The position numbers were made by a program, and so were the translations under genes. A DNA stretch of 45,099 nucleotides from Hyphomicrobiales bacterium (GTDB taxonomy: Bacteria; Pseudomonadota; Alphaproteobacteria; Rhizobiales; Devosiaceae), in contig JAMONS010000036.1 in assembly GCA_027065555.1 (NCBI GenBank), positions 1-45,099 of the forward strand. Direction: 5' to 3'. The notes beneath the pieces were generated by a model. That model worked only from the letters and a program-made list of their open reading frames with translations, was not told where the DNA came from and did not search any database. This document shows, one piece after another, positions 1 through 45,099 of this stretch. Every line of letters begins with the position of its first letter. Within the stretch, counting starts at the first letter, position 1.

Positions 1-1
1 A

Positions 2-1138
2 ACGCAGGACAGACGTATGTCTCGTGTAGCTTTAACTACTCATAATGGTGGAGTTGAGGGTGCTATTGAAACTTATAAATCTAACCCAACTCCAAACCTA
101 ATAATTATTGAGACATCTTTGATGGTAGAAGAAATTATTTCTTCTCTTAGTAAATTGGCTGAAGTGTGTGATTCTGGAACACAATTATTGGTTTTAGGAC
201 ACATAAATGATGTTATTCTTTATCGTGAGTTAAAAAGTTTTGGAGTTGCAGAATATTTTGTCTTACCAGTTAGCTCGCAAATATTAGCTAGTGCTATTAG
301 TGAGTTATTTGCTTCAGATGATGCAAAGCCTATTGGGCGCTCCATTGCTTTCATTGGAGCAAAAGGGGGAATAGGTTCTTCAACTATTGCTCATAATAGT
401 GCTTGGGCAATAGCTAATAATATTATGCAAGATGTTGTAATACTTGATATGGATATTGCTTTTGGTACTTCGGGACTTAATTTTAATCAAGATCCAGCAA
501 CAGGAATAGCTGATGCACTATTTGCTAGTGAAACATTAGATGGGCTTAAGCTTGATCGTATTATGTCAAAAGCTGCCAAGCATATTAATTTATTAAGTGC
601 GTCATGCAACCTTGATAAGGTTTATGATTTTAATGAGCGTAGCTTTGAAAATATTATTGAGTTATGTCAGCAAAGTGTGCCGATTGTAATTTTAGACATT
701 CCTCATGTTTGGAATGGTTGGGTAAAACATACCTTATCTATGGTTGATGAAATTGTTATTGTTGTTGAGCCAGACTTGGCAAATCTAAGAAATGCTAAAA
801 ACATAATTGATATATTAAAAACATTGCGCCCAACAGAGGCAGAGCCTTTGTTAATTGTAAATAAGAGTGGTGTTGCAAAACGCCCTGAAATTGTTGCGCA
901 GGAATTTGCTGATTCAATCGAATGTAAATTATTTGAAGAAATTGCTTTTGATAGTGCGGTTTTTGGTACTGCAGCAAATAATGGTCAGATGATTGCTGAA
1001 ATTGCTAAAAATCATAAGGCTGTAGAGGTTTTCAAAAAAATTGCTTCTAGGGTAAGTGGGCGCGATAGTGAGGAAACTAATAAGAAATCAGTTGGGTTAA
1101 GTATTCCAAGTTTGATGAAACTTTTAAAGCGCGCCTAA
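2..1138 (+). CDS. cpaE: Tad pilus assembly ATPase CpaE, C-terminal part (5' truncated by window)
   Basis: CpaE/TadZ is a MinD/ParA-like ATPase that places the Tad (Flp) pilus machine at the cell pole. The reading frame is open to the left edge, and the codons before the first ATG (17) encode TQDRR. This matches the interior of CpaE proteins, where a DRRM-like string precedes the receiver-like domain, so the true start lies upstream. The visible part has the end of a degenerate receiver domain (GHINDVILYRELKSFGV, about residues 60-76 from base 17). A ParA-type ATPase domain follows, with the deviant Walker A KGGIGSST (about 116-123) and the VVILDMDIAFG strand. cpaF follows after 24 bases, in the usual Tad order. 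Family assignment is secure; only the start is missing. Confidence 0.93.
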   Translation, partial: TQDRRMSRVALTTHNGGVEGAIETYKSNPTPNLIIIETSLMVEEIISSLSKLAEVCDSGTQLLVLGHINDVILYRELKSFGVAEYFVLPVSSQILASAISELFASDDAKPIGRSIAFIGAKGGIGSSTIAHNSAWAIANNIMQDVVILDMDIAFGTSGLNFNQDPATGIADALFASETLDGLKLDRIMSKAAKHINLLSASCNLDKVYDFNERSFENIIELCQQSVPIVILDIPHVWNGWVKHTLSMVDEIVIVVEPDLANLRNAKNIIDILKTLRPTEAEPLLIVNKSGVAKRPEIVAQEFADSIECKLFEEIAFDSAVFGTAANNGQMIAEIAKNHKAVEVFKKIASRVSGRDSEETNKKSVGLSIPSLMKLLKRA

Positions 1139-1162
1139 GGGCTTAAGTAAATAGGATAAATA

Positions 1163-2662
1163 ATGTTTGGTAAGCGTACTAATTTTGATAAAAAACTAGG
1201 AAATCAACAGGGAAATAAACCTGTATCTCCAGTTGCTCAAGATAGCCAAACAACTATCACATCTCCTACACAAAAGAAAATAGAAGATAGTGTGCAGCCA
1301 TACTCGCATGAGAAAAAATCAGTGCAAACAGAGAAAGTTGCTACGGGCAGTTCGGATAAGCAATCTGAACAATATTTCTCTATTAGATCTGTAGTATTTT
1401 CAGCACTTATAGATTCACTTGATTTAAGTCAGCTTGCGACAATGGAAGGTGAGGCCGCTCGTGAAGAAATTCGTGATATTGTTTTAGAAATTGTCTCACT
1501 TAAGTCGATTGTTATGTCAATAGCAGATCAAGAAGAATTGCTTGATGATATTTGCGATGATGTATTGGGATATGGACCGCTTGAGCCTTTATTAGCACGT
1601 GATGATATCGCCGATATTATGATAAATGGATCGCAAAAATGTTATATTGAAGTTAATGGTAAGGTTAAACTTACTAATGTTCGCTTTAGAGATGATGCGC
1701 ATTTAATGAATGTTTGTCAGCGCATTGTTAGCCAAGTTGGACGTCGAGTTGATGAAAGTTCGCCAATTTGTGATGCTCGCCTTCCCGATGGCTCACGTGT
1801 TAATGTTATTGCGCCCCCATTAGCCATTGATGGTGCTTCGCTCACTATTCGGAAGTTTAAGAAAGACAAATTGACACTGCCTCAATTAGTAAAGTTTGGC
1901 TCGATTTCACCGGACGGAGCAGAAGTGTTGCGAATTATTGGACGTATCCGAGCAAATGTTCTGATTTCTGGCGGTACTGGCTCGGGTAAAACAACTTTGT
2001 TGAATTGTCTAACTGCTTTTATTGAGCCTGATGAGCGTATTATTACTTGCGAAGATAGTGCTGAATTACAATTACAACAGCCCCACACTGTGCGTCTTGA
2101 AACTAGACCGCCTAATATTGAGGGTGAGGGCGAAGTTACTATGCGTGATTTGGTGAAGAACTGTTTACGTATGCGTCCTGAAAGAATAATTGTGGGTGAG
2201 GTGCGTGGCCCTGAAGCGTTTGATCTTTTGCAAGCTATGAATACGGGGCATGACGGTTCAATGGGAACACTTCACGCTAACTCTCCACGTGAAGCATTAA
2301 GCCGTATTGAATCTATGATTACTATGGGAGGATATTCGCTTCCCTCAAGAACTATTCGTGAGATGATAGTTTCATCGATCGATGTGATAGTTCAAGCATC
2401 TCGTCTTCGTGATGGTTCGCGCCGCATTACTCATATTACTGAAGTGTTGGGAATGGAGGGCGAAGTCATCGTGACGCAAGATGTATTTCTTTATGATATT
2501 ACTGGAGAAGATGAAAACGGGGATCTTACAGGTATTCATTACTCAACGGGTGTAACGAAGCCTAAATTTAATGAAAGAGCTCGTTATTTTAACGAAGAGG
2601 CAAACCTTGTTAGTGCGCTTGAGAGTTCTAATGTTGAACATAAAGAAATGGTAGATAAATAA
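1163..2662 (+). CDS. cpaF: Tad pilus secretion ATPase CpaF/TadA
   Basis: Hexameric type II/IV secretion ATPase that powers extension and retraction of the Tad pilus from the cytoplasmic face of the inner membrane. The first ~70 residues are a polar, Gln/Ser/Lys-rich, probably disordered tail. A conserved N-terminal domain (LLDDICDDVLGYGPLEPLL) follows, then the motor with Walker A GGTGSGKTT (about residues 270-278), the Asp box region (ITCEDSAELQL) and Walker B/Walker His elements (RIIVGEVRGPEAFDLL, GTLHANSPREAL). The length (499 aa) is normal for CpaF. The stop is one base before the tadB ATG, which implies translational coupling. Confidence 0.96.
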   Translation: MFGKRTNFDKKLGNQQGNKPVSPVAQDSQTTITSPTQKKIEDSVQPYSHEKKSVQTEKVATGSSDKQSEQYFSIRSVVFSALIDSLDLSQLATMEGEAAREEIRDIVLEIVSLKSIVMSIADQEELLDDICDDVLGYGPLEPLLARDDIADIMINGSQKCYIEVNGKVKLTNVRFRDDAHLMNVCQRIVSQVGRRVDESSPICDARLPDGSRVNVIAPPLAIDGASLTIRKFKKDKLTLPQLVKFGSISPDGAEVLRIIGRIRANVLISGGTGSGKTTLLNCLTAFIEPDERIITCEDSAELQLQQPHTVRLETRPPNIEGEGEVTMRDLVKNCLRMRPERIIVGEVRGPEAFDLLQAMNTGHDGSMGTLHANSPREALSRIESMITMGGYSLPSRTIREMIVSSIDVIVQASRLRDGSRRITHITEVLGMEGEVIVTQDVFLYDITGEDENGDLTGIHYSTGVTKPKFNERARYFNEEANLVSALESSNVEHKEMVDK

Positions 2663-2663
2663 T

Positions 2664-3638
2664 ATGTCATCATTAATTTTAGCATTATTAGCTTTTTTAT
2701 CTGTTGGAGCATTGGGTGCGGCGTTTGTTCCGTCAATTTTTGGAAATAGCAAAAAAGTTGACAAACGAATAAGTGTTTATTCAGGTAATATGCGAGATAA
2801 AAACAAAACCAAGAATTTGTTACGCAATAAGGAAAATAAGCGCAAAGCCATTCAGCAAGTACTAGATGATCATGCGCAAAAGAATAAGAAAAAGAAACTA
2901 TCCTTAAAGGAAAAAATTTTTCAATCTGGAATGTCTATCAGCAAAGGCGCTTATATTCGTAATGCTATAATTGCTAATGTAATATTTTTTATTGTTTTGT
3001 TTTTAATTGAAACACCTGTTTGGTTTGCAGCAATTATGTCTGTCGGCATGGCCTATGTTGGGGCAATGTGGTTTTTAGGGTTTAAGAAAAAAAGATATCA
3101 AGCAAAATATCTTAACGAATTACCCAATGCTGTAGAAGCGATTGTGCGTGGTATTAAAGCTGGAATGCCATTAAATGATTCAATTAGGGTTGTTGCCAAA
3201 GATGTTAAAGAGCCTGTTCGCAGCGAATTTGCCCGTGTGGTAGCGCAACAAGCAATAGGCAAGGGCATGGCCGATTCTATAATGGTTTTATATGATCGTG
3301 TTCCTGTTTCAGAGGTAAATTTTTTGGTTGTTGTTATTGCTGTGCAAGAGCAATCAGGCGGTAATTTGGCTGAAGCGTTGCAAAATCTTTCTCAAGTGTT
3401 GCGTGATCGTAAAAAAATGAAGGCAAAAGTAAAAGCTATGGCTTCAGAAGCTAAAGCTTCGGCTGGGATTATTGGTTCATTGCCTTTTATTGTAGCAATT
3501 TTAGTATCAATAGCTAGTCCAGGATATTTGAGCCCATTATTTGAAACTCCAATGGGTAATGTTTGGCTGGGGATTGCAGTAGCTATGTTGTCAATGGGTG
3601 GGTTTATTATGAATAAAATGATCCAGTTTGATTATTAG
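2664..3638 (+). CDS. tadB: Tad pilus inner-membrane platform protein TadB
   Basis: Integral membrane platform protein of the Tad secretion system, working with TadC and the CpaF motor. An N-terminal membrane segment (about residues 4-24) is followed by a strongly basic cytoplasmic stretch (about 30-85, many Lys/Arg/Asn). Two membrane segments lie near 105-145. The type II secretion F (T2SSF) domain follows (LPNAVEAIVRGIKAGMPL, then EQSGGNLAEALQNLSQVLRDR), and two closing membrane helices lie near 270-320. The length of 324 aa is typical. It lies between cpaF (1 base upstream) and tadC, as in canonical tad operons. Confidence 0.93.
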   Translation: MSSLILALLAFLSVGALGAAFVPSIFGNSKKVDKRISVYSGNMRDKNKTKNLLRNKENKRKAIQQVLDDHAQKNKKKKLSLKEKIFQSGMSISKGAYIRNAIIANVIFFIVLFLIETPVWFAAIMSVGMAYVGAMWFLGFKKKRYQAKYLNELPNAVEAIVRGIKAGMPLNDSIRVVAKDVKEPVRSEFARVVAQQAIGKGMADSIMVLYDRVPVSEVNFLVVVIAVQEQSGGNLAEALQNLSQVLRDRKKMKAKVKAMASEAKASAGIIGSLPFIVAILVSIASPGYLSPLFETPMGNVWLGIAVAMLSMGGFIMNKMIQFDY

Positions 3639-3674
3639 ACCCTGTTTGTTTATGCGTGTTTGGAATTTGAAATA

Positions 3675-4670
3675 ATGATAAATATAGTTGAGCTATTTAC
3701 CAATAGAGATTCTTTGATGAGTATATTGGCAGCTATTGCAGTTGCTGCAATTATTTTTACCATTGGCGCACATTTTTTTGATCGGGTAGAATTTAAATCA
3801 CGGATAAAGCATGTCGCAAATGAGCGGGAAAGAATGCGCATTGCAGAAATGTCGCGCTTAAGAGAGAGCGAAGGCAAGGTAAATAGTGCAAGAAGTGATA
3901 AAAATTCAAAAGAATATATGGAAACTATTGTTAAGAAGTTCTCATTAAAAAAAGCTTTTGTTGATGATAAAACTCAACTAAAAATGTTACAAGCGGGCTA
4001 TCGTAGTAAATCTGCGATGACAACTTTTCTATTTTTTCGTTTTGTAACCCCTATAATTTTGTTTGTTGTTGTTTTTGCATATTTAGCATTAGTCATGATG
4101 AGTGAAGAGCCGCTTTATTTATCCATGCTCTATTCTTTGGCTGCAGCTTTGATAGGGTCTTATCTTCCTGTGATATTGTTAAAAAACACAATTACTAAAC
4201 GTCAGAAATCGATTAAAAAGGCATGGCCTGATTGTTTGGACTTAATGTTATTATGTGTTGAAAGTGGAATGTCGATAGAGCTTTCATTTAAGAGGGTGGG
4301 TAAAGAAATGGGACAGCAAAGTGCTGAATTGGCTGAAGAGCTAACATTGACCAATGCCGAACTTTCTTTTCTTGAGGAACGCAGTATGGCTTTTAAAAAT
4401 CTTGGGATAAGAACAGGAATTGACGCTGTAAGTTCTGTAATGACTGCTTTGATACAAGCTGATAAATATGGAACGTCTATTGGTCAATCTTTGCGGGTTA
4501 TGGCCGAAGAAGGGCGAAATGATAGGATGATGGCAGCAGAAAAAAAGGCAGCCTCACTGCCGCCAAAACTTACCGTACCACTTATTCTTTTCTTCTTGCC
4601 AGTATTATTCATTGTTATTATGGCGCCAGCAATGTTGAGGATTTTTGGCCCTGGTGGAATAATGTCATAG
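3675..4670 (+). CDS. tadC: Tad pilus inner-membrane platform protein TadC
   Basis: Second T2SSF-domain platform protein of the Tad pilus. The open frame could begin with a TTG at 3660, but the ATG at 3675 has a GGAA about nine bases upstream and gives a cleaner N-terminus (MINIVELFTNRDS), so I chose it (331 aa). Membrane segments lie near residues 15-30, 115-140 and 148-170. The T2SSF core carries AWPDCLDLMLLCVESGMS and the later DKYGTSIGQSLRVMAEEGR motif, and a hydrophobic C-terminal helix ends the protein. It is the last tad gene visible; tadD does not follow, and the next gene belongs to a different pathway after a 111-base gap. Confidence 0.92.
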   Translation: MINIVELFTNRDSLMSILAAIAVAAIIFTIGAHFFDRVEFKSRIKHVANERERMRIAEMSRLRESEGKVNSARSDKNSKEYMETIVKKFSLKKAFVDDKTQLKMLQAGYRSKSAMTTFLFFRFVTPIILFVVVFAYLALVMMSEEPLYLSMLYSLAAALIGSYLPVILLKNTITKRQKSIKKAWPDCLDLMLLCVESGMSIELSFKRVGKEMGQQSAELAEELTLTNAELSFLEERSMAFKNLGIRTGIDAVSSVMTALIQADKYGTSIGQSLRVMAEEGRNDRMMAAEKKAASLPPKLTVPLILFFLPVLFIVIMAPAMLRIFGPGGIMS

Positions 4671-4781
4671 AACGGAATAAATAAAACATTATTGAACTGA
4701 GCTTACATTTCCTAGCTTTGCTTATAATATTATGTTAGATTTAGCGATATTTTTTATAAATTCTAACTATATGAGGCTGGC

Positions 4782-6149
4782 ATGTCAGGAAATCTCTCTC
4801 CTAAAGAATTAGAAAAAGCTGTTGCTAGCGGCGAAATTGACACCATAATTGTAGCGCAAATTGATATGCAGGGGCGCTTGATGGGTAAGCGGTTTCATGC
4901 AGATTTTTTCTTTAAAAGCGAAGTGAATGAAACTCATTCGTGTAATTACTTGCTGGCAACTGATATAGAAATGCTAACTGTTGAAGGCTATAAAGCCACC
5001 TCTTGGCAGGCTGGTTATGGCGATTATATCATGAAGCCAGATATTAGCACTTTACGTCTCATTCCATGGCTTGAAAAAACCGCTTTAGTTTTGTGTGATA
5101 TTAAAGACCATAAAACCCATAAAGACGTACCTCATTCACCACGTGCTATATTAAAAAAGCAAATTGCTCGCCTTGAAAAAATGGACATGAAAGCAATGAT
5201 GGCAACCGAATTAGAATTTCATGTTTTCAAACAAGATTTTGAGCAAGCCCATGATGAGGGATATAGCAATTTAGAACCAATAAGTCCCTATAATGAAGAT
5301 TATCATATTTTCCAAACTACAAAAGAAGAGGGCTTAATGCGAGCAATTCGTAATGGATTGCATGGTGCTGGCATTGTGGTTGAAAATACCAAAGGAGAAG
5401 CAGACGCTGGGCAAGCAGAAGTGAATGTGAAATATTGTGAAGCGCTAGAAGTTGCAGATAATCACGTTATTATAAAAAATGGCGTAAAAGAAATGGCTTT
5501 TTTGCATGGCAATGCGGTGACGTTTTTGGCAAAATGGAGCGCCAAGGCTGCTGGAAATTCTTCGCATATTCATCAATCCCTATGGAGCAAAGAGGGCGAA
5601 CCACTTTTCTATGATGAAAAAGAAAAGCACGCCATGTCTATGGTTATGCGCTCATATATGGCAGGATTATTGGCGCACGCTAGTGAGACGACTTTGTTTC
5701 TTGCCCCTTACATAAATTCATACAAAAGATTTGTTGCAGGAACTTTTGCGCCGACTAAAGCCATTTGGTCAATGGATAATCGTACCGCTGGCTTTAGGGT
5801 CTGTGGGGCGGATAGTAAATCGGTACGAGTTGAATGTCGTATTGGTGGCTCAGACCTAAATCCATATTTAGCACTAGCGGCACAAATTGCCGCTGGTATT
5901 GAGGGTATTGAAAAAAATATGAAGCTAGAAAAAGAGTTTGTTGGTGATGCTTATGGCGGTAAAAATGTGCGTGAAATTCCAGCCACATTACGTGAAGCAA
6001 CAAAAGCATTGGATAATTCAAAAATGCTTCGAAAAGCATTTGGCGATGATGTTATTGAGCATTATATTCATGCCGCTAAGCATGAGCAGAAAGAATTTGA
6101 TGGCATTGTAAGCGATTGGGAAGTTAATCGTGGGTTTGAAAGAGTGTAG
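4782..6149 (+). CDS. Glutamine synthetase-like gamma-glutamyl ligase (amine/amino-alcohol type)
   Basis: ATP-dependent ligase of the glutamine synthetase fold (455 aa). The catalytic signatures are present: the Glu-rich ATELEFHVF strand (about residues 140-148), the ammonia/ATP-site region NSSHIHQSL, the glutamate-binding NRTAGFRV segment and RIGGSDLNPYLALAA. The NLYDLPP-type adenylylation loop of nitrogen-assimilating GlnA is absent, so it is probably not controlled by GlnE. Downstream lie an aldehyde dehydrogenase and an iron alcohol dehydrogenase, a set shared with pathways that attach glutamate to an amine or amino alcohol before oxidation (PuuA, IpuC and actinobacterial GlnA4 are known relatives in function). 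The exact amine cannot be read from the sequence. A true ammonium-assimilating role is less likely. Confidence 0.85.
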   Translation: MSGNLSPKELEKAVASGEIDTIIVAQIDMQGRLMGKRFHADFFFKSEVNETHSCNYLLATDIEMLTVEGYKATSWQAGYGDYIMKPDISTLRLIPWLEKTALVLCDIKDHKTHKDVPHSPRAILKKQIARLEKMDMKAMMATELEFHVFKQDFEQAHDEGYSNLEPISPYNEDYHIFQTTKEEGLMRAIRNGLHGAGIVVENTKGEADAGQAEVNVKYCEALEVADNHVIIKNGVKEMAFLHGNAVTFLAKWSAKAAGNSSHIHQSLWSKEGEPLFYDEKEKHAMSMVMRSYMAGLLAHASETTLFLAPYINSYKRFVAGTFAPTKAIWSMDNRTAGFRVCGADSKSVRVECRIGGSDLNPYLALAAQIAAGIEGIEKNMKLEKEFVGDAYGGKNVREIPATLREATKALDNSKMLRKAFGDDVIEHYIHAAKHEQKEFDGIVSDWEVNRGFERV

Positions 6150-6150
6150 C

Positions 6151-6201
6151 AGTTACTATTGACATAGTTATTTTGTTCCTATATAGTAATTAAATAACTA
6201 T
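6151..6201. promoter_or_regulatory. Nested inverted repeats over the promoter, probable autoregulatory operator
   Basis: Two inverted repeats overlap the promoter. ATAGTTATT (6164-6172) and AATAACTAT (6193-6201) are perfectly complementary over 9 bases. The outer half AGTTACTAT (6151-6159) matches ATAGTAATT (6183-6191) in inverted form at 8 of 9. Dyads placed over the -35/-10 are typical of toxin-antitoxin operators bound by the antitoxin or the complex. That this one is bound is inference. Confidence 0.55.
6159..6187 (+). promoter_or_regulatory. Near-consensus sigma-70 promoter of the toxin-antitoxin module
   Basis: A perfect -35 TTGACA (6159-6164) is followed by exactly 17 bases and a -10 TATAGT (6182-6187). 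It lies 25 bases before the antitoxin ATG and only 10 bases after the stop of the glutamine-synthetase-like gene, so it is a promoter internal to that gene set. Confidence 0.75.
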
Positions 6202-6212
6202 TGGAGAATGAT

Positions 6213-6620
6213 ATGAGCAAATATACACCGATTGAACAACACCTCAAATATACAAAAAAAGAAATTTTACGAATGACTTTTAATGAGGTTGAAACAATTA
6301 TAAATGACAAATTACCTAAATCTGCTCGAAAGTTTCGGGCATGGTGGAGCAATGATGCATCTACACACACACAAGCATTAGCTTGGCTTAAAGCTGGATA
6401 CATTACTGAACGTGTTGATATGAAAGATGAAACGCTGGTTTTCCGACGTGAAGAAATTTTACCCTCTCAAAAGAAAGATATGCAAACGTCTGCACCAGAC
6501 GCTCCTCACCCATTATTCGGCTTGATGAAAGGGCTTATTACAATTCCTGATGACTTGGACCTAACCAAACCTGCAGATCCTGAATGGGGTAAAAATACCT
6601 ATGGCTCTGGTAAAGAATAA
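6213..6620 (+). CDS. Putative antitoxin, DUF7662-like DNA-binding protein
   Basis: Small protein (135 aa) encoded directly before a PIN toxin. The ATG at 6213 is chosen because the upstream TTG at 6201 is itself part of the Shine-Dalgarno TTGGAG. The N-terminal ~75 residues follow a pattern I associate with DUF7662: a YTPIEQHLKY start, a TFNEVETII helix, LPKSARKFRAWWSN, and a closing VFRREE strand. This domain probably binds nucleic acid. The C-terminal tail (LFGLMKGLITIPDDLDLTKP, then PEWGK) resembles tails that antitoxins lay along their toxin. It overlaps the toxin ATG by one base (TAATG). It is not a Phd/YefM, AbrB or RHH antitoxin. The antitoxin role is inferred from position; the domain name is from memory. 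Confidence 0.7.
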   Translation: MSKYTPIEQHLKYTKKEILRMTFNEVETIINDKLPKSARKFRAWWSNDASTHTQALAWLKAGYITERVDMKDETLVFRREEILPSQKKDMQTSAPDAPHPLFGLMKGLITIPDDLDLTKPADPEWGKNTYGSGKE

Positions 6621-7033
6621 TGGAACCATTAATTTTAGATACCTGCGCAATAATATGGATTTCTAGCGGTGAAAAAGTATCAGATATTGCGTTAGATAGT
6701 ATGAAAAAAACTGCTGCAGCAGGAATTTTTACGTATATTTCACCAATTTCAGCTTGGGAATTAGGGTTGCTTGTATCTAAAGGGCGGCTGCCAGCAAAAG
6801 TTAATGAGAGAGTTTGGCTTGATAGAATGTTAGCGCTCCCAATGATGGAATATTCTGAGCTGTCGCCAGATTTACTAATAGGATCATCTTATCTACCAGG
6901 TGTGCCACCAAACGACCCTGCGGACAGAATAATTATTGCAACAGCGCGCCAATATGGTTTGAGTATTATTACACGTGATAAGTTGATATTAAATTATGCA
7001 AAAGATGGGCATGTAAAAGCGATAGCTTGTTAA
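6620..7033 (+). CDS. PIN-domain ribonuclease toxin (VapC-like)
   Basis: PIN-fold endoribonuclease, 137 aa, the usual length for VapC toxins. The acidic metal-binding residues are all in place: D7 in LILDTCAIIW, E47 in SAWELG, D102 in NDPADRIIIATA and D120 in IITRD. The PADRIIIATA and WELGLL strings resemble the Sll0205-type PIN subfamily, which is normally paired with Phd/YefM antitoxins, whereas here the partner is a different protein. The start overlaps the antitoxin stop by one base, so translation is coupled. With all catalytic acids present the toxin appears intact. Confidence 0.87.
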   Translation: MEPLILDTCAIIWISSGEKVSDIALDSMKKTAAAGIFTYISPISAWELGLLVSKGRLPAKVNERVWLDRMLALPMMEYSELSPDLLIGSSYLPGVPPNDPADRIIIATARQYGLSIITRDKLILNYAKDGHVKAIAC

Positions 7034-7043
7034 AGAGAGTAAA

Positions 7044-8426
7044 ATGAAAAAAGTAAAATTAATATCCCCCATAGATGGCTCAATCTATATTAAGCGTGAA
7101 GTTGCAAGTGAGCAAGCAGCAAAGGAAACGATTGCTAATGCAAAACATGCACAAACAGCATGGGCAAATCGTTCAATAGATGAGCGCACAAAATTGGTTA
7201 TGTCTGGCATTGAAAAACTAGGTGAGATGAATGAGGAAATCACTTTAGAATTGGCGCATCAAATGGGTCGCCCTATTCGTTATGGTGGTGAATTTTCTGG
7301 TGTTAGTGAACGCTCAAACTATATGGCCTCGATTGCTAAAAAATCGCTACATCCGATTTTAATTGAAAATAGCGAGAGGTTTGAGCGCAAAATTAAACGA
7401 GTGCCCCATGGTTTGGTTTTTGTTATTGCGCCATGGAATTATCCCTATATGACGGCGATAAATTCTATTGTGCCTGCGCTTATTGCAGGTAATGTTGTGA
7501 TATTAAAACATGCTAGCCAAACGCTAAAAGTTGGCGAGAGATTGGAACAGGCATTGCACGCAGGTGGCGTGCCAAAAGCAGTGTTTCAAAATATAGTACT
7601 TGATCATCAAACAACATCTAATCTAATTGCTGATAATAATTTTGACTTCATTAATTTTACTGGCTCGGTTGGTGGTGGCAAAGCTATTGAAAAAGCTGCG
7701 GCTGGCACGTTTACTCCGATAGGGCTTGAGCTTGGCGGTAAAGATCCTGCTTATGTTATGGAAGATGCGGATATTGATTTAGCGGTTGAAACGCTAATTG
7801 ATGGCGCAATGTTTAATTCGGGGCAATCTTGTTGCGGTATTGAGCGCATATATGTTTGCGAAAAACTTTATGATGAGTTTGTTAAAAAGGCAGTGGCGAT
7901 TGTTTCGCAATATAAGTTGGGTAATCCGCTAGATAAAGAAACTACATTAGGCCCATTGGCGCACGATCGTTTTTCGCAAGATATTAGGGCGCAAATTAAT
8001 GAGGCTATTGCTATGGGAGCAACGCCAATGATTGATGGGGATTTATTTCCTGAGGATAATGGCGGCGCATATCTAGCTCCGCAAATTCTTACCAATGTCA
8101 CCCACGATATGCGCATCATGATGGACGAAACTTTTGGCCCTGCGGTTGGTATTATGAAAGTGTCAACAGATGAGGAAGCCATTTCGCTAATGAATGATAG
8201 TGAATTTGGGCTAACGGCCTCGCTTTGGACTAAAGATATTGAGCGAGCTAAAGATATTGCAGATCAAATTGAAACTGGCACTGTTTTTATGAACAGGGCT
8301 GATTATATTGATCCTGCTTTATGTTGGACGGGTTGTAAGAATACAGGGAGAGGGGGAGCGATGTCAGAAATTGGTTATCATAATCTCACTCGTCCAAAAT
8401 CCTATCATCTCGTAAAGGGAAATTAA
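7044..8426 (+). CDS. NAD(P)-dependent aldehyde dehydrogenase
   Basis: ALDH-superfamily enzyme (460 aa). Visible motifs are the FVIAPWNYPYMTAINSIVPAL N-terminal segment (about 130-150), the nucleotide-binding FTGSVGGGKAI, the general base in LELGGKDP (E229) and the catalytic cysteine in NSGQSC (C263). The C-terminal DETFGPAVGIM segment is also present. It starts 10 bases after the toxin stop and is followed two bases later by an iron alcohol dehydrogenase, so the two dehydrogenases form one transcription unit. Together with the ligase upstream, it probably oxidises a gamma-glutamylated amino-aldehyde to the acid. The precise substrate is unknown. A succinate-semialdehyde-type activity is an alternative. 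Confidence 0.88.
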   Translation: MKKVKLISPIDGSIYIKREVASEQAAKETIANAKHAQTAWANRSIDERTKLVMSGIEKLGEMNEEITLELAHQMGRPIRYGGEFSGVSERSNYMASIAKKSLHPILIENSERFERKIKRVPHGLVFVIAPWNYPYMTAINSIVPALIAGNVVILKHASQTLKVGERLEQALHAGGVPKAVFQNIVLDHQTTSNLIADNNFDFINFTGSVGGGKAIEKAAAGTFTPIGLELGGKDPAYVMEDADIDLAVETLIDGAMFNSGQSCCGIERIYVCEKLYDEFVKKAVAIVSQYKLGNPLDKETTLGPLAHDRFSQDIRAQINEAIAMGATPMIDGDLFPEDNGGAYLAPQILTNVTHDMRIMMDETFGPAVGIMKVSTDEEAISLMNDSEFGLTASLWTKDIERAKDIADQIETGTVFMNRADYIDPALCWTGCKNTGRGGAMSEIGYHNLTRPKSYHLVKGN

Positions 8427-8427
8427 T

Positions 8428-9573
8428 ATGGAACAATATGCAAATTGGAATTATCCAACCCCAATTCGCTTTGGCGCTGGACGCATTAGCGAGCTTGTTG
8501 AAACAATAAAACTAGTTGGTATGGAAAACCCACTTTTTGTTACCGATAAGGGTTTGGCAAATTTACCGATAACCCAAAATGCGCTTGATCTCATGGAGAG
8601 CGGTGGATTTGGGCGAGCGGTGTTTTTTGATGTTGATGTTAATCCAAATGATATAAATCTTAGTGCTGGTGTTGATATGTTTTTACAAGGCAAGCATGAT
8701 GGGGTGATTGCTTTTGGTGGTGGCTCGGCGCTTGATTTGGGTAAGTTAATCGCCTTTCAAGCAAGGCAAAGCCGCCCGATTTGGGATTTTGAGGATATTG
8801 GTGATTATTGGACAAGGGCTAATCAGAGCGCTATTGCGCCGATAATTGCTATTCCTACAACGGCTGGCACGGGCTCTGAAGTTGGGCGAGCGGGCGTGCT
8901 TACTAATTCGCAAACCCATGTGAAAAAGATAATTTTCCACCCCAAGATTTTACCACAAGTAGTAATTTGTGATCCTGAACTTAGCGTTGGAATGCCTCAA
9001 ATAATTAGTGTTGGTACAGGAATGGATGCGTTTATTCATTCGCTTGAAGCATATTCATCACCGTTTTATCACCCAATGAGCCAAGGCATTGCGCTTGAGG
9101 GCATGCGTTTGGTGAAAGAAAATTTAAGCAAAGTCTATGCTAATCCAAATGATATTGAAGCACGATCACACATGATGGCGGCGGCGGCAATGGGGGCAGT
9201 GGCTTTTCAAAAAGGCTTGGGGGCAATGCACGCACTTTCGCATTCTGTTGGCGCTCTTTATAATACGCCGCACGGCATGACCAATGCTATTGTTATGCCA
9301 TATGTGCTTAGGTTTAATAGAGAAGCGATAGAGCAGCGCATTGAAAACCTTGCCGCCTATCTTGATATTAAAGGTGGCTTTGATGGGTTTTATAAATATA
9401 TTATGCAAATGCGTAGTGATTTTGAAGTGCCAGAAAAACTACGCTCGCTAGGAGTTGATAATTTGCGCATTGATGAATTGGCACAAATGGCAGTGAATGA
9501 TCCTAGCGCTGGTGGCAATCCAGTTGAGTTGAGCTTTGATGCAGCAAAGGCGCTTTTCGAAGAAACTATTTAG
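8428..9573 (+). CDS. Iron-containing alcohol dehydrogenase
   Basis: Group III (Fe-ADH) NAD-dependent alcohol dehydrogenase, 381 aa. The NAD-binding GGGSALDLGK (about residues 97-106), IPTTAGTGSEVGRAGVL, and the metal ligands in GTGMDAFIHSLEAY (Asp, His) and MHALSHSVGALYNTPHG (two His) are complete. The start is two bases after the aldehyde dehydrogenase stop. The likely role is oxidation of the alcohol group of a gamma-glutamylated amino alcohol (or reduction in reverse), feeding the aldehyde dehydrogenase. This pathway placement is inference from the gene set; no gamma-glutamyl hydrolase is visible nearby. Confidence 0.9.
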   Translation: MEQYANWNYPTPIRFGAGRISELVETIKLVGMENPLFVTDKGLANLPITQNALDLMESGGFGRAVFFDVDVNPNDINLSAGVDMFLQGKHDGVIAFGGGSALDLGKLIAFQARQSRPIWDFEDIGDYWTRANQSAIAPIIAIPTTAGTGSEVGRAGVLTNSQTHVKKIIFHPKILPQVVICDPELSVGMPQIISVGTGMDAFIHSLEAYSSPFYHPMSQGIALEGMRLVKENLSKVYANPNDIEARSHMMAAAAMGAVAFQKGLGAMHALSHSVGALYNTPHGMTNAIVMPYVLRFNREAIEQRIENLAAYLDIKGGFDGFYKYIMQMRSDFEVPEKLRSLGVDNLRIDELAQMAVNDPSAGGNPVELSFDAAKALFEETI

Positions 9574-9594
9574 GGTTTTTACTCCAACAAATTT

Positions 9595-11160
9595 TTATAG
9601 TAAATGCACAATAGAGTTGGCATAATAATTTAGCAAATCTGTTTCTTGCCAGTTCGCACGATATTTATCGTCTTCTTTTTTTACTATATGGCGTAGGGTG
9701 AGCATACGCAAACCTACATCAATTAAATAATCATGATCATTGCGTGGTACATGAATATGCGCTCCGCTTTCTTCTAGTTTTGTGATTAGATTAAAGGTCT
9801 TTTGTTTTACCTCAAATAGGGAAAGTGGGCGTGCGCCCTCTTGCACAAATATTGTTGCAATTAGCGAGACGGGTAAAACAGGCACAGCTTTGCCAACCTC
9901 TTGCATTAGGCTTTGCCCTAAATTTTCAATTTCTTTGAAGCGCTGTTCTTCGCTCATTAAGCGCAAATCAAAAACTTCTTTATTCTTGTCGTCTTTATTC
10001 TTGTCGCCGTTGGTCGCTTCGCTCCCGTCCCCGACACCCCCGCCTTTCTTATCCTTGCCGCCGTTGGTCGCTACGCTTCCGTCCCCGGCACCCCCGCCGG
10101 TTGTTCTTTTTCCGTTGCTTATTTTTGCGCTCCTGCTGCTTAGGTATTTTCGCATTGAAACTGGTTTGCCAAACGACACACAGGCATAGCCATTACGAAA
10201 CCATTGTCCCTTAAAGGCTAGTGCTATTGAATGCCCGATAAAGCCAAATAGGATTTTTGGTGAGAAGCGAAATTTTGGTTTTTCTCCTTGTTTGCGTTTG
10301 GCGTTGGAGCTGAGCATTCTATCTTCAAGCACCCTGTCATAATTTAGACCGACTGGAACAAATACAATATCTTTGTCCGAGTTTGGATCAAAATCGCTTA
10401 CCATATATGAGAGCAAGCCAAATTTTGGCGGGCGTAATTTGCCATCCATTGAAAGGCCACCTTCGGGAAATATCGCCTGTGTTACCCCAGCTTCTGTTGC
10501 CATGTGCACATAACGGGCCAGCACTTTTCTATAAAGTGCATTTCCAGTTGATTGGCGGCGCACAAAATATGCCCCCATTGCTCGAATGAGGCTTTGTAAC
10601 CCCCAAATTTGCGCCCATTCACCCACCGCATAAGAAAGCGCAGAAGAAGTTGCCGCCATATAAGTTACTAAAACATAGTCCATGTTTGAGCGGTGGTTCA
10701 TTACAAAAACCACGCTAGAATTTTCATCAATTTCTTTTAATGCCTTCTCATCTGGGTTGCCTAAACGTACCCGATAGAGCATTTTTGAGATAGAGCGTGC
10801 TAGCCTCGTGCCTATCTTAAAATATGTGTAGTGCGAAAATGCTGGCACGACTTCATGTGCATAGGAGCGTGCTTTTTCCATTATTACTTCACGTGTTGAA
10901 CCGCTCTCTTTTGCTTGGTTTTCAATCGCCTTTATAACTTCTGGATCAAACATTAAAGCATCGATTAAGCCCTCTCTTTTTGTTAGCTTAAAGGGTTGGA
11001 TTTTTAGTGAAAGTTTTGAATTTAGTTTTTCAATGGCTTTATTGGCACGACGGCGAAAAAACCAGCGAACGGAAGGCGCAAGCAAACGATCAATTAGCCC
11101 AAAAAGTGCTAAAATTGCTGCTAGAACCACAAACCATATTGGTAGTGTAATTGTTCCCAT
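9595..11160 (-). CDS. Glycerol-3-phosphate acyltransferase (PlsB-like) with internal repeat insertion
   Basis: Membrane-associated acyltransferase that makes lysophosphatidate from glycerol-3-phosphate, the first step of phospholipid synthesis. An N-terminal membrane helix (residues 5-23) is followed by the acyltransferase domain with block I VMNHRSNMDYVL, the GAYFVRR segment and block III FPEGGLS. Block IV-like sequence is FVPVGLNYDRV. The C-terminal part (VPVLPVSLIATIF onward) is also typical. Between KYLSSR and FDLRLMSEEQR there is a Gly/Asp/Asn/Lys-rich insert of about 50 residues (about 344-393), made of two 18-residue repeats (GGGAGDGSVATNGGKDKK and GGGVGDGSEATNGDKNKD). These come from a GC-rich DNA repeat read in frame. 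The catalytic part is upstream and intact, so the enzyme is probably active with a flexible loop. Confidence 0.87.
   Translation of the reverse strand: MGTITLPIWFVVLAAILALFGLIDRLLAPSVRWFFRRRANKAIEKLNSKLSLKIQPFKLTKREGLIDALMFDPEVIKAIENQAKESGSTREVIMEKARSYAHEVVPAFSHYTYFKIGTRLARSISKMLYRVRLGNPDEKALKEIDENSSVVFVMNHRSNMDYVLVTYMAATSSALSYAVGEWAQIWGLQSLIRAMGAYFVRRQSTGNALYRKVLARYVHMATEAGVTQAIFPEGGLSMDGKLRPPKFGLLSYMVSDFDPNSDKDIVFVPVGLNYDRVLEDRMLSSNAKRKQGEKPKFRFSPKILFGFIGHSIALAFKGQWFRNGYACVSFGKPVSMRKYLSSRSAKISNGKRTTGGGAGDGSVATNGGKDKKGGGVGDGSEATNGDKNKDDKNKEVFDLRLMSEEQRFKEIENLGQSLMQEVGKAVPVLPVSLIATIFVQEGARPLSLFEVKQKTFNLITKLEESGAHIHVPRNDHDYLIDVGLRMLTLRHIVKKEDDKYRANWQETDLLNYYANSIVHLL
10000..10098. repeat. GC-rich tandem repeat inside the acyltransferase gene (2 units)
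   Basis: Two 45-base units, 10000-10044 and 10054-10098, start exactly 54 bases apart and differ at only a few positions. They are strikingly GC-rich against AT-rich surroundings. Since 54 is a multiple of three, the gene stays open and gains an 18-residue repeat. The first 21 bases of the second unit (10054-10074) recur exactly at 41642-41662, and its right end plus flank (10088-10120) recurs with few changes at 41734-41766. The sequence is therefore a dispersed element, not a repeat private to this gene. Confidence 0.85.
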
Positions 11161-11450
11161 TTTTCTCCCCTTAAAGGAGTGTGGCGCTTTCGGTGGTTTT
11201 CGTCAAGCTTTGCCTGAAGTTATCTATTTGGCTTGCAGGGTGAAGTGGTAGATAAGAGACAAGCTTTTGGTGGGTGGGGTTTCCTCAAAAGGCCATGTGC
11301 TTTGCGCTAATTCTGGCACAAAAGAGAATAGGAAAGAACATAGGCTAAGAAATATTTCTGTGCTTCTAAGCTCTTGCAAAACGATAACTTTATCCACTCA
11401 CTTTTCCTCTCGTGTATTATTTATCCATTATTTTAACAAAAGGAATAAAA

Positions 11451-11837
11451 ATGCAAAATCAAGAAATTGATGCACAACAATGCAGAATTTTACGTCAGGC
11501 TGATGAAATATTTAAGCAGCAAATTACTAAATTTGCCAATGCAGCAATACAAGAGAAAAATAAATTGAACGTGTTGCGATCTGAAATGTCAGAATTAGTA
11601 GATGAATTATATAAACAAGAAACATTAAGAGCTCCTGCCGATGGTTCTACTGGGGAGATATTAGCAAGTGATATTTCTGATAAAATATCTATTCTTAAAA
11701 ATAAGATAAGTATTTTAGAAACTAGAATTTCTTATTCGGCGGCAGAAGTTATTCGTTTTCAAGATAAAGCAGACTTGGCTGCTAATGATGCGCAAAATAA
11801 TGTCTCTAAGATGAAAGATCTAAACTGTGTGGTTTAA
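11451..11837 (+). CDS. Hypothetical coiled-coil protein
   Basis: Unrecognised 128-residue protein. The open frame extends back to an ATG at 11412, but the ATG at 11451 has an AAAGGA Shine-Dalgarno at a proper distance, so I start there. The product has no signal peptide or membrane segment. It is rich in Glu, Gln, Asp, Lys and Ala, with two heptad-like helical stretches (about residues 10-55 and 70-105). These are separated by a short Gly/Pro-containing linker (APADGSTGE). It has a single Cys near each end. It stands alone: a 290-base gap lies upstream, and its stop directly abuts the stop of the convergent FAH-family gene. Its function is unknown. Confidence 0.6.
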   Translation: MQNQEIDAQQCRILRQADEIFKQQITKFANAAIQEKNKLNVLRSEMSELVDELYKQETLRAPADGSTGEILASDISDKISILKNKISILETRISYSAAEVIRFQDKADLAANDAQNNVSKMKDLNCVV

Positions 11838-12683
11838 TCACCCAGCAACAATTTTCTGATTTTGCTCGCCCAAGCCTTCAACGCTAAGGCGCATTTTCTG
11901 TCCTGCTCTTAGAAAGATCGCTTCTGGCTTTTTCCCCATACCAACACCGGGAGGAGTACCAGTTGCGATAATATCACCCGGTAGTAATGTCATAAATTGA
12001 CTAACATAATGCACTAGATGTTTTACGCCATAGGCCATAGTTTTTGTTGTGCCATTCTGCATTTTCTTGCCATCTACTTCTAGCCAAAGTTTAAGATTTT
12101 GTGGGTCAGCAATTTCATCTTTGGTTACTAAATATGGACCGATTGGCCCAAAAGTGTCGGCGGATTTTCCTTTTACCCATTGGCCAGATCTTTCAATTTG
12201 ATTTTCGCGTTCAGAAATATCATTGATCACGCAATAACCTGCTACATGATCTAGCGCATTTTCCTCCTTAATATAACTTCCCTTAGTACCAATCACTATG
12301 CCAAGCTCTACTTCCCAATCTAGCTTTTTAGAATTTGGTGGCATGATAATATCATCATTTGCACCACAAATGCAGGTTGTGGCTTTCATAAACATGATAG
12401 GTTCGGGTGGCACGTCAAGTCCTGCTTCTGCGGCGTGATCAGCATAATTTAGACCAATGCCAATAAATTTGCTCGAATTTCCAACGCACGCACCAATGCG
12501 CTCGTTTGTATCTAATTTGGGCAGTGAGTTTAAGTTGGTTTGGCGGATTTTTTCTAATCCAGAGGGGCTAATAGCTTCGCTAGCAATATCGTCAACAATT
12601 AAAGAAAGGTCTGCAATAGTGCCATCATCAAGTAAAATAGCTGGTTTTTCTGAACCCAAATTCCCGATACGCATCAGTTTCAT
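11838..12683 (-). CDS. Fumarylacetoacetate hydrolase (FAH) family protein
   Basis: 281-residue member of the FAH family, which hydrolyses or decarboxylates 2-oxo/1,3-diketo acids with a bound divalent metal. Features seen are IGIGLNYADHAAEAG (about 74-88), the metal-ligand strand DWEVELGIVIG (acidic residues), the ISERENQ loop, KSADTFGPIGPYL and the closing GDIIATGTPPGVGMG. Proteins of this exact style are often annotated as ureidoglycolate lyase or 2,4-diketo-3-deoxy-L-fuconate hydrolase, but the substrate cannot be fixed here. It is divergent from the lactate-dehydrogenase-like gene, with 113 bases between the starts, so the two may share control. It converges with the coiled-coil gene with no gap. 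Confidence 0.88.
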   Translation of the reverse strand: MKLMRIGNLGSEKPAILLDDGTIADLSLIVDDIASEAISPSGLEKIRQTNLNSLPKLDTNERIGACVGNSSKFIGIGLNYADHAAEAGLDVPPEPIMFMKATTCICGANDDIIMPPNSKKLDWEVELGIVIGTKGSYIKEENALDHVAGYCVINDISERENQIERSGQWVKGKSADTFGPIGPYLVTKDEIADPQNLKLWLEVDGKKMQNGTTKTMAYGVKHLVHYVSQFMTLLPGDIIATGTPPGVGMGKKPEAIFLRAGQKMRLSVEGLGEQNQKIVAG

Positions 12684-12796
12684 TATAAAATCCCTTTATT
12701 AACTTAATTTTTTAATGTTGAACGCTAAAATTATAACTAAAGTCAAGATTTTCATTTATAATATTTTAACATACACAAAATGAATTGAAGTTAGAT

Positions 12797-13951
12797 ATGA
12801 GATTAAAAAACGCACTTACTATTTCTGATCTAAAAAACATGGCAAAAAACCGTGTGCCAAAAATGTTTTTTGATTATGCCGATTCAGGTGCGCTCACCGA
12901 GCAAACTTATTTTGCCAATGAAAGCGATTATGCTAAGATTCTTCTTAGGCAAAGAATTGCTAGAAAATTATCAAGCCGCTCACTAAAAACCACAATGATA
13001 GGGCAAGAAGTTGCAATGCCGCTTGCTCTCGCACCCATCGGCATGGCTGGAATGCAGCGTGCAAATGGAGAAATCTTGGCAGCATTGGCGGCGAAAAAAG
13101 CTGGTATTCCCTTTACGCTTTCAACCATGTCAATTTGTTCTATTGAAGACATTGCAAAAGCCACTAATGCACCATTTTGGTTTCAGCTTTATGTGATGCG
13201 AGATCATGATTATGTGCGAGCAACGCTTGATAGGGCAAAAAAAGCTGGCGTAAATGCGCTAGTTTTAACAATGGATTTGCAGATTTTGGCGCAACGGCAC
13301 AAGGATTTGCGCAATGGACTAACCGCTCCACCAAAATTTACCCCTAAACATATTTATCAAATGTCAAGTCGTCCAATGTGGTGCTTGCGTATGTTAGGTA
13401 CAAATAGGCATTCTTTTGGTAATATTAAGGGACATGCAGAGGGAACGGATAATCTTCGCTCGTTAAGTACATGGACGCACGATCAGTTTGATCTTGAACT
13501 AACTTGGGACAGTGTGAAATGGATAAAAGATTATTGGGGTGGCAAACTAATAATTAAGGGTATTCTTGATGTTGAAGACGCTAAAAGTGCGGTTAGTGCA
13601 GGAGCGGATGCAATTATAGTTTCAAACCATGGAGGGCGACAACTTGATGGCGCGCCTTCTTCAATTCGTGTGTTGCCAGAAATTGTTGAAGCGGTAGGTA
13701 AAAATGTAGAGATTCATATTGATGGTGGTATAAGAAACGGACAAGGCATCTTAAAAGCTAAAGCACTTGGGGCACAAGCTGCTTATATTGGGCGACCATA
13801 TATTTATGGGCTTGGGGCAGGGGGCGAGGCAGGTGTTACTCGTTGTTTAGATATTCTTAAAAATGAGTTAGATACAAGCATGGCATTATGCGGTGAGCGT
13901 GATATAAATAATATCAGCGCTCACCATATATATAGTAATTCTCTTTTGTAA
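12797..13951 (+). CDS. lldD: FMN-dependent alpha-hydroxy-acid (L-lactate) dehydrogenase
   Basis: Flavoenzyme of the L-lactate dehydrogenase/glycolate oxidase family that oxidises an L-2-hydroxy acid to the 2-oxo acid and passes electrons to the respiratory chain. I start at the ATG at 12797 (384 aa); an in-frame TTG at 12785 has no better ribosome site. The FMN/substrate motifs are complete: FDYADSGALTE, LAPIGMAGMQ, FQLYVMRD, IIVSNHGGRQLDGAPSS with the catalytic His, HIDGGIRNGQGILKAKALGA and YIGRPYIYGLGAGGEAG. The nearby TRAP transporter, of a type known to bind oxo/hydroxy acids, makes lactate use plausible. Other 2-hydroxy acids remain possible. Confidence 0.86.
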   Translation: MRLKNALTISDLKNMAKNRVPKMFFDYADSGALTEQTYFANESDYAKILLRQRIARKLSSRSLKTTMIGQEVAMPLALAPIGMAGMQRANGEILAALAAKKAGIPFTLSTMSICSIEDIAKATNAPFWFQLYVMRDHDYVRATLDRAKKAGVNALVLTMDLQILAQRHKDLRNGLTAPPKFTPKHIYQMSSRPMWCLRMLGTNRHSFGNIKGHAEGTDNLRSLSTWTHDQFDLELTWDSVKWIKDYWGGKLIIKGILDVEDAKSAVSAGADAIIVSNHGGRQLDGAPSSIRVLPEIVEAVGKNVEIHIDGGIRNGQGILKAKALGAQAAYIGRPYIYGLGAGGEAGVTRCLDILKNELDTSMALCGERDINNISAHHIYSNSLL

Positions 13952-13953
13952 AA

Positions 13954-14163
13954 TCATTTAGTTTTGCAAGTATTAATGCCTAACACGCTATAAAGCGGGC
14001 ATGAGCCCATAAATGAAGTTATTAGCGCAACAAGCCCTATAATTACCAAAAGCCCGCCCCAGATTAAACCAAGCCCTGCCCAATAATACCAAGCAAGAGC
14101 CAATAATACTACGCCTAAAATCAAGCGTACAGCACGATCAATAGTTCCAGAATTCTTATTCAT
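13954..14163 (-). CDS. DUF2892 (YgaP-type) small membrane protein
   Basis: 69-residue membrane protein with two hydrophobic helices (about 12-29 and 31-50) and the C-terminal signature SCPLYSVLGINTC, which matches the DUF2892 / YgaP transmembrane family. The ATG is preceded by a good AGGAG. The paired cysteines in the tail (SCPLY, NTC) are family features of unknown use; in some proteins the domain is attached to a rhodanese. It converges with the lactate-dehydrogenase-like gene with two bases between the stops, and lies downstream of the two-component genes on the same strand after a 74-base gap. Confidence 0.85.
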   Translation of the reverse strand: MNKNSGTIDRAVRLILGVVLLALAWYYWAGLGLIWGGLLVIIGLVALITSFMGSCPLYSVLGINTCKTK

Positions 14164-14237
14164 AATAATCTCCTTATATTAGATGTTACTAATATTGGTA
14201 TAGTGAGACCAAAAGTCAAATCATTTTTTATAAAGTT

Positions 14238-14879
14238 CTAAGCAGATCCAATTAAGCCATTTTCTATAGCGTAGCGTGTAAGCCCTGCCGTGGTTTTTAT
14301 ATTGAGTTTTTTCTTGATATTTTTACGGTGTGTTTCAACTGTTCTAACAGAAATATTAAGAAGCTCACCAACATCTTTAGAGCTTTTCCCTCCAGCAACT
14401 AAAACTAAAATAGATTGCTCTCGAGTTGATAGGGGTGATGGGGATTGCTTGTCAGTTTCATGGTTTAACAGCACTTCAGAAACTCCAGATGAAAAATATG
14501 TCCCCCCTGCTGCTACAATATCAATTGCTGAAATAATTTCATTTGTTGAAACATCTTTTAAAATATAACCAGAAGCTCCATACATTACTGAAGTTGAAAT
14601 ATACTCTTTACTATCATGCATAGAGAGCATCAATATCCGAATATTGGGAAAGCGTTCTTTAAATAGTTCAATGGCATCAATACCGTTTATATCCTCCATA
14701 TTAATGTCCATCATAACAATTTCTGGCTCAGTAATATTAGCAATTACTAAGGCTTCTTTTACACTTGAAGCAACCCCGACCACGTCAATATGTTGATAGG
14801 TCTCAATAATCGCTCTAATTCCTTCAAGTACTAGCGGGTGATCATCAACAAGTAATATTTTCGTTGGCAACAAACTCAT
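14238..14879 (-). CDS. NarL/FixJ-family response regulator
   Basis: 213-residue DNA-binding response regulator. The receiver domain has the acidic pocket (VDDH, residues 11-14), the phospho-acceptor D58 in VMMDIN, the switch Ser/Thr in MLSMHD and the Lys in ILKDVS. The LuxR-type helix-turn-helix at the C-terminus reads LSTREQSILVLVAGGKSSKD, then ISVRTVETHRKNI. It lies eight bases downstream of its histidine kinase gene on the same strand. Its natural target is the divergent TRAP-transporter promoter across the 233-base gap; this is inferred from layout. Confidence 0.92.
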   Translation of the reverse strand: MSLLPTKILLVDDHPLVLEGIRAIIETYQHIDVVGVASSVKEALVIANITEPEIVMMDINMEDINGIDAIELFKERFPNIRILMLSMHDSKEYISTSVMYGASGYILKDVSTNEIISAIDIVAAGGTYFSSGVSEVLLNHETDKQSPSPLSTREQSILVLVAGGKSSKDVGELLNISVRTVETHRKNIKKKLNIKTTAGLTRYAIENGLIGSA

Positions 14880-14887
14880 ATTATTTC

Positions 14888-16258
14888 CTATGTTTGAGAA
14901 ACATAAATTGATCGTGGCATCTTGGCAATTAATGTTGTGCCAGTTTTTGTTGATTTAATGCTAAGCGAGCCACCAAAATGTTCCATTCGCTCTTGCATAT
15001 TCCTTATGCCAAGACCCTTAGTATTTTTCTTGTCCTTTTCATTGCCAATAAAACCAGTGCCATTATCGCTTATTGTCATTACCGCACCAGTTCTTTTTGA
15101 AGCTAAATTAATAGATACTTGTGTCGCTTTAGCATGTCTTTCGATATTGTTTAGGGCTTCTTGTGCTACACGATAAAGCGCCGTTTTAGCTTCAGGGGGT
15201 AAAAGATTTTTGAAAACTACGGCAGATAATTTTACTTTTATTCCAGTATTTTCGCTAAAATTGCTGGTCAGAGCCTTAAGAGCTGCACTAAGACCAAGAT
15301 CATCAAGTATTGCGGGGCGTAAATCATGCGAAATAGTGCGCACCTCTTTTATTGCATCTTGTAAATTTAGCGTGCCTTTTTCTATTGTAGCATAAGCATC
15401 ACTAGATCCAGATTTTACTCGGCGCTTTGCCAAATCTAAAACATAACGAACACCGACAAGGTTTTGTGAAATTCCATCATGGAGTTCTCTAGCGATACGG
15501 GTTCTCTCTTCTTCTTGTGTATCAATTATGCGTTGAGTTAATTCTTTTAATTTGACATCGGCCATTTTTCTTTCTCGTAAATTAAGAAATATGCCAGTAA
15601 GAAAAACAATCAATATCGCTGGAACTGTTATTAAGGCGACAAGCAAAAATGTTTTATCTATTGAGGATTTAAGCTCAGAATTGGCAACATTTGTTTGCGC
15701 TAAAACATCATCAATATAAAGACCTGTTCCTAGCATCCAATTCCATTTTTCAAGCGATACAGCATAAGATAATTTATCAGCAGCTTCACCAGAAGAAGGT
15801 TTTTCCCATTTGTAATAATGAAACCCGCCACCTTTTTGCGCCACTTTTATCAGGTTTTCAATCACCCTGTCCCCATCAGCATCTTTTAAGTCTATCCAGT
15901 TTTCACCAATTCTAAATGGTTGTTTTGGGTGCACTAGGTTATTTCCTAAATAATCATAAACAAAGAAATAGCCATCTTCGCCTCCATAAGATAATTGGGT
16001 GAGGATGTTTTTAACTCTCTCTTGTGCATCAAGATCATCAGGTGCAGCATTAGAATATATTGGCTCAATAGATGAGAGTGCAAGATTTGTATAATTGACT
16101 ATTTCTTGTTGTTTAGCTTCAAGCATATTTTGCTCAAATGTATTAATGCCGCTTTTAGCTAAATCACTAGATTGAGAGGTAACAACTAGTGTAATTGCCA
16201 AAATAGCAATTATTAGCGGCAAAATAGCCAACGCCAGAACTTGTTGCTTAAAACTCAT
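14888..16258 (-). CDS. Cache-domain sensor histidine kinase (HisKA_3 type)
   Basis: 456-residue inner-membrane sensor kinase. Two membrane helices (about 8-27 and 204-226) enclose a periplasmic single-Cache domain with the signature GYFFVYDYLGNNLVHP (97-111), a DLKDADGDRVI element and WNWMLGTGLYIDDV (172-185). The cytoplasmic part holds a HisKA_3 dimerisation helix with the phospho-acceptor H260 in RIARELHDG, then an HATPase with NIERHAKAT, ISDNGTGF and GLGIRNMQERM. Such Cache kinases sense small carboxylates in several bacteria. Its position, divergent from dctP, suggests that it detects the transported substrate or a relative. Ligand identity is inference. Confidence 0.9.
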   Translation of the reverse strand: MSFKQQVLALAILPLIIAILAITLVVTSQSSDLAKSGINTFEQNMLEAKQQEIVNYTNLALSSIEPIYSNAAPDDLDAQERVKNILTQLSYGGEDGYFFVYDYLGNNLVHPKQPFRIGENWIDLKDADGDRVIENLIKVAQKGGGFHYYKWEKPSSGEAADKLSYAVSLEKWNWMLGTGLYIDDVLAQTNVANSELKSSIDKTFLLVALITVPAILIVFLTGIFLNLRERKMADVKLKELTQRIIDTQEEERTRIARELHDGISQNLVGVRYVLDLAKRRVKSGSSDAYATIEKGTLNLQDAIKEVRTISHDLRPAILDDLGLSAALKALTSNFSENTGIKVKLSAVVFKNLLPPEAKTALYRVAQEALNNIERHAKATQVSINLASKRTGAVMTISDNGTGFIGNEKDKKNTKGLGIRNMQERMEHFGGSLSIKSTKTGTTLIAKMPRSIYVSQT

Positions 16259-16451
16259 AATGTCCTTTTACTCAATGAATGAGCATTTAGTTAATCATGC
16301 CATAATAGCGTAATTTTGTATAATTTTATTGTTCAATAAGAATATACTTAATAGAGAAACTATCAATTTTGCACTACGTATTTCTGGGTAGTGAGGGAAA
16401 AATATCACTTAGTCTTTTACATTTGAGCTTTTATAGTGCTAAAGTGAAATG

Positions 16452-16468
16452 GTCGCAATTTCTGCGAC
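16452..16468. promoter_or_regulatory. Dyad upstream of dctP, possible operator
   Basis: A perfect 6-base inverted repeat, GTCGCA (16452-16457) and TGCGAC (16463-16468), lies 24 bases before the dctP ATG. About 80 bases upstream there is a second, looser inverted pair, CACTAC and GTAGTG. Both lie in the kinase/TRAP divergent region and are candidate sites for the NarL-type regulator. No binding consensus is available to confirm this. Confidence 0.35.
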
Positions 16469-16491
16469 TAATTAGTTTTAGGGAGAAATAA

Positions 16492-17577
16492 ATGGAACGT
16501 CGTAAATTTTTAACAGGCACAGCACTTGTTGGTGCTGGTGTTGCTGCTACAACTTTAGCAGCTCCTGCAATTGCAGGGGGTCATGAAAAGCTAACCATGG
16601 TTACATCTTGGGGTCGTGGTGCTGCTGGTGTGTTTGATGCTGCGCAACATTTTGCTGATAGTGTAAATGCAATGTCTGATGGTACATTAGAAATTGATAT
16701 TAAAGCACAAGGTGAACTTGTTTCAGGTCTACCTGCTGTTTTTGACGCTGTAACATCTGGTCAAGCTGATATGTATCACGCTGCTGATTATTATTATATT
16801 GGTCAGCATCCAGCTTTTGCATTCTTTACTGCTGTGCCTTTTGGCATGGTGCCAAGTGAAATGATGAACTGGTACTATCACATGGGTGGTCATGAGTTAC
16901 ACCGTGAACTAGGAGAAGAATTTGGTCTAGTATCATTTCTTGGTGGTAATACAGGTCCACAAGCTGGTGGTTGGTTTAAAAAAGAAATCAAATCATCTGC
17001 TGATTTTAATGGTCTTAAATTCCGTATGCCAGGTCTTGGTGGTAAAGCTCTTGGTAAGTTAGGTGCTTCTGTGCAAACTATTCCGGGTTCTGAAATATAC
17101 CAAGCACTAGCTTCTGGTGCAATTGATGCTCTTGAGTGGATTGGTCCTTGGGCTGACGAAAAAATGGGTTTCCAAGAAATCACGAAGATTTATTATACTT
17201 CTGGTTTCCATGAGCCGGGTGCTGCACTTTCAGTTGCCACAAACCAAGATCGCTTTAATTCACTTTCACCAGCGCATCAAAAAATGATTGAAATTGCATC
17301 TGCTGAAACTCATCAGTGGAGCTTAGCGCAATTTAAGGCTAATAACTCGCAAGCACTTACACGTCTAATTGCTGGCGGTGTTACTGCTCTTGAATTCCCT
17401 GATGAAGTTTGGGATGCGTTTGGTAAGGCTTCAAAAGAAGTTATGGATGAAAACATGGATGATGAATTGTTTAAGAAAACATCTGAATCTATGCAATCTG
17501 CAATGCGTCAATCTGCTAACTGGGATTCGCTTTCAGCTGGAGCTTATACTGCTCAACGTACACGCGTTTTGGGTTAA
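16492..17577 (+). CDS. TRAP transporter substrate-binding protein (TakP-like DctP)
   Basis: Periplasmic binding protein of a tripartite (TRAP) carboxylate transporter, 361 aa. The N-terminus is a Tat signal: RRKFLTG followed by a hydrophobic stretch and APAIA (residues 3-28). This suggests that the protein folds in the cytoplasm before export, as for several TRAP receptors. The segments FRMPGLGGKALGKLG, IPGSEIYQALASGAIDA and EWIGPWADE, and the HEPGAALS region, resemble the TakP group, which binds 2-oxo acids such as pyruvate. The Arg in FRMPG is the expected carboxylate clamp. A GGGAG ribosome site precedes the ATG. The ligand is probably a short oxo- or hydroxy-acid. Confidence 0.9.
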   Translation: MERRKFLTGTALVGAGVAATTLAAPAIAGGHEKLTMVTSWGRGAAGVFDAAQHFADSVNAMSDGTLEIDIKAQGELVSGLPAVFDAVTSGQADMYHAADYYYIGQHPAFAFFTAVPFGMVPSEMMNWYYHMGGHELHRELGEEFGLVSFLGGNTGPQAGGWFKKEIKSSADFNGLKFRMPGLGGKALGKLGASVQTIPGSEIYQALASGAIDALEWIGPWADEKMGFQEITKIYYTSGFHEPGAALSVATNQDRFNSLSPAHQKMIEIASAETHQWSLAQFKANNSQALTRLIAGGVTALEFPDEVWDAFGKASKEVMDENMDDELFKKTSESMQSAMRQSANWDSLSAGAYTAQRTRVLG

Positions 17578-17601
17578 GTTACTTAAAGATTTTATAATCA
17601 G

Positions 17602-17625
17602 AAGCCGGGCAAAATGCCCGGTTTC
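17602..17625 (+). terminator. Hairpin between dctP and dctQ
   Basis: A strong stem, CCGGGC (17605-17610) and GCCCGG (17616-17621), extends on both sides with A:U and one G:U pair around a short A-rich loop, 27 bases after the dctP stop. Only a mixed T-rich run follows, so it may act as a leaky terminator or as an mRNA 3'-end stabiliser. Either role would give more binding protein than membrane subunits. Confidence 0.6.
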
Positions 17626-17796
17626 ATTGTTTGAGCTTTTTTAAAAACAAATTTTGCAAAGACAGGTTTGTTTTTGAAAGTGTTGCGTGGTAGTGCGCAA
17701 GGGATATTTTTTTGATGTTTTTTATTTTCTGAAGTTTTACTATCTTCTTGCCAGTAAATTTTATAAATTGGGAAAAATAATATCGGGGGAGTTAAT

Positions 17797-18720
17797 ATGG
17801 AAATGCTAGGTAGTTTTTTGTTGAATTTTGTTATGGGGTTCGTGAACCTCATAATTTTCCCCTACCATTTATTTAAATGGCTAACTCTTGAAACATTAAA
17901 AGAAAAAATGAGTGCTTTTACTTTGGCAGGGCAAAGCCATGAGTTTTTCTTTATGATAGTTGCGCTAGTTCTAATTATTATTGTGATAGGGTTTTATAAG
18001 CGTAGCTTTTTACGATCAACAGTTTATGGGCTTGAAATGTTTAATGGCAAACTGGGGCAGTGGGCTGCTTGGTTTGCTATCCTGATGATGTTGCAGCAGG
18101 TAATGATTATTGGCATTGGGCAAATTTTCAGAGGCAATGAAGTTATATTTGCACCACTTGGCATAGTGCTTTTTAATGAAGAATTACAATGGCTTTCTGG
18201 GCAATTAAAATTTTATAATGCCATATTAATTGCTGTTGCATCTGCCTATACTTTTATTGAAGGCGGGCATGTGAGGGTAGATTTAATTTACTCAGCTCTT
18301 AAAAGACGTGCGCAATTATGGCTTGATTTATTTGGCACATTATTCTTCTTTATCCCATCAACTGTTCTTTTATGGTGGTTTGCGTGGCCTATCGCCATGA
18401 ATTCAATGTTCAAGCAAAAGCCAATGAATATTTGGTCAAGTTCAGCAAAATGGCGTGATTTTAAGTGGGAATCATCTGGAACCGCAGAATTTTCTTGGGT
18501 CTGGGCATTTAAGACAATGATTGTCGTCTTTGCTGGCTTGATGTTCATTGTCGCCATTTCATTCTTATTACGTAATATTTTGGCATTACTTGAAAAAGAC
18601 GATGAAATGGCATCGCATTATTCTTTTGCAAAAAAAGGTGCTGGAGCAATAAAAATTAGAAAAGATAGAGCTGAAGAAATTGCAGATATTACAGAGCAAT
18701 CAGCAGGGCATGGAGTTTAG
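17797..18720 (+). CDS. TRAP transporter small permease subunit (DctQ)
   Basis: Small membrane subunit of the TRAP system. At 307 aa it is well above the usual 160-230. Hydrophobic helices are visible near residues 5-25, 45-66, 90-112, 145-160, 180-202 and 243-265. The core pattern EGGHVRVDLIYSAL is the DctQ signature, since most family members carry a G-H-V-R-V-D-like motif at this point. The extra length lies in an N-terminal pair of segments and a charged C-terminal tail (EKDDEMASHYSF onward). It follows dctP after a 219-base gap that holds a hairpin, and the dctM ATG comes 3 bases after its stop. Confidence 0.87.
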   Translation: MEMLGSFLLNFVMGFVNLIIFPYHLFKWLTLETLKEKMSAFTLAGQSHEFFFMIVALVLIIIVIGFYKRSFLRSTVYGLEMFNGKLGQWAAWFAILMMLQQVMIIGIGQIFRGNEVIFAPLGIVLFNEELQWLSGQLKFYNAILIAVASAYTFIEGGHVRVDLIYSALKRRAQLWLDLFGTLFFFIPSTVLLWWFAWPIAMNSMFKQKPMNIWSSSAKWRDFKWESSGTAEFSWVWAFKTMIVVFAGLMFIVAISFLLRNILALLEKDDEMASHYSFAKKGAGAIKIRKDRAEEIADITEQSAGHGV

Positions 18721-18723
18721 TAG

Positions 18724-20829
18724 ATGTTATTTGGTTTATCAGGGGTTGAAATCTCACTCATTATCGTAGCTGTTAGTCTTTTTTCAGGCATATTGTCGGG
18801 CTTTCCAGTTGCTTTTGCGCTTTCTGGCTCAGCATTTGTTAGTTTTGTTATTATCGCTGTTCTAAATGAAGCTGGATTACTTTATGTAGTTCAAAGCGTT
18901 AATGGCGTTGCTGAAAACATTCCAGTGTTTGAGCAGGGTTGGGAAAAGGCACTTCTATCAACTCTCTCGGTGTGGTCGCAAGGGGTGTTTTCTCGAGCCT
19001 TTGGCGGCAATGTTGAAACATTGTTAGCTGTTCCATTATTTGTTTTGATGGGCATTGCGCTTGAGCGCTCAAACATTGCTGAAGATTTGCTCACCACAAT
19101 GGCAAAATTATTTGGCTCACTTCCGGGTGGTCTAGCTATTGCGGTTGTTGTGGTTGGTACATTGCTTGCCGCTTCAACTGGTATTGTTGGCGCAACTGTT
19201 GTGACAATGGGTCTTATTGCTTTACCTACCATGCTTAAACATGGTTATTCTAAATCCCTCTCAACTGGCGTGATTGCAACTTCAGGCACTTTGGGGCAAA
19301 TTATTCCACCATCTATCGTGATTGTTTTGCTTGGCGCTATTGTTGGCGATATGTATGCACAAGGTCAAGAATCAAGAGCTGCTGAATTGGGCATTACGGT
19401 ACTTGAAATGCTTGGAGAGCCTGCGGTTATTTCAACTGGAACTTTATTTAAGGCGGCATTTTTACCGGGGTTATTTTTAGCAACACTATATGCACTTTAT
19501 GCGTTTGGTTATGCTTTGCTCAATCCAAAAAAAGCGCCAGCGGTGCAATTAGGTGAGCCAGATCCTTATGCTCTTAAATCATATTATAATGATAATTCTT
19601 GGCTATTAGTTGGCGCAATGTTTGGACCAGTATTAGTGCTGGTTATGCTCTGGATTACTTTAACTTCTTTTGGTTTTATTGGTTCAACTAGTGATATTGA
19701 AAGAGTAGTAACATACGCACCTCTATCAAATGGCATGGTAGCTATTGCGGTATTATCTGGATTTATCATCACTCTAGCTTATGCAATGCGCCCCTCATAT
19801 AATCGCTTGCCAATATATTTAGGACTATTAGGCATTGCGATTATGTTTATTTTTGATTGGTTATTTGTAGCCGGTGATGCCAACGGTGGTACGAAGTTCC
19901 TGTTCTATATCATTCCTGGAGCTATGATTACTTATGGTCTTAAACATGCACTTCCACGCCTTTTAGAAGTTGAAGCTATTCGTGTTGTTTCTCCACCAGT
20001 TATTTTAATTATTGCGGTGCTTGGATCAATTCTTGGTGGGGTAGCAAACCCAACTGCTGCTGCATCATTGGGTGCGGCAGGTGCTATTATGCTAGCGGCA
20101 AATAGGAAATTAAAAGACGCAGGTGTTTCTAACAAGCTCATTTTAGCTGCAGGTGTTTCTGTTGTCCTATTATTAATAATGCGTGCCAATTTTGATCTTC
20201 GCATGAGCGTTGAAGATATTTCTTTTGATAATGGTGTTGCGATTGTAGTTACGCTTATTGCATTTCACATTGCATTTTTTGGTCTTTTATTTGCATGTTG
20301 GACATTAGTTAAACATAAAATTATGTCACCAATTATTAATGAAACAACCAAAGTAACAACGATGGTTTTTGTTATTCTTATTGGCTCATTATTTCTCTCT
20401 TTGGTTTTACGCTCCTTTGGTGGTGAGCATTATATTCAAGAATTTTTGCACTCGTTTGAAGATCCTCGCACCTTGTTAATTGTTGTGATGATTGTATTGT
20501 TTTTCTTAGGGTTTGTGCTTGATTTTATTGAAATTATTTTCATCGTTATTCCTATTGTTGGGCCAGTTATTTATGCGGTTGATCCAAATTTAATGCATCC
20601 AGCATGGATAACAATTCTTATAGCGGTGAATTTACAGACCTCATTCATTACGCCGCCATTTGGTTTTGCGCTATTTTATCTCAAAGGTGTTGCACCAAAA
20701 GAAGTCACAACGATGGATATTTATAAGGGCATTATTCCGTTTGTATTTATTCAAATAATTGGTCTTGCCCTATTATGGAATTTCCCAATTATTGTGACAT
20801 TCTTGCCATCTCTTTTGCCAGTTAATTAG
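18724..20829 (+). CDS. TRAP transporter large permease subunit (DctM), oversized
   Basis: Large ion-coupled permease of the TRAP system. Canonical DctM motifs are present: GFPVAFALSGSA near the N-terminus, PLFVLMGIALERSNIAEDL, LLAASTGIVGATVVTMG, SGTLGQIIPPSIVIVLLG, ANPTAAASLGAAGAIML and FIEIIFIVIPIVGPV. The C-terminal TSFITPPFGFALFYLKG is also typical. The protein is 701 aa against about 430-450 for ordinary DctM. The excess is mainly between the IIPPS motif (about residue 195) and the NPTAAA motif (about 440), where several additional hydrophobic helices are inserted. The reading frame is uninterrupted, so this is a distinct long subtype and not a misassembly by any visible sign. Confidence 0.9.
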   Translation: MLFGLSGVEISLIIVAVSLFSGILSGFPVAFALSGSAFVSFVIIAVLNEAGLLYVVQSVNGVAENIPVFEQGWEKALLSTLSVWSQGVFSRAFGGNVETLLAVPLFVLMGIALERSNIAEDLLTTMAKLFGSLPGGLAIAVVVVGTLLAASTGIVGATVVTMGLIALPTMLKHGYSKSLSTGVIATSGTLGQIIPPSIVIVLLGAIVGDMYAQGQESRAAELGITVLEMLGEPAVISTGTLFKAAFLPGLFLATLYALYAFGYALLNPKKAPAVQLGEPDPYALKSYYNDNSWLLVGAMFGPVLVLVMLWITLTSFGFIGSTSDIERVVTYAPLSNGMVAIAVLSGFIITLAYAMRPSYNRLPIYLGLLGIAIMFIFDWLFVAGDANGGTKFLFYIIPGAMITYGLKHALPRLLEVEAIRVVSPPVILIIAVLGSILGGVANPTAAASLGAAGAIMLAANRKLKDAGVSNKLILAAGVSVVLLLIMRANFDLRMSVEDISFDNGVAIVVTLIAFHIAFFGLLFACWTLVKHKIMSPIINETTKVTTMVFVILIGSLFLSLVLRSFGGEHYIQEFLHSFEDPRTLLIVVMIVLFFLGFVLDFIEIIFIVIPIVGPVIYAVDPNLMHPAWITILIAVNLQTSFITPPFGFALFYLKGVAPKEVTTMDIYKGIIPFVFIQIIGLALLWNFPIIVTFLPSLLPVN

Positions 20830-20871
20830 CTAGGTTTAGGCACTAGATTAATGAAATGATGGGTTAGTTAG

Positions 20872-21651
20872 ATGAATGCAAAAGTAGCACTTATAACGGG
20901 ATCAACTTCTGGCATTGGTTTAGCTATTGCAAAGGATTTTGCTAAAGATGGCTATATTACTTGCTTAAATAGTTTTGAGCCTGAGCAAGATGTTGCCGAA
21001 GTTATTAAAGAAGTTGCAAAAGAAAGTAGCAAAGAAATTGCCTATTTCTCAGCAGATTTAGCTATTGCACAAAATGGTGCAAGGCTTGTTGAAGCAGTTA
21101 TTGCAAAATTTGGGCATATCGATGTTTTGGTAAATAATGCAGGTGTGCAAAAAGTTTCATCTATTGAAAAACTAAGTCTTAGTGATTGGGAGCGGGTTCG
21201 CACTATTACGCTTGATGCTTCATTTCAAACTATGCAAGCTGCCATTCCTGATATGGTTTCTCGTAATTGGGGGCGTATTATTAATATTGCATCAGCGCAT
21301 GGGCTTGTCGCTTCGCCATATAAATCTGCTTATGTTGCGGCCAAACATGCACTGATTGGTTTGACCAAAACTGGTGCATTAGAAGTGGCGCAAAATGGCA
21401 TTACGATAAATGCAATTTGTCCCGGATATGTGTTGACCCCTTTAGTTGAAAAACAGCTAAAAGATCAGATGAAAGCTCATAATATGAGTGAAGAAGAAGT
21501 GATTGAAATAGTAATGCTTGCCAATCAGCCAACAAAGAAATTTATTCAACCACAAGAAATTGCATCTATGGCTTTATATTTATGTTCAGATATGGCACGT
21601 TCAATAACTGGGGCTTCAATTGTGATTGATGGTGGTTGGACAGCTAAATGA
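20872..21651 (+). CDS. bdhA: 3-hydroxybutyrate dehydrogenase
   Basis: Short-chain dehydrogenase that interconverts D-3-hydroxybutyrate and acetoacetate with NAD. The 259-residue protein has the Rossmann motif TGSTSGIG (about 9-16), VNNAGVQ, the catalytic Ser in NIASAHG and Y-x3-K in AYVAAKH. The diagnostic C-terminal segments of the family are GYVLTPLVEKQ, then FIQPQEIASMALYLCSD and GASIVIDGGW. It starts 42 bases after dctM on the same strand, so it is probably co-transcribed with the TRAP transporter. This context suggests that the transporter brings in 3-hydroxybutyrate or a related short acid. Confidence 0.9.
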   Translation: MNAKVALITGSTSGIGLAIAKDFAKDGYITCLNSFEPEQDVAEVIKEVAKESSKEIAYFSADLAIAQNGARLVEAVIAKFGHIDVLVNNAGVQKVSSIEKLSLSDWERVRTITLDASFQTMQAAIPDMVSRNWGRIINIASAHGLVASPYKSAYVAAKHALIGLTKTGALEVAQNGITINAICPGYVLTPLVEKQLKDQMKAHNMSEEEVIEIVMLANQPTKKFIQPQEIASMALYLCSDMARSITGASIVIDGGWTAK

Positions 21652-21672
21652 AAAATATAAAGGTCTAAAAAA

Positions 21673-22494
21673 ATGGAAAGTCTTTTTGCAATAGAAAATT
21701 GGTTTGCGCTCATGATGATAATAATGTTACAGGCCGTGCTTGGCTTTGATAACCTCTTATATATCTCTATTGAAGCAAATAAGGTTGAGCCTTCTAAGCG
21801 TTCAATGGTTAGGAAAGTTGGCTTGGCCATTGCCATTGGATTAAGGCTAGCTTTGTTATTTGTGCTGGTTAAGGCAATTGCGCTGTTTCAAGCGCCATTT
21901 TTTACTATGAATTGGGTTGGGATAATTGAGGGTGAGGTTAATTTTCATGCGTTAATTGTTCTAGTTGGCGGTGTTTTTATTCTTTATACTGCTATTCAGG
22001 AAATTTTTCATATGATTTCAATTACTGATCATGAGGAAGAAGCAAAAAAATCTCGACGAACAGTAGGAATGGCTATTTTTTGGATTGTTGCAATGAATTT
22101 AGTTTTCTCGTTTGATACAATTCTTGCAACCCTAGCTCTAACCGATGTATTTTGGGTTATGGCAGTTGGTGTTATCACAACAGGAATTGGCATGATTTTG
22201 CTTGCTGACCGTGTTGCTGAATTTTTAGAGCAAAACCGCATGTATCAAGTGCTTGGTCTATTTGTTTTGATGTTGGTTGGTATTTTGCTAGTATCTGAGG
22301 GCGGACATTTATCGCATTTGAAATTGTTTGGTTATGAGATTTTACCAATGGCAAAATCTACTTTCTATTTTGTATTATTTGTTATGGTAGCAGTTGATTT
22401 GGTGCAAGGGCGCTATAAAAAGAAATTAATGAAAGAGCGTGCGCATATTGAGAAATTGGCTAATGCTGCTAAAGAGGCAAATTTGAAAGTGTAA
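21673..22494 (+). CDS. TerC-family integral membrane protein
   Basis: 273-residue multi-pass membrane protein of the TerC/Alx family, implicated in metal-ion (especially manganese) export in characterised members. The family's acidic membrane motifs are visible: QAVLGFDNLLYISIEANKV (about 17-35) and, in the second half, MNLVFSFDTILATLALTD. The seven or so helices and a basic C-terminal tail (KKKLMKERAHIEKLANAAKE) fit. It lies 21 bases after bdhA on the same strand and converges with the transglycosylase gene. Its link to the TRAP unit is probably only transcriptional. Confidence 0.88.
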   Translation: MESLFAIENWFALMMIIMLQAVLGFDNLLYISIEANKVEPSKRSMVRKVGLAIAIGLRLALLFVLVKAIALFQAPFFTMNWVGIIEGEVNFHALIVLVGGVFILYTAIQEIFHMISITDHEEEAKKSRRTVGMAIFWIVAMNLVFSFDTILATLALTDVFWVMAVGVITTGIGMILLADRVAEFLEQNRMYQVLGLFVLMLVGILLVSEGGHLSHLKLFGYEILPMAKSTFYFVLFVMVAVDLVQGRYKKKLMKERAHIEKLANAAKEANLKV

Positions 22495-22519
22495 TAGGTT
22501 AGCCTATAGGATTATTGCG

Positions 22520-23743
22520 CTAGTTTTTTAATAAATCATAAGATTGAAGGGTGATAAAACCATCAGCTACAATATTGTTTTTTAGCTGGAAGCTTTGATA
22601 GGCCTGAGAAGAAATTGGGCCCAAACGTCCATCAATATCGCCTTTATAATATCCAAGCTGTTTTAATTTTTTTTGAATTATTATTCGTTGCTCAAGATTT
22701 GGAAATTTAGTCTTTGTTGGCCAAGAAGCAATAAACGCAGAACTGCCTTTTAATCTATCGGTTAAATGCGCTACTGAAAGCGCATAAGAATCAGAAAAAT
22801 TATAAGATTTTAGAACCAAATAATTTTGGGTCATTAAGAATTTTGGCCCATTTTTTCCTGCTGGAATATAAAGGAAAACTGGCTCGTTAAGGTTTGAGAA
22901 TTTTCTCCCCCCAACTCGTATAATTCCCCTTAATGTAAAAAATGAAATTGGCTTCATATTAGTTCTTGAAGCGAGGGTATAATTAAAATTTTTGGGTAAT
23001 TCTACTTCAAAACCCCAATCAGTGTTTGGCTTATATCCCATAAAAAGTAAATATTTTGCACTAGTTGCCAGCGCATCAGCTAGCGAGGTATGAGGATTTA
23101 TTTCTCCATCATTATCGCCATCACTTCTATGTTTTATCAGGGCAGAAGCTATTATTTGAGTATGCCCAATCGCCCCGGCCCAAGAGCCGACCAGCCTATC
23201 TGAACTCCACCCATAATCTTGAACTAGCCTAAGGGCTGCAATAAATTCTTGCGCATCTTGTTTGTGCCTTATGCGGTGCTGATAGAGCAAAGTTGCAAGT
23301 GAGGGGATTATTGGCTTTATTAAATTTTTATGGCCAAGCACCGCTCCATAATCAGTTTCCATGCCCCAAATTGCCCCTAAGATTGCAGGATCAACACCAT
23401 ATTTTAGTTTTATCTGCTCAAATAGTTTTGAGTTTTTACTCATTGCTATTCTACCACGAGTAATGCGTGACTTTGAAACTCGCTTAGCCATATATGTCCA
23501 AATTGGGGTTGTAAATTCTGGCTGAGAGCGAACTAGATTTGGTATGGACCTATCTATTGAAAGGTTTTTTGTTGCTCTTTGATAAGTGCTTTTATGAATT
23601 CCAGCCTGTGTTGCTACTTGTTCAAAGCTTTTAAGAAATTCATTAAATGATTGAGATGGTTTTGCTGGTTGGGCAAAAACATGAGAGGGGAGTAATAATA
23701 AAAAGAGCATCAATATTATATTGAACAGTCTTTTTACTAGCAT
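22520..23743 (-). CDS. Lytic murein transglycosylase (MltB family) with peptidoglycan-binding domain
   Basis: Periplasmic enzyme (407 aa) that cleaves the MurNAc-GlcNAc bond of peptidoglycan. A Sec signal peptide (residues 1-24, ending HVFA) lacks a lipobox Cys, so it is soluble, unlike E. coli MltB. The SLT_2 domain carries the catalytic glutamate E129 in GAIWGMETDYG, then VGSWAGAIGHTQ and DGDNDGEINPHTSLADAL. Residues ~345-407 form a PG_binding_1 domain (LKQLGYYKGDIDGRLGP, AYQSFQLKNNI). The ATG lies nine bases after the galE stop with AGGAT in front, so galE and this gene form an operon. Confidence 0.92.
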   Translation of the reverse strand: MLVKRLFNIILMLFLLLLPSHVFAQPAKPSQSFNEFLKSFEQVATQAGIHKSTYQRATKNLSIDRSIPNLVRSQPEFTTPIWTYMAKRVSKSRITRGRIAMSKNSKLFEQIKLKYGVDPAILGAIWGMETDYGAVLGHKNLIKPIIPSLATLLYQHRIRHKQDAQEFIAALRLVQDYGWSSDRLVGSWAGAIGHTQIIASALIKHRSDGDNDGEINPHTSLADALATSAKYLLFMGYKPNTDWGFEVELPKNFNYTLASRTNMKPISFFTLRGIIRVGGRKFSNLNEPVFLYIPAGKNGPKFLMTQNYLVLKSYNFSDSYALSVAHLTDRLKGSSAFIASWPTKTKFPNLEQRIIIQKKLKQLGYYKGDIDGRLGPISSQAYQSFQLKNNIVADGFITLQSYDLLKN

Positions 23744-23752
23744 GAAACTATC

Positions 23753-24739
23753 CTATCTATTTCGTAGCATTAAATGTTTTTCCCACAAATATGCTGACTT
23801 TATGATTTTTCTAAGATCATCATTCTGGGGCTGCCAATCTAGCAATGAGCGAAGCCTTTGACCATTAGCGATCACTGCTGCGGGGTCTCCTGCTCGGCGT
23901 GCAACTTCATTTACTTTGAAATCAACATTTGAAATAGATTTCATATTTTCAATTACTTCACGAACTGAGTAGCCAGTGCCATAACCACAATTTAATATTG
24001 TGCTTTTGCCGCCATTCCGTAAATATTTTAGCATAAGAGCATGGGCATTAACTAGATCGCTTACATGGATATAATCACGTAAACATGTACCATCTGGTGT
24101 ATCAAAATCATTGCCATAAATATCGATATGATCTCGTTGTTTAAGGGCAGTTTGCGCCGCTACTTTTATTAAATGTGTTGCATTTGGTGTTGATTGTCCA
24201 ATATTTCCAGCACTATCAGCACCCGCTACATTAAAATAGCGCAATGCGCCAAATGTAATTGGGTGCGCATCACTTACGTCTTTTAACATTAATTCACTCA
24301 TTAGTTTTGAGCGACCATAAGGGGAAATTGGGTTTAATATTGTTTCTTCACTAACTGGCTCGTTACCCACCATGCCATAAACGGCGGCAGTTGAAGAAAA
24401 TACAAAATGCTTTACTTTGCCTTTTATTGCAGCCTCTAAAAGATTACGAGTTACTGCCGTATTATTCTTATAATATTTAAGAGGGTTCTCAACAGATTCT
24501 GGAACGATAATTGAGCCAGCAAAATGAATGATTTCATTGATATCATGTTGTTTGATTATGCTTGTAACGAGGTCAATATCACCAGCCTCACCTTTAATGA
24601 ATTTTGCCCTCTCATCAATAGCCCAATCAAATCCAGTACTAAGATTATCTAACACAATCACTTGCTCATTGGCTTTAGTTAATGCCAATACCATGTGAGA
24701 TCCGATATAACCTGCTCCGCCAGTTACTAAAATCGCCAT
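23753..24739 (-). CDS. galE: UDP-glucose 4-epimerase
   Basis: Extended short-chain dehydrogenase (328 aa) that interconverts UDP-glucose and UDP-galactose for surface polysaccharides. The NAD site VTGGAGYIGSH (4-14), VLDNLSTG, FAGSIIVPESVENPLKYY, the catalytic Ser/Thr and Y-x3-K (FSSTAAVYG, SPYGRSK) and the DGTCLRDYIHVSDL segment are all present. The length is normal. It is divergent from galU, whose product supplies its substrate, with 112 bases between the starts. It is followed by the transglycosylase gene. GalE is the best call; a related UDP-sugar epimerase of the same group is possible. Confidence 0.93.
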   Translation of the reverse strand: MAILVTGGAGYIGSHMVLALTKANEQVIVLDNLSTGFDWAIDERAKFIKGEAGDIDLVTSIIKQHDINEIIHFAGSIIVPESVENPLKYYKNNTAVTRNLLEAAIKGKVKHFVFSSTAAVYGMVGNEPVSEETILNPISPYGRSKLMSELMLKDVSDAHPITFGALRYFNVAGADSAGNIGQSTPNATHLIKVAAQTALKQRDHIDIYGNDFDTPDGTCLRDYIHVSDLVNAHALMLKYLRNGGKSTILNCGYGTGYSVREVIENMKSISNVDFKVNEVARRAGDPAAVIANGQRLRSLLDWQPQNDDLRKIIKSAYLWEKHLMLRNR

Positions 24740-24851
24740 TTTTAATCCTAACTTTAAGGTTGGATGTTATTTATTCTCCTATAAGCATAATAGTTAGATA
24801 TTTAGATAGGCTTACTTTAGTATATTAAATTGAATTTAGTCGGAGCGAATT

Positions 24852-25721
24852 GTGAATAATAAAGTTAAAATAGCGGTTTTTCCTGTAGCGGGTCTAGGCA
24901 CTAGGTTTTTACCTGCAACAAAATCAATGCCAAAAGAAATGCTCACGGTTGTTGATCGTCCATTAATTCAATATGCAGTTGATGAAGCTCGTGAAGCTGG
25001 AATTGAGCATTTTGTGTTTGTTACTGGGCGAAATAAAGGAGTTATTGAAGATCATTTTGATCGTCAATTTGAACTTGAAACAACTCTTTTTGAGCGGGGG
25101 AAAACCAAAGAACTTAAAGAATTGCAAAAGGATTTACCAAAGCCGGGACAAACTAGTTTCACACGTCAGCAAGAGCCATTAGGGCTTGGTCATGCAGTGT
25201 GGTGCGCTCGTGATATTGTTGGTGATGAGCCATTTGCTCTATTATTGCCTGATATGCTTATCAAGGCAGAACCGGGTGTTTTGAGCCAAATGATGGGGGC
25301 TTATAATGAAAATGGTGGAAATATAATTGCGGTTGAGGAAGTTGATAAGAAAGATGTTTCCTCTTATGGGGTTGTTGGGCGAGGCGCTGGCTTAGATGAG
25401 GGTTTTATTATTAATGAAATGATTGAAAAACCAGACCCAAAAGACGCTCCCTCAAATCTCATAATTTCTGGGCGCTATATTTTACAGCCAAGAATTTTTG
25501 ATTTGCTTTCAAGCCATACTAAAGGTGCTGGCGGTGAAATACAAATTACTGATGCAATGCAAGCCTTGATGAAAGAACAGCAGTTCACTGGAGTGAAATT
25601 TAAGGGGCGCACATTTGATTGCGGCTCAAAAATTGGCTTTTTAAGCGCAAATGTTGCTTATGCTCTTGATAGGGAAGAACTTTCAGAAGAATTTAGAAAA
25701 GAGCTTGCTATATTATTATAA
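24852..25721 (+). CDS. galU: UTP-glucose-1-phosphate uridylyltransferase
   Basis: Makes UDP-glucose from UTP and glucose-1-phosphate. The 289-residue protein has the nucleotidyltransferase signature AGLGTRFLPATKSMPKEML (about 13-31), the VDRPLIQYAVDEA segment, QEPLGLGHAVWCA, LLPDMLIKAEPG and FDCGSKIGFLSANV. It starts with GTG, supported by a CGGAG ribosome site six bases upstream. It stops two bases before the stop of the convergent outer-membrane gene, without an obvious terminator between them. Confidence 0.95.
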   Translation: MNNKVKIAVFPVAGLGTRFLPATKSMPKEMLTVVDRPLIQYAVDEAREAGIEHFVFVTGRNKGVIEDHFDRQFELETTLFERGKTKELKELQKDLPKPGQTSFTRQQEPLGLGHAVWCARDIVGDEPFALLLPDMLIKAEPGVLSQMMGAYNENGGNIIAVEEVDKKDVSSYGVVGRGAGLDEGFIINEMIEKPDPKDAPSNLIISGRYILQPRIFDLLSSHTKGAGGEIQITDAMQALMKEQQFTGVKFKGRTFDCGSKIGFLSANVAYALDREELSEEFRKELAILL

Positions 25722-25722
25722 A

Positions 25723-27171
25723 TTATCGTGAATAGGTGAGGCCAAATTCAACTCTATGGCTATCGCGTTTTCCTATTGTGCTAGAATCAGCGATATTATA
25801 GGTATAATCGCCATTTAAGCTGATATATTTGTTAAAGGCATAATCAACACCAACACCGGCTGAATAACTTCTTTCAATGTCGTCTATTCCAACATAACTT
25901 GCCCAATTTCCTCTAGCGTTTGCCCTCGCCCTCAGCCAATCATTAACTTGATAAGAAGCTAAAACTCCAAGCGTATAGCCGACTTTAAGTGATGCTCCAC
26001 TACTTGGGTCAGGTGTTGTAATGTTGCTGGCAAAATTTGTTGAAACATTAAGTCCTGTAGAATTTCTATATGTGATATTTGCATCTATAATTGCAGCAGG
26101 GCTGTCGCTTAATGTTGCGCTGTCAAACTGGTTAAGGGCATAGCCTGCTGAAATATCTGCTAATATAACATCGCCCCAATTACCGCTAAGTCCTGCTCGC
26201 CCATTTAGCGCCCAATTATTTTGCGTTGTGGTTAGGCCTATTGTTGATATTTCATCAAAAATATTACGCTGAGCGGATAAATCGACATAGGCATTAATAA
26301 TTGGAGTGATTTCTTGGGTTAAACGAAGGCCTGCGAGATAGGAGTTGCGATTTCTGGCGCTATTATCTTGCCATAGGCCAGTGCTCATTTGTGTTGTGGA
26401 ATATGTATCGCGATTATAACCTAAGCGCAATGCACCTGTTAATTTGCCAAATTCTCTAATTATTGCAGCATTGGTATTTATGTTTAGCATTGAGGGAGGG
26501 GTTTTAATATTGCTGGCAAGGTTTAATGAATTTACGTCTTCTTGAGAAATTGCTACATTTGCATCAAATGTTAGCGAGGTTTCACGATCAAATTTAAAAG
26601 TGCCATCTAGGCTTGTTGCTATTGATGAGAAGCTAAATTCGCTATCGCTTGTTTTAACAAGATTGGCCTGAGCTCCTAGATTATAAAGTCCATTACGGTT
26701 TTGATGAGATAGACTTATTGCTGGTGTTAGAATTGTTTCAAAACGCTCACCATTATAATCTTTGCGATATGCACCTTTTAATGAAACGCTCCAATCTAAC
26801 TTAGTGTTTGGGGCAAATAAGTTACTTTGATAATCTATATTATTATTGTGCACTGGTATTAGTGTTAACGGGTTTTGGTTTGTGCGAGTAGCTATATTTG
26901 GGTGTACGATATTTTTTGAATATTTTTGATTATTTATTTGCGGAGCGCTTTTTGGAGAAGGATATTCTCCTAGTTCTTCACCAACAACTAGACCACCACA
27001 AGTTGCAGGATAATAACAACCTGTTTCATAAGAGCCACGTAATAGGTCTGGATTGTTACTGGCTGAGCCATCGCCATTATAGATAATATCTGCACTTAAA
27101 GCTGGAGTAGCACCTGCACATAAAATTAGCGATATAATTTTGATGTGCTTTTTATTTAATTTAGTAGCCAT
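25723..27171 (-). CDS. Outer-membrane beta-barrel protein (BBP2-like)
   Basis: Predicted outer-membrane protein. I start at the ATG at 27171, which gives a clean signal peptide (MATKLNKKHIKI, a hydrophobic core and a cleavage site after PALSA). The alternative is a TTG at 27204 with no ribosome site. Residues ~25-110 are a low-complexity periplasmic stretch with one Cys pair (GCYYPATCGG). From about 120 to the end, alternating strands rich in Tyr, Asn, Thr and Gly resemble the BBP2_2 family found near capsule and exopolysaccharide genes. The last strand ends VEFGLTYSR. Its neighbour galU supports a polysaccharide context, but the function is not known. Confidence 0.75.
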   Translation of the reverse strand: MATKLNKKHIKIISLILCAGATPALSADIIYNGDGSASNNPDLLRGSYETGCYYPATCGGLVVGEELGEYPSPKSAPQINNQKYSKNIVHPNIATRTNQNPLTLIPVHNNNIDYQSNLFAPNTKLDWSVSLKGAYRKDYNGERFETILTPAISLSHQNRNGLYNLGAQANLVKTSDSEFSFSSIATSLDGTFKFDRETSLTFDANVAISQEDVNSLNLASNIKTPPSMLNINTNAAIIREFGKLTGALRLGYNRDTYSTTQMSTGLWQDNSARNRNSYLAGLRLTQEITPIINAYVDLSAQRNIFDEISTIGLTTTQNNWALNGRAGLSGNWGDVILADISAGYALNQFDSATLSDSPAAIIDANITYRNSTGLNVSTNFASNITTPDPSSGASLKVGYTLGVLASYQVNDWLRARANARGNWASYVGIDDIERSYSAGVGVDYAFNKYISLNGDYTYNIADSSTIGKRDSHRVEFGLTYSR

Positions 27172-27370
27172 AAATAAACCAGTACATTGAGAGAAATTGC
27201 TCAAATCGTCAGAACTTGGTTATATAAAAGACTTATTATACTTAATATTCCTTAAATTTATTGGCTATGGGTGCAAAATAGTTGCAAATAATTAACCTTG
27301 TTACTTAACAGCACATTATTCCTATTTTGTCATGATGGGTGCAATTATTTCTTTTTTTGGTTGAGGAGCT

Positions 27371-28147
27371 ATGGCGATGGATCTAGCTACGATTATAGGC
27401 ATTATTGCAGGTGCAGGATTTATAACGATTGCTATTCTAATGGGTGGCTCTTTTTCACAATTTGTTGATGGGCCATCTGTGTTAATTGTGTTTGGCGGTG
27501 GTCTAGCTGTTACTTTAGTACGCTTTCCGCTTTCTGGGGTGCTTAGTGCATTTAAGATAGGTGGCAAGGTAGCTTTTGTGCATAAAAAAGTAGATCCACG
27601 TGAATTGATAGATAATATTGCTGAGATGGGTGATATTGTTCGCCGTTCTGGCCCTTTGGGTCTTGAAACTATTGAGTTAGATGATGAAAACCTGAAAAAA
27701 GGTGCGCAATTTATTGCTGATGGATATGATAGTGGTTTTATTCGTGAATCTATGGAATTGGCACGTGATCAATTATTAACTCGCCTTCAAGAGGGGCAAC
27801 GTGTTTTCAAATCACTTGGAGATGCCGCACCAGCCTTTGGTATGATTGGAACGCTTGTTGGCTTAGTGCAATTATTGGCCAATATGGATGATCCCGGAGC
27901 GATTGGCCCTGCGATGGCGGTTGCCTTGCTTACCACGCTTTATGGTGCGGTTTTGGCAAACCTAGTTTGCCTGCCTATTGCCGATAAACTCACATCAAAA
28001 TTTGATGTTGAAGAGGTCAACCAGACGCTAATTATTGACGGGATTATGTCGGTCCGTGATGGCAAAAGCCCGGCACTTATCCGGGAAATGCTGATGGCAT
28101 ATTTACCCGAAGGTCAAGGAAATGAAGAACTGGCAGAAGCGGCATAA
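27371..28147 (+). CDS. motA: Flagellar stator subunit MotA (PomA-like)
   Basis: Proton or sodium channel subunit of the flagellar stator, 258 aa. Four membrane helices are evident, and the MotA_ExbB core GDAAPAFGMIGTLVGLVQLL and NMDDPGAIGPAMAVALLTTLYGA are highly conserved. The whole protein, from MDLATIIGIIAG to the FPLSGVL and PIADKLT segments, follows the short PomA/MotP type and not the longer E. coli MotA type. This suggests sodium coupling, though the ion cannot be proven from motifs. A GAGGAG ribosome site precedes the ATG. motB follows after 21 bases; no other flagellar gene is in the window. Confidence 0.92.
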   Translation: MAMDLATIIGIIAGAGFITIAILMGGSFSQFVDGPSVLIVFGGGLAVTLVRFPLSGVLSAFKIGGKVAFVHKKVDPRELIDNIAEMGDIVRRSGPLGLETIELDDENLKKGAQFIADGYDSGFIRESMELARDQLLTRLQEGQRVFKSLGDAAPAFGMIGTLVGLVQLLANMDDPGAIGPAMAVALLTTLYGAVLANLVCLPIADKLTSKFDVEEVNQTLIIDGIMSVRDGKSPALIREMLMAYLPEGQGNEELAEAA

Positions 28148-28168
28148 AAGCTAGCGTTTGGAAAAAAG

Positions 28169-29020
28169 ATGGCACGTAAAAAACCAGTAGACGCAGGTAT
28201 TCCAGAATGGTTAGTAACTTTTGCTGATTTGATGTCCATTCTTGTTTGCTTTTTTGTGCTCATCATTTCGTTTTCAATCCAAGATCAAGAAAAATTACAA
28301 GTTGTTGCTGGCTCGATGCGTGATGCGTTTGGAGTATTGGCTATAAACAAGAAATCTGGCGTGATTGAGCGTGATGGCAATCCAGAGCGAGAATTCTTAA
28401 AGCAGGTTTCAAATAAACAGATTGAGGCTGAGAGCGATTATTCTCCAATAGATAATGATCAATTTTCGCAACAAGGCTCAGAGGCAAATACTTTTGAGGT
28501 TGAAAAGAATGATGTAGAAGTATCAGATCAATTTTCACTAGCCGCTGAATCACTAAAACAAGCTTGGCAAGATATGCCAGAAATAACTCATATTTCAGAT
28601 AATCTTATTGTTGAGGATACCGAAGAGGGTGTAAACATTATTATTAGTGATCAACAAGCTCGGGCAATGTTTCCTGAAGGGTCAAAATACCCTTTCGAAA
28701 GAACACGTAAAGCTATTGCTGCAATGGCCCCAATGCTTGAGAAAATGCCAAATCAAATCCGTATAAGCGGGCATACAGCGGCGGGTATAAAATATACTAA
28801 TCCACGTTATGGGCGCTGGGAGCTTTCTTCTGATAGAGCAAATTCTGTTCGGGCAATTTTAGAGGAGTTTGGTCTTTCATCAGATAGGATTTACTCGGTT
28901 GTTGGAAAGGGCGACGCTGAGCCGTTTTTCCCTAATGATCCTTATTTAGCTTCTAACCAGCGCATATCAATTTTGCTGGTTAAAGAAAAACCACCAGTGC
29001 CTATTGAATTAAAACCATAA
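28169..29020 (+). CDS. motB: Flagellar stator subunit MotB (PomB-like)
   Basis: 283-residue stator anchor. The N-terminal plug/helix reads PEWLVTFADLMSILVCFFV, with the ion-binding Asp (about residue 19) in TFADLMS. A variable acidic linker follows (about 75-140, rich in Glu, Asp, Gln and Ser). The C-terminal OmpA-like domain has RISGHTAAG, GRWELSSDRANSVRAIL and NQRISILLV, which bind peptidoglycan and fix the stator. The gene is 21 bases downstream of motA. The serine-rich first helix (LIISFSIQD) fits the PomB/MotS style. Confidence 0.93.
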   Translation: MARKKPVDAGIPEWLVTFADLMSILVCFFVLIISFSIQDQEKLQVVAGSMRDAFGVLAINKKSGVIERDGNPEREFLKQVSNKQIEAESDYSPIDNDQFSQQGSEANTFEVEKNDVEVSDQFSLAAESLKQAWQDMPEITHISDNLIVEDTEEGVNIIISDQQARAMFPEGSKYPFERTRKAIAAMAPMLEKMPNQIRISGHTAAGIKYTNPRYGRWELSSDRANSVRAILEEFGLSSDRIYSVVGKGDAEPFFPNDPYLASNQRISILLVKEKPPVPIELKP

Positions 29021-29089
29021 TTAAAGCTGGTCATCTTTTGCAAAAAATTCTAACAATTCCTTAGTAAGAGTTTTTATTGAGGAAATTTA

Positions 29090-29716
29090 ATGGCAAAAGA
29101 TATAAAAAATATATTATCTAGCTCTCCTATTATTCCTGTTATTGTTCTTGATGATGTAAGTAAAGCAAAGCCATTGGCTAAAGCTCTAGTTGCTGGTGGG
29201 TTGCCAGTTATTGAAGTTACCTTGCGCACAAAAAATGCTTTTCAAATCATAGAAGAAATGGCAGCGGTTGAGGGAGCGATTATTGGCTCTGGTACAATCA
29301 GAGATTTTTCTATGATGCAACAATCTGTTGATGCTGGTTGTCAATTTATGGTTTCACCTGGTGCGCCTAAAAAATTATTAAAGCAAGCAAAAGATATCCC
29401 CATTCCGTTATTGCCCGGAATTGCTAGTGCCACCGAAATAATGGCGGCGTCTGAAATGGGATATAAATATCTTAAATTTTTCCCCGCAGAAGGGCTTGGC
29501 GGTGTAAATATGTTGAAGAATTTTATATCTCCATTTCAGGATATTAAATTTTGTCCAACGGGTGGGATTAATGAAAAAAACGCTAAATCCTATCTTACTC
29601 TATCTAATGTGATTTGTGTTGGCGGATCTTTTATCACGCCAAAAGAAGCAATTATTGCAGGCGATTTTGAAAGGATAGAAGCTCTGGCAAGAGAGGCCAA
29701 GAAATTAGCAAATTAG
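29090..29716 (+). CDS. eda: KDPG/KHG aldolase (2-dehydro-3-deoxyphosphogluconate aldolase)
   Basis: Class I aldolase of the Entner-Doudoroff pathway that splits KDPG to pyruvate and glyceraldehyde-3-phosphate. The 208-residue protein has PVIVLDDVSKAKPLAKAL, the catalytic Glu in VIEVTLRT (about 43), GSGTIRDF, VSPGAPKKLL and the Schiff-base lysine in YLKFFPAEGLGG. PTGGINEKNAKSYL, typical of the phosphate site, follows. A GAGGA site lies ahead of the ATG. The gene is single, with no edd visible. It converges with the MarR-like gene. Confidence 0.94.
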   Translation: MAKDIKNILSSSPIIPVIVLDDVSKAKPLAKALVAGGLPVIEVTLRTKNAFQIIEEMAAVEGAIIGSGTIRDFSMMQQSVDAGCQFMVSPGAPKKLLKQAKDIPIPLLPGIASATEIMAASEMGYKYLKFFPAEGLGGVNMLKNFISPFQDIKFCPTGGINEKNAKSYLTLSNVICVGGSFITPKEAIIAGDFERIEALAREAKKLAN

Positions 29717-29727
29717 TTTGTTTTATT

Positions 29728-30195
29728 TCAAAGACTAAGAAGTTTGATAAAACGATTTAGATTTTTTTGTAATTTCTCTTTTTCTTTGTTGCTTAATTCA
29801 CCAATAAGCGCCTCATCAAGTTGTTGCCAGTTCGCTACTAGAACATTTGATACCTTAAAGCCTTTTTCGCTTAGGCGGGCGGCTGGTTGGTTTTTATTGC
29901 CAATTTCCACTCGTTGCAAAATCTTTATAGCTGCTAGACGATCAAGACGAGAATCAAGAGCTGCTTTATCAAGCGATGTTAAAAGACAAAGATTTTCTTC
30001 GCTTTCTCCATCAGGGTTTGACAGAGCAAAAAGAATTGCGTCATCTCCCGGAACTAGCCCATGAGATTGCAATGGTATAAGCATAGCTTGGCGTGCGAGA
30101 TGCCCCGCATTGATAAGATTATAGATAGTAGTTTTGGCGATAGTTTCTTGCATGAAATAATCATAGATGATTTTTTTTATATGTCGAATGGACAT
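29728..30195 (-). CDS. MarR-like winged-helix transcriptional regulator
   Basis: 155-residue protein whose central part follows the MarR winged-helix layout. A start helix with GHLARQAMLIPLQSHGLVPGDDAILFAL is followed by a recognition region (ENLCLLTSLDKAALDSRLDRL) and a wing (LQRVEIGNKNQPAARLSEKG). C-terminal dimerisation helices, rich in Leu, Lys and Glu, close the protein. No clear ribosome site precedes the ATG; an internal ATG at 30153 (MQETIAKTT) is another possible start. Upstream lies the terminator of the 5'-nucleotidase gene, 29 bases away. The target is unknown. Confidence 0.72.
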   Translation of the reverse strand: MSIRHIKKIIYDYFMQETIAKTTIYNLINAGHLARQAMLIPLQSHGLVPGDDAILFALSNPDGESEENLCLLTSLDKAALDSRLDRLAAIKILQRVEIGNKNQPAARLSEKGFKVSNVLVANWQQLDEALIGELSNKEKEKLQKNLNRFIKLLSL

Positions 30196-30223
30196 TAAAT
30201 CTACAGTTAATTTGAAAAAAATG

Positions 30224-30256
30224 AAAAACCCCGAAAAGCAAACTTGCGGGGTTTTT
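30224..30256 (-). terminator. Rho-independent terminator of the 5'-nucleotidase gene
   Basis: A perfect stem, AAAAACCCCG (30224-30233) with CGGGGTTTTT (30247-30256), encloses a 13-base loop. It lies 20 bases downstream of the nucleotidase stop on the minus strand and ends in a T-run on that strand. Its symmetry would also block read-through from the other direction. Confidence 0.88.
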
Positions 30257-30275
30257 CTGATTAAAAATAATAGAG

Positions 30276-31862
30276 TTATTTTTTGTTGATACGGCCATCT
30301 AAATAAGGAGCGTAACCGTTAGATTTAGCCAAATAATCAGCTACAACTTCAGCTAGATCTGGACCATAATCATAGACATTTTTCGCGTTCGAAAACATCT
30401 TAAATCCATCGCCACCGCTACGAACAAAATTATTAGAAACAACGCCATATTGAGCATTTGGATTAATAGTTACCCAAGTGCCATCTTGCATGACTTGAAC
30501 ATTTCTAACTCGTCCCTCGTTTGGGGCAACAGATTGATCCCAATCAAATTTTAGACCAGCAACTTGTAAGAATCGTCCCTTTACTTCTTCAACTTGGCTA
30601 ACGCCATTTTCAAGTGCTTCAATTACTGTTTTGCCGCTTACCCAAAAAGTTGAAAGAGTGTTTTGGAATGGGAGCACTTGGAATACTTCTCCCATTGTTA
30701 CTTCGCCAACATCAATGGAGGCTCTAATACCACCACCATTTTGAATGGCTATAGCAATACCCTGATCTTTAACTCTATCAAGCATTGCATCAGCGATTAG
30801 ATTGCCCATCTGGCATTCTTTAACTCGGCAATTTGCTCTTTCGCCATCAATAGCATAATTAGCTTTTGCAACAACTTTTTGGCGAATTTCTTCAAGCGGA
30901 ACTGCCATTTCAGCAACACGAGCTTTTACTGATACTTCTTCAACAACTTCACCGTCCATAATAAGCGGTTCGCCAACTGCCTCAGTAATAATGCCATTAT
31001 CATCAAAAGTAAGATTTAGCTCACCCAAAAATTTACCATAAGCAAAGGCTGAAACAATAGCAGTATCGCCAACCATTGTAGGATAAGGGCCTTCTGCTTT
31101 ATCTGAAACATTTGATAGGTAAGTATTTGAGTGCCCACTAACTATAACGTCAACGCCTGTGGTTTTTGCAGCTACTTCTTTATCAACATCAAAACCAGAA
31201 TGAGAAAGAACAACGATTTTGTTTATTCCTCTTGCGGTTAATTCATCAACTTGTGCTTGCACAGAGGCTATTGGGTCAAAGAAAGTAATATTTGCACCGG
31301 GACTAGCAAGCTCATCTGTATCTTGTGGGGTTAGCCCAATAATACCAATTCTTGCAGTGCCGCTTCGTATGACAGTATATTTTTTCAGGATATCACTTAA
31401 TTCAGGCTCATTGCTAACATCGGCATTTGACATAACAACTGGGAAATTTACGTTTTGCATAAATTCACGTAACACTTTTGGCCCGTCATCGAATTCATGA
31501 TTGCCAACAGTCATAGCATCATAACCAAGCTCGTTCATCATTTCTGCGGTAAACTTGCCTTTATAATATGTATAAAATAATGTGCCCTGAAACTGATCTC
31601 CGCCATCAACTAAAATAGAATTTTCTGCTCTAAAGCGAGCGTTTTTAATAGCAGTTTCAAGCCGTGCAGAGCCGCCAAAACATTTTCCCTCTTCGTTATC
31701 TGCGCTTGAGCAAGGGCCATTAAATCTACTGATTGGCTCAAAACGAGCGTGGAAATCATTGGTGTGTAAAATAGTTAGCTTATAGTGTGCAAGCACTGGT
31801 GAAGCGCTAAGCCCTACTAAGGCTATTGAGCCTAATAGAGCCGATTTAAGTAGGTTTTTCAT
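30276..31862 (-). CDS. Secreted bifunctional metallophosphatase / 5'-nucleotidase
   Basis: Periplasmic enzyme (528 aa, signal peptide to about residue 25, ending SPVLA) that removes phosphate from nucleotides for salvage. The N-terminal metallophosphatase domain has HTNDFHARFEP, DGGDQFQG, VGNHEFDDGP, LSHSGFDVD and SGHSNTYL, all dinuclear metal ligands. The C-terminal 5'-nucleotidase domain has MGNLIADAMLD, IQNGGGIRAS and the substrate-stacking VSNNFVRSGGDGFKMF. A Cys pair (CRVKEC) and another (CSSADNEEGKC) suggest disulfides in the periplasm. A GGGAGA site precedes the ATG. It stands alone, with a strong terminator after it. Confidence 0.93.
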   Translation of the reverse strand: MKNLLKSALLGSIALVGLSASPVLAHYKLTILHTNDFHARFEPISRFNGPCSSADNEEGKCFGGSARLETAIKNARFRAENSILVDGGDQFQGTLFYTYYKGKFTAEMMNELGYDAMTVGNHEFDDGPKVLREFMQNVNFPVVMSNADVSNEPELSDILKKYTVIRSGTARIGIIGLTPQDTDELASPGANITFFDPIASVQAQVDELTARGINKIVVLSHSGFDVDKEVAAKTTGVDVIVSGHSNTYLSNVSDKAEGPYPTMVGDTAIVSAFAYGKFLGELNLTFDDNGIITEAVGEPLIMDGEVVEEVSVKARVAEMAVPLEEIRQKVVAKANYAIDGERANCRVKECQMGNLIADAMLDRVKDQGIAIAIQNGGGIRASIDVGEVTMGEVFQVLPFQNTLSTFWVSGKTVIEALENGVSQVEEVKGRFLQVAGLKFDWDQSVAPNEGRVRNVQVMQDGTWVTINPNAQYGVVSNNFVRSGGDGFKMFSNAKNVYDYGPDLAEVVADYLAKSNGYAPYLDGRINKK

Positions 31863-32092
31863 AATTGTCTCCCTGTTATGAACTTTAATGTGAACCTTTT
31901 TGATTCTAGTTCTAAAGTTAGCTTAGACAATATATCGCTCACAATCTAGTGATGTAGGATAATGAAATGATGCGGTTAAGAACTATTATCTCCTTAACGA
32001 GCTTGCACAAAGCCATATTGCTACCTACATTGAATGGATACTTAAATTAAAAATGTGATTCTATTAGGTAGCTTTGTTTTAGGGAGAAAAAA

Positions 32093-33064
32093 ATGGACGG
32101 ATTTTCAATTACTCTTATCGCATTAGCAATTTTGCTAATATTGGTATTATTTGCTGGCGCAAAAGTTGTGCCGCAGGGTTATAATTTTACTATCGAAAGA
32201 TTTGGAAAATATACTCGCACCCTAAGGCCGGGGCTTAACCTGATTATTCCTTTCATTGATAAAATTGGGCGTAAGCTAAATATGATGGAGCAGGTCTTGG
32301 ACGTTCCGCACCAAGAAGTTATTACTCGTGATAACGCAACGGTCACTGCGAACGGCATAAACTTTTTTCAAATTTTAGATGCGGCAGAAGCGGCTTATGA
32401 GGTTTCGAACCTTGAACATGCCATTCTTAATCTTACCATGACTAATATTAGAACGGTTATGGGATCTATGACTTTGGATCAATTACTATCGAACCGTGAT
32501 GAAATAAATGAGCGCCTTTTAACAGTGGTTGATGCGGCGGTTTCTCCTTGGGGAGTGAAAATCACTCGTATTGAGATTAAAGATATTGATCCGCCAAAAG
32601 ATATTGTGGCCTCGATGGCACGCCAAATGAAGGCGGAACGTGAGAAGCGTGCGACAATTTTAGAATCAGAGGGTGCACGACAAGCTGAAATTTTACGGGC
32701 AGAAGGCGATAAATTAGCACAAATTCTTGAAGCTGAGGGTCGTAAAGAAGCAGCTTTTAGAGATGCGGAAGCACGTGAGCGCCTAGCCGAAGCTGAAGCA
32801 AAAGCTACCACTATGGTTTCTGAAGCGATTGCGGTTGGCGATGTGCAAGCGATAAATTATTTTGTGGCTAATAATTATATTAAGGCGCTTGAGAGCATTG
32901 CAAAATCACCCAATCAAAAAGTCTTAATGATGCCTATTGAAGCGGCAAATGTAATTGGGGCGATTGGCGGTATTGCTGAACTTGCTAAAGAAGCATTTAG
33001 CGATGAAACTAAGACAAAATCAAAACGTGCTGGCTCTCGCACTCCAACCACGGGTAAATCATAG
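32093..33064 (+). CDS. qmcA: SPFH/Band 7 (stomatin-like) membrane protein, QmcA-type
   Basis: 323-residue stomatin-like protein that forms large oligomers in flotillin-like membrane patches. An N-terminal membrane helix (about 4-22) is followed by the SPFH domain ([60 protein letters not shown]). A long Ala/Glu/Arg-rich coiled coil lies at about 190-250 ([20 protein letters not shown]), then [23 protein letters not shown] site precedes the ATG. The next gene, 9 bases away, is an NfeD protein, the usual partner of this SPFH group. Confidence 0.92.
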
Positions 33065-33073
33065 GAGGCACTA

Positions 33074-33529
33074 ATGGATTTGTTTGCTTTTTTTGCGCAA
33101 TATGGTGCTTGGTCATGGATTGTTGGTGGGTTAATTATTCTAGCGCTTGAATTAATTGTACCGGGTGGCATATTTATCTGGCTTGGCGTTGCAGCCATTG
33201 CAACAGGGCTTGTGGTTTTAGTATTGCCAATAGGCTTTGCGGTGCAGTGGGTGCTTTATGGTGTTTTGGCGTTGTCTGGCATTATCCTATGGCTAAAATT
33301 TGGTCGTAAAGCTATGAATAGCAAAACGGATAGTCCATTTTTAAATAAACGTACTGAGCGATTTGTTGGCCGTGAGGCAGTGCTTGGAGAGGCAATTCAT
33401 CAGGGGTTTGGCCGAGTGAAAATGGACGATACTACGTGGCGAGTATCAGGTGATGATTTACCTAAAGGAGCACGTGTGAAAATTATTGGGCATGAGGGTG
33501 TTGTTCTAAAGGTTGAAGCCGTAAAATAG
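33074..33529 (+). CDS. NfeD-family membrane protein
   Basis: 151-residue short-form NfeD. Two or three hydrophobic helices (about 12-27, 30-52 and 56-74) include the family string ALELIVPGGIFIWLGVAAIATG. A C-terminal OB-fold domain (VGREAVLGEAIHQGFGRVKM, VKIIGHEGVVLKVE) follows. It has no protease domain, as expected for the short form. It pairs with the SPFH protein directly upstream; together they probably organise membrane microdomains or assist membrane-protein quality control. GGAGG precedes the ATG. Confidence 0.9.
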   Translation: MDLFAFFAQYGAWSWIVGGLIILALELIVPGGIFIWLGVAAIATGLVVLVLPIGFAVQWVLYGVLALSGIILWLKFGRKAMNSKTDSPFLNKRTERFVGREAVLGEAIHQGFGRVKMDDTTWRVSGDDLPKGARVKIIGHEGVVLKVEAVK

Positions 33530-33594
33530 GGTTGATTTTTCTCTTATATATTTTTCTTGGCTTTATTGTGTGATTGAGGGATAATGTTTGAATT

Positions 33595-34710
33595 ATGTTC
33601 AATCGGTTTTCTGCAATATTTTTGATATGTTTTTTGGGTGTGCTTTCGCCTGCTAGTGTTTTTGCGCAACAAAGAATAGAAATAGCTCAAAATAGCTCAC
33701 CAAATTTGTGGGATTTATTATTTGGCCCACAAAAAAAACAGGTCGCTCCTAAAAAAAATAAAAATCCCACCGTACGAAGAACTGCACCTAATGTTATTAG
33801 TGCGCCTCCTGTAAAAGTTGAAACTGCAAAAGCAATTGATGCCACTAGACTAATGGTAATAGGAGATTCGCTAGCAGTTGATTTGGCTAAATCCCTTACT
33901 CGTTTTTATGTTGACGATCCTAATTTGATAATTATCTCCAAAGGAGTTGGATCTTCGGGATTTGTTCGGGATGATTTTTATGATTGGAGTGAAGCGCTTA
34001 GAAATGAAATAGAGTTAGATAGTTTTGATATTTTAGTGGTTTTTATGGGGATTAATGACAGGCAACCATTAATGGTTGATCAAAAAAGTGCTAAGCCATT
34101 AAGCGACGCGTGGCGGGGGGCTTATACTCAGCGACTATCAGAATTTTTAAATCAATTAACAAGTGCTAATAAGCCAGTAATTTGGTTAGGAATGCCGCCA
34201 ATGGCACCGCCAAAATTTTCGGCATCACTTGCACAAATTTCAGCGTTACAAAAATTAGCAAGTTTTTCAGCTGGGGCTGATTTTATAGATATTTATGAGC
34301 GTTTTACAGATGAGAATGGGAAATATATTTCTAGAGGCCCAGATATAAGCGGGCAACAAGTGTTAATGCGTAAGTCTGATGGCATACATTTTTCACGAGC
34401 AGGTTCTGATAAATTGGCTTTTTATGTTAATCAATCTTTGAAGGGTTTTTATCGTAGTGGAACGATTAGCCTAGCAATTATTGATCCGCTTGAGGGAACT
34501 GATGCTGGAGCGTTACAGCGCTTGCCATTTCAAGGGTTAGGGCAACTAAGATTGTTGCAAGTGGCAGGAGCTGCTCTAACAATTTCAAAGGAAGCTCAAA
34601 GGGCAAGCGAGTTATTGCTTGGCTTAGAAATAGCTCCTGCTCCTAGCAATATTAATTTTTCTAATGCTCCGCTTGGGCGAGTTGATGCTTTTGTTGAACT
34701 AAAAGAATAG
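33595..34710 (+). CDS. Secreted SGNH/GDSL hydrolase (DUF459-like)
   Basis: 371-residue exported esterase-like protein. A signal peptide (residues 1-24, ending ASVFA) is followed by a Pro/Lys-rich linker with poly-Lys ([15 protein letters not shown]). The SGNH core is [14 protein letters not shown] (catalytic Ser in GDS), the Gly block ([16 protein letters not shown]), GINDRQPL (Asn block) and [15 protein letters not shown] (Asp and His). This layout matches DUF459 proteins, for which a role in removing or adding acyl groups on cell-wall glycans has been suggested. The substrate is not known. It converges with gltD, with 6 bases between the stops. Confidence 0.83.
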
Positions 34711-34716
34711 AGCCTT

Positions 34717-36144
34717 TTATAGCGGTAAATCAGTTCTGCCCATTAGGTCTAAATCAATGGAGCGGGCGGCTTGGCGTCCCTCTCTTATTGCCCAAACAAC
34801 TAATGATTGCCCACGCCGCATATCACCTGAGCAATAGATATTATCAATAGAAGTTTTATAGGTAAATTCATCTGCTAATAGGTTTTTGCGAGCGTCTAAA
34901 TCTGCTCCTAATTCTTCAAGCAGGCCTGCAAAAATTGGATGAGCAAATCCGATAGCCATTAATACTAAATCAGCTTTTATATTAAATTCTGTTTCTTTAA
35001 TTGCTTGGCGTTTTTCGTCAACTTTAGTGCATTTTACAAAAGAGGCCTGCCCATTATCATTGCCAATTATTTCCATTGTTGCGGTTGAAAATTCTCTGAT
35101 TGCCCCCTCGGCTTGCGAAGAAGAGGTGCGCATTTTTATTGCCCAAAAGGGCCAAGAAGATAATTTATCTTCTTTAATTGGAGGTTGTGGGCGAATATCT
35201 AATTGCGTTACTGCAATAGCGCCTTGACGAATAGCAGTTCCAACACAATCTGATGCAGTGTCGCCGCCGCCAATCACTACTACATGTTTATTGGCAGCAC
35301 TAATTGGCTGAATATGGCTAACATCTTCATTTTCATTTATGCGGTTTTGTAATATTAGATAAGGCATAGCAAAATGCACGTTTGACAGCTCAGCCCCTTT
35401 GCAGCCAACTTCACGTGGGTGTTCTGATCCACCGCATAAAAGCACCGCATCATGGTTGTCTTGTAGCATTTTTAATGAGCGGGTTACGCCAATATTTTCA
35501 TTAAAATGAAAGATAACACCCTCTGCTAATAATTGCTCAATACGAAAATCAATATGGTGTTTTTCTAGTTTGAAATCAGGAATGCCGTAGCGCAAAAGAC
35601 CGCCCGGTTTTGCTTCACGCTCGAAAATATGCACTTCGTGCCCAACTCTGGTTAATTGTTGTGCTGCGGCAAGACCTGCAGGGCCAGAGCCAACTATTGC
35701 AACTTTTTTACCTGTTGCTTTTTTTGCAGGGCGGGGGATAACCCAGCCGTTTTTTATAGCATTATCAGCTATTGCTTGTTCAATAGTTTTTATTGAAACA
35801 GGGCTATCTTCTAGGTTAAGCACACATGCTTCTTCGCACGGGGCGGGGCAGATACGGCCAGTAAATTCGGGGAAATTATTGGTTGAATAAAGCGAGCGAG
35901 TAGCTTCTTCCCAATTTCCATTATAAATTAAATCGTTCCAATCTGGTATTTGATTATGAACAGGACAACCAGTATCGCCATGGCAATAAGGCACACCACA
36001 ATCCATGCAGCGAGCCGCCTGATCAAGAATGCGGCTTTTTGACATAGGAATAGTAAATTCGCCCTGATGGCGTATTCTATCGGAAGCTGGTTCTTTTCGA
36101 TTTTGCTCACGATCAATTTCTAAGAAGCCTGTTATTTTACCCAT
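34717..36144 (-). CDS. gltD: Glutamate synthase (NADPH) small subunit
   Basis: Electron-transfer subunit of NADPH-GOGAT (475 aa). It takes NADPH electrons through FAD and two [4Fe-4S] clusters to the large subunit. The N-terminal cluster region has [16 protein letters not shown] and [11 protein letters not shown]. The FAD site is [17 protein letters not shown] and the NADPH site is [16 protein letters not shown]. The C-terminal FAD-closing segment ([18 protein letters not shown]) is present. Its first codons overlap the end of gltB by 13 bases, so the two are translated together. The length is normal and no odd residues were seen. Confidence 0.95.
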
Positions 36145-39100
36145 TTTTTTTGGCTCCTATTTTTAAGTTTATTTTGTTTTCTTTGTTCCATTTCTCTAAT
36201 GGCGCGGGCATATTCAACGGGCATTATTTTTACAAATTTAGAGCGAAAATTGAGCCAATTATCAAGCATGTTTTTTGCCAAAGTTGAGCCAGTATAATGC
36301 ACGTGGTTTGATAATAATTGCTGTAATCTTTCGTCGTCATGGCGTGACATATCGCCCGATATATCAACTCTTCCGTGCCATTCGAGATCGCCGCCATGAT
36401 GGTGAAAGCGGCGCATGAGATCTTCTTCTTCAAGCACAGGTTCAAGGTCAACCATTGTTAGGTTGCACCTATTTTCAAATGTGCCGTCCTCATCAAATAC
36501 ATAGGCAATGCCGCCCGACATGCCAGCGGCAAAATTGCGCCCAGTATTGCCAAGTATAACCACGATGCCGCCAGTCATATATTCGCAACCATGATCGCCA
36601 GTGCCTTCAACTACCGCAATAGCACCAGAATTACGAACGGCAAAACGCTCCCCCGCATGACCCCTAAAATAACATTGCCCAGAGGTTGCGCCATAAAGAA
36701 CAGTATTGCCAATAATTATGGATTGCTCAGGAATGATATTAGTATCTTGAGGGGGGCGAACAATAATACGCCCTCCCGAAAGACCTTTACCAACATAATC
36801 ATTGGCCTCTCCTTGCAAATCAAAAGATATTCCCTTGCTTAAAAATGCGCCAAAACTTTGCCCCGCAGTGCCCTTAAAATTAACTGAAATTATATCATCA
36901 CTTAAATTTTCATTTTCATGCGACTTAATAAATTCTCCCGATAACATTGCGCCCGTTGAGCGATTTAATGACTTAATCGACATTGCAATTTTTACTGGCT
37001 GCTTATTTTTTAGAGCTGGCTTTGCTTGTTTAATTAACTCCCTATCAAGCACGTCATCAATTTCATGATTTTGCAAAATTGAGTGATGGATTGTATTGTC
37101 TTTTGCTGGTTTTGGCTTAAAGAATAATTTTGCTAAATCCAAACCTTGCGCTTTCCAGTGATCGCTTAATTTATGCTGGCTTAAAAGATCAGAGCGCCCG
37201 ACAAGCTCAGTTAGGGTTTTTGCGCCCATTTCGGCCATAAGAATACGCAATTCTTCAGCTACAAAAAAGAAATAATTAATGACGTTTTCTGGTGTGCCAA
37301 CAAATCGTTTGCGTAAAACTGGATCTTGCGTTGCAATGCCTACGGGGCAAGTGTTCAGGTGGCATTTGCGCATCATAAGGCAGCCAGCGGCAATTAGCGG
37401 AGCGGTGGCAAAACCAAATTCATCAGCGCCAAGCAAAGCCCCCATTAAAACATCACGCCCTGTTCTTAATCCGCCATCAACTTGTAATACTATTCTTGAA
37501 CGTAAATTATTCATCACCAAAGTTTGGTGGGTTTCTGCTAGGCCAATTTCCCATGGCGAGCCTGCATTTTTAATTGAGGTGAGGGGTGATGCACCCGTTC
37601 CGCCATCATAACCAGAAATTGTTATATGGTCAGCTTTTGCTTTAGCAACCCCTGCCGCAACCGTGCCTACCCCAACTTCTGAAACTAGTTTTACTGAAAT
37701 ATCTGCAATAGGATTGACGTTTTTAAGGTCATAAATTAATTGCGCTAAATCTTCGATTGAATAAATATCATGGTGGGGGGGAGGAGAAATAAGCCCAACT
37801 CCCGGAGTTGAATGACGAGTTTTAGCAATTACCCAATTTACTTTATGACCCGGTAATTGCCCCCCTTCACCCGGCTTTGCCCCTTGTGCAACTTTTATTT
37901 GAATCATATCGGCATTAACCAAATATTGCGTGGTTACGCCAAAGCGCCCTGAGGCAACTTGTTTGATTGCAGAGCGCATTGGGTTTTGCGAACCGTCTGG
38001 CAATGGCTTAAAGCGTTCAACATCTTCTCCGCCCTCCCCAGTATTAGATTTTCCACCAATTTTATTCATGGCAATGGCAAGGGTTGAGTGCGCCTCGTGT
38101 GAAATTGAGCCATAAGACATAGCGCCAGTTGAAAAGCGCCTTACAATTTCGCTAGCTGGCTCGACCTCGTTTATATCTATTGCTTTATTTAGCTTCCTTA
38201 CATCAAATAAAGAGCGAATATTAAGGGCTCTTGAGTTTTGTGAATTTATTTCTTTTGCAAATTCATTATAGTGATTTTGTGCCTTTTCATCTAAATCACC
38301 CTTAAAGCGAACGGCATGTTGTAAATTTACTATCGCCTCAGGTGTCCACGAATGAGCCTCGCCACGCATTCTAAAAGCATATTCTCCACCCGCTGTTAAA
38401 GTGCGTTTAAGAATAGCGTTTTCACCAAAAGCTAAGCTATGGCGACGCACCGTTTCAATAGCTACTTCGTCAAGTCCAACCCCTTCAATAGAAGTTGGTG
38501 TGCCAAAAAAGAATCTATCAACAAATTTTTGATTTAGGCCAACTGCATCAAAAACTTGAGCGCCGCAATAGGATTGAAAAGTTGAAATGCCCATTTTTGA
38601 CATGACTTTTAATAGGCCTTTACCAATCGCTTTAATGTAGCGCTCAACAACTTCATATTTATCAACCTCTGGCGGAAATTGCTTTTCTGAATGCATTGCG
38701 GCTAATGTTTCAAAGGCAAGATAGGGATTAATAGCCTCTGCGCCATAGCCAGCAAGCACTGCAAAATGATGAATTTCACGTGCTTCGCCTGTTTCAACAA
38801 CTAGGCCAGATGAGGTTCTTAAACCTTTTCTTATCAGATGATGGTGCACTGCCGCAGTTGCTAATAGGGCAGGAATTGCAATGCGGGTTTCTTGCACTAA
38901 TCTATCAGAAAGAATGATGATATTATAGCTGCCCATAACAGCTTTTTCGGCCTTTTGACAAAGCTCTTTTAGCGCCTCATCCATGCCTTTTGCGCCCTTT
39001 TGCGCATTATAAGTAATATCAAGAGTTTTGGCTTGAAATTGATTATCGCCAATTTCAGAAATAGTGCGGATTTTTTCTAAATCTTCATTGGTTAGAATTG

Positions 39101-40805
39101 GTTGGCGAACTTCTAATCGCTTAAGATTTGAAAGGCCTTTTAGATCAAAAATATTGGGGCGTGGGCCAATGAAAGAAACTAGCGACATCACTGATTCTTC
39201 ACGTATCGGGTCAATCGGCGGATTTGTTACTTGTGCAAAATTTTGCTTGAAATAAGTATAGAGCAATTTTGATTTATTAGAGAGAACAGAAATTGGGGTA
39301 TCTGTTCCCATTGAGCCAGTGTTTTCTTGCCCTGTTGTGGCCATTGGCGACATTAAAAGTTTTAGATCTTCGTGTGAATAGCAAAATGCTTGCTGTCTAT
39401 CGAGCAACATTTCTGAAGACTTGGGAGCTTTAGCGCTAACTTTTGGTAAATCTTCAAGTACAATTTGTGTTTGGCTTAGCCATTTTTCATATGGATATCT
39501 TGTTGCAAGAGTTTTTTTAATTTCATCATCAGAAATAATGCGCCCCTCTTGTAGATCAATTACTAACATTTTACCCGGTTGCAAGCGCCACTTATTGATG
39601 ATTTCGCTCTCAGCAATATCAAGAGTTCCAGCCTCTGAAGCTAATACTATTAAATCATCTTTGGTGCTATAATAACGTGCTGGGCGCAGACCGTTTCTAT
39701 CAAGAGTTGCAACAATATAACGACCATCACAAAGTGCCATTGCGGCAGGCCCGTCCCATGGCTCCATCATAACGGCATGATAGGCATAAAAATTTCGCCG
39801 TTCTTCATCCATTAAAGGATTATTTGTCCAAGCCTCTGGAATTAACATCATAGCCGCATGGGGCAGAGAATATCCACCACGAACCAAAAATTCTAATGCA
39901 TTATCAAAACATGCAGTATCGGATTGGCCTTCATAAGAAACTGGCCAAATTTTTGATATGTCCTCGCCAAATAATTCTGATTTTACTGAGGCTTGGCGGG
40001 CTGCCATCCAGTTAACATTGCCACGTATTGTGTTGATTTCACCATTATGAGCGGTGAGGCGATATGGGTGTGCTAATTTCCACGATGGGAAAGTATTAGT
40101 TGAAAAACGCTGATGCACTAAGGCTAAAGCTGAGATAAAATCTTTATCGTGCAAATCAGGATAGAATGCACCAAGCTGATAGGCTAAAAACATGCCTTTA
40201 TAAATGATTGTTCGGGCAGAAAAAGAAACGAAATAAAATCCAGTATCGCTAAATGTTTGTGGGAGTTGTTTATAAATAGCATTTGATATTTGTTTTCTAG
40301 CGGTTAGCAATTTGCGCTCAAATGTCTCTATTCTCATTAAAGATGGACGTGCGATAAATGCTTGCTCAATAATCGGTTGAGAGGCAATTATGGTTTTCGA
40401 AAGACAAGAATTATCAAATGGAACAGTACGCTCGCCTAAAAATTCTAATCCCTCTTCTTTTAAAGTGGACTTAAAAATCTTATTGCATTTATCTCGTAAT
40501 TTTTTATCTGATGGATAAAAAATCATCGCAATGGCATATTCACCCTCGCCAGTTAGATCAAAATCAACGGATTTTTGAAAAAAGTCATGTGGGATTTGCA
40601 CTAACATACCAGCGCCATCACCCATTAAAGGATCTGCACCAACCGCACCACGATGGGTGAGGTTTTCAAGCATTTCTAACCCTTTTTCAACAATGTTGCG
40701 TGACCCTATGTTTTTTACATTGGCAATAAAACCTACACCACAAGAATCATGTTCATTTGCGCTATTATATAGGCCTTGCGTTTGGTTTTTTGTGTTAATG
40801 CTCAC
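36132..40805 (-). CDS. gltB: Glutamate synthase (NADPH) large subunit
   Basis: Large subunit of GOGAT (1557 aa), which makes two glutamates from glutamine and 2-oxoglutarate. The start is GTG, supported by an AAGGG site seven bases upstream. The mature N-terminal nucleophile Cys22 ([10 protein letters not shown]) follows a 21-residue propeptide. The class II glutaminase domain runs to about residue 430. The FMN domain has [27 protein letters not shown] and [11 protein letters not shown]. The [3Fe-4S] ligands lie in [15 protein letters not shown]. The C-terminal GXGXG repeat domain ([18 protein letters not shown]) ends the protein. The gene is adjacent to and overlaps gltD, and its promoter should lie within 40806-40980. 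Confidence 0.97.
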
Positions 40806-40988
40806 TTTTTTACCCTTGTTGATATGTAGTTTAACTCAATTTTGGGTTTAATTCATGCAAAAAATACTGCTTTCCCAAATATTAGGCATTATTATCAAAT
40901 GAAATGCTTAGATATCAGATTTTAACTAATTGGACAATAGTGCTGTCCTTTTTTCTGCATTACTAATTTTATTGAGCGCACAATCAAA

Positions 40989-41018
40989 AAGGGCGCAATC
41001 TTTTTAGATTGCACCCTT
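40989..41018 (-). terminator. Rho-independent terminator after the Hsp20 gene
   Basis: A 13-base stem, AAGGGCGCAATCT (40989-41001) and AGATTGCACCCTT (41006-41018) with one G:U pair, has a four-base loop. On the minus strand it is followed by a T-run. It lies 25 bases downstream of the Hsp20 stop. Confidence 0.85.
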
Positions 41019-41043
41019 GATAAAAGAAATTAGAGTTTTGCTA

Positions 41044-41508
41044 CTAATTTACAGATTTAGTTTTCAATTTCTTTTTTACTTCTAATCCGTCATTAATTAC
41101 TATTTGGCGAGATTTTTTGCTTTCTGGCACTTCGCGTTTTAGTTCAATATTTAACAAACCATTTTCAAGCCTAGCATTTGAAACTTCTACATAGTCGCCT
41201 AATTGAAAACCAAGTTCAAAACTACGCTCTGCTATGCCACGATGTAAAAATTCACGATCTTCATTGTCTGTACTAGGTTCTTTTGCGCCTCTTATTGATA
41301 GTGAATTTTCTTTTGTTTCAATAGAAATATCATCAATGGAAAATCCTGCAAGGGCTATTGATACCAGCCAAATGTCGTTCTCGATTAGTTCGATATTATA
41401 GGGGGGATAGGATTTAGTTTCTTGTCCAACAAGATTATCAAGACTATCAAATAGACGATCAAACCCTACCGTTGAGCGAAGAAATGGTGAAAAATCTAAA
41501 TTTTGCAT
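41044..41508 (-). CDS. Small heat-shock protein (Hsp20/IbpA family)
   Basis: ATP-independent chaperone that holds unfolding proteins and large aggregates in solution. I start at the second ATG (41508, 154 aa), because the AAGGAGA ribosome site lies at the right distance ahead of it and overlaps the codons of the upstream ATG (41526). The alpha-crystallin domain runs from about NIELIENDIWLVSIALAGFS to LLNIELKREVP and includes REFLHRGIAERSFELGFQLG, typical of IbpA-type proteins. The C-terminal anchor motif is weak. Its leader folds into a ROSE-like thermometer, so it is probably induced by heat at the translation level. Confidence 0.92.
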   Translation of the reverse strand: MQNLDFSPFLRSTVGFDRLFDSLDNLVGQETKSYPPYNIELIENDIWLVSIALAGFSIDDISIETKENSLSIRGAKEPSTDNEDREFLHRGIAERSFELGFQLGDYVEVSNARLENGLLNIELKREVPESKKSRQIVINDGLEVKKKLKTKSVN

Positions 41509-41512
41509 ATGT

Positions 41513-41576
41513 AAGTTCTCCTTCATGTTTTGAGCAACTTCAGTTTTTCCTATTTGCGCTCCCTTAAAGGCAAGCG
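41513..41576 (-). promoter_or_regulatory. ROSE-like RNA thermometer in the Hsp20 leader
   Basis: On the minus strand, AAGUU-G-CUC (41540 to 41532) pairs with GAG-AACUU (41520 to 41513). This puts the GAG of the AAGGAGA ribosome site in a stem and leaves one unpaired G inside a UUGCU string, as in rhizobial ROSE elements. A second hairpin with a bulged G lies just upstream (41557-41576: CGCUU-G-CC with GG-AGCG). Position, motif and gene type all fit; the temperature response itself is inferred. Confidence 0.6.
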
Positions 41577-41641
41577 AAAACAGCGTGCTTGATTGAAATG
41601 TAGGTATGTTAGATTTTGTTTCAAGGGTTGGCTCTTTTTTT

Positions 41642-41859
41642 CTTGCCGCCGTTGGTCGCTACATTTTCTCTTGCGTTCACGCCACGCAGGCTACCCGACC
41701 CCGCCTGTCCGCCGAAGCCTTGGCGTAGGCGGAACACCCCCGCCGTTTATTCTTTTTCCATGCTTACGCTGGTAGGTTTTTTCCGCTCACCACCCTACGC
41801 CCTTCGAGCTTCGGGAGGCATGCGCCGCTTGGGCTCTCTCCGCTCATGCCGCTTGGGCT
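41642..41859. repeat. Mosaic of GC-rich palindromic and direct repeats in the gap
   Basis: About 220 GC-rich bases in an AT-rich gap. From left to right: (a) 41642-41662 is identical over 21 bases to 10054-10074 in the acyltransferase gene. (b) 41708-41733 is a nested palindrome, TCCGCC-GAA-GCC-TT-GGC-GTA-GGCGGA. (c) 41734-41766 resembles 10088-10120, closing the copy started at (a), so (b) sits inside it. (d) GCCGCTTGGGCT occurs at 41824-41835 and again at 41848-41859, a 24-base period. No believable gene is present; the frames that stay open here have no family or ribosome site. Confidence 0.75.
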
Positions 41860-41969
41860 GGTTTTCCTGAATATGAGATGAATGAATATGTAACTATTGG
41901 TTCATATTGGTTTTGCTAAATATGTTTTGTGCAATCAAATAAAGCATTTTGCTTTTATGTACGGTCTAA

Positions 41970-42045
41970 AAGATACCGCAAGCCCCCCGCCGGTATCTTA
42001 ATAATAAAGCTGGTGCTATTGAATATTCAATGTACCAGCTTTTTT
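41970..42045 (+). terminator. Paired hairpins ending in a T-run, orphan terminator
   Basis: Two stems lie side by side. AAGATACCG (41970-41978) pairs with CGGTATCTT (41991-41999). AAAGCTGGT (42006-42014) pairs with ACCAGCTTT (42034-42042), with the inner palindrome ATTGAATATTCAAT (42018-42031), then a T-run on the plus strand. No plus-strand gene ends upstream: the nearest gene, Hsp20, points away. It could end an unannotated small RNA or be a remnant. Part of the 616-base gap 41527-42142; nothing else is recognised in 41871-41969 or 42046-42142. Confidence 0.6.
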
Positions 42046-42142
42046 ATTGCCTTTATTGATATATTGCTTTTTGGCTATTTCAAAGATAAACAACATAATC
42101 TATCAATAAAATTTTATTTTACATTTTAAACACGAGATATTT

Positions 42143-43117
42143 ATGAATATAATTGTTGACCCTAACGGCCCAAGACTTTGCGATGTAGCATCTAGCCCAA
42201 TACCGCAAGGTGCCAAGGTGAGTTATATGAAAACTAGCGATAATGTTCGTCTTAGATATGCTCTTTGGCGGCCTGTTAATGGTGGTGATAAGGGTACTGT
42301 TTGTTTGGTGCATGGGCGCACTGAATTTATTGAAAAATATTTTGAAACTATTGATGATTTTCTCAAGCGTGGTTTTGCTGTTGCGACATTTGATTGGCGT
42401 GGGCAGGGGGGATCTGATCGTTTAATTAAAAATAAAAAACTCGGCTATGTTGATCAATTTGATGATTATTTGCTTGATTTGCAAAGTTTTTATGATGAAA
42501 TTTTAATGCCAGATTGCCCACCGCCCTATTATTTGGTTGGTCATTCTATGGGCGGGTTAGTTGCTTTAATGTCTGGGGCGCGTGATCGCTTGATGTTTGA
42601 TAGAATGTTTTTATCCGCCCCTATGGTTGAGGTGAAGGGACAGCTAATTTCTATGGCAGGAATGGCAAATGTTGCTGATGCGATTTGCTATGTTGGCTTG
42701 GGCAAAATGGCAGCGTCATCAAATAGCAATTTTATGACCAGTGATAAGAAATTTGCTGGAAATAACCTAACTTCAGATTATACTCGCTATATGAAGTCGG
42801 TAGATATTTTTAATTCTTCTCCTGATTTAGAAATCCTAGCGCCAACCTTTCGCTGGGCGGCATCGGCGTTTCGTGCCATGGCTTATGTTGAAAGTGATGA
42901 TTTTCCAAAAAAAGTAAATGTACCCGTATTAATGTTAGCCGCCGCTCGTGATGAAGTTGTATCAAGCGCTGCTATTGAGCATTTGGGCCTAAGCATGAGA
43001 GTTGGCAGGCACGCAGTTATTGGGGCTGCACGACACGAATTATTCATGGAGAATGATGATATTAGAGCGCAGGTATTTGCAGCTTTTGATGCTTTTGTGA
43101 CTGAGCAGACCAAGTAA
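42143..43117 (+). CDS. Alpha/beta hydrolase, lysophospholipase-like
   Basis: Serine hydrolase of the alpha/beta fold (324 aa) resembling lysophospholipase L2/monoacylglycerol lipases. Motifs seen are the oxyanion-loop VCLVHGRTEFIEKY (about 53-66), FDWRGQGGSDR, the nucleophile elbow VGHSMGGL with S135, the Asp in LMLAAARDEVVS (about 275) and the His in AARHELFMEND (about 300). No signal peptide is seen, so it is probably cytoplasmic or membrane-associated. In related bacteria a gene of this type tends to lie beside hisN. Here a foreign-looking gene separates the two. Lipid turnover is likely; the substrate is not shown. Confidence 0.87.
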   Translation: MNIIVDPNGPRLCDVASSPIPQGAKVSYMKTSDNVRLRYALWRPVNGGDKGTVCLVHGRTEFIEKYFETIDDFLKRGFAVATFDWRGQGGSDRLIKNKKLGYVDQFDDYLLDLQSFYDEILMPDCPPPYYLVGHSMGGLVALMSGARDRLMFDRMFLSAPMVEVKGQLISMAGMANVADAICYVGLGKMAASSNSNFMTSDKKFAGNNLTSDYTRYMKSVDIFNSSPDLEILAPTFRWAASAFRAMAYVESDDFPKKVNVPVLMLAAARDEVVSSAAIEHLGLSMRVGRHAVIGAARHELFMENDDIRAQVFAAFDAFVTEQTK

Positions 43118-43153
43118 TGGTTAAATTGTTTAACTAGTTAGTTGTTTTGCTTG

Positions 43154-43171
43154 CCGCAATGTAACATGCGG
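43154..43171. repeat. Left copy of the TGTAAC dyad repeat
   Basis: CCGCAATGTAACATGCGG is an 18-base dyad with five paired bases per arm around a TGTAAC core. The surrounding 27 bases (43151-43177) match 44603-44629 in inverted orientation at 23 of 27 positions. It lies in the 191-base gap after the hydrolase gene; 43131-43140 is a separate perfect 10-base palindrome, TAACTAGTTA. Confidence 0.6.
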
Positions 43172-43308
43172 TACGGTGCAAGAAGGACAATCTTATTGAG
43201 TAATGTTAAGGGTGAAAAAAGGTTTTATAACGACTATTCAAATTCTTCTTGAGATGGTAGCAAAAATGAAATGTTAAGATGTTTATGAAAACTGGGGCGT
43301 ACTAGGGT

Positions 43309-44502
43309 TTATTCTTCACAAAGCGCATCAAATTTAGCAATAAATGCTTTTTGCAGATTTTTATCTATTTTTAGCTCTTCTTCATAATTTTTTATATATT
43401 GTTCAAAAGCTGATTGAAGATTGTTTCGGTATAATATTTTTTCTTGGTTACTGCCACTCCAGCTAATTATCGCATCAGAATTAGATTTGGCACGAATCTT
43501 CCATCCCCCCTTGGTGCGAGCATCATGTAACAAAGCACACCTGACATCACTATAAAAACTATCTGTTTTATCAGTTGAGCTAAAACCTGCATTGAATGGT
43601 TCGTTATTTTTAAGGAACTTTTTGAAAATTTTAGCACTACTGACATAGTTCTCATTTATTATGATTTTTCCTGAACAGCCTTCTTGAGAACAGTCCTTTG
43701 TTTTTAGCTCCTCGCATATAACGCCATCACGAATTGACGCCAAAAATTCTATTAAGCTACATTGCAAGGCAACGATAGAAAATCCTTCTCCCTCGTTTTT
43801 GCCGTGTTTTTGTAAGAGTCTGATGGGTTCAAAATACCTTGTTTTAATTCTTGTAACGAAGAATGTTTTATAGGCCTGCTCCCAGTTCTCTGGCTTGCCT
43901 ACTTCAAGGGTTTTTTTCATCGCTTTCCAATCTGCAACGCTGTGATGTCCTGCAATTTTCATATCCCAACCCCCTTTTATAAAAACATCGCCCCAACTCT
44001 CTCTCAATAAGCATAGCGCTTTCTCATTCCGCTCATTATCGGGGTCACGATCAGCTTGAATTGCCACTAAATTGGCTAAATAAGCAGCTGGCAAACTCGA
44101 TTGTACGGCGCCCCATAAAATCAACTGTTTATACCAACTATATGGTCTTAATTTTCTCCCAGTTGCCCCAGACTTAGCAAAATATGTCGTGGTTTCTATT
44201 TCATTATTATCTGACTGTACGACAACAAAATCGTCTATTCTTGTATAGCCGTTTCCTTCTGCTTTATCTAACTTGGATCGCTCCTTTGCATCTATCTGGA
44301 AAAGAGCGCCATATAATTTTTTGGTGCTATATTGATTTTCGACAATGGTTGCTTTTCCAGAACAATCTTTGCTGCGTTTGTTAAAACTCAATTCATAACC
44401 GCAAACATAGGCTGAAGAGATATATTCAGCCGATTCGCAGCGTTCTTTTAATCGCTCCAAAAGCATATTCGAGCCGTAAGCGAAGTATGTGAATTTTTTC
44501 AT
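43309..44502 (-). CDS. Gamma-glutamylcyclotransferase-like domain fused to HEPN-like domain
   Basis: Two-part protein of 397 aa. Residues ~1-130 match the GGCT/AIG2-like fold: YFAYGSNM (6-13), YGALFQI, the expected catalytic acid E82 in DKAEGNGYTRID and a closing PYSWYKQLI. Proteins of this fold release 5-oxoproline from gamma-glutamyl compounds. Residues ~205-397 are unlike that fold. They are helical and contain FYSDVRCALLHDARTKGGW, in which R321-x4-H326 is the R-x4-6-H motif of HEPN nucleases. A Cys pair region (CSQEGC, 271-276) lies between. No ribosome site is evident. The gene sits between the hydrolase and hisN, flanked by inverted dyads, and is probably acquired. Its function is unknown; a defence or toxin role is only a hypothesis. 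Confidence 0.72.
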   Translation of the reverse strand: MKKFTYFAYGSNMLLERLKERCESAEYISSAYVCGYELSFNKRSKDCSGKATIVENQYSTKKLYGALFQIDAKERSKLDKAEGNGYTRIDDFVVVQSDNNEIETTTYFAKSGATGRKLRPYSWYKQLILWGAVQSSLPAAYLANLVAIQADRDPDNERNEKALCLLRESWGDVFIKGGWDMKIAGHHSVADWKAMKKTLEVGKPENWEQAYKTFFVTRIKTRYFEPIRLLQKHGKNEGEGFSIVALQCSLIEFLASIRDGVICEELKTKDCSQEGCSGKIIINENYVSSAKIFKKFLKNNEPFNAGFSSTDKTDSFYSDVRCALLHDARTKGGWKIRAKSNSDAIISWSGSNQEKILYRNNLQSAFEQYIKNYEEELKIDKNLQKAFIAKFDALCEE

Positions 44503-44608
44503 TAATTATAGTAGCATAGGTTTAGGTGTTCTGAATACCGTTCTTGATACATTTCTTCATTCCTCTAGTTTCATCCTGCTAAAAGGCTTCTCAATATTTA
44601 TTACCGTA

Positions 44609-44626
44609 CCGTACGTTACAGTACGG
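44609..44626. repeat. Right copy of the TGTAAC dyad repeat (inverted)
   Basis: CCGTACGTTACAGTACGG has perfect 6-base arms. Read on the minus strand its core is TGTAAC, as in the left copy. The fourth arm base and its partner both differ between the copies (T:A here, C:G on the left), so pairing is kept. It lies in the 195-base gap upstream of the cyclotransferase-fusion gene. Confidence 0.62.
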
Positions 44627-44658
44627 CAAATGTAGCAAGAAATGCGTGAATGAATTAG

Positions 44659-44670
44659 CGAACTAGTTCG
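44659..44670. repeat. Palindrome next to a GTCATTCTCGAACT-like extragenic sequence
   Basis: CGAACTAGTTCG is a perfect 12-base palindrome. It continues on the right as AGAATGACAGG, resembling one half of the palindromic extragenic repeats (TGTCATTCTCGAACT style) common in alphaproteobacteria. The left half is degraded. The AACTAGTT centre is shared with the palindrome at 43131-43140. Confidence 0.45.
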
Positions 44671-44697
44671 AGAATGACAGGGGTGGCTGTTATTGCC

Positions 44698-45099
44698 CTA
44701 AGCTAAATGCTTATGCAAAATTTCTAGCGCCTCGTCTAACAGTTCGAGAGTAGCGGCGGCGATTATGTTTCCTCCATTATGAGCGCTCTTTTTGTTCCAT
44801 GTGCAAACTACTGCACCTGAATTTTCTATGATGGCAATCAGTGGCGCAATATCGCATTGCTTTAGGTCTGGCTCAATTATCAGATCTATTTGCCCCATTG
44901 CCAATAGTGCATAGGCGTAACAATCTATTCCATAGCGAGCGAGGCGAACTTTGTTCTCTATTTCATCATAGGCGGCTCTTTGTGCTGGTTTTGCAAAAAG
45001 CGCTGGGGTGGTGGTGAACATAATTGCTTCTGATAGATTTTTTGTGTTGCTTGAAATTAGTGGAGTAGTTTTTCCCTGATAAATATACTCAGCCTTTTT
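44698..45099 (-). CDS. hisN: Histidinol-phosphatase / inositol monophosphatase family, C-terminal part
   Basis: 3'-part of a gene that runs off the right edge. The frame is open from 45099 (KKAEYIYQGK and so on) through a Met at 45021, so that Met is internal. The segment SEAIMFTTTPALF, then RYGIDCYAYALLAMGQIDLIIE, the DIAPLIAIIENSGAVVCTW metal/substrate loop and the GGNIIAAATLEL end match HisN, the inositol-monophosphatase-type histidinol-phosphate phosphatase of alphaproteobacteria. The first half, with the main metal-binding residues, is outside the window. Histidine biosynthesis is the likely pathway. The stop is TAG at 44698-44700. Confidence 0.85.
   Translation of the reverse strand, partial: KKAEYIYQGKTTPLISSNTKNLSEAIMFTTTPALFAKPAQRAAYDEIENKVRLARYGIDCYAYALLAMGQIDLIIEPDLKQCDIAPLIAIIENSGAVVCTWNKKSAHNGGNIIAAATLELLDEALEILHKHLA

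Follow-up and report, generated by a model that had tools for sequence, protein, structure and literature searches.

Short palindromic repeats lie in frame within conserved genes of a Hyphomicrobiales bacterium

How does a conserved acyltransferase gene come to carry a GC-rich repeat that lengthens its product and leaves the reading frame intact? This question is raised by the window considered here, a stretch of 45,099 nt that is contig C36 in the 2.06-Mb draft genome (139 contigs, 93% complete) of an AT-rich alphaproteobacterium. The gene (Table 1) encodes a PlsB-like protein with the Pfam domains Acyltransferase and GPAT_C. It had been described beforehand as an essential lipid gene, but this is doubtful, as the protein scores 154 bits with the curated PlsB model, for which the cut-off is 610, and PlsX is encoded in the same genome.

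The insert consists mainly of two GC-rich units of about 46 nt. As originally predicted, these are nearly identical (about 90%) and spaced 54 nt apart, and the frame is unbroken by the repeat, since both units lie within one minus-strand open frame. Most relatives lack this insert of about 50 residues: it is missing from 11 of the 13 orthologues compared, including two from the same genus, and is present, with differing contents, in two sister species. The idea that such repeats may offer a route to new surface loops is supported only indirectly, by an AlphaFold model in which residues 355-388 of the insert have a pLDDT below 50 and adjoin a confidently predicted core, the C-terminal part after them exceeding 90.

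Table 1. Positions in the window of the acyltransferase gene, its insert and the copies of the element.
Feature	Position	Strand	Basis or description
PlsB-like (GPAT/AGPAT superfamily) acyltransferase gene, insert host	9595..11160	-	single open frame, 521 codons
In-frame insert, residues 343-395 (53 aa)	9976..10134	-	missing in 11/13 aligned orthologues
Element unit 1	9999..10044	+	covariance model 75.2 bits; antisense reading GGGVGDGSEATNGDKNK
Element unit 2	10053..10098	+	covariance model 69.5 bits; antisense reading GGGAGDGSVATNGGKDK
Truncated third unit start (TTATTCTTGTCGTC)	9980..9994	+	repeat comparison and sequence
Degraded, mosaic element copy, intergenic, inner part enlarged	41641..41713	+	covariance model 19.4 bits
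Second palindromic module (CCTGTCCGCCGAAGCCTTGGCGTAGGCGGA) fused to element tail ACACCCCCGCC	41703..41744	+	sequence comparison

The units belong to a dispersed family. In a genome-wide search, the 13-base core GCCGTTGGTCGCT was found 50 times, while its reversed letters, a control that is independent of covariance-model training, did not occur at all. BLAST with the two-unit stretch gives 58 matches in the same genome, and a covariance model gives 59, grouped as about 46 sites; this last count is not independent, since the model was trained on 68 distinct units, some of them from the present genome. On the plus strand of the window, a unit reads TTG-YCGCC-[inner part]-CCCCG-RCA-CCCCCGCC, where the bracketed part is made up of a G and the inner hairpin (19-21 nt), and it has about 46 nt and a GC content of about 70%.

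Each unit folds into two nested hairpins, with a constant outer frame and an inner hairpin that is strongly variable and covarying. In the outer stem, TGYCG is paired with CGRCA, with C-G as the Y-R pair in 40 of the 68 units and T-A in 26. The commonest inner hairpin, GGTCGCTnnGCTCCC, has two central mismatches, and other units have perfect and unrelated inner stems, such as GGCCCC/GGGGCC, GCAACC/GGTTGC, GGCTCC/GGAGCC, and GGGCTG/CAGCCC. Both sides have changed in 8 of 11 pairs, with 52 covarying cells against 14.6 +/- 2.5 in shuffles; as this shuffle ignores kinship, the weight is placed on a slide control, where shifted partners yield at most 11 cells, and on the replacement of full arms.

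The window was also said to hold the same DNA 31 kb away, and there is indeed a real copy at that distance, but it is degraded and mosaic. After its 13-base core (41648-41660) come other modules and a second tail at 41734-41744. In general, element units are also found joined to other palindromic modules with the same end tail ACACCCCCGCC, and seven such module-tail joins occur in the genome stretches examined. The second module in the window, at 41703-41744, is TGTCCGCCGAAGCCTTGGCGTAGGCGGA, joined to the element tail.

The element is present in frame in at least 11 conserved genes, and for each of them relatives have an empty site. The hosts encode the PlsB-like acyltransferase, Der, FolC, Pgi, Xth, a phosphatase (Ser/Thr-type, identified from sequence motifs alone, with no NCBIfam match), MurL, a histidine kinase, which has gained about 90 residues from a stack of elements close to the end of its ATPase domain, PepN, an Aas-type acyl-ACP ligase, and malate synthase G. 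Further in-frame copies are found in the tail of an RhlE-type helicase, in an autotransporter, and in an ArsR-type regulator, which has a related insert in G003. All three antisense frames are in use: frame GGVGDGSEATNGDKNK in the PlsB-like protein and PepN; frame TAGVSGSGAKRPTATSIK in Der, FolC, Xth, MurL, and Aas; and frame RRGCRGREQSDQRRQ in Pgi and the phosphatase.

This use of different frames bears on whether the inserts might simply be expanded low-complexity linkers, produced by slippage within each gene. Local expansion does happen, as seen from tandem units with a spacing of 54 nt in the PlsB-like gene, 51 nt in the ArsR gene, and 50-53 nt in arrays of other genera. Nevertheless, identical DNA is present in unrelated genes and in intergenic regions, in three reading frames, which rules out slippage as the sole explanation and leaves this account with hardly any likelihood. 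An equally slim chance is given to removal of the element from the mRNA, or its skipping during translation, as in a small intron or bypassing element that leaves the proteins unchanged. The units do fold into stable hairpins and sit in conserved enzymes, but every insert observed is in frame and free of stop codons, which would be needless if it were removed (although the hosts were found via open frames), and no curated Rfam covariance model, those of intron and ribozyme families included, matches the element.

The orientation of the copies is strongly biased. All verified genic copies are antisense to the plus strand of the window, apart from the one in malate synthase G, which is sense and truncated, and with all open reading frames counted, antisense copies outnumber sense ones by 13 to 2 (binomial p 0.007); these tallies, like those of the frames, are biased towards survivors, as locating the hosts via open frames misses broken genes. 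Hydropathy values of -0.5 to -2.9 mark the antisense frames as polar, whereas two of the three sense frames are hydrophobic, and thus the orientation bias fits a selective filter. All six frames are open in 76% of genic units, 53% of other units, and 39% of dinucleotide-shuffled ones; selection for open frames was discarded as evidence for coding because stop-freeness is only moderately above the shuffles.

Some candidates were not retained as genic. A supposed sense copy at C131:590 matches a transporter sequence by chance, with one mismatch, and is absent from the covariance-model list, and a sense copy in an IS3-like open reading frame (C50:2427) has no Pfam match and was kept off the verified list. 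The copies of PurA, PlsX, and a HAD-type protein were left uncounted as well, since they are positioned at the gene start or ahead of it. As a separate observation, copies lie directly before the starts of der (C58:3325-3550), purA (C14:2512-2557), and plsX (C58:37235-37280), where they might affect translation. Another copy (C123:3797-3842) directly follows the 3′ end of an apparent tRNA gene, and copies in G002 and G003 have similar flanks.

Comparison with the sister species G004 is possible for 10 of the host genes, malate synthase G having been left out because the G004 contig ends there. The insert is common to both species in the PlsB-like protein, FolC, the kinase, PepN, and Aas, and it is missing from G004 in Der, Pgi, Xth, the phosphatase, and MurL. 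Since outgroups are devoid of the inserts, those that are not shared represent gains, and the absence of 5 of the 10 from a sister species indicates that the family moved recently. Even at shared sites, modules differ between the species in four cases: in the PlsB-like gene one unit is common and the other is replaced by different modules; Aas has extra modules in G004; in PepN the flanks agree closely and the inner hairpin differs; and the kinase also carries differing modules. The FolC insert is nearly unchanged.

This retention of the outer frame with replacement of the inner hairpin or modules, together with the quite different hairpins that this frame encloses in different genera and in a pair of viral contigs, could reflect an element with a constant outer frame and an actively exchanged inner hairpin. 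With two sequences per site, replacement is indistinguishable from fast divergence, and active exchange is put forward tentatively, as a possibility on the unlikely side. If a dedicated mechanism carries out the exchange, the element would act as a hairpin cassette that continually rewrites short stretches of conserved proteins. To our knowledge, replacement of the inner hairpin at shared sites has not been described for REPs.

The element is patchily distributed. Among 61 genomes, BLAST finds it in 14 (the present one included), from genera g1, g2, g6, and g12 of the host's family, three of which are genera other than its own, and finds none in 24 other families nor in the congener G001. A covariance-model search over 397 genomes of the order gives matches in 8, four of them from the same family; elsewhere, copies are single or few in number and have other hairpins within the frame, and two of the weakest matches look like chance. 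L316 and L318, from other families of the order, have single frame copies with unrelated hairpins. In a class-wide draw of 385 alphaproteobacterial genomes, the 384 besides this one all lacked the strict frame pattern; as the draw may have omitted other element-bearing genera, this argues only against close copies in distant groups.

Such patchiness is relevant to another explanation, in which the element is a functional regulatory hairpin of RNA or DNA, for instance a terminator, an mRNA stabiliser, or a protein-binding site, and the genic copies are accidental. The strong covariation and the many intergenic copies, some by the end of a tRNA gene or just before the starts of purA and plsX, would agree with this. 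However, a mobile palindrome would equally be expected to conserve its hairpin, and a regulatory role sits poorly with absence by BLAST from a congener and 24 other families, with high turnover between sister species, and with a replaceable inner hairpin. A regulatory origin is consequently considered improbable.

Some further occurrences are of interest in themselves. Plasmids and GenBank phages gave no match to the element. Two viral contigs (L336:1098-1139 and L337:3909-3950) each have, at the 3′ end of an open reading frame, a copy of the element frame; one of these reading frames is a Toprim-type primase, and phages may be a vehicle of the element. In genus g12, uvrB contains 1-2 units in an N-terminal extension in three species (L103, L105, L106), with differing hairpins. 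In G003, the C-terminus of an ABC-transporter ATPase is formed by three tandem units (L100), and an open reading frame of G015 with type I restriction specificity domains contains a unit in its N-terminal part (L091).

Taken with the empty sites and the turnover, the family is best read as one of short, non-autonomous, mobile palindromic repeats, with a probability of roughly 85%. Copies would colonise new sites, probably through an enzyme acting in trans, or through a hairpin-dependent replication error, and after arrival they would multiply locally as tandem or mosaic stacks. Insertion in frame into a tolerant loop or tail would be survivable because the units are short, have about 70% GC, and are often free of stop codons. 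Purifying selection would then leave mostly those copies oriented to encode a polar peptide rich in Gly, Ser, Asn, and Lys, and the effect on the proteins would presumably be neutral or mildly costly. Target-site duplication shows at best a weak excess (mean of 5.86 against 5.65 +/- 0.09, with 8 of 300 shuffles as high).

Which enzyme could act in trans leads to the REP-associated tyrosine transposases (RAYT). REPs are likewise short hairpin repeats, sometimes intragenic, which the dozens of hairpin copies described here resemble, and the congener G002 has a Y1 transposase gene. Nevertheless, in a search for PF01797, which covered the Y1 family only, 13 of the 14 element-bearing genomes had no match, the present genome among them, and the GTAG tag is not seen at the hairpin foot in the aligned units. 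Mobilisation by a REP/RAYT system was therefore rejected as very unlikely.

Mobile palindromes that behave in this way are known. In Rickettsia (RPE) and Wolbachia, palindromic repeats lie in frame in many unrelated conserved genes and are apparently tolerated, with sites in relatives empty or differently filled, and the mobilising enzyme is unknown (PMC2229807, PMC3767692, PMC10969869). RPEs are typified by in-frame insertion into numerous conserved genes (PMC2229807, PMC3767692), and different groups have been reported at the same site for RPE-4/6/7 (PMC3767692). The likeness to RPE behaviour proposed in the original prediction is borne out: here too there is a dispersed palindrome with a conserved fold (59 covariance-model matches and covariation), in frame in unrelated conserved genes (11) whose sites are empty in relatives. 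By contrast, RPEs have about 100-150 bp and the core unit has about 46 nt, the host and its relatives are Hyphomicrobiales and not Rickettsiales, and three coding frames are used. Thus, the claim that the family differs from RPEs holds as regards length, and the sequences are probably different as well.

REPs with CGTC or GTAG tags also occur inside genes, in free-living species as well (PMC3733652). The CGTC REPs, which are mostly from alphaproteobacteria and include RPE-4 and RPE-6, are short palindromes in dozens of copies with no linked transposase and with intragenic copies; REP clusters code for up to 82 aa, and uvrB is a REP target in R. conorii (PMC3733652). The present family shares with them short palindromes in dozens of copies, intragenic sites, uvrB among its targets, and the lack of a Y1 transposase, the only family searched. 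It differs in that most units have CGTT or CCAC before the hairpin and a minority CGTC; in the inner stem, which has 6 bp, or 4 bp around two mismatches, and not 8-9 bp starting with A-T pairs; in the bases that follow, mostly GACC, GTCC, or TTCC instead of a CCA tail; and in having two nested stems instead of one. Intragenic MITEs (ERIC/RU, Correia) are small non-autonomous repeats that can likewise fuse in frame with genes (PMC2229807), but the outermost ends of the present element are without clear terminal inverted repeats, and its target-site duplication shows no more than the weak excess given above. In effect, the element acts like RPEs, with which it was compared in length, fold and behaviour, and like intragenic REPs, and fits the definition of neither. 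As judged from the open-access literature, the phenomenon is known, and the novelty lies in the family itself, in a frame of two stems whose inner hairpin is replaceable, and in the use of three frames.

Coding palindromes inserted in frame are best known from Rickettsia and Wolbachia, obligate intracellular bacteria in which relaxed selection might account for them. The present family is apparently separate, outside Rickettsiales, and recently active; a free-living, marine lifestyle is suggested for its host, and other members of the host's bacterial family include genomes of 3-4 Mb. As predicted from the genes, the element would add stretches of extra amino acids to enzymes. Since the same enzymes have filled sites in some sister species and empty ones in others, the spread of coding palindromes, their cost, and their contribution to protein evolution become testable.
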